This document shows positions 1-64,000 of a stretch of DNA of 64,000 bases, piece after piece. Source of the stretch: Chloroflexota bacterium. GTDB taxonomy: Bacteria; Chloroflexota; Dormibacteria; Dormibacterales; Dormibacteraceae. How positions within the stretch are numbered: position 1 is the stretch's first letter; every line of letters starts with the position of its first letter. Below the pieces are notes generated by a model. The model did no database searches and was not told where the DNA came from. It worked only from the letters and a program-made list of their open reading frames with translations. The DNA lies in assembly GCA_005883575.1 (NCBI GenBank), contig VBFH01000023.1, positions 248,001 through 312,000 on the forward strand. The letters are read 5' to 3'. The position numbers and the translations under genes were made by a program.

Positions 1-969
1 GAGCTCGCCGCCGGAAAGGCCGGAGCAGCACATCACCACGCTCTGACCGTCGGGCGAAAGTTCGGGGTTGGACGTACCGCCCGTCGCCGTGAAGTGCCAA
101 GCCTCGGTTCCATCCGCGCGGCGAACGCTCACCGGCACGGCGACCTGCTGCTGCGCGGTCCCGGCGTTGGTCGTGATGCCGTCCTTGGTGCAGACGAACG
201 ATCCGTTCTGGTTCGAATCCCAGACCAGGCACTTGCTCGGCTCCGAGAAGGCCGTGCCCGGCTGGAGGGTCGCTGCGTCGACCCTGACCTTGACGCCGAG
301 GGTCGAGCCTGGGCCGCCACCCTGAGATGCCCAGACAGTTGGGTACGTGCCGATCGGACCGACCGAATCCCAACCGGTCAGGGCCAGCACGCTTTGCGGC
401 TTGGTCCAGGTCTGGTGGTAGACGAGCTGCGCGGCCCCGCCGTTGGAGGCGGAGTAGGCGTCGAAGCTGAACGTGCCGCTGGCCGAGCCATTGCATGCGA
501 ACGGGTCCGTCGGGATGGTGTAAACGGTGCCCAACAGCTTGCTGCCGTCCGGGCTGACCGCGAACGAAAGCATCTGCTGCGTCGACGTCATCGGGAACGT
601 CGCGGCCGTCGCGACCGTCCCGTCGACGGCAAGGCTGCGCACGACCCCCGTGGCATCGGCGAAAAAGACCTTGCCCGCCGCGACGTGCGCTGACGGGGGA
701 AGAACCGCGCCGATACAGGAAAGAGCCGGCGATGGCATGGGTGCGAACGTGGCGCTGGCACGCTCACGGCCGTCGAGGCCGGCGATCGCGACCGTGTTGT
801 ACGTCCACGCGTTGGCCGTGCCCTTGGCTTCCAGCACCGCGAACAGCAGCGGTGAGGGCGAGGTCTGCGAGGTCGGGCTTGGTGACCCGACCGCGGAGCT
901 CGGATTCCCTTGCGCCTGACCGCATGCCGCGACCACGAGAACGACCGCGGCGATCCAAAACGGTCTCAT
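1..969 (-). CDS. Secreted lipoprotein with TolB-like propeller repeats, cut by the window edge
   Basis: An open frame runs from ATG at 969 to the left edge without a stop, giving 323 visible residues; the C-terminus lies outside. The N-terminus is a short hydrophobic segment ending in a lipobox (VVAAC, Cys16), so the protein is probably lipid-anchored outside the membrane. A Ser/Pro/Thr-rich linker follows (about residues 24-42). The body carries motifs such as SPDGSKLLGT and LSPDGQSVVM, typical of beta-propeller proteins of the TolB/WD40 type. No catalytic motif is visible. Substrate and role are unknown; a sensory or scaffold role is only a guess. Confidence 0.7.
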   Translation of the reverse strand, partial: MRPFWIAAVVLVVAACGQAQGNPSSAVGSPSPTSQTSPSPLLFAVLEAKGTANAWTYNTVAIAGLDGRERASATFAPMPSPALSCIGAVLPPSAHVAAGKVFFADATGVVRSLAVDGTVATAATFPMTSTQQMLSFAVSPDGSKLLGTVYTIPTDPFACNGSASGTFSFDAYSASNGGAAQLVYHQTWTKPQSVLALTGWDSVGPIGTYPTVWASQGGGPGSTLGVKVRVDAATLQPGTAFSEPSKCLVWDSNQNGSFVCTKDGITTNAGTAQQQVAVPVSVRRADGTEAWHFTATGGTSNPELSPDGQSVVMCCSGLSGGEL

Positions 970-1127
970 AGTCATTGTTCTCTTACCCAGACGATCACGC
1001 ACCACTGGTAACAAAGTCAGCAACTTTTGGTGGCGATCTGGCCGCGCGCCACGGCCATCAAGAGGAGGGCGGCGGCCGTGACACTTGCTTTCATGTCAGC
1101 CACAACGCTGGCCCTGGGAATTGGTTA
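970..1127. other. Intergenic gap; only a 25-codon minus-strand frame
   Basis: This gap lies upstream of the lipoprotein gene. It holds no clear promoter. A minus-strand frame 1094-1017 (ATG to TGA) encodes 25 residues that begin like a signal peptide (MKASVTAAALLLMAVA). It could be a leader peptide or the relic of a decayed secreted protein. Nothing supports translation. Confidence 0.3.
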
Positions 1128-2330
1128 TCAGCCTGAGGCAAGAAGCCTGAAGACCACCAGGCCGAACAGCACGCAGGAAGGGATGACGAGCGCGCGGTAG
1201 AGAGCCCAGTAGCCCGACCAGGCCTCTCTCAGCCGGTCGAGCCTTCGTCCCGAGCCGAAGGCGAGCGACCAGTAGACCGGGAGCGCGGAGCCGGTGTTCA
1301 GCGCCAGCGCGAGCACCGCTGCTCCCCCTGCACCCGCGAGCCAGGGCTGGAGCGCGCCGGAACCGCCGAAGCCCGCCTGGACCCCCCACAGGGCGCCGGC
1401 GGTCACCAGCGTGAGGATCGCCGGCAGTCCCAGCAGGAAGAACGCGGCAAAGCTCACGATGACCATGAGCAGCATCAAAGCCAGCGTCGCGACGACACCC
1501 GCCAGTCCCGCGGCGGCCACGGTGATCCCGCTATCGGAGCGCGCGGGTTGAGGATCGGGCTGCGAGGAGACCAGCTGAGGATCGACCGGCTGCAGGTCCA
1601 CCGATGCGCGGACGTCCGACCAGGAGGTCCAGTGCGCCGTCGCGCTCACGGTCTCGGCGATGCCTGCCGGCACGGCCGCCAGCAGCACGCCCGCGGCGAT
1701 CGCGGCGGCGTTGCGACGGACGATTCCCAGCTGGAACCAGACACGCCGCCGCCTCCGGCCCACGCCCGTCTCCATCAGACGCTCGCGGTCGAACGTCGCG
1801 CCGCAGATCACGGTCAGCCCGAGGCAAGCCGCGATGGGCAGGGCGAGAAACGCCGGCGCGAACGGCGCGCGAAAGACGAAGAGCGCGAGCGGAACGTCCG
1901 CGACCGCGGCTGAGACCGGCGAGAGCAGGAACGACCATGCGCCGCCCGCCGCGCCCTCGCGCGGGAACAGCATGAACCCGAGCATGCGACCCATCGCGGC
2001 CCAGTACGCGGTGACCGCCGCGACGAACGCGAACACCGGCAGCAGTTCCCAGGGCGCCGGCTCGCCGAAGAAGCTCAGGAGCGCCATGCCCGCGGCCATC
2101 CAGAAAGTCACCCAGACCCCGCTCACGGCCACGCCGGGGAGCACTTCCAGCCATACGAGCGAGGGGTCGTCGAGCGGCGTGTAGAGCAGCACCTCGAGAG
2201 AGCCCTGCGCCTTCTCCCACCAGATCCCGATCGAGCTCTTGATCGATTCGAGCAGCGCGAAGGACATGAAGAAGAGGGGGCAGGAGCAGGCCCGCCTGAA
2301 GCGCGGCACCGCCCGCAAACCGGGCCGCAA
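1128..2330 (-). CDS. ABC-2 type permease portion (frame B of the frameshifted ABC gene)
   Basis: Sense sequence begins near 2275 (LFFMSFALLESIKSS) and continues to the stop at 1128, about 382 residues with repeated hydrophobic segments. It includes the ABC-2 exporter hallmark GSLEVLLYTPL, matching TTLEVLLSTPL in the permease at 19.8 kb. The C-terminal 130 residues are again strongly hydrophobic and may be a diverged version of the SpoIIM-like tail seen in that second permease; this is weak. The first residues of this frame (MRPGLRAV...) are probably not real: the true upstream part lies in the ATPase frame. Either a sequencing error in the G run or a genuine inactivating or programmed frameshift explains the split. 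Confidence 0.7.
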   Translation of the reverse strand: MRPGLRAVPRFRRACSCPLFFMSFALLESIKSSIGIWWEKAQGSLEVLLYTPLDDPSLVWLEVLPGVAVSGVWVTFWMAAGMALLSFFGEPAPWELLPVFAFVAAVTAYWAAMGRMLGFMLFPREGAAGGAWSFLLSPVSAAVADVPLALFVFRAPFAPAFLALPIAACLGLTVICGATFDRERLMETGVGRRRRRVWFQLGIVRRNAAAIAAGVLLAAVPAGIAETVSATAHWTSWSDVRASVDLQPVDPQLVSSQPDPQPARSDSGITVAAAGLAGVVATLALMLLMVIVSFAAFFLLGLPAILTLVTAGALWGVQAGFGGSGALQPWLAGAGGAAVLALALNTGSALPVYWSLAFGSGRRLDRLREAWSGYWALYRALVIPSCVLFGLVVFRLLASG

Positions 2331-3504
2331 CCTGGCCGGCCGGGCCGGGAAGCTGGCCGAACAAAGATGTGCCCGCGACGAGAAGGAGGACGAACGCGTT
2401 GAGGTACATCACCCAGCTGAGGTCGCCGCGACGCCACCAGGAGCTCACATAGAAAGGAAGCGCGTGACCGAGCAGCCGGCCCTGGGAGCGGATCGAGGCG
2501 AAGAGGCGACCCGCACCGATGCCCGAGGGCAGTCGCGCAGCAAGCGTCGGCAGGGGCTCTGCCATCGGTTCTGACATCGCAGAGAGGTAAACCGACTCGA
2601 GGCTCGGCTGTGTTTCGACCAGCTCGTGGAAGGCCGCGCCTTGCTCGGCCAGCCGGGTCTGGAGCGCCGCCGCGAAGTCGGCGCGCTCGCTGGGTTGTGC
2701 GTCCCAGTCCAGGGCGTAGGTGAGACGGTCGCCGTCGAATGTGTGGCTCAACGCGTGCTCGGCGAGCCAGCCCTCGACCGGCTCTGGATCGGTGGGTGCG
2801 TGCGCCAGGTGGGCGGTGTAGAGCCTCCCCCCACCTGCCTTCCGCCTGAGCTCGTGGGGCGTCCCCGAGGTGACGATCACGCCTTGCCGCATGATCGCGA
2901 TCCGATCGGCGATGAGCTCAGCCTCGCTGAGGATGTGAGTGGTGATGATCAGCGCCGCACAGCGCTCACGTTGCTCGCCGAGATAGCGGCGCATCTCGGC
3001 GGCGGCGACTGGATCGAGACCCGCTGTCGGTTCGTCGCAGAAGATCCAGTCCGGCTCGTGCAGCGTGGCGCGGATCAGGGCGACCTTCTGCGCCATGCCA
3101 CGCGAGTAAGCGGCGAGCACGGTGTCGCGACGATCGGCGAGTTCGAACCGCTCCAGCAGGTGCGCTATCCGCTCGCGTCGCACCGCGGGCGGGACGCCGT
3201 AGAGAAAGCCGAAGTGATCGAGGTACTCGGTCGCCGTGTTGCGTCCGTAGAGCCTCGCCTGGTCCGGCACCACCCCGAGCCTGGCGCGAATGGCATCGAG
3301 GTTGTCGGGGACGCGAAGTCCATCTAGCTCGATGACACCGGTGTCGGGACGAAGGATCCCGCCGAGGCAGCGCAGCGTGGTCGATTTGCCGGCCCCGTTC
3401 TGCCCGAGAAGGACGAGAATCTCTCCTCGCTCGACGTGAAGGTCGACGCCCGCGACCGCGTGCACGTCGCTGAAGCTCTTGTGAAGGCCCTCGACCCGGA
3501 TCAC
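1531..3504 (-). CDS. ABC exporter, ATP-binding half fused to start of permease (frame A of a frameshifted gene)
   Basis: Starts at GTG 3504. Residues 1-230 are an ABC ATPase: Walker A GQNGAGKST (34-42), a divergent signature YSRGMAQ (about 133), Walker B IFCDEPT (about 155) and the H-loop His in ITTHILSE. From about residue 345 the frame continues into a membrane region (HALPFYVSSWWRR, then a hydrophobic segment) without a stop, so ATPase and permease are one polypeptide. After about residue 408 (near 2280) the frame changes into arginine-rich, non-membrane sequence, a clear out-of-frame reading. Removing one base from the run of five G at 2276-2280 joins it to the permease frame 1128-2330 and gives one 791-residue protein. 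Closest relative in the window: the ABC pair at 18.7-20.8 kb. Substrate unknown. Confidence 0.75.
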   Translation of the reverse strand: MIRVEGLHKSFSDVHAVAGVDLHVERGEILVLLGQNGAGKSTTLRCLGGILRPDTGVIELDGLRVPDNLDAIRARLGVVPDQARLYGRNTATEYLDHFGFLYGVPPAVRRERIAHLLERFELADRRDTVLAAYSRGMAQKVALIRATLHEPDWIFCDEPTAGLDPVAAAEMRRYLGEQRERCAALIITTHILSEAELIADRIAIMRQGVIVTSGTPHELRRKAGGGRLYTAHLAHAPTDPEPVEGWLAEHALSHTFDGDRLTYALDWDAQPSERADFAAALQTRLAEQGAAFHELVETQPSLESVYLSAMSEPMAEPLPTLAARLPSGIGAGRLFASIRSQGRLLGHALPFYVSSWWRRGDLSWVMYLNAFVLLLVAGTSLFGQLPGPAGQVAARFAGGAALQAGLLLPPLLHVLRAARIDQELDRDLVGEGAGLSRGAALHAARRPLARMAGSAPRRGRERGLGDFLDGRGHGAPELLRRAGALGTAAGVRVRRGGHRVLGRDGSHARVHAVPARGRGGRRMVVPALAGLSRGRGRSARALRLSRAVRAGVSRPAHRGLPRADRDLRRDVRPRASDGDGRGPEAAACLVPAGNRPSQRRRDRRGRAAGGRAGRHRRDRERDGALDLLVGRPRIGGPAAGRSSAGLLAARSSTRALR

Positions 3505-3520
3505 CTCGATGAACTCTGGG

Positions 3521-3850
3521 CTAAATCTTCTCGAATGAGTCCACGGAAACGACGAAGACGGTCGCGCCGCCGACCTGGACCTCGACTGGAAAGGCCATGA
3601 AGAACTCTCCAGGTTCGGCCATCGGCGGCACCGGGGTCAGATAGCGGCTCCGCTCGTGACAGTTGTCGTGGATGACGCTGAGCGCCTCCTGGACCTGGGC
3701 GTCGTCGACGCCGACGAGCAGAGTGGCGTTTCCCTGCTGCAGAAATCCGCCGCTCGACGATACGCGTGTGGAGCTGATTCCCTTGTCGCTCAGGGCGGCG
3801 ACGGTGCGCTGCGCATCCTCGCCCTGGACGACGGCGATGATGAGCTTCAA
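3521..3850 (-). CDS. darA: Cyclic-di-AMP receptor protein DarA/PstA (PII-like)
   Basis: 109 residues, the usual family length. It starts MKLIIAVVQGED, has the GGFLQQGNATLLVGV segment and ends with PVEVQVGGATVFVVSVD, all signatures of the DarA/PstA (former DUF970, YaaQ) family. These are trimeric PII-like proteins that bind cyclic-di-AMP in the cytoplasm; the downstream target is not established. ATG overlaps the tmk stop by four bases (ATGA, 3847-3850), so it is probably translated with tmk. The tmk-darA order is also seen in Bacillus. No diadenylate cyclase gene is in the window. Confidence 0.93.
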   Translation of the reverse strand: MKLIIAVVQGEDAQRTVAALSDKGISSTRVSSSGGFLQQGNATLLVGVDDAQVQEALSVIHDNCHERSRYLTPVPPMAEPGEFFMAFPVEVQVGGATVFVVSVDSFEKI

Positions 3851-4458
3851 TCCATCATCCCTTCGAGCAGCGGCTCGAGGCGATCGCGGACCTCGAGGTG
3901 GATCTTGTCGCGCGACCCGGTGGCGTCGAGCCGTACAAAACGTTTCGGATCCGCGGCGGCCAGACGGCCGTAGGCCTCCGCGACCTTGCGATGAAACTCG
4001 ATCGATTCTCGCTCCATCCGGTCCTTGCTCTTGCCGGCCCCCTCATGCCGGCCGAGGCCTGCCTCGACCGGGCCCTCGAGAAGAAAGGTGATGTCCGGGT
4101 GAGGGAAGGTCGACGGCCATACGGTCGGCACTCCTCGTCCGCCCCCCTGGTAGGCAAGCGTCGAGTCGTGATAGCGGTCGGCGATCACCACCTGGCCGTG
4201 GGCGAGCGCGGGCGTGATGACCTCGGCGATCAGCTGCCGGCGGGCCGCCATGAAAAGGTACATCTCCGCTTCAGCGTCGATGTCCAACCCCTTGTACAGG
4301 AGGACGTCGCGGATCTGCTCACTCAGCTCGGTGCCGCCTGGCTCGCGCACCAGGACCGGGTCACGCCGCTGCAGCCACTCGGCCAGAAGCTCGGCCTGAG
4401 TGGTCTTGCCCGAGCCCTCGGTGCCTTCGAACGTGATGAACAGGCCGCGCTTCGCCAT
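3847..4458 (-). CDS. tmk: Thymidylate kinase
   Basis: 203 residues, the usual length. It phosphorylates dTMP to dTDP for DNA synthesis. The P-loop GTEGSGKTTQ is at residues 12-21, the DRYHDSTLAYQG motif follows the lid-type segment, and the C-terminal DATGSRDKIHLEVR is typical. Start is ATG 4458, 15 bases after the stop of the upstream R3H ATPase gene, and it overlaps darA by four bases, so these genes are likely one transcript. Confidence 0.96.
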   Translation of the reverse strand: MAKRGLFITFEGTEGSGKTTQAELLAEWLQRRDPVLVREPGGTELSEQIRDVLLYKGLDIDAEAEMYLFMAARRQLIAEVITPALAHGQVVIADRYHDSTLAYQGGGRGVPTVWPSTFPHPDITFLLEGPVEAGLGRHEGAGKSKDRMERESIEFHRKVAEAYGRLAAADPKRFVRLDATGSRDKIHLEVRDRLEPLLEGMMD

Positions 4459-4473
4459 CCGTGCGCGGGAAGT

Positions 4474-6015
4474 CTAGGCGGGTTGCTCCGGAGTGGGAGT
4501 GATGCGCAGCCGGCGCTGGGGTTCCTTGCCAGTGCTGCGGGCGGACAGCTCGTTCTCCGCGACAAGCTGGTGCTGCAGCCGGCGTAGGTAAGCGTTCTGG
4601 GGCGAGATCTCGACCGGGCGGAGCGTCGTCTTCACCTGCCGGATCGCAGCCGCCGCCTCGGCGAGGGCGCGGGTCGTCGCCTCGTCCTGCTTCTCGACGC
4701 CATAGATCCTCGACAGCGCATCGCGCACCTGGCTGACCGAGTTGCTCTTGAGGATGTGGATCGGCAGGCCCCGGCTCTCCGCCTGACGCAGGCTGTCCGG
4801 GCGGCGGCGGTAGTGGTTCTTCAGCGTCAGCACGGCACCCGCGCCATCGAGGTTCCCAAGCACACGCACCGGCAGCTCGAGCTCGCGGATCGACTGCTCG
4901 ACGTGATGCCGGCTGACGCCGTACGGGAAGATGCCCAACGGCTTGCTCGACGAGGGGGAAATGGGTGGCGGCTCGGACGCGACCACGACCGGTACGTCGA
5001 CGTTCGAGATCACGCGGCCCTCACGCGTCCGGACGCGGATCTTAGGCGTCTGCATCGGTCCGCGCAGGGCGGTGTCGACCACATCGGCAAGCGGCATATG
5101 GATCGCCACCCGATCGCGATCCTGGATCTCGACGAGCACGTCGAACGTCGGAGGCGCCTTGCGCTCGAGCACCGATTTCTGCGTACCGCGCCGGCGGGCC
5201 TCTTCGTCCGAGAGAGTGACGCTCTGGATGCCGCCGAGCAGGTCGTTGAGGGTCGGGTTGACGAGCAGGTTTTCCAGCGTCTGTCCGTGCGCGGTCGCGA
5301 TCAGCTGCACGCCACGCTCGGCGATAGTGCGGGCGGCGGCTGCCTCCAGCTCGGTGCCGATCTCATCGATGACGATGACCTCGGGCATGTGGTTCTCGAC
5401 CGCCTCGATCATCACCGCATGCTGCAGCAGCGGAGTCTTCACCTGCATGCGCCGCGCGCGGCCTATCCCGGGGTGCGGAATGTCACCGTCGCCGCCGATC
5501 TCGTTGGACGTGTCGACGATCACCACGCGCTTGCGCAGCTCGTCGGCGAGCAGGCGCGCGCACTCGCGCAGCATGGTCGTCTTGCCGATGCCTGGCCGGC
5601 CGAGCAAGAGAATGCTCTGACCGCTGACGACGATGTCGCGGATGATCTCCCCTGTTCCGGTGACCGCGCGCCCGACGCGCATGGTCAGGCCGACGATGCG
5701 ACCTGAGCGATTGCGAATCGCGGAGACGCGATGCAGCGTGCGCTCGATTCCAGCGCGGTTGTCGTCGCCGAACTGACCAACGTTGTTGGCGACGTGGTCG
5801 AGGTCCGACGCCGAGACCGGGTGGTCGCCGAGCAGGACCTCTCGTCCGGGAACGCGCGCTTCGGGCTCGCGGCCCAGATCAAGGACGATCTCGAGCAGCT
5901 CACCGGGGTCGGTGCGCTCATGCAGCGCCCTCGCGAGATCCGGCGGCAGAGCGCGGGCAAGGAGCTCGATCTCCTCGTCCCAGTGGGACACTCTTGGTTG
6001 TCTTTCAGCGCTCAT
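4474..6015 (-). CDS. Ycf45/SpoIIIAA-like AAA ATPase with C-terminal R3H domain
   Basis: 513 residues. The central region has Walker A GRPGIGKTT (about 139-147), DTSNEIGGDG, and Walker B VIVIDEIGTE, followed by a Ser/Thr sensor region (IATAHGQTLENL), the signature of the Ycf45/SpoIIIAA family of P-loop ATPases. The C-terminus (about 465-500) carries an R3H-type nucleic-acid-binding motif: LRRLQHQLV followed by an STGKEPQRRLRI segment. The cellular role is not established; a single-stranded nucleic acid function is inferred from R3H. Start ATG 6015 overlaps the stop of the acetyltransferase gene (ATGA). Confidence 0.85.
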   Translation of the reverse strand: MSAERQPRVSHWDEEIELLARALPPDLARALHERTDPGELLEIVLDLGREPEARVPGREVLLGDHPVSASDLDHVANNVGQFGDDNRAGIERTLHRVSAIRNRSGRIVGLTMRVGRAVTGTGEIIRDIVVSGQSILLLGRPGIGKTTMLRECARLLADELRKRVVIVDTSNEIGGDGDIPHPGIGRARRMQVKTPLLQHAVMIEAVENHMPEVIVIDEIGTELEAAAARTIAERGVQLIATAHGQTLENLLVNPTLNDLLGGIQSVTLSDEEARRRGTQKSVLERKAPPTFDVLVEIQDRDRVAIHMPLADVVDTALRGPMQTPKIRVRTREGRVISNVDVPVVVASEPPPISPSSSKPLGIFPYGVSRHHVEQSIRELELPVRVLGNLDGAGAVLTLKNHYRRRPDSLRQAESRGLPIHILKSNSVSQVRDALSRIYGVEKQDEATTRALAEAAAAIRQVKTTLRPVEISPQNAYLRRLQHQLVAENELSARSTGKEPQRRLRITPTPEQPA

Positions 6016-6959
6016 CCGAATGAGGGCACCAGGCCTTTCTCGCGGACCGGCTTCGGCACCCGGACCGCCAGCTCTTTGACCAACAGCAGCTGCGTCAGCA
6101 GGACGCTGAACCCACGCCCTCGCAGGGCGTCGATCATGTGCGAATCATAGTGACGGAGGCTCGACCAGGCAGGTGCGTCTGATCCACCCAGCAGCGAGAT
6201 TCCGAAGTCCGCCAGCTCGACCGTCAAGGGTCCCTCAGGGAGCGCCATGAACTGCAGCGTGGCCGGCCGTGCCTCCCCACCCCGCTGCATGCGGACCCAG
6301 CCGACGACCTCCACGCGGTCGACAACATTGCCGCCGGCCAGATCCCCGGAATGCAGCGCCCTCCACTCTCGGTAGGTCGGCGCCTCGAGCTGGGAAACGC
6401 CTTGCGGTGTGACCTTGCGGTAGAGCTGGTACAGGTTGCGATCGTCACCACGCCTGGCGGGCCGAAGGCCGTCGGGAAACTGCTTCCCCCGCTGGATGGG
6501 CTTGTCCGCGTAGACGACCTGCTCGGTCGCGTACTGCCGGAAGCCCTGCAGGCGGAAGGCGGGCAGAAGCGCATCCCGATCGGGCAGGCGCACGAATAGC
6601 CGCAGCGCGCCGCGCTCGAGCGCCTGGTTGCAAAGATGCTGGACCAGGGCAGGCGCCACCTCGTCGGGGTCGGATTCGTCCGCGACCTGCAGGTTGAGCA
6701 CCTGGAGGACACGCGCGCGGCGCAGGTCGAGGCCCAGAGGTTGGCCCGACGCCTGGATGAACCCGACCACCTTTCCGCTCTCCTCGGCGACGTACATGAG
6801 GGTGTCCTGCGAGAGCGGGAGGAGGGCCGACAGGGTCGAGCTCAGGAGCGACCACAGCCGAGCAGCCGGCGGCGCCGCCTCGCTCAGGCGGATCTCTGAG
6901 GAGCGATGCATCTCTTCGATCCGTGCGATGTCGAGCAGCCCCGCCGTGCGAACCTTCAT
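6012..6959 (-). CDS. GNAT-fold N-acetyltransferase, substrate unknown
   Basis: 315 residues. The first 160 show a GNAT pattern: an N-terminal VRTAGLLDIARIEEMH, the beta-strand pair MYVAEESGKVVGFIQASG, and a helix with a leucine-rich LQVLNLQVADES, ending FRQYATEQVVYADKP. The second half (from about 165) may be a diverged second GNAT unit (LRPARRGDDRNLYQLYRKVTP). No substrate can be named. ATG 6959 directly abuts the pdxT stop (TAAATG) and its stop overlaps the R3H gene start. Confidence 0.6.
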   Translation of the reverse strand: MKVRTAGLLDIARIEEMHRSSEIRLSEAAPPAARLWSLLSSTLSALLPLSQDTLMYVAEESGKVVGFIQASGQPLGLDLRRARVLQVLNLQVADESDPDEVAPALVQHLCNQALERGALRLFVRLPDRDALLPAFRLQGFRQYATEQVVYADKPIQRGKQFPDGLRPARRGDDRNLYQLYRKVTPQGVSQLEAPTYREWRALHSGDLAGGNVVDRVEVVGWVRMQRGGEARPATLQFMALPEGPLTVELADFGISLLGGSDAPAWSSLRHYDSHMIDALRGRGFSVLLTQLLLVKELAVRVPKPVREKGLVPSFG

Positions 6960-7562
6960 TTAGTTCTTGGCCCCGGCCATGCGGACGAACTCGCGGTGGA
7001 GCCGCAGGTCGCCGCTCAGCTCAGGATGGAAGCACAACGCCACGATGCGGCCCTGCCGCACCGCGACCGGATGATGGTCGTAGCTGGCGATCACCTCTAC
7101 GTCGCCAGTTCTCTCGACGAGTGGGGCGCGGATGAACACCCCTGGAAACGTCTTGCCGTCAAGGCCGTCGATGTGGAGCTGAGCCTCAAAGCTGTCGACC
7201 TGGCGGCCGTAGCCGTTGCGCCGCACGCCGACGTCGAGCAGGCCGAGGCCGCGCTGGCCGCCCATTCCGTCTGTGATGTCGCGCGCGAGCACGATCATGC
7301 CGGCGCATGTGGCGAGCGTAGCGAGGCCGCGCTGGATGGCGTCGCGCAGCGGCTCGAGTAGGCCCACCCGTTCCATCAGCATCGTCATCGTCGTGCTCTC
7401 TCCGCCCGGCAGCACAATTCCATCAACGCCTTCGAGGTCTTCTTGCGTTCGGATCAGCCGCGTCCGCGCGCCCGCCTTTTCCAGCGCCCGGACATGTTCG
7501 GCGAACGCTCCCTGCATCGCGAGGACCCCGATGAGGGGTTTGTTGCTACCAGCCTCGGGCAG
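6960..7562 (-). CDS. pdxT: Pyridoxal 5'-phosphate synthase glutaminase subunit PdxT
   Basis: Type I glutaminase that supplies ammonia to PdxS for vitamin B6 synthesis. The LPGGEST motif, catalytic Cys in [10 protein letters not shown] and the His/Glu pair in CFHPELSG are present. The only ATG that fits (7517) would remove the first core strand, yet [13 protein letters not shown], which matches PdxT N-termini, is encoded just upstream in the same frame. No ATG, GTG or TTG lies between this and the pdxS stop. I have set the start at CTG 7562 because an AAGGA lies 11 bases upstream and CTG seems to be used elsewhere in the window; ATC 7532 is the other option. The overlap with pdxS fits coupled expression. 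Confidence 0.9.
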
Positions 7563-8463
7563 CGAGCAGCTCGTCCTTGGGGATGGCCGGAATCTCGAGG
7601 CCCCGCATCGCCTCGCCCAGGCCGGCCGAGACTTCGGCGATCATATCCGGCTTGTCGAAGTAGGTGGTGGCGGCGACGATCGCCTTGGCACGCTTCAAGG
7701 GGTCCTCGGACTTGAAGATGCCTGACCCGACGAAAACGCCGTCGACTCCAAGCTGCATCATCAGCGCGGCGTCGGCCGGGGTCGCGATGCCGCCCGCGGC
7801 GAAGTTGACGACCGGGAGCCGGCCCAGCTTCTGACACTCCGCGAGAACTTCCACGGGAGCGCCGATCTGCTTGGCCTCGCGCACCAGCTCGGCGTGGTTC
7901 ATGCCCTGGAGCTTGCGTATGCCGGCGTTCACCGCGCGGGCGTGCCGAACCGCCTCGACGACGTTGCCAGTGCCGGCTTCGCCTTTGGTCCGGATCATGG
8001 CGGCGCCTTCGGCGATGCGGCGCGTAGCCTCGCCCAGGTCGCGGCAGCCGCATACGAACGGCACCTTGAACGGGTGCTTGTCGATGTGGTTCTCCTCATC
8101 CGCGGGCGTGAGCACCTCGGACTCGTCGATGTAGTCGATGCCCAGAGCTTCCAGCACCTGGGCCTCGACGAAGTGACCGATCCGGCATTTGGCCATGACC
8201 GGGATCGTGACCGCGACCATGATCGACTTGATCAGGTCGGGGTCGGACATGCGGGCGACGCCGCCCTCCCTTCGGATGTCCGCGGGCACCCGCTCAAGGG
8301 CCATCACCGCACACGCGCCCGCGTCCTGGGCGATCCGAGCGTGCTCAGGCGTGACGACGTCCATGATGACGCCGCCCTTCAGCATCTGGGCGAGCCCGGC
8401 CTTGACCTTGAAAGAGCCTTTCACGGACCCGTTTCCGTTGCGCGCGCCATTGCGCTCGGCCAC
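7546..8463 (-). CDS. pdxS: Pyridoxal 5'-phosphate synthase subunit PdxS
   Basis: 305 residues from GTG 8463, close to the usual 294. It condenses ribose 5-phosphate, glyceraldehyde 3-phosphate and ammonia into PLP, in a 12:12 complex with PdxT. Visible hallmarks: [25 protein letters not shown], the Lys of [13 protein letters not shown], the second Lys of [14 protein letters not shown], and the phosphate-binding [10 protein letters not shown] near the end. The frame is open much further upstream but that part overlaps the neighbouring gene and reads as low-complexity Arg/Pro/Gly sequence, so GTG 8463 is preferred. Confidence 0.96.
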
Positions 8464-8507
8464 GTTCGGAATTCTACGCGGCCCTCCCCCCGCCTTTCCG
8501 GAAGTGG

Positions 8508-9065
8508 CTAGAGGCGCTCCAGGACGAGCGTGCGCTTCGAGGCATACTCGTGGTCGGACAGGAGGCCGTCCCGGTGCAGGCGCGTGAGCATGTCCATCTC
8601 CTCGAGCACGTCGAGCAGGGGGGCCATTGTGCGGCGCGCCAGGTAGGCGTCGGAGGCCGTACCGGCCTCCTCCCCACGTGCGTCGAACTCGCGCACGAAG
8701 AACAGCGCCTTGACCGCGGAGAAGGGAATCCCGAGCTTGCGGATCGGGCTGTCGCTCTGCTCCGCGTGCAGATGCAGCACCACCCCATAGCGGTGCCGTT
8801 CGAGTGTGCCGTCGAGATGGCCCCGCAGCACCTCGCCGTCGAGGAAGCGGATCGCCACCTTGCGCGTCGGCGTATCCGCGAGCTCCTTGTCGCGCTGGAG
8901 CTCGACCCACTTGACCGCCGTCAGAGGGATCCAGGCGGTCTCGTTGTTCTCGAGGCCACCTGCGTCATCGACCTCGACCAGGAAGTCGGGCTCGTCGAAA
9001 TCGAGATCGCGAGCGACCCCCTCGACGGTCTCGTCATCGAAAAAGCGCACGACTATCCTTGCCAT
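8508..9065 (-). CDS. Hypothetical protein with duplicated small beta domain and SHOCT-like tail
   Basis: 185 residues from ATG 9065. Two similar units follow each other: [19 protein letters not shown] (residues 4-22) and [18 protein letters not shown] (about 68-85), each followed by an acidic or hydrophobic strand, suggesting a duplicated beta domain. The last 30 residues ([19 protein letters not shown]) resemble a SHOCT-type short C-terminal helix pair. No enzyme motif is visible. It lies between an ECF sigma gene and pdxS on the same strand. Function unknown. Confidence 0.6.
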
Positions 9066-9087
9066 TTCACACCTACTGTACTAACCC

Positions 9088-9870
9088 TCATCGGGCTTCA
9101 CTCCTGCGCTGTTCTTTGAGCCGCCGGCGCCCGATCCGGCGGGCGCATTTGGTGCACGAGGCGATGTGGTCGCGGACGGCTTCCGCCTGGGGGCGGCGCA
9201 ACTTGCCGGCGAGGTAGGGAGCCAGCAGGGGCAGCGCCTCTTCGTGGCTCAGCTCGCCCTCCCGCTGCGAGGCCAGATATTCCTCTTTGAATCGCAGCCG
9301 GGCTCGGTAGAGAAGCGTCTCGACCGCGCTCTCGGACATTTTGAGCGTGCGGGCGATCTGGCGGTAGCTCATGTCCTGGAGCTCACGAAGCGTTAGCACC
9401 AGGCGGTACTTCTCGGGCAGGCGTTGCGCCACCACCCAGACCTGGCGTCGGGTCTCGTTGGACTCCTGGACGAGCACCGGATCGAAGGCCTTGGCGGTCG
9501 AAGGTAGGTTCGACATGAGCTCGTCGTCTTCCTCTTCGGTCGTGCCATCGGCCCTGAGGTCGCGCTGCCGTCGCCGCAACTCGTCGTAGCAGAGGTTGCG
9601 CGCGACCGTGTGCACCCAGCCGCCGAAGTTGAACGACTCGTCTACCCGGTCCATCATCCGGAGCGCCTTCATGAACGTTTCCTGGGCGATGTCCTCGGCC
9701 AGGAGAGCGTCCCCCAGCTTCCGGCGCACGAGCCGGAAGATCGAGGCGACGTAACGACGGTGAAGCTCCTCGAAGGCGTGGATGTCACCGTTCCGATAGG
9801 CGCGGACGAGCTCCACGTCCGTCGGCTCCGGGGCCTGCTTGGCGGCAGACTGGCCCTCTACTTGTCCCAT
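9088..9870 (-). CDS. ECF RNA polymerase sigma factor with C-terminal zinc-finger (HC2-like) domain
   Basis: 260 residues. Region 2 is at about 25-95 (LAEDIAQETFMKAL, FNFGGWVHTVARNL) and region 4 at about 140-195 (MSYRQIARTLKMSESAVETL). Instead of ending there, the protein has 60 more residues with SHEEALPLLAPYLAGKL and DHIASCTKCARRIGRRR, a His-x3-Cys-x2-Cys arrangement like the zinc-binding anti-sigma domain (HC2). No separate anti-sigma gene adjoins it, so the sigma may carry its own regulatory domain; this is inference. The start overlaps the end of the glycerate kinase gene by 13 bases. Confidence 0.85.
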   Translation of the reverse strand: MGQVEGQSAAKQAPEPTDVELVRAYRNGDIHAFEELHRRYVASIFRLVRRKLGDALLAEDIAQETFMKALRMMDRVDESFNFGGWVHTVARNLCYDELRRRQRDLRADGTTEEEDDELMSNLPSTAKAFDPVLVQESNETRRQVWVVAQRLPEKYRLVLTLRELQDMSYRQIARTLKMSESAVETLLYRARLRFKEEYLASQREGELSHEEALPLLAPYLAGKLRRPQAEAVRDHIASCTKCARRIGRRRLKEQRRSEAR

Positions 9871-10991
9871 GAATGCCTGCGGCAGGCTACTACGGCGGCC
9901 CGCGTAAGCATCCTCTCTGGCTCATTTAGCGCCTGCTGAACGTCTTGTCCTTGCTCCGTCAGCGTCACGATCTCCGTGACGCCGGCCTCGTACAACGCCT
10001 CCCAGCCAGGGCCCTTGCCGCCGGCGAGCAGGAGCACCGGCACCCCCGCCTGGCTGGCCCGCTTTGCGACCTCGCCAGGGGCCTTGCCGTAGGCGGTCTG
10101 ATCGTCGACCCTGCCCTCACCGGTGATCACCAGATCGGCGCGTGACAGCCGGGCGTTCAAACCCGCGGCCTCGACCACGAGGGGCGCCCCCGGGACGAGA
10201 TCTGCGTCCAGAAAAGCAACCAGTCCCGCGCCCGCGCCTCCGGCGGCTCCCGCTCCCGGAATCGCCGCCACCTGGCGGCCGGGATCGCGCTCTATCACCT
10301 CGGCGTATCGAGCCAGCGCCTCGTCCAGCTCCTTGACGGCGGCCTCATCCGCCCCTTTTTGCGGCCCGTAGACCGCGCTGGCTCCCTGGGGGCCGGTGAG
10401 CGGGTTGGTCACGTCGCACGCGACGCGCACCTTGATCGCCTTCCATGCGCGATCCATTCCAGACACATCGATCGTGTGCAGCCGGCTCAGGGCGGCGCCT
10501 CCCCGTGGGAGGTCGCGGCGCTGAGCGTCCAGCAGCCGCGCTCCCAGGGCCTGCGCCATTCCCGCACCGCCGTCGTTCGTGGCTGAGCCGCCGATGCCCG
10601 CGATGATCTCCACAACCCCGGCGAGGCGCGCCGCCTCGAGGAGCTGGCCAAACCCATACGTCGATGTTCGCCGCGGGTCGCGCCGAGACTCGTCGATCAG
10701 AGTCAGCCCGCTCGCAGTCGCGAGCTCCACCACGCCGGTGCGCCCGGAGTCGATCAACCCATATCGAGCCTGCACCGAATCTCCAAGGGGCCCTTCCACT
10801 GTGGCGAACCGGTACTCGCCGTGGTTGGCGTCGACCAGCGCCTCGACGGTGCCGTCGCCGCCGTCCGCCACCGGAACCTCGACGACCTCGGCGTCAGGAA
10901 AAACCTCGCGAACCCCGCGAGCGATGGCTCCGGCGGCCTGGGACGCCGTCAGCGTTCCTTTGAAGGCGTTCGGGGCGACGACAACCTTCAC
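9858..10991 (-). CDS. glxK: Glycerate kinase (GarK/GlxK family)
   Basis: 377 residues from GTG 10991. It phosphorylates D-glycerate (the 2-phosphoglycerate product is usual in this family). Hallmarks: start KVVVAPNAFKGTLTA, the VADGGDGTVEAL segment, GIGGSATNDGGAGMAQALG, CDVTNPLTGPQGASAVYGPQ and ITGEGRVDDQTAYGKAP. The start is chosen because the protein then begins exactly at the conserved first strand; the longer frame upstream is Arg/Pro-rich and reads over a hairpin. A strong hairpin (10992-11011) covers the likely ribosome binding site. Confidence 0.93.
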   Translation of the reverse strand: MKVVVAPNAFKGTLTASQAAGAIARGVREVFPDAEVVEVPVADGGDGTVEALVDANHGEYRFATVEGPLGDSVQARYGLIDSGRTGVVELATASGLTLIDESRRDPRRTSTYGFGQLLEAARLAGVVEIIAGIGGSATNDGGAGMAQALGARLLDAQRRDLPRGGAALSRLHTIDVSGMDRAWKAIKVRVACDVTNPLTGPQGASAVYGPQKGADEAAVKELDEALARYAEVIERDPGRQVAAIPGAGAAGGAGAGLVAFLDADLVPGAPLVVEAAGLNARLSRADLVITGEGRVDDQTAYGKAPGEVAKRASQAGVPVLLLAGGKGPGWEALYEAGVTEIVTLTEQGQDVQQALNEPERMLTRAAVVACRRHSWDK

Positions 10992-11011
10992 GGGGGAGGC
11001 AGGCCTCCCCC
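10992..11011 (-). promoter_or_regulatory. Hairpin sequestering the glxK ribosome binding site
   Basis: In mRNA sense the 20 bases directly before the glxK GTG are GGGGGAGG, a CCTG loop, then CCTCCCCC: an 8-bp perfect stem. The only Shine-Dalgarno-like sequence (GGAGG) is in the 5' arm, so folding would hide it. Two further hairpins lie upstream in the same gap: arms 11017-11023/11031-11037 and arms 11073-11079/11085-11091. The last sits 21 bases after the ilvE stop and may end ilvE transcripts, although no T run follows. No known riboswitch is recognised. Confidence 0.5.
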
Positions 11012-11112
11012 ACGCGGCCCCCTCCGTTGCAGGGGGCGCCTGCCGGCGCTTGGAGAGACGACGTCCGGTGACGGCCGGAATGAATCCGGCCTGCGGACCG
11101 ACTCTGGGTTTT

Positions 11113-12078
11113 TTAGTAGACGGGGATCGTCCAGTCTTTGTACTTCGGAGTGTCGCCCCGGACGGCATTGAAGTAGATGTTCTGCAGCTCCTGCGTGAAC
11201 TCCCCCACCTTGCCATCGCCCACCGGCCGCCGGTCGACCTCGATCACGGGCGAGATCTGAGCACCGGTTCCGCAGAGCAGGAGCTCATCGCATGTGTAGA
11301 GCTCGGTGCGGTCGATGCTTCGCTCCAGCACCTCGAGATTCAGCTCGTCTCGGATGACCTTCATCAGCAGCTGCCGGGTCACTCCCTCGAGGATGTCGTC
11401 GGTCACCGGCGGAGTGACAAAAACACCGTCCTTGAGCATGAAGAGGTTTTCCGCCGAGCCTTCGGATACGTGACCGTCCATGGAAAGCACGATCGCCTCG
11501 TCGAAACCGCCCTCCACCGCCTCTGACTTCGCGAGCGCGGCCTGTGCGTAAGAGCCCGTGATCTTCGCTCGCGCGGGTAGCGCCTCATCTGGCACCCGAC
11601 GCCAGCTGCTGACCATGCAGCGGATGCCGGCCTCGACCTCTACGTACTTGCCAAAGGGAATCGCGTAGATGAAGAAGTTGCGGTCCAGGTTGTGCAGGCG
11701 GACGCCGATCTCTTCGCTCGACGTGTAGAGCAGCGGCCGCACGTAGACGTCGGACTTGAACTCGTTGCGACGAAGCAGGTCGAGCGTGAAGTTGACGAGC
11801 TCTTCGGTCGAGAAAGGCAGTTGCATCCGCATGACGTTGGCGGAGCGTCGCATCCGTTCGTAGTGCGCCGCGGGCTCCAGGAGGAAGAGCTGGCTTTGCT
11901 TCGGGTTCCAGTAGGCCCGGATGCCTTCGAAGACCGCGGTCCCATAGTGCAAGGCGTGGGTCATGAGGCCGAGCTTCACGTCGTTATAGCGTGCGAACTC
12001 ACCGTCGAAGAAGACCCACGTGTTGGGATGGGCCGCGGGCTTTTTCACCGCGGCCTTGGACCTGGTTTCCACACCCAT
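11113..12078 (-). CDS. ilvE: Branched-chain amino acid aminotransferase
   Basis: 321 residues from ATG 12078. A PLP enzyme of fold type IV that transfers amino groups between glutamate and the branched-chain keto acids. Visible: FFDGEFARYNDVKLGLMTHA, HYGTAVFEGIRAYW, the PLP Lys in RAKITGSYAQAALAK, and SEGSAENLFMLKDG followed by ILEGVTRQ. Length is normal. Upstream is a divergent gap with two strong hairpins; downstream is glxK. A D-amino acid aminotransferase or ADC lyase is less likely because of the full GIRAYW/SEGSAENLF pattern. Confidence 0.93.
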   Translation of the reverse strand: MGVETRSKAAVKKPAAHPNTWVFFDGEFARYNDVKLGLMTHALHYGTAVFEGIRAYWNPKQSQLFLLEPAAHYERMRRSANVMRMQLPFSTEELVNFTLDLLRRNEFKSDVYVRPLLYTSSEEIGVRLHNLDRNFFIYAIPFGKYVEVEAGIRCMVSSWRRVPDEALPARAKITGSYAQAALAKSEAVEGGFDEAIVLSMDGHVSEGSAENLFMLKDGVFVTPPVTDDILEGVTRQLLMKVIRDELNLEVLERSIDRTELYTCDELLLCGTGAQISPVIEVDRRPVGDGKVGEFTQELQNIYFNAVRGDTPKYKDWTIPVY

Positions 12079-12121
12079 TGAAGTAAGTGTATTTCCCTGT
12101 CCCGCCAGCAGGCGAAAAGTG

Positions 12122-12179
12122 CCCCGGTCGCGGAGCGACCCGGGTGGATGGACGCGCAGTCGACCTGCACCGTCCATCC
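12122..12179. promoter_or_regulatory. Two strong hairpins in the ilvE upstream (divergent) gap
   Basis: Arms GGATGGAC (12146-12153) and GTCCATCC (12172-12179) pair perfectly and enclose an inner GCAG/CTGC stem. Next to it 12122-12144 forms a second GC-rich hairpin (CCCGGTCGC with GCGACCCGGG, one bulge). Read toward ilvE, the second hairpin is followed by ACTTTTCGCC, so it could act as a terminator or attenuator in an ilvE leader. No leader peptide rich in Leu/Ile/Val is evident. Role is inferred only. Confidence 0.4.
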
Positions 12180-12189
12180 GTCATCTGTT

Positions 12190-12570
12190 ATGAATCGCGG
12201 CGTGAGCCTGTACGGCATCATCGCCGACCTTCGCCGCGAGCACCCCACACCGGCGGCGATGCAGACCCTGGACATGGTCGTCGCGGAGTTCGGCCGAACG
12301 CGTGACAACCTCAAAGAGGCGGTCGCGAACCTCGATGGCAAGGCCCTGCCTCCCGGTGGCAAGGCCGTCCTCGACAAGCTGGTCGAGCGAGCGCGCCAGG
12401 ACGGCGTCTATGACCTCGATTACGGACCCGATCCGTACGACAGGCCGGTCCCGGAGGCGTTGGACGAGGGAACCGCGGGCATCGGCGCCCTGCTCGCGCT
12501 GTCTTCCCTGGCTGGCGTGGCACTGGCCGTGGTGGCGGTGGTCGTCGGGCTGCGCGCGATCTTCGGCTAG
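12190..12570 (+). CDS. Small protein with one C-terminal membrane helix, unknown function
   Basis: 126 residues from ATG 12190 (GTG 12202 is possible). The first 90 residues are soluble, helical and charged (EFGRTRDNLKEAVANLDGK), followed by an acidic, Pro/Tyr-containing stretch (DLDYGPDPYDRPVPEALDE) and a single hydrophobic helix at the C-terminus (about 97-122) with ALLALSSLAGVALAVVAVVV. It looks tail-anchored. It sits seven bases before the YajQ gene on the same strand. No homologous family is recognised. Confidence 0.5.
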   Translation: MNRGVSLYGIIADLRREHPTPAAMQTLDMVVAEFGRTRDNLKEAVANLDGKALPPGGKAVLDKLVERARQDGVYDLDYGPDPYDRPVPEALDEGTAGIGALLALSSLAGVALAVVAVVVGLRAIFG

Positions 12571-12577
12571 CCAACCG

Positions 12578-13069
12578 GTGCCCGAGTATTCCTTCGACGT
12601 CGTCTCCGAGTTCAACCCCGCCGAGCTGACCAACGCCATCGACCAGGCTCGCCGCGAGGTGGGAACTCGTTTCGACTTCAAAGACACCGCGACCAGCTAC
12701 GACCATCGCGGCGACGTCATCGTGATCGAGTCCGCGAGCGAGGACCGCGCCCGAGCGGCGCTGCAAGTGATGCGCGAGAAGGCTGCGCGGCGGCAGCTCT
12801 CGCCCAAGCTCTTCCAGGCCGGCGATCCGAAGACCGTCGGCAAGGGCCGCGGACAGATCGAGGTCCGGCTGAACGCCGGCATCAACGACGACCTCGCCCG
12901 TGACCTCCGCAAGCGGATCCAGAACGTGTCGAACAAGGTCCAGGTCCGGATCCAGGGAGACCAGCTTCGGGTCGTGAGCAAGGACAAGGACACGCTGCAG
13001 GCGGTGATCAAGCTGCTTCGGGAAGCTGAAGACATCCCTGTACCACTTCAATTCACCAACTACCGCTAG
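12578..13069 (+). CDS. YajQ-family nucleotide-binding protein
   Basis: 163 residues from GTG 12578, the same length as E. coli YajQ. The start EYSFDVVSEFNPAELTNAIDQ, RFDFKDTATSY, the repeated small alpha/beta units and the end IPVPLQFTNYR are family hallmarks. YajQ-like proteins bind nucleotides, and in some species cyclic-di-GMP; which ligand applies here is unknown. Start chosen because it places the conserved PEYSFDVVSE at the N-terminus. Confidence 0.92.
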   Translation: MPEYSFDVVSEFNPAELTNAIDQARREVGTRFDFKDTATSYDHRGDVIVIESASEDRARAALQVMREKAARRQLSPKLFQAGDPKTVGKGRGQIEVRLNAGINDDLARDLRKRIQNVSNKVQVRIQGDQLRVVSKDKDTLQAVIKLLREAEDIPVPLQFTNYR

Positions 13070-13089
13070 CCGCGCGCTAGCTTCATGGC

Positions 13090-13791
13090 GTGGTCGTCAT
13101 CCCCGCCGTCGACATCCTCGGTGGGCGCTGCGTGCGATTGACGCAGGGCGATTACGAGCATCCGAAGGTTTACGCCGACGACCCGGTGGAGGTGGTCGAG
13201 ATCTTTGCGGCCGCGGGTGCGCGCCGGGTGCACGTTGTCGACCTCGACGCCGCGCGCGGCACGCCGAACAACCGCAGCGTGATCACGGCGATGCTGCGCG
13301 AGCCCGAGATCGAGCTCCAGGTCGCCGGCGGCGTGCGCAGCATGGAAGATGCCGACGCGCTCCTGGAGGGTGGCGCGCACTGGGTCGTAATGGGAACGAC
13401 GGCCGTACAGAACCCGCGCGTCTTTGAACGCTGCGCGCGGCGCCATCCCGGCCGAATCCTGGCGGCGCTCGACATCCGCGACAACCAAGCCGCGGTCGGC
13501 GGCTGGCTGGACACGGCGCCGGTGGTGATCGGCTCGCTCGTCGGCCGGTGGGACCGCCTGCCCCTCGCCGGCATCATCCTCACGTGCATCGACCGGGACG
13601 GCACCATGGCCGGGCCAGACGTCGAGACACTCTCCCGGGTACGCCGGATGACCGGCCTCGACCTGCAGTACTCGGGCGGGATTTCCTCGGTCGAGGACAT
13701 ACACCGGGCCATCTCCGCGGGGGCTCGGGCGGTGATCCTGGGTAAAGCGCTGTACGAAGGGCGGCTCACGCTCGAGCAGGCGCTGGCGTGA
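13090..13791 (+). CDS. hisA: Phosphoribosylformimino-AICAR ribotide isomerase (HisA)
   Basis: 233 residues, TIM-barrel. It isomerises ProFAR to PRFAR in histidine synthesis. Asp8 (PAVDILGG), the first phosphate site (QVAGGVRSMEDADAL), TCIDRDGTM with the second catalytic Asp, and the second phosphate site (YSGGISSVEDI, VILGKALYEG) are present. No other his gene is nearby, so this copy is isolated from a his operon. A dual HisA/TrpF (PriA) role cannot be judged by eye. The stop overlaps the next gene (GTGA). Confidence 0.9.
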   Translation: MVVIPAVDILGGRCVRLTQGDYEHPKVYADDPVEVVEIFAAAGARRVHVVDLDAARGTPNNRSVITAMLREPEIELQVAGGVRSMEDADALLEGGAHWVVMGTTAVQNPRVFERCARRHPGRILAALDIRDNQAAVGGWLDTAPVVIGSLVGRWDRLPLAGIILTCIDRDGTMAGPDVETLSRVRRMTGLDLQYSGGISSVEDIHRAISAGARAVILGKALYEGRLTLEQALA

Positions 13792-14180
13792 GGAGAGTCG
13801 CGCTGGTCGCGGTGGCGGCGCTGCTCATCGCCTGCGGCGGTCGCGAAGCCGCGGACGACCAGGGCCTGCACAAGGGCATCCAGGACAACACCAGTGGCGC
13901 CGAGGTGACGTTCGACGCCACCGTTCTCACTGATCCGGTCGAGAGCGGGGGGCACGAAAGGTTCGAGGTCAAGACATCGACCGGCGAGACGCTCGAGGTC
14001 GATCACAACACCACCCTTGCCGAATCGGTGCCCGTGCACAAGGGGGATGGGGTCGTCATCCACGGCCAGCTCTATATCGACCCCGGACCACGCTACGGCG
14101 TTCATTGCACGCACGCGCACACTTCGGGCGGATGCCCGAACCCCGGATGGATCGAGTACAACAACAATTACTACGAATGA
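13788..14180 (+). CDS. DUF3465-like lipoprotein
   Basis: 130 residues from GTG 13788, which overlaps the hisA stop by four bases. An N-terminal hydrophobic segment ends in a lipobox (LLIACGG, Cys16). The mature part resembles DUF3465 proteins: FDATVLTDP, HERFEVKTSTGETLEVDHN, KGDGVVIHGQLYI and VHCTHAHTSGGCPNPGWIEY. It is probably a small OB-like domain outside the membrane. Function unknown. Its stop overlaps the start of a 52-residue gene. Confidence 0.75.
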   Translation: MRRVALVAVAALLIACGGREAADDQGLHKGIQDNTSGAEVTFDATVLTDPVESGGHERFEVKTSTGETLEVDHNTTLAESVPVHKGDGVVIHGQLYIDPGPRYGVHCTHAHTSGGCPNPGWIEYNNNYYE

Positions 14181-14335
14181 ATCGCAGAGTGCGCCCCTCG
14201 CCGATCAGCTTCCTCCGCAACGCCATGGCGGGGTCATACGGCCCGCTTGGACGGTTGCGACTGATCGCTGACAACGTGCGGAGAAAGGCCGGCGGTCGTG
14301 GGTGCTGCGGCAACTACGGCGACCCCGGTTGTTGA
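14177..14335 (+). CDS. 52-residue basic peptide ending in a CCGNYGDPGC motif
   Basis: ATG 14177 overlaps the DUF3465 stop (ATGA), which argues for coupled translation. The peptide is basic (many Arg) with a hydrophobic patch (PISFLRNAMAGSYGPLG) and ends in a Cys cluster: Cys43, Cys44 and Cys52 in GCCGNYGDPGC. The ending looks like a metal-binding or modification site, but I cannot name a family. A gap of 56 bases separates it from the quinone oxidoreductase gene. Confidence 0.55.
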   Translation: MNRRVRPSPISFLRNAMAGSYGPLGRLRLIADNVRRKAGGRGCCGNYGDPGC

Positions 14336-14391
14336 ATGACGAAAGAGGAGGCCCGTGCGGCCGGTTTGATCAGGTAGGAGGAACTACTCTG

Positions 14392-15330
14392 ATGCATGCA
14401 GTCGTCTTCGAACGCAACGGCGGGCCCGAGGTGCTCGACTTTAAGGAGACGCCCGAGCCCTCGCCTCGCGATGGCCAGGTTCTGGTCGACATCGCCGCGA
14501 TCGGTGTGAACTTTCGCGACGTCTACGAACGCGAAGGCGCAGATTACGGCTCCAAGCCGCCCGCGATCCTCGGCGTAGAGGGCGCGGGGATGCTCGCCGA
14601 ATCGGGCGAACGGGTGGCGTGGATCGACGTTCCCCACAGCTACGCGGAACGGGTCGCGGCGGATCCTCGCAAGCTCGTACCCATCCCCGAAGGCGTGGCG
14701 ACCGACGTCGCGGCGGCGGCGCTGCTGCAGGGCTTGACTGCCCACTATCTCGCTCACGATTCGTACCCGATCCAGAAGGGGGATTGGGTTTTGGTTCACG
14801 CGGGAGCCGGTGGCGTCGGGCTGCTGCTGACCCAGATCGCCAAGCTGCTCGGTGGGCGCGTCATCGCCACCACCTCTTCTGAGGAGAAGGCACTGCTGGC
14901 CAGGGACGCGGGCGCCGACGAGGTGCTCAGCTACGAAGGTTTCGCCGAGCGCGCTCGCGAGATCACCGGCGGCGAGGGCGTCGCGGCCGTCTACGACGGC
15001 GTCGGGAAGACCACGTTCGCCGAAGGGTTGCTTGCGATCCGGCCGTTCGGCCGCATGATCCTTTATGGCGCAGCGAGTGGTCAGCCGGAACCGTTTCGGC
15101 TTCAGCTGCTCGCGAAGCATGGGTCGCTTTACGTGCAGCGGCCGACGGTGCAGACGTACACGCGCACCGCCGATCTCCTCCGCGACCGCGCACGCAAGGT
15201 TTTCGAGCTCGTTCAGCAGGGCAAGCTGAAGATCCGCATCGGGGCGAGGTATCCACTGCGCGAGGCGCGGCAGGCGCACATCGACGTGCAGGCGCGCAGA
15301 ACCAGCGGGAAGACCCTGCTGGTGCCCTAG
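14392..15330 (+). CDS. Zinc-independent quinone oxidoreductase (MDR superfamily)
   Basis: 312 residues from ATG 14392, with a good ribosome binding site (AGGAGGAAC, from 14377). NADPH-dependent reduction of quinones is the usual role. GroES-like N-half (IGVNFRDVYEREG, ILGVEGAGML) and Rossmann half (LVHAGAGGVGLLLTQIAKLLG, AYDGVGKTTFAEGL-like segment) are present; the zinc-binding cysteines of alcohol dehydrogenases are absent. The stop TAG shares a CTAG with the convergent SDR gene. Confidence 0.88.
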   Translation: MHAVVFERNGGPEVLDFKETPEPSPRDGQVLVDIAAIGVNFRDVYEREGADYGSKPPAILGVEGAGMLAESGERVAWIDVPHSYAERVAADPRKLVPIPEGVATDVAAAALLQGLTAHYLAHDSYPIQKGDWVLVHAGAGGVGLLLTQIAKLLGGRVIATTSSEEKALLARDAGADEVLSYEGFAERAREITGGEGVAAVYDGVGKTTFAEGLLAIRPFGRMILYGAASGQPEPFRLQLLAKHGSLYVQRPTVQTYTRTADLLRDRARKVFELVQQGKLKIRIGARYPLREARQAHIDVQARRTSGKTLLVP

Positions 15331-16082
15331 CGCCGGGCTCGGGTGGGTTTGCGTGCCACCGTCGTCACGTTGGCCTGAGCGACCGGGCGGACGACGATCT
15401 CGTCGATGTCGACGTGCGGCGGCCGGGTCACGACAAACACAACGCAATCCGCGACGTCCTCGGCGCTCAGAGGCTTGAGACCTTCGTACACCGCCTTGGC
15501 CGCCTTGTGGTCCCCGTGAAAACGGACGACGCTGAACTCCGTCTCCACCAATCCCGGGGCGATCTCCGTGATCCGGATCGGCTCGCCGTTGAGCTCCAGG
15601 CGCAGGGTTTTCGTGATCGCACGTACGGCGTGCTTGACCGCGGTGTAGCCGGCGCCGCCTTTGTAAACCTCAAACCCTGCGATCGACCCGATGTTGACGA
15701 TGTGTCCGTACTTGGCCTTTCGCAGGAGCGGCAGGCAAGCCCGCGTCATCCACATGAGCCCGAGCACGTTGGTCTTCCACATGCCGATCCACTCTTCGTC
15801 GACTGCCTCGGCCACTGGATTCAAGCCGAGCGCACCGCCGGCGTTGTTGACCAGCACGTCGATCCGGCCGAAACGCCTTGTCACCTGGCGAACGAATTCG
15901 CGAACGCTCTCTTCCTCGGTGACATCGAGCGGCAGAGCGACTCCCTCCTCGCCCGCCACCCGCTGGAGCCGTTCCACCCGCCGCGCGCCGACCACGATCC
16001 GGAAACCATGGCGCCCAAGAGCGATCGCGGTGGCGGCCCCGATGCCGGATGACGCCCCGGTGATCACTGCGACAGGTGCCAC
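15327..16082 (-). CDS. Short-chain dehydrogenase/reductase
   Basis: 251 residues from GTG 16082. Classical SDR: cofactor motif TGASSGIG at the N-terminus, NNAGG, catalytic Ser in NIGSIAG and Tyr/Lys in GYTAVKHAV. Arg residues after the second strand (GARRVERL) suggest NADP. It resembles YdfG/serine-3-dehydrogenase-like members but the substrate cannot be named. A longer start at 16127 adds a stretch without family similarity. The stop shares CTAG (15327-15330) with the facing oxidoreductase gene. Confidence 0.88.
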   Translation of the reverse strand: MAPVAVITGASSGIGAATAIALGRHGFRIVVGARRVERLQRVAGEEGVALPLDVTEEESVREFVRQVTRRFGRIDVLVNNAGGALGLNPVAEAVDEEWIGMWKTNVLGLMWMTRACLPLLRKAKYGHIVNIGSIAGFEVYKGGAGYTAVKHAVRAITKTLRLELNGEPIRITEIAPGLVETEFSVVRFHGDHKAAKAVYEGLKPLSAEDVADCVVFVVTRPPHVDIDEIVVRPVAQANVTTVARKPTRARR

Positions 16083-16144
16083 GTTCTCACCCCCGAGGTA
16101 AACGGTTGCAAAACCGACGCCGTCCAAGCGTAACCTAGGGAAAA

Positions 16145-16603
16145 GTGCTGGATGCGATCGTGGCGGTCGTGGTTGTCCTGCTTATCGCAGCCGGCGTGCT
16201 GGTGATGGTGGGACCTGGCTCCGTGATCCGAAGGATCAGAGCGGTGCGGAGGCCGACCCGGATCCGCGCCTTGTTCGAACCGGGGAAGCCGCGCGAGGTC
16301 GTGCCGCCGGCGCTCAACCAAAAGACGCAGCGTGTCCTCGTCGCTGCCGCGCGTCTGGCCAACTGGCTTCGTGCGCACGGCCACGAGGAAGTCGCTCGTG
16401 AGATCCGCAACGCGGCGGCGCGAACGGCAGGCAACGAGGCAGCAGGGCTGTATGCGCTGCAGACCACGCTGCGCAGAATTCGCGTCGTCAACATCTCGGA
16501 CTCCTCGTCGCAGGAGCGTTTGAAGGCGCTCGTCACCGAGCTGCGCACCGCCGTCCAGGATCGCTTCGAGCAGCTGGAGCTGCTGCCCTTCCGAAGGCCC
16601 TGA
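16145..16603 (+). CDS. Membrane-anchored helical protein, unknown function
   Basis: 152 residues from GTG 16145. One N-terminal hydrophobic helix (about 4-24, AIVAVVVVLLIAAGVLVM) followed by a basic stretch (VIRRIRAVRRPTRIR) and a charged, mostly helical domain (VLVAAARLANWLRAHGHEE, LKALVTELRTAVQDRF). Orientation by positive-inside rule would put the soluble part in the cytoplasm. No family recognised. Its stop overlaps the RidA gene start (CTGA). Confidence 0.55.
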   Translation: MLDAIVAVVVVLLIAAGVLVMVGPGSVIRRIRAVRRPTRIRALFEPGKPREVVPPALNQKTQRVLVAAARLANWLRAHGHEEVAREIRNAAARTAGNEAAGLYALQTTLRRIRVVNISDSSSQERLKALVTELRTAVQDRFEQLELLPFRRP

Positions 16604-16983
16604 ACAAGCGGTCGCGGGTCAGCTCTGGCTCGCCCTTCGAGAAGACCATCGGCTTCTGTCGCGCCATGCGCATCGGGGATCGTGTGCTGGTTTCAGGAAC
16701 CGCGCCCGTGTGGCCGGACGGCTCGGTCGATCCAGACCCATACGTCCAGGCCAGGCGCTGCCTCGAGATCATCGCATCCGCGCTCGAGGACGCAGGCGCG
16801 TCCCTGGACCAAGTCGTGCGCACCCGCATGTTCGTCACCGATACGAGTGACGCCGAGGCGGTGGGCAAGGCGCACGGCGAGGTTCTGGCGGACGCATGTC
16901 CGACGGCGACGATGATCGTGGTCAAAGCGCTGCTCGACGAACGGTGGAAGGTGGAGATCGAAGCCGAGGCGGTTATTTCGTAG
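16600..16983 (+). CDS. RidA/YjgF-family protein
   Basis: 127 residues if translation starts at CTG 16600. RidA proteins deaminate reactive enamines and imines or have related roles. The body has VLVSGTAPVWPDGS, ALEDAGASLDQVVRTRMFVTD and VEIEAEAVI. The first ATG (16666) would lose RVSSGSPFEKTIGFCRA, which matches the N-terminus of many RidA relatives (SSGSPWE-type). No ATG, GTG or TTG lies in that stretch. CTG 16600 overlaps the preceding stop as CTGA, the same geometry as many gene pairs here. It overlaps the convergent SRPBCC gene by 11 bases at the end. Confidence 0.85.
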   Translation: MNKRSRVSSGSPFEKTIGFCRAMRIGDRVLVSGTAPVWPDGSVDPDPYVQARRCLEIIASALEDAGASLDQVVRTRMFVTDTSDAEAVGKAHGEVLADACPTATMIVVKALLDERWKVEIEAEAVIS

Positions 16984-17440
16984 CTCGTGACTGCGGCCCT
17001 TTGCCCGACTCGATGTATCGCTTCAACATCTCCATGTTTTTCCGGATGCCGGCTGCATATTGCGGTCCGAGCACTCCGGTCGCGAAGCGAAGCAAACCTC
17101 CGAGCTCGTAATCCATCTCATAGACCAGCCGCGTCGATCCATCTTTGCGCTGCGTGTAGGTGTAGGACCAGTTGCCTTTGAGCGGACCCCTGATGAACCT
17201 ACCGGAGCACTTCTTCGGCTTGTTGTAGGTGTCCTGCTCCACTTCGAGCTGTTCTTTGTGACCGCCAAGATTGAGGTGGTAGCGGTAGCGCGTGCCCCTG
17301 GCCGGCGGACCGTCGTCGAGTTTCTCGACCTGGTCGAGGTTCGACGACCACTTGGGTGCATTCTTCACGTCCTCGGCGACCACGGCCCACACGCGTTCCG
17401 GCGGCGCGTCGATGTCAACGACCTCGCGAAGTTCGGCCAC
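16973..17440 (-). CDS. SRPBCC/polyketide-cyclase-like ligand-binding protein
   Basis: 155 residues. The start REVVDIDAPPERVWAVV followed by a conserved Trp (APKWSSNLDQVEKL), alternating strands and a long C-terminal helix (IRKNMEMLKRYIESG) are typical of the START/Bet v1-like SRPBCC fold, which binds hydrophobic ligands. Ligand unknown. The gene is divergent from the MFS gene with only 26 bases between starts, so the two may share a control region. Confidence 0.75.
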   Translation of the reverse strand: MAELREVVDIDAPPERVWAVVAEDVKNAPKWSSNLDQVEKLDDGPPARGTRYRYHLNLGGHKEQLEVEQDTYNKPKKCSGRFIRGPLKGNWSYTYTQRKDGSTRLVYEMDYELGGLLRFATGVLGPQYAAGIRKNMEMLKRYIESGKGPQSRATK

Positions 17441-17466
17441 ACTCCGATCATCGCAGGAGCACCGAA

Positions 17467-18759
17467 TTGATCGGTTCTGCGCCGGGCCGCGCCCTCGGCG
17501 CGCTGCGGCACCGCAACTACCGTCTGTTCCTCACCGGCCAGATCGTTTCGACGATCGGCACCTGGATGCAGACGGTGGCACTTCCCTGGCTCGCGCTCGA
17601 GCTCACGCACAACGGATTTCTCGTCGGCCTCGTGCTCGCGGCGCAGTTCCTGCCAGTGCTTGTCCTCAGCCCGATCGCCGGGGAGATCGCGGACCGCTAC
17701 CGCAAACGGTCCGTGCTGCTGATGACGCAAACGTCGTTTGTCGTGCCGCCCTTCGTATTGTTCGCCCTGACCACGACAGGTCACGCACAGTACTGGATGG
17801 TGATGATCGCCTCGCTCGCGACCGGGACCATCAATGCCCTTGACGTCCCTACGCGACAGGCGTTTCAGGTCGACATGGTCGGGAGGAAGGATCTACTCAA
17901 CGCGATCGCCCTCAACTCGTCGGTCTTCAACGCGGCGGCTGTGATCGGACCCTCGATCGCCGGCATCCTGATCGCCCTCGTCGGAGTCCCGATCTGCTTC
18001 TTGCTGAACTCGGTCAGCTATGTCGCCGCCATCGCCGCACTTCTGCTGATGCGCAACCTGCCGGTTGCTGTGCAGCGCACCGAAGAGGAACCGCTGGCGA
18101 GACGGCTGGCCCAGGGTGCCGCGTACGCCCGCCGGGAGCCCGTGGTCGGAATGCTCCTGATCGTCGTCGCAGTGTTCTCGCTCTTCGCGATGAACCGCAC
18201 CACCCTGATGCCGCTCTTCGCGGACCAGGTCCTGCACGTGGGGGCGCATGGTTTCGGCTTCTTGCTCGCTTCGATGGGACTTGGCTCGCTGACCGGAGCC
18301 CTGACCCTGGCCTTTTTCCCGCATCTGGGCGCGGATCCGCGCCGGCAGCTGTGGATGGCCGCGATCTGGATCGCCGCCCTGCTTGAGTTTTCGCTCTCGC
18401 GCGTGTTCGCCATCTCCCTGGTGACGCTCTTCGTCGCGGGCTACTGCCAGATCTCATTCATCGCGGCGGCGAACAGCCGGATTCAGACCCTCACGCCGGA
18501 CCATCTGCGCGGCCGGGTGATGGCGCTCTACGCAGAGGCTTTGATCGGCGTCGGTCCCATCGGCGCCACCCAGGCGGGCGCGCTCGCGACGCTTTTCGGG
18601 GCACCGTGGGCGATGGCGATCGGGGCATTCATCGCGGGCGCGGTCGTGCTCGCGGTCCGGCTGCAGCGACGTGAGGTGTTTGGAGGGCTCCGAGGCGGGG
18701 TCACGACGAGAGATTCGGTCACGAAGATCGCTGGCGAATCCCCGACTCGGAGCCCCTAG
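17467..18759 (+). CDS. MFS exporter (MFS_3/EntS-like)
   Basis: 430 residues from TTG 17467, which has AGGAG seven bases upstream (17455-17459). About 12 hydrophobic segments. The start LRHRNYRLFLTGQIVSTIGTW, GEIADRYRKRSVLL and NALDVPTRQAF are characteristic of the EntS/enterobactin-exporter-like MFS_3 group. Substrate unknown; siderophore or drug export is the family norm. The stop shares CTAG (18756-18759) with the facing ABC permease gene. Confidence 0.88.
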   Translation: MIGSAPGRALGALRHRNYRLFLTGQIVSTIGTWMQTVALPWLALELTHNGFLVGLVLAAQFLPVLVLSPIAGEIADRYRKRSVLLMTQTSFVVPPFVLFALTTTGHAQYWMVMIASLATGTINALDVPTRQAFQVDMVGRKDLLNAIALNSSVFNAAAVIGPSIAGILIALVGVPICFLLNSVSYVAAIAALLLMRNLPVAVQRTEEEPLARRLAQGAAYARREPVVGMLLIVVAVFSLFAMNRTTLMPLFADQVLHVGAHGFGFLLASMGLGSLTGALTLAFFPHLGADPRRQLWMAAIWIAALLEFSLSRVFAISLVTLFVAGYCQISFIAAANSRIQTLTPDHLRGRVMALYAEALIGVGPIGATQAGALATLFGAPWAMAIGAFIAGAVVLAVRLQRREVFGGLRGGVTTRDSVTKIAGESPTRSP

Positions 18760-20087
18760 CCGAGGAAGACTTCGAGCACCGAGGCGACCGCAAGCGCGGG
18801 CACCAGCCAGCGCAGCGCCCGTACATAGTCCGCCACCGCTCCCAGCACGCGCGCAGTCCATCCTCCGCGCGCGTCCATGTGGATGGCCGTCGCACCGATC
18901 TGGATCGCGAGCCCGCCGGCAATGATCGCGGCCGGGATCTCGACCAGGCCGTTGGGCACGATCCCGCTCAGGGCGAAAGCCCAGGAGGACAGTGCGGCCA
19001 CGAAACCGAGGATGAAACCGGGGGCAAAGGTGAGCAGGAACCCGCTCAGGCCGGCGGTGAGGATCGCGAGCGCGGCCACGAGGATGAACGCGAGCACGTT
19101 GTGGCTGAAGATCGCCAGAGCCTCCTCGACCGCGTTGCCGGTGTCCGTCGACCTGACGAGGCTGGTCAAGACCGGTTTCACGACGCTCGCCGGAATCACG
19201 TTGGTTGACCCCGCGAGATAGCCGGCGAACGCCCCGGCCGGAAGCCCGGCGGTGGCGATGACCATGGGCACGCGGCGCGCCCAGACGAGGCGCAGGAGCG
19301 AGGGCCGCTGGTCGAAGCTCCGGCGAACCGCCGTCAAGGCGCGCCTCCAGGGCTGCCGCAGCCCAGCGTCGCGCGCCAGCAGCGCCTCACGCGAGAAGCC
19401 GTTGAAACCCATGCGCAGGAACACGACCGCGGCGACCGCCATCAGAAGCGCGAATCCCCAAAGGAACTCGGCTCGACCGACGAGGATGAGGGCCGCCTCG
19501 ATCTGAAGCACGACCGACATCGGGAGGATGATGAACGAGGCCATCACGTTGGCCGCGCGCATCGTCCGCGCGTTGATGCTGATGATCACCGCCCCGGCGA
19601 CCATCGCCGCCACCTGGCAGATCGTTGACAGGGCGAGGGCGACGAGGATGCCGAGCGGGAAATAGCCAAGTCCCGGAAAAGTGATCAGGCAGTAGACCAG
19701 CAGGCCGCCATAGCAAAGCGACAGCGAGACCGCCAGCACCGCAGCCACCTTGCCGGCGTAGATTTCGGCTTCGCGAAGGGGGGTCGAGAGCAGCACCTCG
19801 AGAGTCGTCCGCTCGCGCTCGCCGACGAAGGACTCGAGCGCAAGCACCAGGGAGAAGCTCGCGGGGATGAAGACGACGAAGAAAGCGCCCACCAGGGATA
19901 GGCGGTTGACCACCGCGGTGCCGCCGCCGAAGGCTGCGAGCGCTCGGACTCCGGAGGCCGAGGCGATGGGGATAGCAAGCGTCAGCGCGACCATGGCGGC
20001 GATCAAACGCAGCTCGCTGACCGCGTCGCGCAGATCACGCCGCGCCACGATCGCGGCCTTACGCCGTTCGAGTTTCGGCCAGCCCAT
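18756..20087 (-). CDS. ABC-2 permease fused to a SpoIIM-like C-terminal domain
   Basis: 443 residues from ATG 20087 (20114 also possible). Residues 1-230 are an ABC-2 exporter permease with the hallmark ERERTTLEVLLSTPLREAEIY. The last 140 residues look like a SpoIIM (DUF95) domain: HNVLAFILVAALAIL, FAPGFILGFVAAL, GIVPNGLVEIPAAIIAGGLA and a final ALRWLVPALAVASVLEVF, matching the N..., G..LG, PHG-x-E-x-A-x-IAG and A-x-x-EVF pattern. The ATPase gene overlaps its start by 29 bases, so the two make one exporter. Substrate unknown; a link to sporulation is not implied. Confidence 0.8.
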   Translation of the reverse strand: MGWPKLERRKAAIVARRDLRDAVSELRLIAAMVALTLAIPIASASGVRALAAFGGGTAVVNRLSLVGAFFVVFIPASFSLVLALESFVGERERTTLEVLLSTPLREAEIYAGKVAAVLAVSLSLCYGGLLVYCLITFPGLGYFPLGILVALALSTICQVAAMVAGAVIISINARTMRAANVMASFIILPMSVVLQIEAALILVGRAEFLWGFALLMAVAAVVFLRMGFNGFSREALLARDAGLRQPWRRALTAVRRSFDQRPSLLRLVWARRVPMVIATAGLPAGAFAGYLAGSTNVIPASVVKPVLTSLVRSTDTGNAVEEALAIFSHNVLAFILVAALAILTAGLSGFLLTFAPGFILGFVAALSSWAFALSGIVPNGLVEIPAAIIAGGLAIQIGATAIHMDARGGWTARVLGAVADYVRALRWLVPALAVASVLEVFLG

Positions 20088-20844
20088 CGTGGTTGCTCCC
20101 AAGGTTTCCGACAATAGAGAGATAGATGTCCTGCAGGGTCGGCAGCTCGCGCATCACTCGACGCCTCTTCAGACCCGAGCGACGGCGCAGCTTATCCAGG
20201 CTGCCGACTGCCAAAGCGCGGCCGTCGGACATGATCCCGATCTCGCCCGCCATGTGTTCGGCCTCTTCCATGCTGTGCGTGCAGATGACAAGCCCGCACC
20301 CATCCTTCTGCAGGTCCTTCAGGTAGATCCACGCGCGACGAGCGCTGTCAGGATCGAGGGCGGACGTCGGCTCGTCGGCGAGCACGAGGCGCGGTCGGTG
20401 CAGCGTGGCCCGGATGAGCGCGACCTTCTGGCGCATCCCCTTGGAGAAGGTGCCCAACCATCGATCACCAGCGTCTGTGAGCTCGAAGGTCTCGAGCAGC
20501 TCGTCGATCCTCCGCCTCCGAAGCAAGGGCTCCAGCCCGTAGATGGCGCCGAAATGATCGAGGTAGGCGCGGGCGGACATGCGCTCGTAGAGGCCCGGCA
20601 CTTCCGGCATCAGTCCGACGAGCGCACGCACGGCGGCCGGGTCGTCGGCGGCGTTGATGCCGTCAACCCGCACGGTGCCCGCGCTCGGGAGCAGCACGCC
20701 GGCCATGCACCGAAGCGCTGTCGTCTTGCCGGCGCCATTGCGGCCGAGCAGCACGAGGCACTCGCCCTCGTCGACCTTGACGGTCAGATCGCGGAGCCCA
20801 AGCACCTCCCCATAGCGCTTGGCCAGGCCTTCGACTTGCAGCAC
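20059..20844 (-). CDS. ABC transporter ATP-binding protein (partner of the SpoIIM-tailed permease)
   Basis: 261 residues. Walker A LLGRNGAGKTT (about 33-43), signature variant FSKGMRQ, Walker B LVLADEPTSALD, and the H-loop His in ICTHSMEEAE. The signature FSKGM resembles YSRGM in the first ABC gene of the window, so these two systems are paralogous and belong to the same exporter subfamily. It is the first gene of a two-gene unit with the permease. Confidence 0.92.
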   Translation of the reverse strand: MLQVEGLAKRYGEVLGLRDLTVKVDEGECLVLLGRNGAGKTTALRCMAGVLLPSAGTVRVDGINAADDPAAVRALVGLMPEVPGLYERMSARAYLDHFGAIYGLEPLLRRRRIDELLETFELTDAGDRWLGTFSKGMRQKVALIRATLHRPRLVLADEPTSALDPDSARRAWIYLKDLQKDGCGLVICTHSMEEAEHMAGEIGIMSDGRALAVGSLDKLRRRSGLKRRRVMRELPTLQDIYLSIVGNLGSNHDGLAETRTA

Positions 20845-20870
20845 GGCTAGTGGATTGTGACGGGGCGAGC

Positions 20871-21560
20871 TCAGGAAGTTGGCGGTTTTGGCGGCGAAGG
20901 GAATCGCGCCTGCAGCCCCGGGCTCAGCCGCCTCACAGAGCGGCTGCCCCAGACGCCCATCCCGACCGCCGCCGCGAGAAACATCGCGATGCCCGACAGC
21001 AGCACAGCCACCGGCGGTGCGCCAAAGCCCACCGCAACGAGTCCGCCGATCGCCCCCGCCACGGAGGCGACGATCACAGACAGCATTCCCGGCAACGCCT
21101 GCAGACTGTGGAAGGCCGATCCCAGGCGGTCCGCCCCGGTGGGTTCGATGCCCAGGGTCTGCAGCGCGCCAGGGAGATCGTCATACGGGCTCGTTGTGAA
21201 GTGTGGTTCGAGCTCGGGGCGAAGGTCGAGATAGGCATTGCGAATTCGATTCATGGCGAGCACCCAGCGAAAATCGTCCCGGTTCAGAGCCATCAGGCGG
21301 GCGACCGTGAAGACGCCCGTGACCAGCACGACCGCGAGCATGAAGATCGCGATCGCGATGAACGCCACCCCGAAGTGATCGGCCTGCGCGACGAGCGCCA
21401 GCGCGATCACCGCTCCCGACAGGATGGCGAGAAACATGTTTACGCGGCCGAGTGACTCCTGGTAGGTCAGCGCGCGTGAGGCGAGGAGGCTCCAGTGCTC
21501 GGTGGCGAGGATCTGGAGTGCTTCTGACTGGGCCCGGGACGGAGGGATCTCGGTCGACAT
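20871..21560 (-). CDS. Four-helix membrane protein, unknown function
   Basis: 229 residues. Two hydrophobic hairpins: about 40-58 with 63-87 (VNMFLAILSGAVIALALVAQ, VAFIAIAIFMLAVVLVTGVF) and about 150-200 (MLSVIVASVAGAIGGLVAVG, VAVLLSGIAMFLAAAVGMG). The region between is soluble (RNAYLDLRPELEPHF). No motif suggests a function. The gene follows pyrD with no gap (its ATG at 21560 abuts the pyrD stop at 21561), so it is co-transcribed with the pyr genes. Confidence 0.6.
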   Translation of the reverse strand: MSTEIPPSRAQSEALQILATEHWSLLASRALTYQESLGRVNMFLAILSGAVIALALVAQADHFGVAFIAIAIFMLAVVLVTGVFTVARLMALNRDDFRWVLAMNRIRNAYLDLRPELEPHFTTSPYDDLPGALQTLGIEPTGADRLGSAFHSLQALPGMLSVIVASVAGAIGGLVAVGFGAPPVAVLLSGIAMFLAAAVGMGVWGSRSVRRLSPGLQARFPSPPKPPTS

Positions 21561-22475
21561 CTAGTCGCGTGGAAGATACCGCGGCAGCTCAGCGAGCGAG
21601 GATAAGCCCCTTGCCTCGAGAAACCCGAGGATGCCGTCGTGGATCTCGGCGATCGCTTTCGGGTTGACGAAAGTTGCGGTGCCGACCTGAACCGCGGAGC
21701 ATCCCGCGACCAGAAACTCGAGCGCATCCTCGGCACGGATGATGCCGCCGACTCCGATCACAGGGATGTCGACGGCGCGGGCGGCCTGGTGCGCCAGATG
21801 CACGGCCAGGGGCCGGATCGCGGGTCCGGAAAGTCCGCCGGTGCGGAAGCTGAGGCGCGGGCGGTAGGCGTTGAGGTCGATCGACATGCCCACGAACGTA
21901 TTGATCGCGCACAGCGCGTCCGCGCCCGCCGACTCGACCGCCCTCGCGATCACCCCGATGTCGCTGACCATGGGTGTGAGCTTGACCCACAGTGGCAGCT
22001 TCGTCCGCTTACGCACAGACTCGGTGACCGCCGCAGCCGCACGCGGATCGTTGCCGAAGTAGAGGCCGCCCTGCTCGACGTTCGGACACGAGATGTTGAT
22101 CTCGAAGCCGGCGATTCCCGGCACGCCGTCCAGGCGCGCCGCCAGCTCTCCGTACTCGGACGCAGACTCGCCGTTGATGTTGACCAGCACTGGAAAGTCC
22201 CACTCCGCCCACATTGGCGCGTAGTCGCGGACCACGGCTTCCACGCCCGGACCCTGCAGCCCGATCGCGTTCAGCATGCCGCTCGGCGTCTCGGCGATAC
22301 GGGGCGGAGCCGAGCCTTCGCGCGGGCGCAGGAAGATGCCCTTGGAAACGAGCGCGCCGAGTGCGCGACGCTCGAGCAGGGGCACCTCGGTGCCGTAACC
22401 GAAGGTTCCCGAGGCGGCGAGGACCGGCCCGCCCAGCCGGAGGCCACCGATGTCGACGGATACGCCGGGAGTCAC
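21561..22475 (-). CDS. pyrD: Dihydroorotate dehydrogenase B, catalytic subunit
   Basis: 304 residues from GTG 22475, whose GTGA overlaps the pyrK stop. It oxidises dihydroorotate to orotate with FMN. Visible: ASGTFGYGTE, GLQGPGVEAVV, NINGESASEYGELA, NISCPNVEQGG with the catalytic Cys region expected in class 1B, KLTPMVSDI and the FMN phosphate site VIGVGGIIRAEDALEFL. With PyrK adjacent, class 1B (NAD-linked) is secure. Upstream extension of the frame is over pyrK and not conserved. Confidence 0.95.
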   Translation of the reverse strand: MTPGVSVDIGGLRLGGPVLAASGTFGYGTEVPLLERRALGALVSKGIFLRPREGSAPPRIAETPSGMLNAIGLQGPGVEAVVRDYAPMWAEWDFPVLVNINGESASEYGELAARLDGVPGIAGFEINISCPNVEQGGLYFGNDPRAAAAVTESVRKRTKLPLWVKLTPMVSDIGVIARAVESAGADALCAINTFVGMSIDLNAYRPRLSFRTGGLSGPAIRPLAVHLAHQAARAVDIPVIGVGGIIRAEDALEFLVAGCSAVQVGTATFVNPKAIAEIHDGILGFLEARGLSSLAELPRYLPRD

Positions 22476-23224
22476 GTGCCCACGGCGTAGGCAAGATGCG
22501 AAGGCAGGGCGCCCCAGTCGACGTCGGCGGCGCGATAGACCGGTCCTTCCGTGCATGCACGGTCGTAGCCGCCGCGCTTCAGCGGCATCGCGCAGCCGAG
22601 GCACACTCCGGTCCCGCAGCCCATGTAGGTCTCCACCGAGACCTGCGCATGGGGCCATCGCTCCGCGACCGCCGCCAGCATGCGATTCGGACCGCACGCC
22701 AGCACCGCCTCGGCATCGGGAGATGCGGCCACGGCCGTGCCCTGGATCCCCTGCGACCCGTCGTCAGTGGCCCAGATGACACGGTCGCCTCCGGCTTCGG
22801 CGCAAAGCTCGGCGGCGGTGCGGGCGCCATGGACCCAGGTGACCTCCATGCCCACGGCCCTGGCGTCGCGGGCCGCCAGCGGCATGGGAGCGACCCCCAG
22901 GCCACCACTGATCAGCACGGCGTTCGCGCCGGCAAGCTCGAAACCCCGCCCGAGCGGGCCCAGGCAGCTGACGCGGTCGCCGAGCTCCATGGCGAGCAGC
23001 TGCGCCGTGCCGAGGCCGACCGCCTTGAGCACGACCTCGATGTGTTCGCCATCCGCCCGGTAGACGGAGAACGGCCGCCGCAGCAGCGGACCCGAAGCCC
23101 ATCCGAGATTGACGAACTGACCAGCGCGCACAGTGGTCGCGATCTCGGGCGCGTGCATGCCGATGACGAACATCCCCCGCGCGACCTGGCGCCGCCCCAT
23201 GATCGAGGCGTCAAGCAGGAACAA
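22472..23224 (-). CDS. pyrK: Dihydroorotate dehydrogenase B, electron-transfer subunit PyrK
   Basis: 250 residues from TTG 23224 (ATG 23200 is an alternative). It carries FAD and a 2Fe-2S cluster and passes electrons from PyrD to NAD. The FAD site ([13 protein letters not shown]), the pyridine nucleotide site ([11 protein letters not shown]) and the four cluster cysteines ([12 protein letters not shown], then RAC eleven or so residues on) are present. Overlaps the end of carAB by 14 bases and pyrD by four. Confidence 0.94.
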
Positions 23225-26200
23225 GGCCTTCCCGCCATTCGTTGATCGTCCGCACCTGCATCTCGTCGGGCGCGACGACCGCCGACTCGAGCAATGCGGT
23301 CGCCGTGTCGAGCGAGGTGAGGCACGGGATGCGCCGTTCGACTGCCGCTCGCCGAATCTCGAAACCGTCCTTGAACACGGGATTACCGTCGCCCGGATCC
23401 TCGTAGATGTTCGACATCGTGTTGATCACAAGCTTCACCTCGCCCCGCACGATGACATCGAGGACGGTCGGGCCCTCTTCGCCGATCTTCGCCACGATCC
23501 GCGGCGAGAAACCTGCGGCGCGAAGGGCTTGCGCGGTGCCGTCGGTCGCGACCAGCTCGCAGCCGAGCTCGACCAGGCGCGACACGATCGGGAACAGCTC
23601 CGGCTTGTCGGCGTCGGCGATCGTGAGCAGCGCAGCGCTTCCCCGCTCCACGTGCATGCCCGAGGCGACAAAGGCTTTGCGAAGGGCCTCGTTCAGCGTG
23701 CCCGCGATGCCAATCGCCTCGCCGGTCGATTTCATCTCCGGACCGAGGTAGGAGTCGACCGCCGCCAGCTTGTTCATCGAGAACACCGGCGCTTTCACCG
23801 CGACCAGGCCGCGCGGTGGGACAAGACCGGTCGACCAGCCGAGGTCCGCGAGCTTCCAGCCCAGCATGACGTTGGTCGCGAGCTTGACCATCGGGACGCC
23901 TGTCACCTTGGACAGGAACGGCACCGTCCGCGAGGCGCGCGGATTGACCTCGAGCACGTAAACCTTGGCCCGATGCACCACGTACTGGACGTTGACGAGG
24001 CCGCGGAGCCCGAGATGCCGCGCGATGCGGACCGTGTAGTCGACGATGTGGTCCTGCTCTGCGCGTTCGAGCCCCTGCGCCGGATACACGGCGTACGAAT
24101 CGCCGGAGTGGACGCCCGCTCGTTCTACGTGTTGCATGACGCCGGGGATGACCACCGTCTCGCCGTCGGAGATGGCGTCGACCTCGACCTCGATCCCCTG
24201 CAGGTATTTGTCGACCAGGACCTGTCCGCGCGGCATCGCGCCAATCGCCCACACCATGTAGCGCCGGAGCTCGTCTCGGCTGCGAACGATCTCCATCGCG
24301 CGGCCCCCGAGGACGTAAGAGGGACGCACGAGCACGGGGTAACCGGCGCGTTCCGCGATCGCTTCCGCCTCTTGGACCGTCGTGGTCGTGCCTCCCACAG
24401 GCTGGGGGATGCCTATTGCGTCGAGCGAGCGAGCGAACGCGCGGCGATCCTCAGCGAGGTCGATCGCCTCCACGCTCGACCCGAGGATTGTGACCTGGTG
24501 ATCGTTGAGCGGCTCGGCGAGGTTGATCGCGGTCTGACCGCCGAACTGGACCAGCGCTCCGCTTGCCTCCTCTGCGCGTGCCACGTGCAGCGCGCCGTCG
24601 AGGTCGAGGGGCTCGAAGTACAGCCGGTCGGACGTGTCGAAGTCGGTCGATACGGTCTCCGGGTTGGAGTTGACCATCACCGCTCTCACGCCCGCCTCGC
24701 GCAGCGCCCATGCGGCGTGCACCGAGCAGTAGTCGAACTCGATACCCTGGCCGATGCGGATGGGACCAGAGCCCACGACCAATGCGGTGCGCCTGTCAAC
24801 GGCGGCCGCCTCATCCTCCTCCTCCCAGCATGAGTAGTAATAAGGTGTCGCAGCCTCGAACTCCCCGGCACACGTATCGACGAGCTTGTACGTGGGCGAG
24901 GCAGGGTCGACGGTCTCGCCCCGCAGAGACTCGATCATCGCGTCCGAAAAGCCTGCACGCCGTAGCTCCCTGACATCGCCGTCGACCTCGAGCCGGGCGA
25001 TGGTCGCCAGCCTGTCGATGAACCACCGATCGATTCCGCTGCGCGAGGCGAGGGCGGCCGCGTCCTCGCCGTTCCGCAGCGCGTGGAGGAGCGCGAAAAG
25101 CCTGCGGTCATTCGGCTGCTCGACCGTCTCGAAGCCCATCTCCCACGGCGCCGGCGGCTTTTGCTCGAGCGATCGCATCGCCTTCGTCAGAGCCGCCTCG
25201 AAAGTTCTCTCGACCGCCATGACCTCGCCGGTCGACGCCATCTGCGTGCCGAGGCGTCTGTCGCCGGCGGGGAACTTGTCGAAGGGCCAGCGCGGTATCT
25301 TGACGACGCAGTAGTCGAGCGCCGGCTCGAAGGCCGCAAACGTCCGGCCGGTGATCTCGTTGCGGATCTCTTCGAGCCGCCTGCCCACCGCGACCTTGGC
25401 CGCTACGCGGGCGATCGGATATCCCGTTGCTTTGGAGGCCAGGGCCGACGATCGGCTGACACGCGGGTTGACCTCGATCACGTAGTACTGCGAGCTGGTT
25501 GGATCCAGCGCGAACTGCACGTTGCATCCGCCCTCGATCCCGAGCGCGCGGATGATCCGGATCGCCGACGAGCGAAGCATCTGGTGGTCACGGTCGGAGA
25601 GCGTCTGCGCGGGCGCGACCACGATCGAGTCGCCCGTGTGGACGCCCATCGGGTCGAGGTTTTCCATGTTGCAGACCGTGATGCAGGTGTCTGCTGCATC
25701 GCGCATGACCTCGTACTCGATCTCCTTCCAACCCCACAGCGACCGCTCGATCAACACCTGGTGGATCGGCGACGCCGCGAGCCCGCGCGCGGCGACGCGC
25801 TCGAGGTCCGCTTGCGAGGTGACAAACCCGCCCCCTGTCCCGCCGAGCGTGTACGCCGGGCGAATGACCAGCGGCAGGCCGTTGGCGGCGGCGAAGTCTG
25901 CGACCTCTTGCAGGAAATCGCAGACTTGAGACACCGGCACCGGCTCGCCGATGTCCTCGAGCATCTGCTTGAAGGCTTGCCGGTCTTCGGCTTTGCGGAT
26001 GGTGTCGATCGTGGCGCCGAGCAGACGCACGCCGTGGCGGGCGAGCACGCCGGCGTTGGCAAGGTCGGTGGCGAGGTTGAGGCCCGTCTGCCCGCCCAGC
26101 GTCGGCAGAAGCGCGTCAGGCCGCTCCCGTTCGATGATCTTCTCGACCGCCTCGACGGTGAGCGGCTCGAGGTAGACGCGGTCGGCGACCTCTTCGTCGG

Positions 26201-27536
26201 TCATGATCGTGGCGGGGTTGGAGTTGACGAGGACGGTCTGGATGCCTTCTTCGCGAAGCGCCTTGCAGGCCTGCGTTCCGGCGTAGTCGAACTCCGCGGC
26301 CTGGCCGATGACAATCGGGCCCGAGCCGAGGATCAAGACCCTGCGCGGCCGCGCCTCCTCCTTCATGCCTGCGACCGCCCTCACCAGCGGGGCGCGGTCT
26401 CGGACCATCTCCAGAAAACGGTCGTACAGGTGCTGGTTGTCCTGGGGGCCGGGACAGCCTTCGGGGTGGTACTGGACGCTGAAGGCGGGCAGTGTGCGGT
26501 GGCCAAGGCCTTCGACCGAGGAATCGTTTAGGTTGCGCTGCGAGACGTAGAAGTCGCCGCTCGGGATCGAGGCCGCGACGACCTGGAACTCGTGGTTCTG
26601 GCTCGTGATATGGACACGCCCGGTGTCGAGGTCCTTCACGGGATGGTTGGCGCCGTGGTGACCGTACGGAAGACGCGAGGTGGTCGCCCCGGCGGCGCGG
26701 CCGAGGATCTGGTGACCGAGACAGATCCCGAACAGCGGGATCCTGCCGAGCGCCTGCTGCGCCAGCTCGACCGGCCCCTCGAGAACCGCCGGGTCGCCAG
26801 GGCCGTTCGACAGGACGAGGCCATCCGCATCGGCGGCTCGGACGTCAGCCCACGACGCGGTGTGCGGCAGCACGAGGACGCGGCAGCCGCGCTCGCGAAG
26901 GGAACGCAGGATGTTGGCCTTGACGCCGTAGTCGATGACCGCGATGAGCAGCCCGTCGCCGTCGGTTCGCCTTCGCGTCCGGAGCTCGGGCGGCAGCGGG
27001 TCGAACCACTCCTCTTGCGCTGTTCGCGACGTCTGGGCGACCAGATCTTGCTCGGCGAGAGGCGTTACGCGTCTGGCGGCGAGGGTGAGCTCGGCCAAAC
27101 TCGCCTCGGTAGGAGCCTCGGCCTGATGGACGAGGACGGCCCGCAGCGCTCCATGCATCCGGATGTGGCGCGTGAGGGCGCGGGTGTCGATCTCGGTGAT
27201 CGCGGGGACGTTCCATCGCCGCAGGTACTCGTCGAGCGACGCCTCACTCGAGTGATGACTCGGCGTCGGGCAGGCCCACCGCACAGCCAGCGCGCGCGCC
27301 CACGGCCGCGGCGACTCGGCGTCGGCCTCGCGCAGTCCGTAGTTGCCCTGAAGCGGGTACGTCATGCAAACCATCTGGCCGGCGTATGAGGGATCGGTAA
27401 GCACCTCCTGGTAGCCGGTCATCGCGGTGTTGAAGACGACCTCGCCTTCGCCGGCAACGTCGGCGCCGAGCGGGGCGCCGACAAACCAACGCCCGTCCTC
27501 GAGCACCAGAGCGGCGAAGGACTTTTCAGCCGGCAA
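23211..27536 (-). CDS. carAB: Carbamoyl-phosphate synthase, glutaminase and synthetase fused (CarA-CarB)
   Basis: A single 1441-residue frame from TTG 27536. Residues 1-390 are Car[26 protein letters not shown]-type segment, nucleophile Cys in GICLGHQ, and the His/Glu of [12 protein letters not shown]. Residues 391-1441 are Car[21 protein letters not shown], two ATP-grasp halves (the second starting [17 protein letters not shown]), and a C-terminal MGS-like regulatory domain with [12 protein letters not shown]. The join reads [19 protein letters not shown] with no stop; the Met at 26366 is where a separate CarB would start. It makes carbamoyl phosphate for pyrimidines and arginine. Separate genes are the bacterial norm; fusion is typical of eukaryotes. 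Confidence 0.95.
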
Positions 27537-28074
27537 TGATCACCGCCTGGTCAATGTGGTCCTCCTCGAGGACGAGGACCTCGATTCGCTCCGAGTCGGC
27601 GGTGGGCACGTTCTTGCCGACATAGTCCGGCCGGATGGGAAGCTCGCGATGGCCGCGGTCGATGAGCACCGCGAGCTGGATCGCCCGCGGGCGGCCGAAG
27701 TCCATCAGGGCGTCCATCGCCGCACGTGCGGTCCTTCCGTGGTGGAAGACGTCGTCGACGAGCACGACCACCTTGCCGCGGATGTCAGGTATTTCGCTCG
27801 CCAGGCGATGTCCCACCCGAGGGCGCGACTCCAGGTCGTCGCGATGGAGCGTCACGTCCAGCCGGCCGTAGGCGACTCTATTGTTTTCCAGCTCGCTCAA
27901 GATCGCGGCCAGCCGCCGCGCAAGCACATCGCCCTTGCTCACGATGCCAACCAGCACCACATCGCCTGCGCCGCGGTTGCGCTCGACGATCTCATGCGCG
28001 ATTCGCGACAGCGAACGTCGGATCTGGTCGGCGTCCATCACGGTCGCTTTCAGCCGACCCTGGGCAACGCTCAC
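27526..28074 (-). CDS. pyrR: PyrR, pyrimidine operon regulator / uracil phosphoribosyltransferase
   Basis: 182 residues from GTG 28074 (GTGA overlap with pyrB stop). It is an RNA-binding regulator that senses UMP/UTP against PRPP, with weak UPRT activity. The PRPP loop appears as [20 protein letters not shown]; the usual form has LYTGRT, so the loop is slightly divergent. [22 protein letters not shown] is the conserved family signature. It lies inside the operon it presumably controls; a matching RNA hairpin is upstream of pyrB. Confidence 0.95.
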
Positions 28075-28997
28075 GACAGAAGCCGGTCGAGAAGCGCCAT
28101 GCGGATGTGCAGCCCGTTGCGCGCCTGGCGGAAGTACGCGGCGCGCGGATCCGCGTCAACTTCAGGCGCGATCTCATCGACGCGTGGTAGCGGGTGCATC
28201 AAGATGGCGTACTTCCGCATCAGCGCCAGCGTGCCCTGGTCGATCCGATACACGCCCTTCACGGCGTTGAACGCGTCCGGGTCGGCGAAGCGCTCCTTCT
28301 GGATGCGGGTCATGTATACGACATCGACCTCGGGAAGCACCGCCTCGAGGTCCTGGGTCTCGATCCAGGGCACGCGATGTTCATCGAGGTGAGCCTTCAG
28401 GTCATCGCGCATCGCGACCTGAGGCGGCGCCACGAACCAGACCTTGACGTCCTTGAACTTGCTGAGGAGATACGTCAGCGAGCGAACCGTGCGACCGTTG
28501 GCGAGGTCGCCGACCATCGCCACACGTACCCCGTCGATCTGCTTGAGCTCGTCGCGGATCGTGTACAGGTCGAGCAGCGCCTGCGTCGGATGCTGGCCCG
28601 GCCCATCGCCCGCGTTGATGATCGGGACGCTGCTGACGGCCGCGGCACGGCGGGCCGCGCCCTCTTCGTTGTGACGCACGACGATCACGTCGGCATATCC
28701 GCTGACGATGCGAATCGTGTCCTCGAGCGTCTCGCCTTTGGCGGCGGAGGAGAACTCGCGCGCGTTGTCGGTGCCCATCGTCTGCCCGCCAAGGCGCAGC
28801 ATCGCCGCCTCGAACGACAGACGGGTTCGGGTCGAGGGCTCGTAGAAAAGCGCTGCCATCACCTGACCCGCGAGTCGGCCGATGAAACGATGTGGCTCGC
28901 GCTTCATCTCGTCCGCGCGCGCGATCAGGTCTTCGAGCACGGAACGCGAGAACTGCTGGCTTTCGATCACGTGTCGCAGCCGCGACGTGACGACCAT
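28071..28997 (-). CDS. pyrB: Aspartate carbamoyltransferase, catalytic subunit
   Basis: 308 residues from ATG 28997. It joins carbamoyl phosphate and aspartate, the first committed pyrimidine step. Visible: FYEPSTRTRLSFEAAMLRLGG (carbamoyl phosphate loop), HPTQALLDLYTI, VAMVGDLANGRTVRSL and MHPLPRVDEI. Ribosome binding site AAGGAG is at 29006-29011, eight bases before ATG, and abuts a PyrR-like hairpin. No regulatory chain pyrI is visible. First gene of the pyr operon. Confidence 0.96.
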   Translation of the reverse strand: MVVTSRLRHVIESQQFSRSVLEDLIARADEMKREPHRFIGRLAGQVMAALFYEPSTRTRLSFEAAMLRLGGQTMGTDNAREFSSAAKGETLEDTIRIVSGYADVIVVRHNEEGAARRAAAVSSVPIINAGDGPGQHPTQALLDLYTIRDELKQIDGVRVAMVGDLANGRTVRSLTYLLSKFKDVKVWFVAPPQVAMRDDLKAHLDEHRVPWIETQDLEAVLPEVDVVYMTRIQKERFADPDAFNAVKGVYRIDQGTLALMRKYAILMHPLPRVDEIAPEVDADPRAAYFRQARNGLHIRMALLDRLLS

Positions 28998-29005
28998 GAA
29001 AAAAT

Positions 29006-29040
29006 CTCCTTCCCTGGCTCTCTGGCCAGGACTTAAAGGC
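29006..29040 (-). promoter_or_regulatory. PyrR-binding-loop-like hairpin over the pyrB ribosome binding site
   Basis: In mRNA sense, stem CCTGGC (29030-29025), hexaloop CAGAGA (29024-29019), stem GCCAGG (29018-29013), directly followed by GAAGGAG, the pyrB Shine-Dalgarno. PyrR in Bacillus recognises a hairpin with a CNGNGA hexaloop; CAGAGA fits exactly, as do the flanking AGTCC and AAGGA. No terminator follows, so control here would be by blocking translation, as described for mycobacterial PyrR, rather than by attenuation. The loop match is seen; the mechanism is inferred. Confidence 0.75.
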
Positions 29041-29076
29041 GAGCTCGCGCGATTTTACCGTAAGTTAGGCAGCCGG

Positions 29077-29463
29077 ATGAACAAGCGACCCGGCCACGTC
29101 ACCGTCACCACCGAGGTGGGTCACTGCTCCTTTTGCAACCGCACCCGCAACCTGCGCCGGGAGGAGCATCAGCTCGGCGCGCTGGTGCGCACGATCGTCA
29201 CGTGCGAGACATGCCACCGCACTCTGTCCAGCTCGATCGGCGTGGCCCCCGAACCAGCCGCCGCCGAGGCGCCGGCCGAACTCGAGCCGGCCGAACTCGA
29301 GCCGGCCGAGGTCGAGGCGGCCAAAGTCGAGGCGGCCGCGGAGGAGAAACCCAGTCCGAAGCGCGCGCCGGCGAAACCCGCGGCCAGGACAAGGGCGACC
29401 AAGGGCAAGACACCCCAGAAGCCAAGATCGACGGCGACCAGGCGCACAACCAGGAAAAAGTGA
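29077..29463 (+). CDS. Zinc-ribbon protein with repetitive acidic and basic tail
   Basis: 128 residues from ATG 29077. The first 50 residues hold two CxxC pairs (Cys17/Cys20 in HCSFC, Cys43/Cys46 in CETC), a zinc-ribbon arrangement. Residues about 55-90 are Ala/Pro/Glu-rich with a four-fold five-residue repeat (ELEPA, ELEPA, EVEAA, KVEAA), and the last 35 residues are Lys/Arg/Thr/Pro-rich and likely nucleic acid binding. No family recognised. It is divergent from pyrB and its stop overlaps the start of the ABC ATPase gene. Confidence 0.6.
   Translation: MNKRPGHVTVTTEVGHCSFCNRTRNLRREEHQLGALVRTIVTCETCHRTLSSSIGVAPEPAAAEAPAELEPAELEPAEVEAAKVEAAAEEKPSPKRAPAKPAARTRATKGKTPQKPRSTATRRTTRKK
29278..29337 (+). 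repeat. Four tandem 15-bp units within the zinc-ribbon gene
   Basis: Units at 29278-29292 and 29293-29307 are identical (GAACTCGAGCCGGCC); 29308-29322 and 29323-29337 are diverged copies (GAGGTCGAGGCGGCC, AAAGTCGAGGCGGCC). The repeat is in frame, adds an acidic linker, and could change length by slippage between strains. Confidence 0.85.
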
Positions 29464-30188
29464 CCGAAAAGGCGGTCAAGGTCGATCGCCTGGAAAAGGC
29501 GCTCGGTGCGAACAAGGTCCTGCGCGGCATCTCTCTAGAGGCGCACCCGGGCGAGATCTTCGGCCTGCTCGGTCCCAACGGCGCCGGCAAGACCACCACC
29601 CTGCGCATCATCTGCACGCTGCTCGCGCCGGACGCCGGGTCGGTCGAGGTCCTCGGCTTTGACACCCAGGTCGCGCCGGAGGAGGTCCGCCGCCGGGTCG
29701 GCGTGGTGACCGCGGAGATCGGCGTCTACCCGCGACTTTCGGCGCGAGAGAACATCGCCTATTTCGCGGAGTTGAGCGGAGTCCTGGATGGCGAGCTCGA
29801 CCGCAAGGTCGAGGCGGTCCTCGACAGGCTCGACATGGGCTCGTTCGCAAAACAGCGAGCGGAGAGCCTGTCGTCAGGCCAGAAGCAGAAGGTCGCGATC
29901 GCGCGCGCCATCGTTCATGACCCACCGGTCTTGATGTTCGACGAGCCGACCTCCAACCTGGACGTCCTCGCGTCGCGAGAGATCCGCGACTTCATGGTCG
30001 AGTCGAAAGGGCGCGGCAAGTCGGTCATCTTCTCCACTCATGTCCTGCACGACGCGGAGCGGCTATGTGACCGGGTGACCATCATCCACCAGGGCCGCGT
30101 GGTCGCGGGTGGTCCCACTGCCGAGGTGCGAGGTCGATATCACGACCTGGAAGACGCTTTCCTTTCCCTGGTCGAGGCAGCGACGTGA
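29460..30188 (+). CDS. ABC exporter ATP-binding protein (NatA-like)
   Basis: 242 residues from GTG 29460, overlapping the zinc-ribbon stop (GTGA). Walker A LLGPNGAGKTTTLR, canonical signature LSSGQKQKVAIA, Walker B VLMFDEPTSNLD and H-loop FSTHVLHDAE. The EIGVYPRLSARENIAYF segment is typical of NatA-type sodium/drug exporters. It pairs with the permease encoded next; the substrate is not certain. Confidence 0.92.
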   Translation: MTEKAVKVDRLEKALGANKVLRGISLEAHPGEIFGLLGPNGAGKTTTLRIICTLLAPDAGSVEVLGFDTQVAPEEVRRRVGVVTAEIGVYPRLSARENIAYFAELSGVLDGELDRKVEAVLDRLDMGSFAKQRAESLSSGQKQKVAIARAIVHDPPVLMFDEPTSNLDVLASREIRDFMVESKGRGKSVIFSTHVLHDAERLCDRVTIIHQGRVVAGGPTAEVRGRYHDLEDAFLSLVEAAT

Positions 30189-31312
30189 GCTCGATCGGCG
30201 TCGTCTTCCGCAAGGAGATGCGGGAGATCCTGCGCGACCGCCGCACGCTGATCGCAATCGGGCTCGCCGCGCTCACGACTCCCGTCGTGCTGTTCGTCAT
30301 CTCCCAGGTGTCGACGCGTACGGCCGCCCAGACCTACACGATCGGCTACACCGGTGACATCCCCACCGGCCTCGACATCCTGTTCAGCGCGACCGGGCTG
30401 AAGCTGGAACGAGTGGACGATCCTGCGGCGGCGGCGAAGCAACAGGTTGACCTGGGCGCGATCTTCACCGCCAAGGGAGTCGATGAGTACTACGACCCAA
30501 CGCGGCAGAGCGCGCAGGTCGCCGACATCCGGCTGCAGACGGTGCTCAGCAGGTACGACGCCGCCAAGATCGCGGCCTCACTTCAGGAGAAGGGCGTCGA
30601 CCCCTCGGTGCTGAATCCGCTGCCGGTCACCGTTCATCCCTTGAGCTCCCCCGCCCAGGCAGCCGGCAACTCCTTCCTCAGCTTCTTTTTGCCCTACATC
30701 CTGATCACCATGAGCCTGACCGGCGGCCTCTCCGCCGCCCTGGACACCTCGGCCGGCGAGCGCGAGCGCAAAACCCTGGAGAGCCTCTTGCTGACGCCAG
30801 CCCCGCGCGGTCACGTCCTGATCGGCAAGATTCTCGCGGTCAGCGTCATCAGCCTGGTCGCTGCCGTCGCCTCCATCGGGTCGATGCTCATCGCGCTCAG
30901 CCAGATCACGTTTGGCGGCAACCAGGCGCGAATCAGCCTGAGCCCGCTGGCCGCGATCGTGATGGTGTGGCTCGCGGTCCTGCTGGCGGCGTCGTTCGCC
31001 TCGCTCACGATCGCGCTCGGTACGCTCGCCCGCAACTTCCGCCAGGGCCAGGCGTACGCCACCCCGCTTTACTTCATCACGATCTTCCCTGCCTCGATCG
31101 TGCTGTTCATCCCCGACTTCAACCCCAGCCTGGCCTATTACCTGATCCCGATCCTCAACGCCGTCCTGGTGCTGCGCGACGCGATCGTCCACAACTCGCT
31201 GGCGTGGGGCGCCCTGGCGGTGACCTCGCTCAGCCTTGTCCTCACGGGCGCCGGCTGCTTCTACGCCGCCCTACGGCTTTTCACCCGCGAGGCGCTTTTG
31301 GTTCGCTCCTGA
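30185..31312 (+). CDS. ABC-2 type exporter permease (NatB-like)
   Basis: 375 residues from GTG 30185 (GTGA overlap with the ATPase stop). N-terminal cytoplasmic start VVFRKEMREILRDRRTL, one membrane helix, a large external loop (about 45-155), then five hydrophobic segments, with SAGERERKTLESLLLTP as the ABC-2 hallmark. The architecture matches NatB/YhaP sodium exporters. Works with the adjacent ATPase. Confidence 0.9.
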   Translation: MSSIGVVFRKEMREILRDRRTLIAIGLAALTTPVVLFVISQVSTRTAAQTYTIGYTGDIPTGLDILFSATGLKLERVDDPAAAAKQQVDLGAIFTAKGVDEYYDPTRQSAQVADIRLQTVLSRYDAAKIAASLQEKGVDPSVLNPLPVTVHPLSSPAQAAGNSFLSFFLPYILITMSLTGGLSAALDTSAGERERKTLESLLLTPAPRGHVLIGKILAVSVISLVAAVASIGSMLIALSQITFGGNQARISLSPLAAIVMVWLAVLLAASFASLTIALGTLARNFRQGQAYATPLYFITIFPASIVLFIPDFNPSLAYYLIPILNAVLVLRDAIVHNSLAWGALAVTSLSLVLTGAGCFYAALRLFTREALLVRS

Positions 31313-31396
31313 ACAGGCCTTGGTGGCAAACTGTTTCAAGAAGCGATGCCACGTCGACTCGAGCTCAGGGACCTGCGCAGCCTAGAGCGTAGAAGC

Positions 31397-31645
31397 ATGT
31401 ATTCGATCTTCCATCCGCTGGACGTGAACGAGCGCCTGCCGCGCGAGCTCCTTCTGGAAGGCCGGCGTTATCGCTGGCTCGAGATGCGCCACCTCCAGAT
31501 CGTCGGCTTCCTGTACCTGCCTGCCCTGATCCTGATGGTCGTCGTGATCGGGTCAGCGAACTTCAGCCTGCTCCTCGCCTTCGCGGTCGCAGGAATCGCG
31601 CTGCTCGGCGTCTTCCTGTACGTCGTCTCCGCCCGAGAGCCGTAG
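31397..31645 (+). CDS. Small two-helix membrane protein, unknown function
   Basis: 82 residues from ATG 31397 (ATG 31346 would add 17 Arg-rich residues). The first 30 residues are soluble (FHPLDVNERLPRELLLEGRR), followed by two closely spaced membrane helices (IVGFLYLPALILMVVVIG and FSLLLAFAVAGIALLGVFL). No family recognised. It lies between the ABC exporter and the thiolase on the same strand. Confidence 0.5.
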   Translation: MYSIFHPLDVNERLPRELLLEGRRYRWLEMRHLQIVGFLYLPALILMVVVIGSANFSLLLAFAVAGIALLGVFLYVVSAREP

Positions 31646-31662
31646 GGGCGTATAACCGTCCC

Positions 31663-32826
31663 ATGACCGAAGCGGTGATCGTGGCGTACGGCCGCTCGCC
31701 GATCGGGCGAGCACGCAAGGGCTCCCTCGTCGACGTCCGGCCTGATGACCTCGCGGCGCACGTCGTGACCAGGGTTTTGGACAAGGTCCCCGAGCTCGAC
31801 CCGACGCAGATCGAAGACCTGATCTGCGGCTGCGGCCTCCCCGGCGGCGAGCAGGGTCACAACATCGGCCGTGTGGTGTCGATCCTGGCCCGGCTTGATG
31901 TTCCCGGCGTCACCGTCAACCGCTACTGCTCGTCATCGCTCATGACCACCCGCATGGCCGCGCATGCCATCGAGGCGGGCGAGGGGGACGTATTCCTCTC
32001 GGTGGGCGTCGAGTGCGTCTCGCGCTACGGAAGCGGCTACCCGGACGCGCCCGACACCTACAACCCCAAGCTCGTGCCCGGCAACACCGAGGAGTATCCC
32101 GACATCTACATCGCCATGGGCCAGACCGCGGAGAACGTCGCCGCGCGCGAAAAGATCTCGCGCGAGGAGCAGGACCGGTTCGCGGTCAAAAGCCAGGAGG
32201 CAGCCGTCAAGGCGCGCGATGACGGGTTCTTCGACCGCGAGATCATCCCGGTCCCGCTGCCCGACGGCCAGCCTTTCACCAAGGACGATGGACCTCGGCC
32301 GGGGACGACGATGGAGGTCCTGGCCACGCTCCAGCCTGCGTTTCGCGAAAACGGCACGGTGACCGCCGGCAACGCATGCCCGCTCAACGATGGCGCGGCG
32401 GCGGTCGTGGTGATGTCGGACCGGCGAGCCAAGGAGCTCGGCATCAAGCCGATCGCGCGCGTGGTCTCGACCGGGCTCTCAGCGCTCGAGCCCGAGTTCA
32501 TGGGGTTGGGCCCCATCGACGCCTCGAAGCAGGCGCTGAAGCGGGCCAAGATGAGCATCGACGACATCGACATAGTCGAGATCAACGAGGCGTTTGCGGC
32601 CCAGGTGATCCCCGCGGCGCGCGGCATCGGCGTCGATCCGTTCAGCGAGAAGCTCAATCCACACGGGGGCGCGATCGCGCTCGGCCATCCCTTTGGGATG
32701 ACGGGCGCCCGCATCCTCTGCACGCTGCTCAACGGGCTGCGCGAGAAGGACAAGACGTTCGGCCTGGAGACGATGTGCGTCGGCGGCGGCCAGGGTATGG
32801 CCATGATCGTGGAGCGGCTGAACTAG
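31663..32826 (+). CDS. Acetyl-CoA acyltransferase (thiolase)
   Basis: 387 residues. It cleaves or forms beta-ketoacyl-CoA. The acyl Cys is in NRYCSSSLMTT, the His in GGAIALGHPFGMTGAR, the second Cys in ETMCVGGGQGMAM, and NEAFAAQVIP is present. Degradative (FadA-type) thiolase is more likely than biosynthetic by overall pattern, but this is not decisive. No other beta-oxidation gene is adjacent. Confidence 0.93.
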   Translation: MTEAVIVAYGRSPIGRARKGSLVDVRPDDLAAHVVTRVLDKVPELDPTQIEDLICGCGLPGGEQGHNIGRVVSILARLDVPGVTVNRYCSSSLMTTRMAAHAIEAGEGDVFLSVGVECVSRYGSGYPDAPDTYNPKLVPGNTEEYPDIYIAMGQTAENVAAREKISREEQDRFAVKSQEAAVKARDDGFFDREIIPVPLPDGQPFTKDDGPRPGTTMEVLATLQPAFRENGTVTAGNACPLNDGAAAVVVMSDRRAKELGIKPIARVVSTGLSALEPEFMGLGPIDASKQALKRAKMSIDDIDIVEINEAFAAQVIPAARGIGVDPFSEKLNPHGGAIALGHPFGMTGARILCTLLNGLREKDKTFGLETMCVGGGQGMAMIVERLN

Positions 32827-32829
32827 GAC

Positions 32830-33279
32830 CTAGCCGTGGGTCTCCTGAAGCAGGCCTTCGAGCACACGCTCGACGAGCGTGGTCAGCGTCTTTCTCTCCT
32901 CGGCTGAAAGGGGCGCAAGGATCTCCTCCTCCAGGGTTTCTCTGGCCTTGTCCGCGCGCTCGATGGCGTGCCGTCCGGCGGCGGTCAGCTCGACGAGGTG
33001 ACGGCGGCGGTCCTGAGGATCTCGACGCCGGACTGAGAATTGGGCCGCCTCGAGCTCGTTGAGGATCAGGACGACGGTGTTCGCGTCCATCCACAGGCCG
33101 TTTTCGAGCTCCTGCTGCGTCGTTCCAGGATGGTCGCGGATGTAGCCGAGTGCCATGTAGGCCTTGAGCCTCATACCCAGGAGCTCGTCGGTCGAGCGCC
33201 GGTGCAGAGCCTTGGAAAGCTGGGTCACGAGCGCGACGAGCCCTCGGTCTGAGCGCTCCTCGCCGGTCTTCACGTCCAT
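32830..33279 (-). CDS. MarR-family transcriptional regulator
   Basis: 149 residues from ATG 33279; GTG 33291 and TTG 33294 are in-frame alternatives. Winged-helix pattern: AYMALGYIRDHPGTTQQELENGLWMDANTVVLIL in shorter blocks, with wing RRRDPQDRRRHLVELT and C-terminal dimer helix. It is divergent from the DHA2 efflux gene and probably represses it. Three bases separate its stop from the thiolase stop. Confidence 0.88.
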   Translation of the reverse strand: MDVKTGEERSDRGLVALVTQLSKALHRRSTDELLGMRLKAYMALGYIRDHPGTTQQELENGLWMDANTVVLILNELEAAQFSVRRRDPQDRRRHLVELTAAGRHAIERADKARETLEEEILAPLSAEERKTLTTLVERVLEGLLQETHG

Positions 33280-33341
33280 CGATGTTATCACCAACTCTTA
33301 ATATTCCCGCCGCTCAGATAATCCATGCAATAAAGACCATA

Positions 33342-33363
33342 ATGATCCTGTTATAGTGATCAT
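33342..33363. promoter_or_regulatory. Inverted repeat, candidate MarR operator
   Basis: ATGATC (33342-33347) and GATCAT (33358-33363) form a 6-10-6 inverted repeat in the AT-rich gap between the divergent MarR and efflux genes. A TATAGT (33352-33357), a good -10 for the efflux gene, lies between the arms, so a bound regulator would block RNA polymerase. No convincing -35 is seen. Confidence 0.5.
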
Positions 33364-33395
33364 CCTAACGTCGGTTGGATTCTCTGGAGGCGGCT

Positions 33396-34802
33396 ATGAG
33401 TTCAGATCTTCGAAGGTGGATGGCCCTGGTCGTGGTCTGCTTCGGGCAGCTCATGATCATGCTCGACTCCACCATCGTCAACGTGGCGCTGCCCTACATG
33501 CAGCGGGACCTCGGTTTTACCCAGGCCAACCTGACCTGGGTGGTCAACGGCTACCTGATCGCCTACGGAAGCTTCCTGCTGGTGGCCGGCCGCCTGGGTG
33601 ACCTGATCGGCCGCCGCAAAGTCTTCCTGGCGGGCGTCTTCCTGTTCACGGTGGCATCGGTCGGAAGCGGGTTTGCCACGGGTGCCGACCACCTCATCGT
33701 CGGGCGCTTCCTGCAGGGGCTGGGCGGCTCGCTGTCCGCAGGCGTGATCATCGCCATCATCGTCACCGAGTTCCGAAAGCCGGCCGAGCGCGCCCAGGCC
33801 ATGAGCGTCTTCACGCTCGTGATCGCCGGTGGCGGTTCGCTGGGGCTGCTTGCGGGTGGCTTCCTGACCCAGTGGGCCAGCTGGCACTGGATCTTCTTCA
33901 TCAACGTGCCCATCGGCATCGCCACCATGGTCCTTGGCGCATGGCTCATCGAGGAGAACGAGGGTCTCGGCCTGAGCCAGGGCGTCGACATCGCCGGAGC
34001 ACTCCTCATCACCTCGGCCTTGATGCTTGGCGTGTACGGCATCGTGACCGCGGCCGATTACGGCTGGACCTCAACCCACACACTCGGTCTCAGCGGCGCG
34101 GCGATCGCGCTGGTGGCCGCGTTCGTGCTCCTCGAGTCGCGCCTGGCGAACCCACTCGTCCCGCTACGCATCTTCACGATTCGCTCGCTCACGGGAGCGA
34201 CCGCCGCCCGGGCGCTGCTGTTCACGGGTCTCTTCACCAACTTTTTCATCGGCGCGCTCTATCTCCAGCACGTCCACGGTTACACCGCGTTTGAGACGGG
34301 CCTCGCGTTTCTTCCGACCACCTTGATGATCGGCGTGATGTCGGCGGGGCTGGCGGCGAGGCTGATGGCTCGGATCGGACCACGGAACCTGCTCGTCGCC
34401 GGATTGACCGTCATCATCACGGCGCTGGTCATCCTCTCGGGTGTCGGCCCCCAGACCAGCTATGCGCCGTCGCTGTTCGCGGCCTACGTGCTGCTGGGAG
34501 CGGGCGGCGGGATGTCGTTCCTGCCCTTGCTCACCATCTCGATGTCCGAGGTGCCCCTGGCGGACGCCGGGCTGGGCTCGGGTTTCAGCAACGTGGTGAT
34601 GCAGATCGGCGGCGCGCTGGGACTGGCATCGATCAGCTCGATCTCGACGTCCTACGCGCGGGGGAGCGCCGGCTTCCAGCTCGCGTACGTCCTGGCCGCA
34701 ATCTGCGCCACCGCTTCGCTCATGGTCGTGGTGGCTGTGCTCCGGGGGCCGGCCGCGCAGGTCGCGACTCGGGAGCAGGTGCGCATCGAGGAGGCGGCCT
34801 AG
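33396..34802 (+). CDS. MFS drug-efflux transporter, DHA2 (EmrB/QacA) family
   Basis: 468 residues from ATG 33396 with TGGAGG at 33385-33390. About 14 membrane segments. Motif A RLGDLIGRRKVFLAG, motif D1 MLDSTIVNVALPYMQ and motif C-type GGSLGLLAGGFLTQ are visible, all typical of proton-driven multidrug exporters. Likely repressed by the divergent MarR regulator. Confidence 0.93.
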   Translation: MSSDLRRWMALVVVCFGQLMIMLDSTIVNVALPYMQRDLGFTQANLTWVVNGYLIAYGSFLLVAGRLGDLIGRRKVFLAGVFLFTVASVGSGFATGADHLIVGRFLQGLGGSLSAGVIIAIIVTEFRKPAERAQAMSVFTLVIAGGGSLGLLAGGFLTQWASWHWIFFINVPIGIATMVLGAWLIEENEGLGLSQGVDIAGALLITSALMLGVYGIVTAADYGWTSTHTLGLSGAAIALVAAFVLLESRLANPLVPLRIFTIRSLTGATAARALLFTGLFTNFFIGALYLQHVHGYTAFETGLAFLPTTLMIGVMSAGLAARLMARIGPRNLLVAGLTVIITALVILSGVGPQTSYAPSLFAAYVLLGAGGGMSFLPLLTISMSEVPLADAGLGSGFSNVVMQIGGALGLASISSISTSYARGSAGFQLAYVLAAICATASLMVVVAVLRGPAAQVATREQVRIEEAA

Positions 34803-34811
34803 GATCGGAGG

Positions 34812-35996
34812 GTGAGCAAGGGCGGCTTGTCCGCAGCGAGGCTGGCGCGCATGCACGACGTGCTAGCGGGCTACGTCGAGCGCGGCGAGCTGCCCGGCTT
34901 CGTCACGCTGGTCAGCCGGCGTGGAGAGGTCCACGTCGACGCCATCGGCTACGAGCGCGATGCGATCTTCCGCATCTCCTCGATGTCGAAGCCGGTGACG
35001 GCAGCGGCGGCGATGGTCCTGCTGGAGGAGGGCGTGATCCGGCTCGACGAACCCGTCGATGACTTTCTGCCTGAGCTGGCGAATCGCAAGGTGCTGCGCC
35101 AGATCGATTCCGAGGTCGACGACACGGTTCCGGCCCGCAGGCCGATCATGGTCCGCGACCTGCTGACGTTCACGCTCGGTGCCGGACTGATCTTTGCGAC
35201 GCCCGGCACCTACCCGATCCAGCACGCCATCGAAAGAGCCGGACTCGGGGACGGCCCGCCGGATCCATCCCGACAACCCCAACCTGACGACTGGATACGG
35301 CGGTTCGCCAGCCTGCCGCTGTTCTACCAGCCAGGCGACCGCTGGATGTACAACACCGGCTCCGAGGTGTTGAGCGTGCTGATCGCACGAGCATCAGGCC
35401 GGCCTCTGGACGACCTCATGCGTGAGCGCATCTTCGAGCCGCTTGGAATGCGCGACACCGGTTTCTGGGTGCCCGAAGACCGCATCGATCGGTTGGTCAC
35501 GAGCCACGCCGTCGAGCCGGCGAGCGGCAAGCTGCGTCTCTACGACGACGTCAGGGGCGGCAGCTGGAGCCGGCCTCCCGCGTTTCCCTCGGGCGCCGGG
35601 GGTCTGGTCTCGACCGTGGATGACTTCCTCGCCTTCGGCCAGATGATGCTCGACAAGGGCCTGCTCGACGGGAAGCGGATCCTGACCCGGCCGAGCGTCG
35701 CGACGATGACGACGGATCAGCTCACCGCGGAGCAGAAAGCGCGCACGCAGTGGCTTCCCGGATATTTCGATGCCCACGGCTGGGGCTTAGGGATGTCTGT
35801 CGTCACGCGCAGGGACGACATCGCGTCGACCGTCAGCAAATACGGCTGGGACGGCGGGATGGGCACGTCGTGGTACTCGGACCCGGCCGAGGAGATGGTG
35901 ACCATCCTGATGACGCAGGTGAACTGGACGTCGCCCAACCCACCAACCGTTTTCCGCGACTTCTGGACCCTCGCCTACGCTGCGATCGACGACTGA
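34812..35996 (+). CDS. Serine hydrolase, beta-lactamase class C / esterase family
   Basis: 394 residues from GTG 34812. Catalytic SxxK in ISSMSKPVTAAAA (Ser about 57), the Tyr-x-Asn motif in MYNTGSEVLSV, and a third-box-like YGWDGGMGTSW in place of KTG, as is common in EstB-type esterases. No signal peptide, so it acts in the cytoplasm or is exported by other means. More likely an esterase or D-aminopeptidase-like enzyme than a true beta-lactamase. Confidence 0.88.
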   Translation: MSKGGLSAARLARMHDVLAGYVERGELPGFVTLVSRRGEVHVDAIGYERDAIFRISSMSKPVTAAAAMVLLEEGVIRLDEPVDDFLPELANRKVLRQIDSEVDDTVPARRPIMVRDLLTFTLGAGLIFATPGTYPIQHAIERAGLGDGPPDPSRQPQPDDWIRRFASLPLFYQPGDRWMYNTGSEVLSVLIARASGRPLDDLMRERIFEPLGMRDTGFWVPEDRIDRLVTSHAVEPASGKLRLYDDVRGGSWSRPPAFPSGAGGLVSTVDDFLAFGQMMLDKGLLDGKRILTRPSVATMTTDQLTAEQKARTQWLPGYFDAHGWGLGMSVVTRRDDIASTVSKYGWDGGMGTSWYSDPAEEMVTILMTQVNWTSPNPPTVFRDFWTLAYAAIDD

Positions 35997-35999
35997 GCC

Positions 36000-37109
36000 C
36001 TACGGCACGACGATCCAGCGTTGCTGATCGGGCGCGGACAGCGCCGCGGCGAGCACGATTCTGTACCGCCCTGGACCGGTGATGAATGCCGTCATCTCGG
36101 CGCTCACCGGCCCGCCGTTCCGCGGCACTTCGCTGCCGTAATCCTGCAGCTGCATCTCGCGACCTTCCGCGTCAAAGACCCGTGGGCTGAACAGCCCCAG
36201 CAGCGCGTCCGGAGTCGCCGACGATTTGATCTCGCGTGTGATCGGACCGGAGATCGTCAGGTGCACCACCAGCGTCGCGTGCGACGCCGTTACGGAGGTG
36301 AATGTGTAGACGGCGCCGTCGGATTGCACGGGCTCCGGCAAGGCGATCGGGTGGGACGGTTCCGCAACGACGGTAGCGTGAAGATTCCAGTCGCCGTGGA
36401 CGGTTACCGTCTCAGGATCGAACGACGCTCCTGGGCCTAACGCCGCCCCCTTCCACATCGCCCAGAGGCCGGTCACGTGCAGCGTCAGCCTCGCGCCCAC
36501 CGCCGACGCGGGCCAGACGAGGGGTTGGAACTGGAGGGCGGTCGGGCCTCCCACGCCCCAACCCGCATAGCTGTGGCCGAACTGGTCGGTCAGGGTAACA
36601 TCGTCGTAACTAAGCCCCCAGTCGCCGGGATGCAGTCCGAACTGCTTTGGATCCCCGGTCAGACCCTTCCCGTCGATAGAGACAAACAGCACGGTGCGCA
36701 GTCCGTCCGCGTAAGCCGCAACCAGCTTCAGCGTGTGTCCCGCAGACGTGGATGAGTCGCCCACCAATGTGACGTCGGCGCCGCTCAATCCGACCGCCTG
36801 CAGATAACGTCCCGATATCGGCCCAATGCCAGGCGTGTCGGCCAGGATGCGTGCGTAGCGCGGGGCAAAGTACGCCCCGGTCGTGTTGACAAGAAGGATG
36901 ACGAGCAGCGCCCCCACGATTGCGGCCGCGACTGTCGCGAAACGTAGGCGCGGCGTCGAGCGCGCGCCTCGGCGGCCAACCTCGGCGAAGGCGAGATCGA
37001 ATCTCTCCAGCCGCAGCAGCGCCCGCTCGTCACTCGCCGTCAGCGAGGTGGCCGCGGGGAGAGCGCGAAGCCGCGACTCTATCTCTTCAACCGATGCAAC
37101 GGGCTTCAT
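36000..37109 (-). CDS. Membrane-anchored anti-sigma-type protein with DUF4179/DUF5643-like outer domain
   Basis: 369 residues from ATG 37109 (ATGA overlap with the sigma gene stop). A 50-residue cytoplasmic N-terminus (LTASDERALLRLERFDLAF), one membrane helix (about 56-75) and a large external beta-rich region. The order sigma then single-pass membrane protein, with translational coupling, is the classic ECF sigma/anti-sigma arrangement. The outer part (THTLKLVAAYADGLRTVLFV-like) resembles DUF4179-type domains by pattern only. Signal sensed unknown. Confidence 0.65.
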   Translation of the reverse strand: MKPVASVEEIESRLRALPAATSLTASDERALLRLERFDLAFAEVGRRGARSTPRLRFATVAAAIVGALLVILLVNTTGAYFAPRYARILADTPGIGPISGRYLQAVGLSGADVTLVGDSSTSAGHTLKLVAAYADGLRTVLFVSIDGKGLTGDPKQFGLHPGDWGLSYDDVTLTDQFGHSYAGWGVGGPTALQFQPLVWPASAVGARLTLHVTGLWAMWKGAALGPGASFDPETVTVHGDWNLHATVVAEPSHPIALPEPVQSDGAVYTFTSVTASHATLVVHLTISGPITREIKSSATPDALLGLFSPRVFDAEGREMQLQDYGSEVPRNGGPVSAEMTAFITGPGRYRIVLAAALSAPDQQRWIVVP

Positions 37110-37630
37110 CTCTCGATCTCCTCTGAACTCGCCTGCAGTCTTTGGCGCAGCGCCTCGCGGGCGCGAAGCAGCAGCTGTTTTGCGGCTGGTTCGCTGCAGC
37201 CGATGATTCGAGCGACGTCGCTGATGGCGAGGTCGTCGCAGTAGCGAAGCCACAACGCTGCACGCTGCCGGCTCGGCAGCTTGCGCATGGCGGCGACCAG
37301 GTACGGGTCCATCGAGCGGTCGATCGCGTCAGGGGCTGCCCTTTCCAGGCCCGTCGGCAGCGGCAGCCATTCCGGGACTCGACTTCGGCACTGCCGGTAG
37401 ACGATCGCTAGAAACCATCGCCGAAACTCGCCTTCCCGCGTCGACCTGTAGCGCCAGGCACGCAGTGCGGCGTCCTGAACGATGTCGCGCGCCTGGTCCG
37501 TCGTGCGACCGAGCTGGCGCGCGAGGAGGAACGCGGAGCGGGAGACAAGCCTGAAGTTCGCCTCGAACTCGCGACGTTCGTCGACGCTGCGGTCGTGCAG
37601 GCCCACGTCCACGGATGCAGCGGGCACCAT
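37106..37630 (-). CDS. ECF RNA polymerase sigma factor
   Basis: 174 residues from ATG 37630. Region 2 is reduced but visible (SAFLLARQLGRTTDQARDIVQDAALRAWRYR, in blocks; FRRWFLAIVYRQCRSR) and region 4 is clear (LPSRQRAALWLRYCDDLAISDVARIIGCSE, in blocks). Coupled to the membrane protein downstream, its likely anti-sigma. The longer frame upstream runs antisense over the aminotransferase gene region and is not real. Confidence 0.85.
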   Translation of the reverse strand: MVPAASVDVGLHDRSVDERREFEANFRLVSRSAFLLARQLGRTTDQARDIVQDAALRAWRYRSTREGEFRRWFLAIVYRQCRSRVPEWLPLPTGLERAAPDAIDRSMDPYLVAAMRKLPSRQRAALWLRYCDDLAISDVARIIGCSEPAAKQLLLRAREALRQRLQASSEEIER

Positions 37631-37647
37631 CCGACTGTTAGACCGAA

Positions 37648-38715
37648 CTATGCGCTGGAAGGTAACGCCCGAAGGAACCGAGTAAGCCGGTCGATGTCCG
37701 ACTCGTCGTTCCACCAACCGACCGAGGCGCGGAGCCAGCCGTCGGGCAGGTTGCGGATGATCACGCCGGACGCTTCCGCTCTCTTGACCAGCTCGATCGG
37801 ATCGCCCGGGACCCGAAACGAGACGAGCGTGCCTTGGCCGGCCTCGGTCCTGACCTCGAGTCCGGCCGCCAGCAGTGACTGGCGGCACGTGGCAACCATG
37901 CTTGCCCCGCGCTCGAATCCCCACTCGGGAAGGTCCTCCACGGCCGCAAGCAGTCCGGAGGTCATGCTTGCCGCCAGGTGCACCAGGCCAAGCCGGGACG
38001 CGTCCGTGCGCGACGAGGCCGCACCGCTCTGGATCTGCGGCCGCATTCGCTCGGGGTCCGCGACGTAGAGCGCGCCCGTGGTCTCTGGCCCCCCGAGCCA
38101 CTTCTGCCCGGAGACCGTGTACCAGTCGGCGACCGCGGCGTGGACGAGGATCGCCCCGACCGACTGGGCGCCGTCGACGAGCAGAGGCAGACCCGTGGCC
38201 TGCTTGATCTGGCCGAGCGGGAGCACATGACCGTTGAGCCACAGAACGTGCGAAAGCGCGATGAGTCGGGTCTGCGATGTGACCTCGTCGACGATCGCCC
38301 GCAGCGCTTCGCGGGCCGGCCGTTCCATGACTCGGGCCTGCTTGACCCGCGCGCCCGAGGCGAGCAAGGGCAACAGCAAACCGGGATGCTCGGCGTCGGT
38401 CGTGACGACCTCGTCCTCTGGGCTCAATCGGAGGCCGGTGATGACCAGGTTGCAGCCCTCGGTGGTCGAGGTCGTGAGCAAGACGTTCTCCGCCGGCACG
38501 CCGATCAAAGACCCGATGCGCTCACGAAGCCTGGTCTCGATCGCCGCGGCCGCCTCCCAATGGCCGGTAGCGCCGCGTCCTCGCTTCAGCGCCAGAAACT
38601 CGGCGGCCTGCATCGCCTCGACTGTTCTGCGCGACAGTGGGCCCGCCGAACCGGAGTTGAGATACGCGAACCTCTCGAAGACCGGGAAGTTTGACCGCGC
38701 TTCGGCGGGCGTCAT
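37648..38715 (-). CDS. Class V aminotransferase-fold PLP enzyme
   Basis: 355 residues from ATG 38715 (ATGA overlap with the cupin stop). Fold-type I class V pattern: FAYLNSGSAGPLSRR at the N-terminus, TTSTTEGCN, DAEHPGLLLPLL, LLVDGAQSVGAI with the PLP Asp, and the PLP Lys in TVSGQKWLGGPETTG. It resembles isopenicillin-N-epimerase-like and cysteine-desulfurase-like members. Kynureninase belongs to the same superfamily and the gene is downstream of tryptophan dioxygenase, but the length and N-terminus do not clearly match kynureninase. Confidence 0.85.
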   Translation of the reverse strand: MTPAEARSNFPVFERFAYLNSGSAGPLSRRTVEAMQAAEFLALKRGRGATGHWEAAAAIETRLRERIGSLIGVPAENVLLTTSTTEGCNLVITGLRLSPEDEVVTTDAEHPGLLLPLLASGARVKQARVMERPAREALRAIVDEVTSQTRLIALSHVLWLNGHVLPLGQIKQATGLPLLVDGAQSVGAILVHAAVADWYTVSGQKWLGGPETTGALYVADPERMRPQIQSGAASSRTDASRLGLVHLAASMTSGLLAAVEDLPEWGFERGASMVATCRQSLLAAGLEVRTEAGQGTLVSFRVPGDPIELVKRAEASGVIIRNLPDGWLRASVGWWNDESDIDRLTRFLRALPSSA

Positions 38716-39026
38716 GCTTCTGACGCGGGCTGGTGCGGAACGCCCTCCCGTTCGCCGAAGAAGATCGTGACCTCCTCATACGGGTCGCCGAGGTTGCGAG
38801 CCCGGTGCGGCCTGTTCGTCGGTTCGTCCCAGTCGACCTGGCCTGGATGCACATGGACCTGCTCGCGCCCGTCACCGTCCTGGTACTCGATCTCCAACAA
38901 CTCCCCGCTCAGGACCACGGTCACGCGGACGTACGGATCCACGTGCCACGGCAGGACCTCGGATGGCTCGAGCCGCAGGCGGTGCACCAGGGTGGTTCCG
39001 CGTTGGATCAGGATCTCTTCGGTCAA
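38712..39026 (-). CDS. Cupin-fold protein
   Basis: 104 residues if started at TTG 39026, which overlaps the stop of the preceding mini-gene as TTGA; GTG 39053 is an alternative. Single cupin barrel: LEPSEVLPWHVDPYVRVTVVLSG in blocks with one clear metal-type His, GELLEIEYQDGDGREQVHVHPGQV, and PHRARNLGDPYEEVTIFF. Ligand or reaction unknown. Because 3-hydroxyanthranilate dioxygenase is also a cupin, a role in tryptophan breakdown is conceivable, but the sequence does not prove it. Confidence 0.7.
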   Translation of the reverse strand: MTEEILIQRGTTLVHRLRLEPSEVLPWHVDPYVRVTVVLSGELLEIEYQDGDGREQVHVHPGQVDWDEPTNRPHRARNLGDPYEEVTIFFGEREGVPHQPASEA

Positions 39027-39208
39027 GCCGGTTTGCGAACGTAGAAGCGGCACGGTGGTGACTCGGCCGTGGTGTGGAAGTTCCAGTGCCGGCACCACGC
39101 CGTACCGTCGAATTTACGGCAGGACCCACAGGTGACGCGCGGCGCCTGAGCGCGCGCCTTCTTCATGTGGTGCTCTGGCCTTTCGCCCGGAAACAGCGGC
39201 TCCTTCAC
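39023..39208 (-). CDS. 61-residue Cys4 mini-protein
   Basis: Start GTG 39208 overlaps the tryptophan dioxygenase stop (GTGA); ATG 39166 would give 47 residues. Four cysteines, Cys27, Cys30, Cys39 and Cys53, lie in VTCGSCRKFDGTAWCRHWNF and SPPCRFYVRK, a zinc- or iron-sulphur-binding pattern (C-x2-C-x8-C-x13-C). Aromatic residues between the cysteines recall small HiPIP-like subunits of other enzymes, only as a loose likeness. It may be a helper of the flanking enzymes. Confidence 0.6.
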   Translation of the reverse strand: MKEPLFPGERPEHHMKKARAQAPRVTCGSCRKFDGTAWCRHWNFHTTAESPPCRFYVRKPA

Positions 39209-39951
39209 AGCTCCGAGCGCAGGTCCCACAATTCCGGGTAGAAGCGCTTGCCGAGCGTGCCCCGCAGGTACTGCGCGCCGCTGCTGCCGCCGGTCCCGGT
39301 CTTGCTGCCGATCTGCCGCTCGACCATCAGCACGTGACGCGAACGCCAGTGCGCGAATGCCTCGTCATGATCGAGCAACGCCTCGCACAGGTCGAAGAGG
39401 TCCCCGTGTCGCTCACGGTCGCGGAAGATCTCGAGAAGCGATGGCGCACCGCGCCTTTCGACCAGGGCGCGAAACGCGTCGTCGACAGACGGCTCCTCGA
39501 GGCGCTTGCGCAGACGGCTCATCTCCTCTGGACTTGCCTCGAGCCGCGCCACGTACTTAGGGTCTTTGAGCCCAGACAGAAACTCGATCTCCCGGAACTG
39601 CACCGACTGGAACCCGCTCGCCGGAGCGAGCTTGGAGCGAAAAGCGAGGAAGTCCTGGGGCGACATCGTCTCCAGGACCTCGATCTGCTCGATCAGCAGC
39701 TTCTCGATGACGTAGACCCGATGGAGGCGGTGCCGGGCGAAGAACACATCGTCTGCAGCGATGCCGTCGCGAGCCGCCTCCAGTTCGAAGAGGATGACCT
39801 TGAACCACAGCTCATAGACCTGGTGCGCGACGATGAACAGAAGCTCGTCATGCTCCTCGCTGAGCCGCTGCTGCAGCGCAAGGAGCTCCGGCACCCTGAG
39901 GTAGGTGCTATACGAGAGCTCGCGGCCCTCTTCGCCGAAGCGCCGGCTCAA
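39205..39951 (-). CDS. kynA: Tryptophan 2,3-dioxygenase
   Basis: 248 residues from TTG 39951, which overlaps the purH stop (TTGA). A heme enzyme that opens the tryptophan ring to N-formylkynurenine. Visible: STYLRVPELLALQQ, ELLFIVAHQVYELWFKVILFE in blocks (substrate and heme pocket), and the C-terminal heme/substrate block HWRSRHVLMVERQIGSK followed by TGTGGSSGAQYL. Length is slightly short but all core blocks are present. The frame is open further upstream only as antisense to purH. Confidence 0.92.
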   Translation of the reverse strand: MSRRFGEEGRELSYSTYLRVPELLALQQRLSEEHDELLFIVAHQVYELWFKVILFELEAARDGIAADDVFFARHRLHRVYVIEKLLIEQIEVLETMSPQDFLAFRSKLAPASGFQSVQFREIEFLSGLKDPKYVARLEASPEEMSRLRKRLEEPSVDDAFRALVERRGAPSLLEIFRDRERHGDLFDLCEALLDHDEAFAHWRSRHVLMVERQIGSKTGTGGSSGAQYLRGTLGKRFYPELWDLRSEL

Positions 39952-41474
39952 TGCTTGAAATGACGGCGGCCCGTCGTCACCATGGCGATCCCGGCGACGT
40001 CGGCCGCCGCGATCACGTCGGCGTCCTTCATCGAGCCGCCGGGCTGGATGACCGCCCTGACACCGGCTCGGATTCCAAGCTCGAGCCCATCGGGAAAGGG
40101 AAAGAATGCATCGGATGCCATCACCGCGCCGCGGGACCTTTCGCCAGCGCGCTGCACCGCAAGCTGCACCGCCTCGACGCGCGACATCTGCCCGGCGCCG
40201 ACACCCACCGCGGCGCCACCTTTGAACAGCACGATCGCGTTTGACTTGACGTGCTTGACCGCCGCCCACGCGAATCCGAGCTGCGCCCACTCCTCCTCGG
40301 TCGGCGCCCGCCGCGTGACGGTTTGGCATGAGGCACGATCGAAGCCGGCGCGGTCCCATTCCTGGACCAGGAACCCGCCGGGCACGGAACGCACGTCATA
40401 GTCGAACAGGCCTCCGGGGGAGGGCCGCGCCGCCAGCACGATCATGTTCTTGCGCCGGTTCAGAACGTCTTTCGCCTCGTCGAGCACCTCCGGTGCGATC
40501 ACCACGTGCGTCACGATCTGCACGATCTGCTCCGCCGTCGAACGGTCCAGCGGCCGGTTCACGCCCACGATGCCGCCAAACGCTGAGATCTTGTCGCATT
40601 CGTAGGCCAGCCGGTACGCGGTCGCGAGCTCATGCGCGACCGCGAGGCCGCAGGGGTTCATGTGCTTGACAATCGCGGCCGCGGGTTGGGCGTAGTCCAT
40701 CACGAGCTGGAACGCAGCCGATGCGTCCTGGAGGTTGTTGAACCCGGGAGCCTCACCCTGCACCTGCTCAGCCCCGCCGACGCCGCCGGGATCGGGACCG
40801 AGGCGATAGAACGCCGCCTGCTGATGCTCGTTCTCGCCGTACTTCAGCGGCTGCGCCAGCAAGCCGGTGAGCGAGATCTCCGGCGGAAAGCCATTGCCAC
40901 CCTGATGCCTCAGGTAGGCAGCGATCCACGCGTCGTACGCCGAGGTGTGGGCGAAAGCCTCCGCGGCGAGTCGACGCCGCGATTGCTCGTCGAGGGTGCC
41001 TTCGTTGAGTGCACCCAGAATCTCGGAGTAGCGCTGCGGCCGGACCACGACCACCACCGATTCGTGGTTCTTCGCCGCGGCGCGAATCATCGCCGGCCCG
41101 CCGATGTCGATTTGCTCGATCGCCTGCTCGAAAGTGACGCTGTCGCGCAAGACCGTGTCCACGAAGGGATAGAGGTTGCAGCACACGAGGTCGATCTCCC
41201 GCAGGCCATGTTGCTCGAGCGAGTGCATGTGCTCGCGGCGGTCGCGCCTTGCCAGGATGCCAGCGTGCACGCCAGGGTGAAGAGTCTTGATCCGGCCGTC
41301 CATCATCTCGGGAAAGCCGGTCAGGTCGCTGACCGGGCGCACATCGACGGCCGCGTCCTGGATCGCCTGGAGCGTGCTGCCGGTGGCGAAAAGCTCGTAG
41401 CCGAGGCGTTGCAGGCCGCGCGCGAAGGCCGCGAGCCCGGTTTTGTCGCTAACGGATAGAAGAGCTGCCGGCAA
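39948..41474 (-). CDS. purH: Bifunctional AICAR formyltransferase / IMP cyclohydrolase
   Basis: 508 residues from TTG 41474. It performs the last two steps to IMP. The N-domain (ALLSVSDKTGLAAFARGL, TLHPGVHAGIL, DLVCCNLYPF) is the MGS-like cyclohydrolase; the C-domain has LKYGENEHQQAAFYR, KHMNPCGLAVA, VKHVKSNAIV and ends SDAFFPFPDG ... TTGRRHFKH. It overlaps purN by 26 bases and ends in the TTGA that starts kynA. Confidence 0.96.
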   Translation of the reverse strand: MPAALLSVSDKTGLAAFARGLQRLGYELFATGSTLQAIQDAAVDVRPVSDLTGFPEMMDGRIKTLHPGVHAGILARRDRREHMHSLEQHGLREIDLVCCNLYPFVDTVLRDSVTFEQAIEQIDIGGPAMIRAAAKNHESVVVVVRPQRYSEILGALNEGTLDEQSRRRLAAEAFAHTSAYDAWIAAYLRHQGGNGFPPEISLTGLLAQPLKYGENEHQQAAFYRLGPDPGGVGGAEQVQGEAPGFNNLQDASAAFQLVMDYAQPAAAIVKHMNPCGLAVAHELATAYRLAYECDKISAFGGIVGVNRPLDRSTAEQIVQIVTHVVIAPEVLDEAKDVLNRRKNMIVLAARPSPGGLFDYDVRSVPGGFLVQEWDRAGFDRASCQTVTRRAPTEEEWAQLGFAWAAVKHVKSNAIVLFKGGAAVGVGAGQMSRVEAVQLAVQRAGERSRGAVMASDAFFPFPDGLELGIRAGVRAVIQPGGSMKDADVIAAADVAGIAMVTTGRRHFKH

Positions 41475-42021
41475 GTCGCGCCTCCATCAGCCGGATCCCC
41501 TGAGGAAGGATCCGGTACTCGGCCTCATGCACCCTCTGGCGAAGAGTTTCCACCGTATCGTCATCGAGGATCGGAACGGCCTCCTGCAGAAGGATGGGAC
41601 CGGCGTCGAGCTCGGCCGTGACGAGGTGCACGGTCGCGCCGGTGCGCTTTGCGCCGCCGGCAAGGGCCTGCTCGATGGCGTCCAAGCCGCCGGCGTACTC
41701 CGGCAGCAAGGATGGGTGGACGTTGAGGATGCGGTCCTCGAAGGCGTCGAGGAACGGCTGCGTGTGGATGCGGTCGTAACCCGCGTCGACGACAAGCTCC
41801 ACTGTCCGCTCAAAGAAGAAGTCGCGCATGGCGATGTCCCGATGCTCCGCGGAGTCGAATGCCTTCTGGGAGAGCTCTGCGACCGGAATGCCTCTTTCCC
41901 GCGCGAATGCGACCGCCGCGCACGAAGGACGGTTGGTCGCGACCGCGACAACATCGAACCCGCGCTCGACCAGGGTGCGCAAGTTGGTCCCCTCACCCGA
42001 GACGCAGACTCCCAGCCTCAG
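41449..42021 (-). CDS. purN: Phosphoribosylglycinamide formyltransferase
   Basis: 190 residues if started at CTG 42021. It formylates GAR with 10-formyl-THF. LGVCVSGEGTNLRTL is the conserved N-terminus (family SGxGSNLxAL); the catalytic block NVHPSLLPEYAG and the Asp of TAELDAGPILLQ are present. No ATG, GTG or TTG lies near the conserved start; CTG 42021 overlaps the purM stop as CTGA. A second CTG follows two codons later. The long frame upstream is antisense-like shadow of purM. Confidence 0.92.
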   Translation of the reverse strand: MRLGVCVSGEGTNLRTLVERGFDVVAVATNRPSCAAVAFARERGIPVAELSQKAFDSAEHRDIAMRDFFFERTVELVVDAGYDRIHTQPFLDAFEDRILNVHPSLLPEYAGGLDAIEQALAGGAKRTGATVHLVTAELDAGPILLQEAVPILDDDTVETLRQRVHEAEYRILPQGIRLMEARLAGSSSIR

Positions 42022-42971
42022 ATCAGCACCACGCGGTCCGGACCGGACTGGTGGACGACCTCGCCAACAGTCAGCGCCACCTCCGGCACGTCTTTCGGAT
42101 CCACGACCAGGACCATCCCGAGCCCCATATTGAACGTGCCCCACATCTCGTCGTCGGAGACGCGGCCGCGTTTGCGGATCTTGTCGAAGATCGCCGGCAC
42201 CTCCCACGCGCTTTTGTCCAGTTGCGCAGTGACGCCCTCAGGAAGGCAGCGCGGCAGGTTTCCAGTTATGCCGCCGCCGGTGATGTGCGCGGCGCCCTTC
42301 CACCGGATGCGCCGAAGGTCACTCAGGTAGGACATGTGCGGCGCCAGCAGCTCCCTCGCGAGCGTTCCGTCCAGCGGCACGCCGTCGAGGACCTTGCGCG
42401 CCAGCGAGTAGCCGTTTGTGTGCAGCCCGTTCGAAGGAAGTCCGACCAGCACGTCTCCGGCCTTGATCTTCGCGCGGTGGTCGCCTGGCTCGACGAGGCC
42501 GACGATGAAGCCCGCGAGGTCGTAGTCGCCGAGCGCATACATCCCCGGCATCTCGGCCGTCTCGCCGCCGAGCAGGGCGCAGCCGGCCTCACGGCAGGCG
42601 GCGGTCATCCCTTCGACGAGCTGGCCGAAGACCTCTGGGTCGAGCTTTCCGGTCGCGAAGTAATCGAGGAAGAAGAGCGGGCGCGCACCGGCGCATGCGA
42701 TGTCGTTGACGCAGTGGTTCACGATGTCGACACCGATGCCGCGGTGCATCCCTGCCGCGATGGCGACCTTGATCTTGGTGCCGACTCCATCGGCGCTGGC
42801 GGCGAGCCGGGCGCCGCTCGGGAGTGCGTACAGGCCGGCAAACGGACCCACGCCGGCCGCCACCTCCTTGCCCTGGGTGGCCGCTATCAACGGCTTGACG
42901 CGTTCGAGGGCGCGCTCATAGGCCTCGATGTCGACGCCGGCGGCGGCGTACGACAAGCCTTCCTGGGACAC
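42018..42971 (-). CDS. purM: Phosphoribosylaminoimidazole (AIR) synthase
   Basis: 317 residues from GTG 42971. It closes FGAM to AIR with ATP. Visible: LSYAAAGVDIEAYERAL, SADGVGTKIKVA, HCVNDIACAGARPLFFLDY, LGGETAEMPGMY, HTNGYSLARKV and AHITGGGITGNLPRCLP. Normal length. Five bases after the purF stop; CTGA overlap with purN. Confidence 0.96.
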   Translation of the reverse strand: MSQEGLSYAAAGVDIEAYERALERVKPLIAATQGKEVAAGVGPFAGLYALPSGARLAASADGVGTKIKVAIAAGMHRGIGVDIVNHCVNDIACAGARPLFFLDYFATGKLDPEVFGQLVEGMTAACREAGCALLGGETAEMPGMYALGDYDLAGFIVGLVEPGDHRAKIKAGDVLVGLPSNGLHTNGYSLARKVLDGVPLDGTLARELLAPHMSYLSDLRRIRWKGAAHITGGGITGNLPRCLPEGVTAQLDKSAWEVPAIFDKIRKRGRVSDDEMWGTFNMGLGMVLVVDPKDVPEVALTVGEVVHQSGPDRVVLI

Positions 42972-42976
42972 GGAGG

Positions 42977-44407
42977 TCAGACCTTGGCCAGCTGCGGCGA
43001 AGGGCTCTCGAACTGCATCTTGTCCATCTCGAGCTGTTGCGGCACCGGAACGGGATACGAGCCGTCAAAGCAGGCGCGGCAAAACTCCTCCGAGGTGCCC
43101 CGCCCGATGGCCCGGATCAAACCCGGAATCGAGAGGTAGTGGAGCGAGTCGGCGCCGATGTGTTTGCGGATCTCGTCCACCGAACGTCCCGCGGCGATGA
43201 GCTCCTTGGTCGAGCCGATGTCGACGCCCATGAAGCAGGGGAACCGCATGGGCGGGCTCGAGATCCGCATGTGGATCTCGCTCGCGCCCGCTGCGCGCAG
43301 CCGCTCGATGGTCCGCTTCGTGGTCGTGCCGCGGACGATCGAGTCGTCGACGGCGATCAGGCGCTTGCCCTTGATCGAGCGCGGGAGCGGATTGAGCTTC
43401 AGCATCACGCCGGCCTCTCGGAGCGATTGGTCGGGCTGAATGAAGGTGCGGTTGATGTATCGGCTCTTCATCAGCGCCTCCCGAAACGGGATCGCCGACG
43501 CTTCTGCGTAGCCAATCGCCGCGGGCGTGCCCGAGTCCGGGAACGCGACCACCATATCGGCGTCGACCGGCGCTTCCTGCGCAAGCTCGTGCCCCATGCG
43601 GATGCGCGCGTCCTCGAGCTCGCAGTTCTTGAGAATCGAATCGGGCCGCGCAAAGTAGATGAACTCGAAGATGCACATCGCGTGCTTGTTCGAGGTCTGG
43701 AAGCTGGCGCTGCGGACGCCATGCTCGTCCATGATCACTATCTCGCCCGGCTGGACCTCGCGCACGAAGGTTGCATGCACCGTGTCGAGCGCGCACGTCT
43801 CTGAGGCGACCACGTGCGCGGGCTGCCCCGGCAGTGGGATGTAGCCGATGCACAGAGGCCGGAAGCCGTACGGATCCCGGAGTGCGATCAGCTGATTCGG
43901 CGTGATCACTCCGCACGAGTACGCACCCACGATGCGCGCGAAGCTGCGGCGGACGACCTCCTCCCAGGTGCGACCGTGCGTGTTCTCGATCAGCCGCGCC
44001 ATGACCTCGGTGTCGAGGCCGGTCTCGAAGATCACGCCCTGCTCGACCAGCTGGGCACGCAAAGCGTCAGCGTTGAGCAGGTTGCCGTTGTGGGCGATCG
44101 CGCCCGGGCCGAGCAACGGATGGTGAAACGGAACCGGGTGGGCATTCTCGGATCGGCTGGATCCCGTCGTCGAGTAGCGCGTGTGGCCGAGGGCGATCAC
44201 CGAACCCTCTCCGAGCTCCTTGATCGCGGCGGGTGAGAACACCTGCGCCACCAGGCCCATGTCGCGATGCAGCCGGACCGATGATCCGTCCGAAACCGCC
44301 ATCCCGGCCGACTCCTGGCCCCGATGCTGCAGGGCGAAGAGCCCGAAGTAGGTGAGGTTCGCGACATCAATCCCCTGCTTGGCGCAGACCCCGAATACAC
44401 CGCACAT
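42977..44407 (-). CDS. purF: Amidophosphoribosyltransferase
   Basis: 476 residues from ATG 44407. First step of purine synthesis, PRPP to phosphoribosylamine. The glutaminase nucleophile is Cys2 directly after Met, so no propeptide is removed. ALQHRGQESAGM, GHTRYSTTGSS and the PRPP loop LIAVDDSIVRGTTTKR are present. Cysteines in KHAMCIF, RFPCFMG and EEFCRACFDG are placed as in the 4Fe-4S form of Bacillus, so an iron-sulphur cluster is likely. Confidence 0.97.
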   Translation of the reverse strand: MCGVFGVCAKQGIDVANLTYFGLFALQHRGQESAGMAVSDGSSVRLHRDMGLVAQVFSPAAIKELGEGSVIALGHTRYSTTGSSRSENAHPVPFHHPLLGPGAIAHNGNLLNADALRAQLVEQGVIFETGLDTEVMARLIENTHGRTWEEVVRRSFARIVGAYSCGVITPNQLIALRDPYGFRPLCIGYIPLPGQPAHVVASETCALDTVHATFVREVQPGEIVIMDEHGVRSASFQTSNKHAMCIFEFIYFARPDSILKNCELEDARIRMGHELAQEAPVDADMVVAFPDSGTPAAIGYAEASAIPFREALMKSRYINRTFIQPDQSLREAGVMLKLNPLPRSIKGKRLIAVDDSIVRGTTTKRTIERLRAAGASEIHMRISSPPMRFPCFMGVDIGSTKELIAAGRSVDEIRKHIGADSLHYLSIPGLIRAIGRGTSEEFCRACFDGSYPVPVPQQLEMDKMQFESPSPQLAKV

Positions 44408-44409
44408 TG

Positions 44410-46599
44410 TTAGAGGAACATTGCCTCCCAGGCCTGACGAACCTCGGCGAGCGAAAGCTTGAGCTGGCCCTCGAACTCGATGTGGTCGCCTCCCGCCAGG
44501 CCGAGAAGCGAGAGCTCGACGTTGTGGCGGCGTGCCAGTGACTGCAGCTCAGGCATCGCGCGCGAGGGCACGGTGACGATGTAACGGCTCGGCGATTCGC
44601 CGAAGAAGGCGGCGTCGAGTCGGAGCGGAGGCTCCGGCCGGATCGCCGGACAGCGCACCCCGATGCTCCCGAGCAGACAGCATTCTGTGAGCGCCACCAG
44701 CATGCCGCCCTCTGCGCAGTCGTGCGCCGAGTGAAGGTATCCGCTCTGGGCGGCGCTCAGCATCAGCCTGTTCACAGCCTTCTCGCGAACCAGGTCGAGG
44801 CCAGGCGGCCGGCCGGCGACGTGGCCGTGCTCGACCTTGAGGTATTCGCTGCCGCCGAGGTCGTTGTGGCTGGACCCGATGAGGAGGACGAAGTCGCCCT
44901 CGGCGCGGATCCCGGCGCTCAGGCGCTTGCCGTAATCGTCGATCACGCCGACCATGCCGACCACTGGGGTCGGATAGATTGCGGACTCGCCATTGGAGTC
45001 GTTGTAGAGGCTCACGTTGCCACTGACCACGGGCAACTCGAGTGCGCGGCACGCGTACGCGAGGCCGGCGATCGCCTCCTCCAGCTCCCAGTACACCTCG
45101 GGCCGGTCGGGGTTGGCGAAATTCAGGCAGTCGGTGACCGCGAGGGGCCGCGCGCCGGTGGCGATGATGTTGCGCGCAGCCTCCGCAACCGCCAGCTGCG
45201 CCCCGAGGTGCGGATCGAGGTGGCAGTAGCGCGCATTGCAGTCGGTCGTCACCGCGAGCCCCAGTCGCGTGCCTTTCACGCGCAGCATCGCGGCATCGCC
45301 GCCGGGCGCAATGACCGTGGAGTCGCCGACCATGTGGTCGTAGCGGCGGAAGATGCCGCGCCGGCTGCTCAGGTTCGGACTCGCGAGCATGCGCAGCAGG
45401 GTGGCGCCCGGATCGGCGAGCGGCGGCAGCGCGGCGATCTCGAGACCGTACGGCGGCTCGGGAGCAAAACCGACGAGCCGGCGCGTCGGGGCTCCGTCGG
45501 TCAGCAGCTTCACTGGCACACGCGCCACATGATCTCGGCCATCGACGACCGACAGCTGTCCGTCGTCGGTCACCTCCCCGATCACGGCCGAACTGAGGTC
45601 CCACGCCTCGAAGATGGTCTCGACCTCGCGCTCACGACCTCGCCTGACGACGACCAGCATCCGCTCCTGAGATTCCGAGAGCATTACGTCGTACGGGCTC
45701 ATCCCGCGCTCGCGACGCGGCACGCGCTCGACGTCGATGAGAGCGCCGGCCCCCTCCACTCGGCCCGCGCACTCGGCGACCGCCGAGGTCAGACCGGCCG
45801 CACCGAGGTCCTGGATCGCCACCACCGCGTCTGTGTGCGTGAGGTCCATGCAGGCTTCGAGCAGGCATTTCTCCAGGAATGGGTTGCCCACCTGGACCGC
45901 GGGCCGGCGCTCGGAGCTGTTCCCATCCAGCTCGAGGGACGCGAATGACGCGCCGTGGATCCCGTCGCGCCCCGTGTCAGCGCCGACCAGCAGCAGGCTG
46001 TTTCCTGTGCCTTCCGCCCGGGCCCGCACCAGCTGGTCGGTGCGCACCAGGCCGACGCACATCGCGTTGACCAGAGGGTTGTTCGCGTAGCACTCCTCGA
46101 AGTACACCTCGCCGCCCACCGTCGGGATGCCGATGCAGTTCCCGTAGCCCCCGATCCCGGCGACGATGCCCTCGACGTGATGGCTCGATTCGGGCAGGGG
46201 GCCGAAGCGAAGCGAGTCCAGCAGCGCGATAGGCCTTGCGCCCATGGCGATGACGTCGCGGATGATGCCGCCGACGCCGGTGGCAGCGCCCTGGTAGGGC
46301 TCGATCGCGGACGGGTGGTTGTGCGACTCGATCTTGAAGACCACCGACCAACCCTCGCCGATCTCGACCGCACCCGCGTTCTCGCCGGGTCCCTGCACCA
46401 CGCCAGGCCCGCTGGACGGAAGGCGGCGCAGCAGCGCCTTCGAGCTCTTGTACGAGCAGTGCTCCGACCACAACACCCCGAGCATGCCGAGCTCGACCTC
46501 GTTGGGGGCTCGTTTCAGCTGCCCGACGATGACTTTGTACTCATCCGGGGTGAGCGCGACCTCACGCAGGCGGCGCTCGTCCACAGACTTGATGCTCAA
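44410..46599 (-). CDS. purL: Phosphoribosylformylglycinamidine synthase subunit II (small PurL)
   Basis: 729 residues from TTG 46599 (TTGA overlap with purQ). ATP-dependent amidation of FGAR, using ammonia from PurQ with PurS as bridge. Visible: [54 protein letters not shown] in blocks, and the second half ([27 protein letters not shown]). Length is that of the small PurL type. Confidence 0.97.
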
Positions 46600-47300
46600 G
46601 ACACCAGCACCTTGAGCGCACCCTCCGCGGCCGAACGAAACAGCTTGAGTCCGTCGGTTCCCCCGAGCTCGGCTTCAGAGCATCGCTCGGGGTGCGGCAT
46701 CATGCCGAGCACGTTTCCACGCGCGTTGACGATGCCGGCGATGTTGTGCATCGAACCGTTCGGGTTGGCGGCGGGCACGACCCGACCCCGCGAATCGCAG
46801 TATCTGAACACGACCTGACCTCGCTGCTCGAGACGGGAGAGAGTCGCGGGATCGGCGAAGTAGCTCCCTTCTCCGTGCGCGATGGGCACGCGGATGACCT
46901 CACGATCGCCGCACTTCGACGTGAAAGGTAGGTCGGTCCGCTCGACCAGGAGGTTGGTCCACTCGCAGCGGAACTCCAGGGATGCGTTGCGGATCAGCGC
47001 CCCTGGTAAGAGTCCCGCCTCGCACAGGACCTGGAACCCGTTGCAGATTCCCCAGACGAGACCGCCCCGGTCGGCAAAGTCACCGACCTGCTCCATGATC
47101 GGGGCGAACCGCGCGATCGCGCCCGTGCGCAGGTAGTCGCCATACGCGAAACCGCCCGGCAGGATCACGCAGTCGCACCCCTTGAGGTCCGTGTCCTTGT
47201 GCCAGAGGTAGGTGAGCTCTTGACCCAACACCTGATCGATGACCCAGCCGCAGTCGCGGTCCGACCACGTTCCCGGAAAAACGACAACCCCGAACCTCAC
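46596..47300 (-). CDS. purQ: Phosphoribosylformylglycinamidine synthase subunit I (glutaminase)
   Basis: 234 residues from GTG 47300 (GTGA overlap with purS). [34 protein letters not shown], nucleophile Cys in [19 protein letters not shown] (in blocks) and the His/Glu of [10 protein letters not shown] mark it as the PurQ glutaminase. The Arg/Pro-rich open frame upstream is not conserved. Confidence 0.96.
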
Positions 47301-47554
47301 CGGCGCTTGTGCTCCTGCTCGATGTCGAAACGGAAGTCTTCGATCACGTGGTTGGCAAGGAGCTGCCGGCACATCTCCTCCACGCGCCGGCGCGCCTCGT
47401 GCTCGCTCGAGCCCTCGATGTTGACCTCGATGTACTTGCCGACGCGCACATCCGTGACCTCGCGGAACCCCAGCGACGCGAGCCCCTGCTTGACCGTGAG
47501 TCCCTGTGGGTCGTTAACCACCGGTTTGGGTGTGATGATCACGCGCGCGATCAT
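47297..47554 (-). CDS. purS: Phosphoribosylformylglycinamidine synthase subunit PurS
   Basis: 85 residues from ATG 47554, the usual length. It bridges PurQ and Pur[38 protein letters not shown] and [17 protein letters not shown] are family hallmarks. It is separated from purC by 112 bases with strong predicted RNA structure. Confidence 0.95.
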
Positions 47555-47666
47555 CCTCGGAGACCTCGCATTCCGCCCGTTTGACGCCAAACGCGCACCA
47601 GGCCCGCACCGATTACGCGCGTTCGAGTCAATAGGTGCGGAATGCTGAACGCCCCTGCGCGATCCA
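47555..47666 (-). promoter_or_regulatory. Structured leader between purC and purS, unknown class
   Basis: In mRNA sense a 9-bp stem GCATTCCGC (47645-47637) with GCGGAATGC (47576-47568) encloses two inner hairpins: CACC...GGTG with bulged AT pairs, and CGTTT-GGCGTC-AAACG. The outer 3' arm is followed at once by GAGGTC, near the purS ribosome binding site, so folding could affect purS translation. This resembles a small three-way junction riboswitch or processing site. It does not match a purine, PRPP or other riboswitch I can recognise, and no T run follows. Confidence 0.5.
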
Positions 47667-48587
47667 TCACGTTTCGTTCCTCGGCTTGCGCGGAAACAGC
47701 GGCTTGCCGACCAGCCTCTGGTAGGCGGTGAGATAGCGCAGGCGCGTCTGGGTGACCACGTCGTCGGGCAGGCGCGGCGGCTCGGATTCCTTGTCCCATC
47801 CCGAACGGGTGAGCCAGTCGCGCACGAACTGCTTGTCGTACGACTCGGGAGACGAGCCGACCGCGTAGGCGTGCACGTCCCAGTAGCGAGAGCTGTCGGG
47901 CGTGAGCACCTCATCGATGAGGATGACCTCGTCGCCTATCTGGCCGAACTCGAACTTGGTGTCGGCGAGGATCAGACCACGCCTCGCCGCGAACTCGGAG
48001 GCGTATTTGTACAGCTCCAGGCTCGCCTCGCGAAGCTTGGCCGCCAGATCGTCGCCAAGCTCCTTCTTCATCTGCTCGAAGGTGATGTTCTGGTCGTGGC
48101 CCGAGTCGGCCTTGGTCGCGGGCGAGAAGATCGGAGCGGCGAGCTTCTCGCTCTGGCGCAGACCCGGCGGCATCTTCTCTCCGGCCAGCGTCTGCGACTC
48201 TTCGTACTCCTTCCACGCGCTGCCGGCCAGGTAGCCACGCACGACACACTCGAAATCGATGCGCTTGGCCTTGCGCACGATCATGAATCGGCCCGCGAGA
48301 TCCTCGCGAAAGTTCTTGAGCACCGCGGGAAGGTCAGGCACCATGCCCGAGATCAGGTGATTCGCTTGAAAAGTGTCGGTTTGCGAGAACCAGAAGATCG
48401 AGAGCTGGGTCAGCACCTTGCCGCGGTCGGGGACGCCGTTGGGCAGCACGTGATCGAAGGCCGAGATCCGATCCGTCGCCACCATCAAGAGCTGGTCGCC
48501 GCTCAGCTCGTAAGTGTCCCGCACCTTGCCGCGTGCGAAGAGCTTGAGCGGGAGCTCGGTGTCGGTCAGGGGAGGTCCGGCGATCAT
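47667..48587 (-). CDS. purC: SAICAR synthase
   Basis: 306 residues from ATG 48587 (ATGA overlap with purB). It joins CAIR and aspartate. RGKVRDTYEL, DRISAFDHVLPNGVPDRG, FECVVRGYLAGSAWKEY, HDQNITFEQM, LADTKFEFG and DEVLTPDSSRYWD are present. It belongs to the longer (about 300-residue) PurC class rather than the 240-residue one. Confidence 0.97.
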   Translation of the reverse strand: MIAGPPLTDTELPLKLFARGKVRDTYELSGDQLLMVATDRISAFDHVLPNGVPDRGKVLTQLSIFWFSQTDTFQANHLISGMVPDLPAVLKNFREDLAGRFMIVRKAKRIDFECVVRGYLAGSAWKEYEESQTLAGEKMPPGLRQSEKLAAPIFSPATKADSGHDQNITFEQMKKELGDDLAAKLREASLELYKYASEFAARRGLILADTKFEFGQIGDEVILIDEVLTPDSSRYWDVHAYAVGSSPESYDKQFVRDWLTRSGWDKESEPPRLPDDVVTQTRLRYLTAYQRLVGKPLFPRKPRNET

Positions 48588-49891
48588 GAAGTGGGGACTC
48601 CCAAACCAAGACGTTCATACGCGAGGTCGGTGTGCTCGAGGCCGGCCCACGGATCGAAGACTTCGTCCATCTTCGAGCCTATGCGCTTCACCACCTCGTC
48701 GTTGTTCTCGAGCAAGGTGCGGAATCCGGTCCCGGAGCTTTCCATAGCCTGCATGGCGGCCTTCTGAACGATGAGGTAAGCATCCTCTCGCGACATTTCG
48801 CTCTCGACGAGAGCGAGGAGAACACGCTGCGAGAAAACTACGCCGCCCGCGAACTGGAGGTTGGCAAGCATGCGCTCCGGCCGAACTTGCAGTCCGCGCA
48901 GCACCTTGGTCATCTCGATCGCCATGTAATCGACGGTTGCACACGCGTCGGGAAAGATGACGCGTTCTGCGGAGGAGTGGCTGATGTCGCGCTCATGCCA
49001 CAGCGCGGTGTTCTCGAGCGCGGTCACCAGATGCCCGCGTACGACCCGCGCCAGTCCGCACACGCGCTCGGTCACGACGGGGTTGCGTTTGTGAGGCATG
49101 GCGGAGCTTCCCTTCTGCTCTTTGCCAAACGGTTCGAAAGCCTCGCTGATTTCGCTGCGCTGGAGATGACGGATCTCGGTCGCGATGCGCTCCAGCGTGC
49201 CGGCCACGATCGCGAGGGCGGACATGAACTCGGAGTGGCGGTCGCGCGCCACGACCTGCGTCGAGACACTGTCGACCCTCAGACCGAGCTCGCGGCACAC
49301 GTGCTCCTCGACGCGAGGGTCGATCGTGGCATGGGTGCCAACGGCGCCGCTGACGCGACCTACGCCAGCCCCCTGAGCGGCGCCCTCGAGTCGTGAGATC
49401 GAGCGGTCGAGCTCGGCCACCCAGCCCGCAACCTTGAACCCGAAGGTGATCGGCTCGGCGACGATGCCGTGCGTGCGCCCCGCCATCAACGTCCGGCGGT
49501 GCTTGATCGCGAGGTCCGCCGCCGCCTCGCGCACGGCGGCAAGGTCGCGGCCGATCAGGCGCGCCGACTCGATCATCTGCACCGCCATCGCCGTGTCGTT
49601 GAGGTCCTGGCTTGTCATACCCAGGTGGACGTAGCGCGCCTCGGGCTGGCCGATGGACTCGTTGAGCACAGTAAGAAAGGCGATCACGTCGTGGCCGACG
49701 CGTGACTCGAGCTCGGCGATCTTCGTTGCGTCAAACGTTCCCTTGCGAATCTTCGGCAGCGCGGCTTTCGGGATCCGGCCCAGCGAGGCCCAGGCTTCGC
49801 AGGCGAGGATCTCGATCCTCAGCCACAACTCGAACTTGTGCTGGTCTGACCAGACCACCCGCAGCGCGGGCGGCGAGTATCGCTCGATCAA
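48584..49891 (-). CDS. purB: Adenylosuccinate lyase
   Basis: 435 residues from TTG 49891 with GGAG seven bases upstream. It cleaves SAICAR and adenylosuccinate. VHLGMTSQDLNDTAMA, GRTHGIVAEPITFGFK and the signature GSSAMPHKRNPVVTE are visible. First gene of the purB-C-S-Q-L-F-M-N-H run. Confidence 0.97.
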   Translation of the reverse strand: MIERYSPPALRVVWSDQHKFELWLRIEILACEAWASLGRIPKAALPKIRKGTFDATKIAELESRVGHDVIAFLTVLNESIGQPEARYVHLGMTSQDLNDTAMAVQMIESARLIGRDLAAVREAAADLAIKHRRTLMAGRTHGIVAEPITFGFKVAGWVAELDRSISRLEGAAQGAGVGRVSGAVGTHATIDPRVEEHVCRELGLRVDSVSTQVVARDRHSEFMSALAIVAGTLERIATEIRHLQRSEISEAFEPFGKEQKGSSAMPHKRNPVVTERVCGLARVVRGHLVTALENTALWHERDISHSSAERVIFPDACATVDYMAIEMTKVLRGLQVRPERMLANLQFAGGVVFSQRVLLALVESEMSREDAYLIVQKAAMQAMESSGTGFRTLLENNDEVVKRIGSKMDEVFDPWAGLEHTDLAYERLGLGVPTS

Positions 49892-49924
49892 GAAGGGCTC
49901 CCAATCAGCACGGGCGACGCTGGA

Positions 49925-49953
49925 ATTATATCGGCGACCGGCTGATCAAGATG
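49925..49953 (-). promoter_or_regulatory. Probable pur operon promoter (-10 box)
   Basis: The gap before purB (49892-50110) contains a perfect TATAAT on the minus strand (49930-49925), giving a start about 27 bases before purB. No good -35 sits at 16-18 bases; the 49948-49953 region reads CATCTT. The same gap holds a palindrome CACCT-TG-AGGTG at 50065-50076, 35 bases before the divergent sigma gene, possibly an operator. The rest of the gap shows nothing else. Confidence 0.5.
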
Positions 49954-50110
49954 TTGTTACGCGCAGATCCTCGAGCCCAATATGTCGTGGCCATCGGGCC
50001 AGGGAAGCCACCCTTAAGCGACTGGCTTGATAATCGAGGACTGCTCTTGAGCCATCCACGTAACCACCTTGAGGTGCCTCCCGTTTGAAGCGGCACAGGC
50101 TGAACGGCCG

Positions 50111-50668
50111 GTGAGCGACCCGTCCCGGGACGAGGAGCGAGACCTCGTCGAGCGTGCCAAGCGGGATCCGCGTCAATTTGGAACGCTCTACGACCGGCAC
50201 CTTCAGCAGATCTATAGGTTCGTGTATTCAAGAGTGAGGGAGCAAACCGCGGCAGAGGACGTCACTTCGGAAGTCTTCATGAAGGCTCTGAAGGCAATGC
50301 CCCGCTACCAGGACACGGGGCGGCCGTTTGCTGCCTGGCTTTATCAGATCGCGGTCAACGCGATCGCCGACCGCTACCGCACCCTGCGCACCGCGCAGCC
50401 GCTGGACGACTTTCACGACCTGTCCGTGGCCGGACCCGCCCTCGAAGACCTCGCCGCCCACCGCGACGAGGTGCGCCGGATCTGGACGCTCGTGGAATCG
50501 CTTCCGCACCAGCAGCGGACCGCGCTGGTGCTCAAGTTCCAGGAAGACATGAAGATCGAAGACATCGCGGTGGCGATGGGCAAGTCGGCGGGGGCCGTCA
50601 AGCTGCTGATCCACCGCGGCGTGACCAAGCTGCGCGATGAGGCAGCGAGCCTGAGGCCGGTCGAATGA
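50111..50668 (+). CDS. ECF RNA polymerase sigma factor
   Basis: 185 residues from GTG 50111 (TTG 50069 is possible). Region 2: FGTLYDRHLQQIYRFVYSRV, AAEDVTSEVFMKALKAM, FAAWLYQIAVNAIADRYR; region 4: LPHQQRTALVLKFQEDMK and IEDIAVAMGKSAGAVKLLIH. It is coupled (ATGA, 50665-50668) to a large membrane protein, its likely regulator. Confidence 0.92.
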   Translation: MSDPSRDEERDLVERAKRDPRQFGTLYDRHLQQIYRFVYSRVREQTAAEDVTSEVFMKALKAMPRYQDTGRPFAAWLYQIAVNAIADRYRTLRTAQPLDDFHDLSVAGPALEDLAAHRDEVRRIWTLVESLPHQQRTALVLKFQEDMKIEDIAVAMGKSAGAVKLLIHRGVTKLRDEAASLRPVE

Positions 50669-52827
50669 ACTCGTACCACGACCCCGAGCTCGAGGACGTC
50701 CTCCAGGACGGTGAGCTCCAGCGCATCGCGTCGATGCTGAGCTCCGCGCACACCCCGGAGCCGCCGCTCGACGACGCCTTCCGCACCGGCCTACGCCGGC
50801 AGCTCATGAAAGAGGCCTGGGCCATGAGCGAAGGCCGCAACTCGTGGTGGCGCCGTGCCTTGGCCCCGCCGGGACTGGCGTGGGCGGGCGCTGCGGCGGG
50901 CGTGGTGTTGATCGCGTCGGTCGTCGTCTGGACGTCGCTGTCGCAGCCGGGCGGGCTGCAGCAGGTCGTGGTTCAGAGTCCCGTCGACGGCGACCGCAGC
51001 GTCGCTCTCGCGCAGCCGATCCTGGTCGCGTTCAACCAGCCGATGGACCGCAAGACCACCCAGGACGCGGTCCAGATCGCACCGGCGACCAACGTGACCT
51101 TCTCCTGGGACAGCGGCAGCCGGACGCTGGCGGTGCAGCCGACGGGCGGAACTCTCGCTCCGAATACGCAGTACCAGGTCACCATCGGGCCGGGCGCGAA
51201 AACCGCCTCGGGTAAGCCGCTTTCGACGGCGCAGACGATCACCTTCGTCACCCAGCCCAAAGCAACGCCGCCCGCGACACCGACGCCGCGCCCAACTCCG
51301 ACGCCGTCACTGGGCGAAAGACCGCTGGCGACGCTTGCCGGAGCGTCGAGCCTGTCGGCCCAGTGGTCCTCGGACTCGTCCTCCATCTACTTTGTCGACG
51401 GGCAAGGGGCGCTCAAGGTCGTACCCGCCAAGGGCGGAGTGGCCACGATCATCGCGCCGGATGGCGCGGCCTCGCCCTCGATCTCGCCTACTGGCGACCG
51501 CCTCGCTTACATCCGGGCCGGCAAGATTGAGGTGCTCACGTTCGCCTCGGGCATGACCGACGAGCTTGTTGTCACCCCCGCGCCGACGCTCGTCGGGTGG
51601 ACCAAGGAAAAGGTCATCTGGGCGGCCGCGGACGGCGTTTACACGAAAGGAGGCGACGGCCGCAGCCAGCAGCTGGCGCCGCTCCCATCTGCCGGCGCGG
51701 TGACGGTCGTCTCGATCGCGCCGGACGGCGCCCACGCCGTCTACCGCCAGGACCAGAACCTTTTCGTGCTCGACCTCGGGACAGGCAAAAGCGTTCAGCT
51801 CGGTCAGGCGAACGCAGCTTTCCAGGGTTGGTCGCCCGGCGGATCGGAGCTTCTCTACGCAACCACCGACAACGTGCTGATCGCCAACACGCAAGGCGCG
51901 ACACAGGCGACGCTGCCAGCGGGTGATGCGAGCTGGTCGAGCCAGGACGCGATCCTGATCGGCGGCGATACCGACATCTTCCAAGGCCGGCCCGACGCCT
52001 CGAACCTCGGCCGGCTTGCCAGCGGCACCTTCCATTCGCCGCTGTGGGCGCCGAACGGCACATCCTTCGCGTTCGTCCGCGGTGGCGCGCTTTGGACGGC
52101 GACGGCGCCTACGCTGCCGCCCGAGCCGACGCCACTCGACGACGCAACCACGGTCGTCAACAACTTCATGCAGGCGCGGCTCAACAGCCAGTCGGACCAG
52201 GCGAACGCGTTCCTTGACGACAATGGCAAGGCCGCTTACGCGGGCGGCGGCTTGAGCCTCGTCGTCAAAGGCGACCCCCACTTCTCCCGGTTCTACATCC
52301 TGACCTCCGAGATCACCGGCTCACAGCCCGACACGGCGAGGTTCGTGGTTCGCCTGGTCCTGACGCGGGGCAAGATCGATGTCAGCGACTACGAGGAGAC
52401 GCTCAGCCTCGTTCGGGAAGCGACCAGCAAGCAATTCCTGATCGACCAGGCATCGTCCGGGTCCCACCGGGCGCTCGGCAAGGGCGCCGAGGTGGTGAAC
52501 GTGGATGTGGAGTCGGACACGGTGAAGGTGACCTTCGACAGCGATCTCGACCCGACGACCATCACCGACGCCGTGATGATCCTGGACTCCAAGGGCAAGC
52601 AGCTGGATGCCACCGCCTCTTACGCCAACCGGACTGTGACACTGAGTGGCCTCAACCTCAAAGACGGCGCGCAGTACCGTCTCGTCGTCCTGACCAAGCT
52701 CCGTGACGTGCTGGGCCAGAACGTGGCCGCCGAGTACGACCTCGACGTGGTTGGCCCGTCGTCCAAGAAGCACATCAACCACAAAGACGTCGCGACGCCG
52801 TCGCCGTCGCCAAGCATGGGCGGCTAG
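50665..52827 (+). CDS. Membrane-anchored sigma partner with Ig-like and propeller domains
   Basis: 720 residues. A 65-residue cytoplasmic N-terminus (anti-sigma size, no zinc motif seen), one membrane helix (about 70-91), then outside: a Big_5/SbsA-like Ig domain (ILVAFNQPMDRKTTQDAVQI ... LAPNTQYQVTI), a Pro/Thr linker (ATPTPRPTPTPS), a TolB-like propeller (SPTGDRLAYI, APDGAHAVYR, SPGGSELLYA), and a second Big_5-like domain near the end (VKVTFDSDLDPTTITDAV). Coupling to the ECF sigma gene suggests it senses the cell surface and holds the sigma factor. The anti-sigma role is inferred from context. Confidence 0.7.
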   Translation: MNSYHDPELEDVLQDGELQRIASMLSSAHTPEPPLDDAFRTGLRRQLMKEAWAMSEGRNSWWRRALAPPGLAWAGAAAGVVLIASVVVWTSLSQPGGLQQVVVQSPVDGDRSVALAQPILVAFNQPMDRKTTQDAVQIAPATNVTFSWDSGSRTLAVQPTGGTLAPNTQYQVTIGPGAKTASGKPLSTAQTITFVTQPKATPPATPTPRPTPTPSLGERPLATLAGASSLSAQWSSDSSSIYFVDGQGALKVVPAKGGVATIIAPDGAASPSISPTGDRLAYIRAGKIEVLTFASGMTDELVVTPAPTLVGWTKEKVIWAAADGVYTKGGDGRSQQLAPLPSAGAVTVVSIAPDGAHAVYRQDQNLFVLDLGTGKSVQLGQANAAFQGWSPGGSELLYATTDNVLIANTQGATQATLPAGDASWSSQDAILIGGDTDIFQGRPDASNLGRLASGTFHSPLWAPNGTSFAFVRGGALWTATAPTLPPEPTPLDDATTVVNNFMQARLNSQSDQANAFLDDNGKAAYAGGGLSLVVKGDPHFSRFYILTSEITGSQPDTARFVVRLVLTRGKIDVSDYEETLSLVREATSKQFLIDQASSGSHRALGKGAEVVNVDVESDTVKVTFDSDLDPTTITDAVMILDSKGKQLDATASYANRTVTLSGLNLKDGAQYRLVVLTKLRDVLGQNVAAEYDLDVVGPSSKKHINHKDVATPSPSPSMGG

Positions 52828-52832
52828 AGAAG

Positions 52833-53392
52833 CTACAGGATCTTGAGGGCGCGGGCCGCGCGGCACACCGCGGTCACCGACCCCGAGTGGACGATCTGGC
52901 CCTCCAGCGCCGCACTCAAAGCTTGGTCGAAGGGTAGGCGCAGCACCTCCATGTCCTGCTCGTAGGTCTCCGGGCTGCGGGCCGCCTCGGTCAGGTCTTC
53001 GGCGAGGAAGAGATGCGCTTTGCCAGTGAGGAAGGCGGCGCCATGCACCACACCCAGCGACGTGTACCGCTTGGCCAGCAGCCCAGTCTCCTCCGCAAGC
53101 TCCCGCCGGGCGCACACGAGTGGATCCTCGCTGTCGTCGCACGTTCCGGCCGGAACCTCCCACGAGGAGGTGTCCCACGCATGCCGCCACTGTCGAACCA
53201 GCATCGTGTCGCCGTTGTCGAAATACGGCACGACGAAGGCTGAGTCCGGATTGGCCACCACCGTGTACAGCGCCTCGACGCCGTCGGGAAAGCGGATCAG
53301 GTCATCGCGTAGCTCGAAGTGACCCGAGGTGCCGCGCTTGTTGGTGCCGGCGACAGCAAAAGGCCGTCCGCTTTCCGGGTGCTCGAGCCTGG

Positions 53393-53396
<4 letters not shown>
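52833..53396 (-). CDS. NUDIX hydrolase, ADP-ribose pyrophosphatase-like
   Basis: 187 residues if started at ATA 53396. The NUDIX box is complete: Gly of AGTCDDSE, then RRELAEETGLL (G-x5-E-x7-RE-x2-EE-x-GL). FELRDDLIRFPDG followed by VVPYFDNGDTMLVRQWRH is typical of ADP-ribose/GDP-mannose pyrophosphatases. These upstream strands are needed for the fold, but no ATG, GTG or TTG precedes them; ATA 53396 overlaps the accC stop (ATAG). The first canonical start is a GTG near 53266, which would truncate the domain. Confidence 0.82.
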
Positions 53397-54847
<1,451 letters not shown>

Positions 54848-54872
54848 TCTTTCAAGCGGACGAGTTCTTTCT

Positions 54873-56690
54873 TCAAGCGATCGCGAGCAAAGGCTGGTTC
54901 GGCGTCACCACCTCGCCTTCCCTGACGTAGACGGCGGAGACCTTGCCCGCGACCGTGGTGACGATGTCGTTCTGCATCTTCATCGCCTCGAGCACCGCAA
55001 CCACATCGCCGAGCTTGACCACGTCGCCGGGCTTGACGGGGACCTTGACGATGAGCCCCTGCATCGGAGCGATGACAGTTCCCTCAGTGATTTTGGGCGC
55101 CGCAGGTGCGGCACCGCTTCCCCCAGCGGCGGAGGCGGCGTTGCTCGCGACCACGGAAAGTCCAGCCCCGCTGACGCGCACCTTGAAAACCTCGCCCTCG
55201 ACCTCGACGTCAAACTCCGCATGGCCATGTTGCGCGCCCGCCGGGAAGGGCTCGGCGGCTGCGGCCTGTATCGCAGCCGGCTGCGGCCTTTCCACAGAGG
55301 CCGGCGCAGGTCGTGTCGACGGCCTTTCACCGTCCTGTTTTTCGGGCTGCGGACCGCGCGCGTAGTCCGGCGCAAGGCTCGGAAACATCAGGTGGATCAG
55401 CACGGTGTCGTGGGTCGGCTCGAATCCGAGCTTGCGGACCTGCTGGCGCGCGAGCTCCACCTGCGGCTCCAACAAATCGGCCGGGCGGATGGTGATGGGC
55501 TCCTCGCGACCGAGCACCAGCCTGCGGAGCTCGTGGTCGGCCGCCACCGGCGGCCTCCCGTACAGTCCCTGCAGATAATCCTTGAGCTCCTGGGTCACGG
55601 TCGCGTAGCGGTCACCGCCGATCACGTTGTAGACAGCCTGGGTCGCGATCATCTGGCGGATGGGCGCGACCAGGGGCGGGTAGCCGAGTTCTTTGCGCAC
55701 CCTATTCGCCTCGTCGAGCACCTCGCCCGCCCGATCGCCCGCCTTGTGTGCGTCGAGCTGCGCGTAGATGTCTTCGAGCATGAAACCCGGCATGTGGTAG
55801 CGGAGGATGCTGGCATCGATGCGGTCGGCGACAGGGCTCAGGTGCTCGATGTGCCGGTGCTTCAGCTCCTCAACCTCGCGCTGGACATCCCACATCTTGC
55901 TCAGGTCCAGGCCGGTGTCGTACTCCCCGCCTTCGAGGGCGGCGATCACGCTTTCCGCCGCGGGCTGCGAGGCGCCCCAGGCGAGCGGAGAGATCGCAAC
56001 ATCGAGCACCTCCGCTCCCGCCTCGACCGACGCCATGTAAGCCATGGGCGCCATCCCGCTGGAGCAGTGCGAGTGGACGTCGATGGGGACTTTGACCATG
56101 TGCTTCAAAGCCGTCACCAGCTCCCAGGTCGCCTGGGGGCTGAGCAAGCCCGACGTGTCCTTGATCACGATCTCGTGACAGCCCATGTTGACGAGGCCCT
56201 TGGCGAGCGATCCCCAGAGCTCGAGGTTGTGCGCGGGCGAGATCGCGTAGCTGAGGGCGCCCTGCACCTTCTTCTTCGCCTTCAACGCTGCGGCAATCGA
56301 AGCCTCCATGTTGCGAAGGTCGTTGAGCGGATCGAAGACACGGAACACGTCGACTCCGCAATTGGCCGCGTGCTTGATGAACAGCTCGACCACGTCGTCC
56401 GCGAAGTTGCGCTTGGAGACGAGGTTCTGGCCACGGATCAAGGCCTGGATCGGTGTGTTGGGCGTGGCCTTGTTGAGCTTACGAAGGTACTCCCACGGGT
56501 CCTGGTGGATTCGCAGCTGGGTTTCGAAGGTGGCGCCGCCGAACGCCTCCATCGCGGCGAATCCGATGGAGTCCATCATGGCCGCGATCGGCACGATCTC
56601 TTCGGTCCGCAGATAGCCGCCGAGGAGCGACTGCTGCGCGTCGCGAAAGGTCGTGTCGACCAGGCGGACGCGAGCCTTCTTCTTCGCCAC
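54873..56690 (-). CDS. pycB: Pyruvate carboxylase subunit B (carboxyltransferase plus biotin carrier)
   Basis: 605 residues from GTG 56690. The N-terminal HMGL-like carboxyltransferase has RLVDTTFRDAQQSLL, GGATFETQLR, ALIRGQNLVSKRNFADDVVE in blocks, IKDTSGLLSPQATWELV and DVHSHCSSGMAPMAYM. A Pro/Ala linker (about 460-540) leads to a biotinyl domain with the target Lys in LEAMKMQNDI. The oxaloacetate decarboxylase alpha chain is similar, but no membrane beta subunit is nearby, so anaplerotic pyruvate carboxylase is favoured. TAGTG overlap of one base with purE. Confidence 0.92.
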   Translation of the reverse strand: MAKKKARVRLVDTTFRDAQQSLLGGYLRTEEIVPIAAMMDSIGFAAMEAFGGATFETQLRIHQDPWEYLRKLNKATPNTPIQALIRGQNLVSKRNFADDVVELFIKHAANCGVDVFRVFDPLNDLRNMEASIAAALKAKKKVQGALSYAISPAHNLELWGSLAKGLVNMGCHEIVIKDTSGLLSPQATWELVTALKHMVKVPIDVHSHCSSGMAPMAYMASVEAGAEVLDVAISPLAWGASQPAAESVIAALEGGEYDTGLDLSKMWDVQREVEELKHRHIEHLSPVADRIDASILRYHMPGFMLEDIYAQLDAHKAGDRAGEVLDEANRVRKELGYPPLVAPIRQMIATQAVYNVIGGDRYATVTQELKDYLQGLYGRPPVAADHELRRLVLGREEPITIRPADLLEPQVELARQQVRKLGFEPTHDTVLIHLMFPSLAPDYARGPQPEKQDGERPSTRPAPASVERPQPAAIQAAAAEPFPAGAQHGHAEFDVEVEGEVFKVRVSGAGLSVVASNAASAAGGSGAAPAAPKITEGTVIAPMQGLIVKVPVKPGDVVKLGDVVAVLEAMKMQNDIVTTVAGKVSAVYVREGEVVTPNQPLLAIA

Positions 56691-57151
56691 TAAGCGGTGG
56701 CCAGGGCGGCGCGCTTCTCGCCGTGCCGCCGCTCGACGTCGGCATCGTTCAAACCGATGATTCGCGCGGCGAGCCAGGCGGCGTTTCTGGCGCCGGCCTC
56801 GCCGACGGCGACGGTTGCGACCGGCACTCCGGCCGGCATCTGGACGATGGAGTAGAGCGAGTCAACCCCTCCAAGGTGTTGTGTCGGAACGGGGACGCCG
56901 ATTACGGGCAGATCGGTCCACGCCGCAACGACACCGGGAAGGTGCGCCGCTCCGCCCGCGGCCGCGATCACCACCTTCAAACCGCGAGAGCGGGCGCTCG
57001 TCGCCCACTCCATCACACCGCGTGGGTTGCGATGCGCGGAGCACACTTTGAGCTCGTGCGCCAATCCAAGCTCCTCGAGCACTTTGACGCACGACTCCAT
57101 CAACGGCAGATCCGACTTCGAGCCGAGGATGACACCGACGACTGGCTGCAC
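56690..57151 (-). CDS. purE: N5-carboxyaminoimidazole ribonucleotide mutase (PurE)
   Basis: 153 residues from GTG 57151. [34 protein letters not shown] and [20 protein letters not shown] are the family core. Whether it is the class I mutase or class II AIR carboxylase matters because purK is not in the window; the SAHR form suggests class I. One-base TAGTG overlaps join it to purD upstream and pycB downstream. Confidence 0.95.
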
Positions 57152-58422
57152 TAAATCGCCTCCTCGGCTATGTCGGACCTGAAGAAAGCCCCTTCGAATC
57201 GTACCTTTCGAGCGCCCGCCAACGCGGTCTGCCGGGCCTGCGCGACGGTGTCCGCCAACGCGACCGAGGTTAGGACCCGGCCGCCGTCAGTGACCAGGCC
57301 ACTGTCGGGGTCGAAGCGTGTGGCGGCGTGAAAGATCAGGACGCCTGGCGGCATCTCGGCGAGGCCACGAATCCGGTGGCCCAGCTTCATGGCCACATCG
57401 TCCGGATAGTTGCCTGACGCGACCACGATGCCGACCGACACCCTGGCGCTCCAGCGCAGCTCGGGATGCGAGGCCAGATCGCCTTTGGCCGCAGCCAGCG
57501 CAAGGGCGACGAAGTCGCTCGCCAGCCGGGGCAGCACGACCTGTGCCTCTGGGTCGCCGAAGCGCGCGTTGAACTCGAGCGTGCGCAGACCTTTCTCAGT
57601 CAGCATCAGCCCGGCGTAGAGCACGCCGCGGAACTCATCGCCAGAAGATGCCAACTCCGCGATCGCCGGGCGCATGACGCCGTCGACCACCTCCTGTACG
57701 ACGGCGTCGTCCACTGCTTTGGGCGGCGAGTAAGCGCCCATACCTCCGGTGTTGGCGCCCGTGTCGCCGTCATGGGCGCGCTTGTAGTCGCGAGCCGGCG
57801 CCAGAGCAAGGACCTCGGTGCCATCGGTCACGCCCATGACGGAGAGCTCGGGTCCATCGAGGCGTTCCTCGACGACGATCGTGGCGCCACTGCGGCCGAA
57901 CCGCTGCTCCACAAGCATCGCGTCGATCGCGTTCTCCGACTCCTCGACGCTTTCGCACACGATCACTCCCTTGCCCCGAGCCAGTCCGTCGGCCTTCACG
58001 GCCACCCGCCCGTCGTGTTCGCGAGCCCACGCCTTGGCGGGGAGCGGCTGCGTAAAGGTTTCGAAGTCCGCAGTTGGGATCCCCGCGTGTCGCATCAACT
58101 TCTTGGCGAAGGATTTGCTCGATTCGATGCGGCCCGCACCACGATTTGGGCCGAACACGTTGAAGCCCGCGTGCCGCAGCGCATCACCGACGCCGGCGTC
58201 GACAGCTGCCTCGGGTCCGAGCACGATGAGGCCAAGCTTTTCGCGCCTGGCGAAATCGACCAGGCGAACCACGTCAGCTGCGCCGATCGGAACGTTGCGC
58301 GCCATCCCGCCGGTGCCGCCGTTCCCGGGCGCGCAGTAAACGCGCTCGACGAGCTCAGACTGGACGCACTTCCACACGAGCGCGTGCTCACGCGCGCCGG
58401 AGCCCACAACGAGTACTTTCAA
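57151..58422 (-). CDS. purD: Phosphoribosylamine-glycine ligase
   Basis: 423 residues from TTG 58422. ATP-grasp enzyme forming [53 protein letters not shown] in blocks, [11 protein letters not shown] and [17 protein letters not shown] are present. It lies six bases after the toroid-protein gene. Confidence 0.96.
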
Positions 58423-58428
58423 CGCCGG

Positions 58429-59232
58429 TTATTGGAGCATGGCGGCGGCCGCTGCAGTGACGAGCTGGTGGGCGTCTCCCCAGTCCACAACCTCGGTGCG
58501 GCGGCTCCAGTATCGCCGGCCGCCGGTTCGCCAGGTCCCGTCCGGCCGGCGCTTTTTAATGAGCAGCTCGACCGCATCGTCGGCACGTGGATCCCTGAGC
58601 AGCCCAAGCATCGCGAGCGCGCGCAGGCCGTGGAAGAAGTCGTAGTGCCAGTAGTGCGGCCAGTGGATATGCACCCACTCGTCGTGGATCACCCCTCCTG
58701 TTTCCATGGAACGAAAGAGGCGATGCTCGAGCAGGAGCTCTCCGGCACGGCGCGCCGCCAGACGTGCGCGACCGTCGCCGGTGCTCCGATGGTATTCGAC
58801 CAGTCCCCAGATCGGCGCCAGGGTTTCGTGAAACGACGAGCGGCGGGCATGCGGATTTGTGTCGCAGTTCCAGCCGCCGTCTGGCCACTGCGCGCGGAGG
58901 AGCACCTCGGCGAGGTGGCGGACGCCGAGCCTGTTGGACATCCCGAGCCGGCAGCACACCGCCAGCGCATTGCCCTCCATCGAAGCGTGGCGGCGTTCCA
59001 TGCCCGCGATCACAAGAGGTTCGGAAGGAGCTGCGATCCAGTCGAGCACCGTCTTCGCCGCGGCGCGGGCGGCGCGGCTTCTGCCCGGCACGCCCAGCTC
59101 GACGAGCGAAACGAGCCGCCAGTGGGCCCCCGTCCACTTGGAATACGGATGGACCCCAAAGCCGCCGTCAGGGCGCTGGCCCGACAGCAGGCGCTCGATA
59201 ATCGACCGGCGCCAGGCCGGGTCTACTCCCAC
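58429..59232 (-). CDS. Terpene-cyclase/prenyltransferase-like alpha/alpha-toroid protein
   Basis: 267 residues from GTG 59232, which overlaps the guaA end by ten bases. Repeated QW-like units: [46 protein letters not shown], with helices between, as in squalene-hopene cyclase or prenyltransferase beta chains. A cyclase acid motif (DxDD) is not seen and the length is about half of a full cyclase, so it may bind rather than cyclise a substrate. Its place inside a purine gene run is unexplained. Confidence 0.7.
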
Positions 59233-60806
59233 TCGATCGTGCCCGGGGGTTTGGACGTGATATCGAAAACCACGCGGTTCACGCCCTTCACCTCGTTCAC
59301 GATTCGGTTGCTGATCCTCGCCAGCACCTCGTACGGCACGCGTGCCCAGTCGGCGGTCATCGCGTCTTCGCTGGTCACCACCCGCACCGCGACCACGTTG
59401 GCGTAAGTCCGGTAGTCGCCCATCACCCCGACTGTCTCGAGCGGTGTGAGCACCGCAAACGACTGCCATACCTGTCGGTAAAGACCGTTGCGCTTGATCT
59501 CATCCACCACGACCCAGTCGGCGTCACGCAGGATCTCGAGGCGCTCGGCGGTTACCTCGCCAAGGCAGCGGATCGAGAGACCCGGGCCAGGAAACGGCTG
59601 CCTGAACACCATCTCCTCCGGCATTCCCAGCTCCAGACCGACCGCACGGACCTCGTCCTTGAACAGATAGCGCAGCGGCTCGATCAACCGGAAGCGCAGG
59701 CCAGACGGCAGTCCGCCGACGTTGTGATGAGTCTTGATCTTCGATGCGGTGTCCGCGACGTCGGGCGCGGTCGACTCGATGACATCCGGGTAGAGCGTGC
59801 CCTGGGCCAGGAAATCGATCCGGCCGAGGCTTGTCGCCTCGGCCTCGAAGACCGAGATGAACTCCCGGCCCACGATCCGCCGCTTCTGCTCCGGGTCGAT
59901 GACACCGCGCAGCGTGGCCAGGAAGCGCTCGGTCGCATCCACGTACCGGATGCTCATGTCGAGATTGCCGTGCATGACGTCGAGCACGCGCTCAGGCTCT
60001 TCCTTGCGCAGCAACCCGTTGTTGACGAACACGCACGTGAGCTGGTCTCCGACGGCGCGGTGCACGAGAGTGGCGGCGACCGCCGAGTCGACTCCACCCG
60101 AAAGCGCGCAGATCACCCGGCCGTCGCCAACCTGCGTGAGGATGCTCTCCGTCGCCTCGGCGATGAACGAACCCGCCGTCCAGGAGGGCGTGCAGTGACA
60201 GACGCCGAATAGAAAATTGCGCAGGATCTCGCGGCCGCTCGGCGTATGCACCACCTCGGGATGGAACTGGATGCCGAAGATGCCCTTGCCACTTGTGAAC
60301 GCCGCGACAGGCGAGTTGCCGCTGGTTGCCAGAAGCTCAAAGCCCGGCGGCATCTCGCTCACGTGGTCACCGTGGCTCATCCAAACCGGCAGCTCGCCCT
60401 GCAACCCATGAAACAAGGCGTTCGGACCACGCACGGAAAGCAGCGCCGGGCCGTACTCGCGCGCATGGCCAGGGTCGACCCTGCCGCCGAGGTGGTGTGC
60501 GATCAGCTGCATGCCGTAGCAGATGCCAAGCACGGGCACGCCGGCGTGCAGCGCCGCCGGATCGATCTGAGGCGCGCCTTCGTCGTAAACGCTTGAGGGC
60601 CCGCCGCTGAGGATCAGGCCCGCGGGATGGCGCTTCTCCAGCTCGGACCAGGGAGTCGCGCCAGGCACGAGCTCGCAGTAAACGTTGGCCTCGCGCACGC
60701 GCCGCGCGATCAGCTGGCTGAACTGAGAGCCGAAGTCGAGGACGAGGACCGTCTGCTGGCGCGCGTTCTTCTCGACTTTTTCCCGCCTCGCCGCGGCGGT
60801 CGTCAT
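59223..60806 (-). CDS. guaA: GMP synthase (glutamine-hydrolysing)
   Basis: 527 residues from ATG 60806. It converts XMP to GMP. The glutaminase has [20 protein letters not shown] in blocks, nucleophile Cys in [16 protein letters not shown] and GIQFHPEV; the synthase has [15 protein letters not shown], the PP-loop, [25 protein letters not shown] and ends KPPGTIEWE. Normal length. Confidence 0.97.
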
Positions 60807-60812
60807 AGGGGC

Positions 60813-60850
60813 CCCCGCGAATTCAAGGCGAAGCCTCGGAATTCGCGGGG
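60813..60850. repeat. 38-bp palindrome, copy A (between guaA and guaB3)
   Basis: Perfect 12-bp arms CCCCGCGAATTC (60813-60824) and GAATTCGCGGGG (60839-60850) enclose an inner AGGC/GCCT stem. It fills the guaB3-guaA gap. The reverse complement matches copy B (62019-62056) at 34 of 38 positions. It resembles a REP-type extragenic palindrome and could also shape the guaB3-guaA transcript. Confidence 0.85.
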
Positions 60851-60855
60851 ATTGG

Positions 60856-62028
60856 TCAGTTCTTGCCCATCCCCACGTGCTGCGCCTGCTGGAACACCTT
60901 GCCCTCGGAGACGATCGAAGGCGCGATCACCAGCTCGACGTGCTGGAACTCGGCGATGTCCCGAGCCCCGCATACGCCAAGCGCCGACCGCAGCGCTCCC
61001 GCGAAGTTCTGCGTGCCATCGTCCACTCGCGCGGGCCCGAGCAAAATCTCGCGCAGCGTCGCCTTGGTGCCGACCTGGATCCTGGTCCCGCGTGGAAGGT
61101 TGGGATCGGGCGTGGCCATGCCCCAGTTGAAGCCCTTCGACGACGACTCTTCAGCGCCGGCAAGCGGTGTGCCAATCATGACCGCGTCCGCACCGGCCGC
61201 GAACGCCTTGCAAACGTCGGCGCCGATGCGCATGCCCCCATCGGTGATCACAGCGACGCGCATGCCTCCGCGACGCATGTGCTCGTCGCGTGCAGCGGCA
61301 ACATCCGCAGTGGCGGTCACTTGCGGCACTCCGACGCCGAGCACTCCCCGCGTCGTGCATGCAGCGCCGGGACCAACACCGACCAGGATCCCGGCGATGC
61401 CGGTCTCCATCAGCTCGAGAGCCGTGTCGTACTGGACGCAGTTGCCCACGACGACCGGGATATCGCAAGCGCGAACAAGCTCATCGAAAGCAAGCTGGTG
61501 ATACGAGCGCGATGAATGTCGAGCCGTGAGCACAGTGCCCTGCACGACGTATACGTCCGCACCCGCCCGCTGCACGATGTCCGATCGCTCCTCGGCGCGG
61601 CCGGGCACAGTCGACACCGCACACGGTACACCCGCCGCCTTGATGGCCTTGATTCTCTCCGCGATCAGCTTCGGCTTGACGGGCTCGCGGTAGGCCTGCT
61701 TCAGGACGGCGTTGACTGTGGAGCGGTCCGCCGCAGCGATCTTCTTGATGATCGGGGCCGAGTCCTCATAGCGCGTATGGACGCCGTCGAGGTTGAGGAC
61801 AGCGACACCGCCGAGCTTGCCCATCGCGATCGCGAAATCGACGTCGACCACGCCATCCATCGCCGAACCCCAAAAGGGCAGCTGCAGAGCGAACCGCTCG
61901 ACCATCGAAAACGAGATGTCGACCTCGTCCGGATTCAGAGTCACACCGCCCGGGACGAGAGCGACCTCGTCGAATCCGTACGCGCGGCGCGCCCGCCGTC
62001 CGATCCCGATCTCGAAATCCCCACGAAT
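60856..62028 (-). CDS. guaB3: GuaB3-family IMP dehydrogenase
   Basis: 390 residues if started at ATT 62028. Oxidises IMP to XMP, or a related GuaB-type reaction. [22 protein letters not shown] is the family N-terminus in blocks, with no canonical start codon in frame nearby; ATT gives [11 protein letters not shown], which aligns with MRDxVEIGMGR of actinobacterial GuaB3. The catalytic loop is [18 protein letters not shown] (Cys in ACTTR), and [16 protein letters not shown] and [12 protein letters not shown] follow. CBS domains are lacking, as usual for GuaB3. The start lies inside palindrome copy B. Confidence 0.9.
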
Positions 62029-62056
62029 TTCGAGGCTTTGCCGTGAATTCGCGGGG
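62019..62056. repeat. 38-bp palindrome, copy B (over the guaB3 start)
   Basis: Arms CCCCACGAATTT and GAATTCGCGGGG (two mismatches, both allowed as G-T pairs in one strand). It is an inverted copy of the element at 60813-60850. It contains the ATT at 62028 that seems to start guaB3 and about ten codons around it, so the element would be part coding, part leader. Confidence 0.8.
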
Positions 62057-62158
62057 ACCCCTGACTGGCCAGAGTGCTCCCGGGAGATCTCCTCTCGGGC
62101 TTCAAGTCGGGTCTCCTTCAGGGTGTGCTCACTCCATTGAATGGGGCGGGTTCGGCGA

Positions 62159-62164
62159 ATTATA
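62159..62164 (-). promoter_or_regulatory. Probable guaB3 promoter -10 box
   Basis: TATAAT on the minus strand at 62164-62159, preceded by GG. It would give a leader of about 120 bases before the guaB3 start, including part of palindrome copy B. No good -35 is seen. It lies beside the start of the divergent DUF4332 gene. Confidence 0.45.
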
Positions 62165-62179
62165 CCCGAGGCTATTCTG

Positions 62180-62608
62180 TTGACGGTGTACCGCACGCTC
62201 GAGTACCTGAACGGAATCTCAGACGATGATGTGCGCCGATTGCGCTCCGTCGGCATTCATCACACAAACCAGCTGCTCCATCGAACATCCCTGGACATCG
62301 ACCGCCGGCGGCTGTCGAAGAAGACCGGAATCAGCGCGGATCGACTGCTCGAGTTCGTCCATCAATGCACCCTGCTCGAGGTGTCCGGGATGGACCGATG
62401 GCTGCCGCTCATGCGCCGGCTCGGCATCAACTCGATGCCGGACCTTCGTCAGCAGAACGCCAAAGAGCTGCATGGAAAATTGCTCGAGGCGATCGGGCTG
62501 GCCGGCGCGCCCGGCCTGACCGACGTTCAGTACTGGATCAGCCAGGCCACCGCGCTGGACATCGTGGAGCCGCCGGAGCCGGAGAAGCGAGTTCCGGTAA
62601 TCAAGTAG
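62180..62608 (+). CDS. DUF4332 (helix-hairpin-helix) protein
   Basis: 142 residues from TTG 62180, with GAGG eight bases upstream; GTG 62186 and an upstream frame from 62141 are alternatives. Two helix-hairpin-helix-like repeats: LNGISDDDVRRLRSVGIHHTNQLL in blocks and MRRLGINSMPDLRQQNAKEL, each with the pattern I..V..L...GI.t...LL. Such domains usually bind DNA non-specifically. Role unknown. It is divergent from guaB3. Confidence 0.7.
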   Translation: MTVYRTLEYLNGISDDDVRRLRSVGIHHTNQLLHRTSLDIDRRRLSKKTGISADRLLEFVHQCTLLEVSGMDRWLPLMRRLGINSMPDLRQQNAKELHGKLLEAIGLAGAPGLTDVQYWISQATALDIVEPPEPEKRVPVIK

Positions 62609-62613
62609 GAAGA

Positions 62614-62640
62614 AGGGGCAGGGCTACCAGCCCTACCCCT
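62614..62640. terminator. Bidirectional terminator hairpin
   Basis: AGGGGCAGGGCT (62614-62625), loop ACC, AGCCCTACCCCT (62629-62640): a 12-bp stem with one mismatch, in the gap between the convergent DUF4332 and Asp-box genes. Only weak T runs flank it. Confidence 0.75.
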
Positions 62641-62656
62641 CATTGCCTTGTTTACG

Positions 62657-64000
62657 TCACGGTAGGGTCGCGACGAAGACGTCCGTCGGATTCGTGTTCG
62701 AGGTTGGCGCGATGTTGCTGCTCGCCGCCGCGCACAGCGGGTTGCTGGCCGGATATGGCGCGTCGCAGTTCGTCTTCACAAAGGCGGCCATGAAGCCGGT
62801 GCCGCTCGGCTGCAGGCCTTCGTAGTCACCAAGGAAGAAGCCACGAGCGATGGGCGCGGTCCGCGAGTCGAACGGACCCGCGATGTGCTGCTCGCCGCCC
62901 CATGTCGCTCCGCCGTCGGTGGAGTACTTGACCCAGTAATCCGTCGGCAAGTGGTCAGTTTGCCCGGCCGCCAGATTGCGGGTGTCGTAGTAGGTCACCG
63001 CGACTCTGCCGCCGTTGACAGCGACGCTGGGCGTGAAGGTTGGCAGGCCCGACGGCAAACGCTCCACGACGGTTGGTCCCACCCACGTGTCGCCGCCGTC
63101 GCCGGATGTGGCGACGAGGATCTCGTCGTCCCACGCGCCTCTGCTCTGCTTGAGCTGCTTTTGGTACTTGGTCGAGCTCTCCCACGCCGCGTAGAGCCTT
63201 CCGCTGCTGGGATCGACGGCGACCTCCTCGATCACGTCGCCCACGCGCAAGGGCTCGCCCGTGAAGGGATCGTGCACGCCCAGGTTGTTCAAGGGCGCGA
63301 TGACCTTCGGCTGCGTCCAGGTGTCGCCGCCGTCTGTCGACTTGACGAACGCAAGCTGCTGGTTGCTGCGCGTGCCTTGGAAGGGAGTGTTCGGGGACAC
63401 GATCAGGTCACAGAAGTCGTAGAGGGTGCCGTCAGGGGCGACCACGATGATGTTGCCGATTGTCTGCTGGCGGTTCTTGGTGTCGATGATGACCTTCGCA
63501 TCGCTCCATGTCTGCCCGCCGTCGGTCGTCTTGGAGAAGTACGCCGGCCCGGTGTACGCCTGTGCGTGCGGGTTGTCGTCAGGGTTGTCGGTCGGAAGGA
63601 TCAGCGTGTCCCACACCGTGTAGGCAACACCGGCTTTCACCGGATCCGCGGTGGTGGCGTTCTTGTCGGTGCTCATGTCGTTGGTGTCGAAGAACCCGCC
63701 GGGAATGCGCTGGATGTGGTCCCAGGTGGCGCCTCCGTCCACGGAGCGCGCGGCCACGACGGCATTGGCCCCGTTGGGCACCTGGATGTTGAACGAGAGC
63801 GCCGAAAAGTAGGCGGTGCCGTCAGGACCAATGGACACCCACGGGTCCGAGGCCCTGAAGTAACCGGCAAGGGACGGATCAACGGGTGCAGGCCCACAGG
63901 CGTTCAGCGAAATGGTGGTCTCGCCCCAGCTGTTGCCGCTGTTGGTCGAGAAGCCGATTCCGATCCCGTGCGCGCCACCGTTCGACTTCCGGTCCTGGTG
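62657..64000 (-). CDS. Asp-box (BNR) repeat protein, sialidase-like, cut by window edge
   Basis: An open frame of 447 residues continues past the right edge; its start is outside. Six Asp-boxes are visible: STNSGNSWGE, SVDGGATWDH, TTDGGQTWSD, STDGGDTWTQ, SGDGGDTWVG and STDGGATWGG, the mark of a six-bladed sialidase-like propeller. The catalytic Arg triad and Tyr of true sialidases cannot be assigned. Probably secreted, but the signal region is not in view. Exo-sialidase, another glycosidase or a non-enzymatic propeller are all possible. Confidence 0.8.
   Translation of the reverse strand, partial: HQDRKSNGGAHGIGIGFSTNSGNSWGETTISLNACGPAPVDPSLAGYFRASDPWVSIGPDGTAYFSALSFNIQVPNGANAVVAARSVDGGATWDHIQRIPGGFFDTNDMSTDKNATTADPVKAGVAYTVWDTLILPTDNPDDNPHAQAYTGPAYFSKTTDGGQTWSDAKVIIDTKNRQQTIGNIIVVAPDGTLYDFCDLIVSPNTPFQGTRSNQQLAFVKSTDGGDTWTQPKVIAPLNNLGVHDPFTGEPLRVGDVIEEVAVDPSSGRLYAAWESSTKYQKQLKQSRGAWDDEILVATSGDGGDTWVGPTVVERLPSGLPTFTPSVAVNGGRVAVTYYDTRNLAAGQTDHLPTDYWVKYSTDGGATWGGEQHIAGPFDSRTAPIARGFFLGDYEGLQPSGTGFMAAFVKTNCDAPYPASNPLCAAASSNIAPTSNTNPTDVFVATLP

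Follow-up and report, generated by a model that had tools for sequence, protein, structure and literature searches.

The TGA codon at 14333-14335 of the window (the whole stretch of 64,000 nucleotides that was analyzed) is very probably a selenocysteine (Sec) codon, with the encoded peptide continuing past CCGNYGDPGC. Sequence comparison makes it very probable that the gene is a member of a previously undescribed bacterial family of small selenoproteins. The ATG open reading frame 14177-14335 (+) is present, has the translation MNRRVRPSPISFLRNAMAGSYGPLGRLRLIADNVRRKAGGRGCCGNYGDPGC, and spans 52 codons ending in CCGNYGDPGC. Read past the TGA, the frame runs to a TAG at 14375-14377 and yields CCGNYGDPGC-U-MTKEEARAAGLIR, 66 amino acids in length. 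The original prediction described a small and easily overlooked gene at 14177-14335 with an important Cys cluster, and both parts of that description have held up. Its C-terminus has not, as the peptide was taken to end at CCGNYGDPGC, and the central feature, a UGA read as Sec beside the last Cys, is absent from it. The features of the locus are collected in Table 1.

Table 1. Coordinates of the predicted selenoprotein gene, its parts, and the adjoining genes in the window
Feature	Position	Strand	Remarks
DUF3465-type lipoprotein gene, upstream	13788..14180	+	PF11948, E 1.5e-07
Full predicted selenoprotein gene	14177..14377	+	52 codons, UGA (Sec), 13 codons, TAG; relatives keep frame and tail
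52-codon part, ends CCGNYGDPGC	14177..14332	+	Conserved N15, N33 and Cys loop
UGA, predicted Sec codon	14333..14335	+	TGA or Cys codon in relatives
Post-Sec tail MTKEEARAAGLIR	14336..14374	+	Near-identical tail within the window's family
SECIS-like hairpin GGCC-CGTGC-GGCC	14350..14362	+	Loop starts after 18 nt from UGA
MDR-type, quinone-oxidoreductase-like gene, downstream	14392..15330	+	AGGAGGA ahead of it overlaps the TAG

The DUF3465-type lipoprotein gene is preceded in the window by hisA, which it overlaps by GTGA, and overlaps the small gene by ATGA, so that the start ATG of the small open reading frame sits within the ATGA closing the lipoprotein gene. On the downstream side, a Shine-Dalgarno-like AGGAGGA ahead of the MDR gene overlaps the TAG of the predicted selenoprotein. 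An Rfam scan of the window returned zero matches. Two weak matches to the SelD profile, both below the cut-off, lie on the minus strand of the window (approximately 42540-42716 and 45988-46389) and are perhaps other PurM-type proteins.

Relatives of the gene are widespread in the phylum. Matches at E <1e-6 were found in 25 of 37 genomes from the window's genus and family. A profile HMM, which was not tied to the expression CCG..G.PGC, found relatives in 58 of 400 phylum genomes (E 0.001; ~14%, including a few Cys forms); one of these carriers, G122, is a weak match without a tail, and the profile match in G216 deviates in the motif (CCGHPREPGC). A DNA pattern for the motif was present in 65 of the 400 genomes, part of them chance matches outside the family, compared with 9 of 400 for the reversed pattern. 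In the class of genome G087, the pattern occurred in 73 of 197 genomes (37%, again with a few Cys forms) and the control in 1 of 197. Searching a collection of 84,980 species gave 393 stretches that matched a pattern; 11 loci were confirmed among them, and all 11 come from entries with Chloroflexi, Dehalococcoidia, or SAR202 in the title. Carriers include single-contig genomes in genus g52, here taken to be Dehalogenimonas. One pattern match on a viral contig (L098) failed the family fit and a phage search gave zero family matches; a plasmid search returned two weak unrelated matches (E 5 and 8), and zero with another member as the query.

The first sample provided 77 distinct member sequences after rows L098 and L159 were removed; start codons were chosen by script and are doubtful for L018, L025, L030, and L031. 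The residues C, C, G, G, P, G, and C occur in 77/77 by construction, because the sequences were selected by an expression containing them. Two Asn residues outside the motif are also conserved, at the columns of N15 (75/77) and N33 (73/77). The 120 pairwise comparisons of 16 genus-level sequences all gave a pN/pS <1 (median 0.5, range 0.13-0.81); the last 12 codons had a mean pN of 0.09 against a pS of 0.48, with a pN of 0.34 in the remaining codons. Conservation of the motif and frame in relatives, the absence of which the original prediction had named as grounds for giving it up, was looked at and found.

TGA directly follows the last Cys codon in 74/74 members that end there (51 TGT-TGA and 23 TGC-TGA), a count that leaves out three Cys-form members with longer tails; in these remaining three of the 77, a Cys codon takes the place of the TGA. 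For comparison, TGA accounts for 203 of 488 stops of neighboring open reading frames of at least 200 amino acids. A second sample, drawn from the 197-genome set of G087's class, comprised 67 rows, of which 64 had TGA, 2 TGC, 1 TGT, and 0 TGG; here the pattern required TG after the motif, which excluded TAA and TAG by design, whereas the earlier 400-genome pattern made no such demand. One of the TGC rows (L201) repeats G203 from the first sample, so the second sample contributes two further Cys forms, G429 and G521. With both samples taken together, TGA follows PGC in 138 distinct sequences (74 from the first and 64 new ones from the second), and Cys replaces Sec in five genomes (G072, G133, G203, G429, and G521). 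The locus of G203 (L114; also L068 and L201) has a TGC codon at this position, yet retains a SECIS-like hairpin (loop CGTGA) that is spaced from this codon as in its Sec relatives; from these features, it looks like a recent Sec-to-Cys change. The Cys codon immediately before the UGA (14330-14332 in the window) is TGT in 16/16 genus-level members, while both Cys codons ahead of it are TGC (16/16).

Beyond the UGA, the frame extends for 2 to 31 codons, and the tail is almost constant across the window's family. Ten loci (L030, L034, L037, L063, L065, L069, L073, L242, L245, and L246) have His-rich in-frame tails. Seven of them (L063, L065, L069, L073, L242, L245, and L246) use both CAC and CAT, and the other three (L030, L034, and L037) use CAC only.

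Bacterial SECIS elements are modeled in the published account as a small loop with G in the first two positions, located 16-37 nt from the UGA (PMC13188914). This loose rule was satisfied by 73/74 members, and also by 122/203 ordinary TGA stops and 2282/3700 shuffles; with controls and shuffles passing as well, it carries little weight in such GC-rich DNA. A tighter rule, tuned on the first 74 sequences after their inspection, placed the start of the loop 17-21 nt after the UGA and demanded a loop of 3-5 nt beginning with G and then G or T, on a stem of at least 4 pairs, 3 of them G-C. It was passed by 73/74 members, compared with 12/203 ordinary TGA stops and 104/3700 shuffles (~3%). Applied unchanged to the 64 new TGA sequences, it passed 59 and failed 5, with 87/3150 shuffles passing. 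The selD gene of the window's own genome (G000), the single other Sec gene tried, fails the tight rule; its UGA is followed at 17 nt by GGTG, which lies within a predicted fold of another kind. Since selD surely needs a SECIS, the tight rule is a description of this family, not of SECIS elements at large.

Covariation was assessed in 21 hairpins, with the word GGTC and not the pairing as the anchor. In these, 80% of cells pair and both-side changes occur in all five pairs. The covariation score of 0.760 compares with a shuffled mean of 0.238 (0/500 as high) and a slid maximum of 0.360, and a hairpin permutation test agrees (84 pairs against a permutation mean of 47.6, the highest of 2000 permutations being 68). 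Synonymous sites in the five hairpin codons hardly change among 29 sequences belonging to the family type of the window, while the flanking codons vary. Folded alone, the hairpin stretch of the window was no more stable than its shuffles (z 0.18).

The machinery for Sec insertion is complete in G000, which carries selA (510.6 bits), a selB that directly follows it, selD, and a tRNA-Sec with the anticodon TCA. The selD gene (G000:C86:204596-205507) contains one in-frame TGA, giving GAG-U-ACK, and is itself a predicted selenoprotein gene. SelA served as the marker of this machinery across genomes because the SelB model TIGR00475 matched all 400 genomes and every one of the 14 controls, which probably reflects matches to other elongation factors, and was dropped. 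In the phylum draw, with SelA called from per-genome E-values and carriers taken from the profile search with their tails checked, SelA was present in 52/54 Sec-form genomes and in 269/346 others, the latter including three Cys forms (p 7e-4, ignoring relatedness and completeness). In the second sample, it was present in 49/53 Sec-form genomes and in 38/77 pattern-free genomes, these 77 being part of the pattern-free genomes of the 197-genome sample (p 1.3e-7, ignoring relatedness and completeness). Six Sec-form genomes had no SelA above the cut-off (G007, G368, G459, G428, G431, and G447), and G447 has a SelA fragment of 142 bits below it. Two of the five Cys-form genomes, G072 and G203, have SelA, and the other three (G133, G429, and G521) do not.

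Recoding of the UGA is strongly supported by these comparisons, and a route to the product can be proposed. SelB would bring Sec-tRNA to the UGA at 14333-14335, guided by the hairpin beginning 14 nt after it, and following Sec insertion the ribosome would continue to the TAG at 14375-14377. The product would consist of a basic and probably helical N-terminal part, followed by a loop shaped by Gly and Pro, C-C-G-[HN]-x-G-[EDQ]-P-G-C-U. The N-terminal part is basic in the family (mean net charge of about +7 before the loop), and AlphaFold models were poor (mean pLDDT 60 and 58), with helices at low confidence. Within the loop, the vicinal Cys-Cys and Cys-Sec pairs would form a reactive thiol/selenol center that is a strong nucleophile and a soft-metal ligand. 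Such a center might either cycle between a reduced form and a selenylsulfide, as a redox carrier, or hold a soft metal or metalloid ion. We infer, with about an even chance of being right, that the CC...CU loop serves in redox chemistry and/or the handling of soft metals, and either role alone would be less likely than that. The C-terminal sorting signal offered in the original prediction is unlikely, because the Sec reading places the motif away from the C-terminus.

The selenoprotein may act mainly by binding or passing soft metals or metalloids and not by redox catalysis; this narrower version of the selenoprotein reading is a possibility, with the balance somewhat against it. At least 4 His within 10 residues outside the loop occur in 10/77 members (internally in L026), compared with 17/634 control open reading frames, and further His-rich tails appear in the second sample; the same figures leave 67/77 members without a His cluster. 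Met-Cys starts are found in 8/77, some of them then followed by His, and one Cys form ends PGCCATGSCSIGPEHPH. Sec may be a metal ligand in the SaoB, SaoC, and UXX-star families, according to their treatment in PMC13188914. Among the neighbors, which were named only in part, there is no metal-resistance gene that recurs beside the gene. The His-rich ends in several lineages would mildly favor metal handling.

If the UGA were an ordinary stop, the gene product would be a metal-binding protein of 52 residues with Cys at its end, and the hairpin would be a terminator, an attenuator, or an mRNA stabilizer. The unremarkable stability of the window hairpin on its own, the many ordinary TGA stops that pass the loose rule, and the failure of selD under the tight rule all agree with this reading, but it is very improbable given a TGA that is replaced only by Cys codons, a covarying hairpin whose distance from the UGA varies little and whose loop has G-G/U early on, conserved and sometimes His-rich in-frame tails, and the association of the Sec form with selA. 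A terminator is further disfavored by the sequence close after the window hairpin, where there are only three T and no terminator-like run of U.

The surroundings of the gene differ between lineages. Its usual order in the window's family is YajQ, hisA, the DUF3465 lipoprotein gene, the small gene, and the MDR gene, whereas in another group of lineages, and in that group only, it lies between leuD and leuB. Elsewhere the neighbors include glutamine synthetase with a transporter, membrane proteins without Pfam matches, TspO, heliorhodopsin, and a pyridine nucleotide-disulfide oxidoreductase; the identities of leuD, leuB, glutamine synthetase, and the transporter were assigned by eye. The next gene downstream encodes heliorhodopsin at L133 (G368) and TspO at L127 (G324). 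The translational coupling to the lipoprotein gene that was originally proposed would rest on the ATGA overlap in the window and is lineage-specific; the overlap with the lipoprotein gene was recognized by sequence context in 14/77 members, among which L006 has the lipoprotein gene further upstream. A general functional link to the DUF3465 lipoprotein was rejected, as the neighbors change with lineage. Among the neighbors that were named, no cluster recurring across distant lineages was seen, and the gene therefore seems to function independently of them.

The gene is present in tandem copies in some genomes, with two between leuD and leuB at L119, L130, and L138 (family f71) and three each in G565 and G487 (L179 and L184). 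Every tandem copy that was read has its own UGA and hairpin. A second copy suspected on one contig of G029 was not found there.

Modification of the Cys cluster, also raised in the original prediction, would in the RiPP sense make the peptide a precursor with a helical leader and a Cys-rich core, cleaved and modified by enzymes acting in trans. Short length, a conserved C-terminal part with a variable N-terminus, and the tandem copies would suit such a precursor. Nonetheless, this reading is highly unlikely, because the partly named neighbors vary by lineage with none recurring across lineages, two Asn are conserved in the supposed leader, and the tail after the core is 2 to 31 residues long. 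A leader peptide for Cys-dependent attenuation was rejected in view of the conservation of the amino-acid sequence, including the two internal Asn.

The family was absent from the databases searched. The 52-residue peptide had zero matches in Pfam and NCBIfam, as did 38 members without the post-Sec tail at E 0.1; a profile of the 38 had zero matches in the PDB, and one of the 38 matched PHROGs at E 0.043. Six full-length members were also used as queries, four with Sec written as Cys and two natural Cys forms. They gave zero Pfam matches at E up to 10, a range in which HMMER filters drop most matches above ~0.1, and one chance match in NCBIfam at the same limit (UreE over a His tail, E 0.99). 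No profile match was obtained to the models of known selenoproteins (KCU-star, SaoC, MbdU, CC/Se, and others), as far as these are present in NCBIfam or Pfam. A 2026 review counts 119 prokaryotic selenoprotein (sub)families; judged by the descriptions in its Table 1, several share a CU pair and none is recognizable as this family (PMC13188914). Literature text searches for the motif found no description, and a search combining PGCU with the lineage names gave no title describing the family among the matches listed. The account of Dehalogenimonas alkenigignens, in the portion concerned with Sec, reports Sec machinery and putative selenoproteins that include SelD and formate dehydrogenase, and does not name the small protein there (PMC4918011).

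If the assignment is correct, the family would represent a major use of selenium in Chloroflexota (~14% of the 400 sampled genomes and 37% of the 197 in one class), and the carriers in genus g52, the putative Dehalogenimonas, may bring it within reach of work on cultures. One prediction method, according to its authors, may miss selenoproteins without Cys homologs (PMC12013277), and the small number of Cys homologs in this family bears on that limit. The furthest-reaching proposal is a small, phylum-wide selenoprotein, nearly always in the Sec form, which annotation misses as gene callers end the frame at the UGA and which, whatever its gene neighborhood, would serve as a stand-alone Cys-Sec arm that binds soft metals or metalloids, or else reduces peroxides or disulfides. 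As a whole, this proposal is tentative and falls a little short of an even chance.

Among known selenoproteins, the KCU-star/DUF466 protein is presumably small and ends at its Cys-Sec pair. That "CU" pair (NF033934; Table 1 of PMC13188914) is shared with the present family, in which, however, Sec follows CCG[HN]xG[EDQ]PGC and precedes a tail, and no profile match links the two. SaoC "Cys-Cys-COOH" (NF040734), SaoL, MbdU, HgcA, and the Csac_0668 type are also listed with a CU motif (PMC13188914), but the family has no NCBIfam match. The selD gene of G000 resembles the small gene in having an in-frame UGA, an indication that the genome reads UGA as Sec elsewhere, and differs in encoding an unrelated protein and in its downstream fold. 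Mammalian thioredoxin reductase carries a flexible C-terminal Gly-Cys-Sec-Gly arm that is able to form a selenylsulfide. The likeness to this arm, for which homology is not claimed, is that of a Cys-Sec pair on a flexible, Gly-flanked end; unlike thioredoxin reductase, the predicted family member has no flavin domains and would be a stand-alone protein of 66 residues.

Follow-up and report, generated by a model that had tools for sequence, protein, structure and literature searches.

Two inverted palindromes lie close to guaB3 in the window (the whole 64-kb stretch of DNA analysed here), which raises the question of whether they form a functional pair around that gene or arrived separately. 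A preliminary description of copy A (60813–60850) and copy B (62019–62056) had reported that they are 34/38 identical in opposite orientation, that each is itself a hairpin, and that the window holds no other copy; it had taken them as a matched pair exactly flanking guaB3 that could mark a mobile cassette or allow inversion of the gene. Re-analysis reproduced the orientation and the identity, and the likeness extended to 47-nt arms (60807–60853 and 62016–62062, 89% complementary). Each copy folded far better than dinucleotide-preserving shuffles (z −2.95 to −4.9), with energies on the two strands of −29.1/−29.7 kcal/mol for copy A and −22.0/−27.4 kcal/mol for copy B, and a search of the 64-kb window revealed no third copy. 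Exact flanking was correct for copy A, but not for copy B, which, given the apparent guaB3 start, sits within the coding sequence of that gene. The features of the locus are listed below.

60808–60852, + strand: core of copy A, covariance-model match G000:C94:308808-308852, letters GGGGC-CCCCGCGAATTC...GAATTCGCGGGG-AT
62016–62066, − strand: copy B, exact 51-nt insertion with its core at 62017–62061, from empty orthologous sites and translation
60856–62121, − strand: guaB3, apparent start CTG (62121–62119), from leader lengths in relatives and translation
59223–60806, − strand: guaA, from the open reading frame list and the junctions of relatives
60805–60861, − strand: old guaA start, a CTG that overlaps the guaB3 stop and opens an 18-codon frame, from sequence and translation

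The apparent start codon of GuaB3 in this clade is a CTG preceded by GGAG. Counted from that CTG, the leader measures 51, 63 or 75 nt, in each case divisible by three, and is conserved in those relatives with an empty site in which the motif was found; because it is conserved and in frame, copy B would add 17 residues to GuaB3 19 codons from the start. The filled site, gagcactctggcc[AGTCAGGGG..GGGGATT]tcgagatc, differs from the empty one, gagcagtctggcctcgagatc, by exactly 51 nt, which are read in frame as 17 codons, so that the N-terminus runs MKETRLEAREEISREHSG, then the 17-residue insert, then FEIGIGRR.... Judged by this translation, copy B is simply read through. Starts at CTG may be unusually common in this clade, as they appear to be used by GuaB3 here and by guaA of relatives at the guaB3–guaA junctions L064–L076.

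Copy A separates the guaB3 stop from the guaA start, its sense being opposite to that of the genes. It is missing from the guaB3–guaA junctions of relatives and was present only in this genome (G000) among those compared; counted by hand against those junctions, it is a net insertion of 50 nt. The relatives have guaA with an apparent CTG or GTG start overlapping the guaB3 stop (CTGA for CTG). Here the TGA of the 18-codon frame overlaps the guaA ATG (60806), which lies at the edge of copy A (CCCCTATGACG), and copy A appears to break the old guaA frame, forcing the gene onto this ATG. A shorter palindrome (GGGGTCACCCCGCGGCTTCGCCGCGGGGACCCC) occurs near the guaA start at L064, L071, L072 and L075 (genomes G003, G010, G011 and G012, respectively); two copies of it score with model R1, which suggests a possible kinship with the element.

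The site of copy B was filled only in G000 and G005 among the relatives compared. Copy B is thus common to G000 and G005, and copy A is confined to G000; the two are separate insertions, probably of different age. In the guaB3 tree, G005 groups with (G000, G004) with moderate support. G004 carries no element at this site, and has 12 extra in-frame bases (four codons) exactly at the copy B site (L070), possibly the remnant of a lost, decayed element. The four left-edge bases of copy B also differ, being AGTC in G000 (62063–62066) and TACC in G005; given this difference, and given that G004 groups with G000 and lacks the element there, independent insertion of copy B in G000 and G005 is possible, but the 12 extra bases of G004 are what a decayed copy would leave behind. 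In young copies the bases at the left edge vary and are rich in A/T, which a target duplication does not explain; they could be coupling bases derived from the donor.

With about 24 copies in the genome, A and B are no pair. By chance, 0.19 pairs this close are expected for 24 copies in 3.6 Mb, so their spacing is unremarkable. A cassette or invertible segment around guaB3 would account for inverted copies 1.2 kb apart that are 89% alike, but about 50 records of relatives carry guaB3 without either copy, A and B are differently distributed among relatives, the guaB3–guaA order is unchanged wherever the downstream flank is available, and guaB3 inverted between the copies was seen in no relative. 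We therefore give both the cassette and the inversion reading next to no weight.

The whole-genome palindrome search that the preliminary description had proposed returned 9 copies by pattern and 24 by covariance model in this 3.6-Mb, 127-contig assembly (95.5% complete). It had also remarked that dozens of copies scattered between unrelated genes would make this an ordinary REP family; roughly two dozen copies do lie beside unrelated genes, and the family is accordingly REP-like. The same GuaB3 occurs at 86–93% identity in metagenome-assembled genomes (MAGs) labelled 'Chloroflexi bacterium' and 'Candidatus Dormiibacterota'. In a first survey, 21 of 22 members of the taxonomic family carried copies (1–28 each at E<=1e-3), the exception being G019, and other families of the class gave weak single matches. 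With a stricter second model some further members of the taxonomic family had no match, while G112, from a further genus of it, had 32 copies; among 151 genomes of the phylum, five matched at E<=1e-5, all five in that taxonomic family, and nothing outside it passed this threshold. Overall, we think it likely that these palindromes are mobile but non-autonomous elements confined to a single family of soil bacteria within Dormiibacterota, and that they land mostly behind the starts of operon genes and often donate the start codon.

The core consensus is AGGGGY-CCCCGCGAANTCAmGGCGAAGCCTCnGANTTCGTGGGG-AT. The palindrome has 15 base pairs, with covariation: in 42 distinct copies, 98.6% of cells were paired, and columns 15–34 were paired in 42/42 copies, with A-U, C-G, G-C and U-A about equally frequent. 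The unpaired T29 and C30 were conserved in 100% and 95%, respectively. Hairpin energy is about −23 to −27 kcal/mol, and an SD-like GAGG and a GTG lie inside the stem-loop. Size variants also occur: a short form (GCGAAATC-GCA-GATTTCG) whose loop has three to four bases and whose outer bases are often CC..GG (L326, L327, L329, L330, L332, L337), of which L326 contains two copies on the same strand 4.7 kb apart, and a long form that holds several tens of additional internal bases (L335, L336, L342).

Comparison of orthologous filled and empty sites revealed an insert of about 51 nt (range 50–54). A second exact 51-nt insert was found at site L252 ([TTTGAGGGG..GGGGATT]) between G002 and G009, which are 94% identical at the guaB3 locus. 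Tests of 85 copies over many offsets and lengths gave no signal of a target-site duplication, the best z being below 3 among hundreds of combinations. A left-arm pattern search of four genomes found no parent insertion sequence; its matches were mainly whole copies, short and long variants, and a small number that were partial or decayed. The REP-associated tyrosine transposase (RAYT) that the preliminary description had advised looking for was sought and not found: PF01797 (Y1/RAYT) had no match in G000 or in 15 further members of the genus, MAGs being incomplete, and no Y1/RAYT gene scored above the cut-off in this genome or 24 relatives, whereas control genomes score. One sub-threshold PF01797 match came from another family. 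Copies also lie inside coding sequence (GuaB3, ArgR) and at the C-terminus of transketolase, where they are read in frame.

For the relationship to neighbouring genes, 86 distinct copies were used, with the adjoining sequence scored by codon usage trained on the window; gene calls were local, and gene starts were deduced from codon usage and open frames rather than annotation, so that some may lie elsewhere, since the clade seems to use CTG starts. For 67 copies there was a confident gene on the GGGG side, pointing away from the element in 52 cases and toward it in 15 (p=6e-6). If the upstream gene was co-directional, its stop codon lay 1–9 nt before the core in 27/33 cases. The predominant sense is ATCCCCACGAANTCnGAGGCTTCGCCGTGANTTCGCGGGGRCCCCT, and the mRNA in this orientation reads ..CCCCACGAANTCnGAGGCTTCGCC-GTG-ANTTCGCGGGGRCCCCT.., that is, SD-like GAGG, 7 nt, and GTG or TTG. 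The codon 7 nt after GAGG was GTG in 55/86 copies and TTG in 11/86, with no NTG in 20/86, and GAGC replaces GAGG in about one copy in six.

Downstream genes were in frame with the internal GTG/TTG in 34/52 cases (p=2e-6), all of them stop-free from that codon on, and this frame was favoured 34:8 over the sole other frame open through the element (p=7e-5). As copies at one orthologous site are not independent, orthologous sites were also collapsed, which left 23.5/39 clusters in frame (p 0.0003–0.0009). By our own count, 17 copies have no other ATG/GTG/TTG from the preceding stop to at least 45 nt downstream. Counted from the internal codon, Pfam domains begin at residue 10 in Mrp, 11 in Dxr (Rossmann part), 12 in UDP-glucose dehydrogenase, 14–17 in the FAD-type oxidoreductase and 22 in Sua5. 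In G112, 18 of the 19 neighbouring genes called with confidence point away from the GGGG side (p=8e-5), and upstream stops lay at −27 to −36 in 7/14 cases and were the element's own TGA in 4/14; only 8/18 downstream genes were in the GTG frame, which is not significant (p=0.22), since many of them have their start beyond the element. Position and orientation thus follow a general rule, seen in both genera. Start donation, as predicted from reading frames, is well supported in a sample dominated by the genus of the window, and only illustrated in G112.

Filled and empty sites allow the start codons before and after insertion to be compared. In Dxr, the empty relatives (CTGTAGATGCGGGCCCTCAACATC) have an ATG right at the upstream stop; at the filled site (CAATGAGGATCCCCACGAAGTCAGAGGCTTCGCCGTGACTTCGCGAGGGCCCCTGGGGCGCCCAGTCAAC) an ATG at the old position opens 11 codons, closed by the TGA contained in the element's GTGA, whose GTG shares the reading frame of Dxr. 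The empty Mrp site reads GTGCCCAGTAAGG; when it is filled, the frame of the old GTG is closed by a stop codon within the inserted element, and the gene is in frame with the GTG that the element carries. The RNase J site is TTGTGAAATCTCGGCTG when empty and GTGAAATCCCCATGA..GGCGTGAGTTCACGGGGACCCCAGAAG when filled, and the site of an ABC-transporter gene (L038/L311) is like that of Dxr, with the old-start frame in L038 ending at the TGA of the element's GTGA. The downstream gene thus often appears to receive a new start codon inside the hairpin, its product beginning M(N/S/T/I)SRGPL...; the N-termini predicted from the internal start are (M)TSRGPLGRPVNVAVLGATGSIGQQTLDVIDR for Dxr (G022, L047) and (M)SSRGPRVSKEQVLDVLSAIK for Mrp (G004, L243). 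The pheA copy of this genome (L019) is inserted behind the GTGA of the empty site, and pheA appears to use a GTG at the opposite end of the element (GTGGGGAAAAAGGTCGCC). In the window itself, neither copy A nor copy B gives a clear-cut example of a start donated by the internal GTG.

These dispersed, imperfect palindromes, lying mostly at gene junctions, might be an ordinary REP-type repeat that a RAYT moves and that plays no part in translation, its internal starts being frames left open by chance; the many downstream genes of G112 that start after the element fit this. Such a repeat does not account, however, for the bias toward the internal-GTG frame over the only other open frame, for the 17 copies that offer no alternative start nearby, or for Pfam domains that begin too near the element for a downstream start, and no Y1/RAYT gene was found in this genome or in 24 relatives, while control genomes score. 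We consider it unlikely, though it deserves more weight than the view of the palindrome as a conserved, immobile host regulatory RNA (an attenuator or riboswitch-like leader at gene starts). The latter would explain both the strong orientation bias and a structure conserved with compensatory changes, but the occupancy of any one site varies among species of one genus and the empty sites are precise, copies lie within coding sequence and at the transketolase C-terminus, the adjoining genes have no common function, and no known RNA family in Rfam matched in the window; we regard it as very improbable.

These sequences most likely represent a selfish, REP-like palindrome that brings its own signal for restarting translation. 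In the mechanism that we propose, the element would insert its ~51 nt mostly a few codons after a start codon that touches or overlaps the stop of the upstream gene. The old start would then open a short frame, and the downstream gene would start at the internal GTG/TTG; because the element rebuilds the stop/start overlap, the downstream gene would stay expressed. A ribosome that terminates ~30 nt upstream would lie over the 5' strand of the stem and unwind it, exposing the SD and the GTG (translational coupling). Dispersal, empty sites, the base-paired structure, orientation bias, the position of the upstream stop and frame bias are read directly from the sequences; translation starting at the internal GTG and ribosome-driven melting of the hairpin are what we infer from them. 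The melting step is consistent with models of RNA unfolding and reinitiation (reviewed in PMC12548453), and the mechanism agrees with overlap-dependent coupling (PMC6728339). Carrying its own restart signal could explain how a selfish REP-like palindrome persists in packed operons, and survival at junctions is a simpler view of the junction bias than targeting to them. More tentatively, and at slightly less than even odds in our judgement, a self-contained restart, with its SD-like motif and its GTG overlapping TGA enclosed in a hairpin that a terminating ribosome can melt, may let the selfish repeat enter tight operon junctions of a compact genome and leave the gene unsilenced, tagging many housekeeping enzymes of this bacterial family with M-x-SRGPL, the mover being a kind of enzyme not yet linked to REPs.

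Bacterial palindromic repeats are usually viewed as extragenic passengers or as in-frame inserts like the Rickettsia palindromic elements (RPE). If the present reading is true, a repeat that supplies starts explains the spread of a mobile element through operons with overlapping genes, start-codon turnover becomes traceable by empty/filled comparisons, and some core enzymes of Dormiibacterota owe their start sites to a mobile element, whose copies offer natural variants for tests of hairpin-based translational coupling.

None of the papers that literature searches returned describes start codons being supplied at operon junctions by a dispersed palindrome, and among known systems REP, RPE and BOX each seem, on comparison, to share only part of the element's features. 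Like REPs and REPINs with their RAYTs (PMC2817692, PMC3116915), it is a short imperfect palindrome with many dispersed copies, non-autonomous and confined to a lineage. It differs in that the 24 copies here are below the >100 usual for REPs (PMC2817692), the 5' foot is AGGGGY, with variable bases before it, rather than a GTAG/GTGG-type tetranucleotide, no RAYT (Y1, IS200/IS605-related) was found in the genomes here, and copies are not strictly extragenic, being found inside GuaB3 and ArgR and, in many cases, over gene starts with apparent supply of the start. A MITE would have the terminal inverted repeats of a known insertion sequence together with a target duplication; no target duplication was seen here, and the left-arm search of four genomes found no parent element. 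RPEs (PMC3767692, PMC10969869) are likewise palindromic inserts in frame within proteins, as in GuaB3 and ArgR here, but, by description, they are set apart by their ~100–150 bp within ORFs, whereas the present element has ~51 nt, lies mostly at gene starts and has its own start codon. Pneumococcal BOX, which encodes the stop codon of 36 genes and in which some ORFs start (PMC3049150), likewise contributes codons to the ends of genes from dispersed copies; the ORFs started by BOX are new, unconserved and without a good SD (PMC3049150), whereas here conserved housekeeping genes appear to be started. Translationally coupled hairpin junctions (PMC12548453, PMC6728339) share the layout of the proposed junction, with a stop/start overlap (GTGA), an SD and start in a hairpin and an upstream stop close by; those junctions are native, whereas the one described here, as read from sequence alone, would be delivered by a dispersed repeat.
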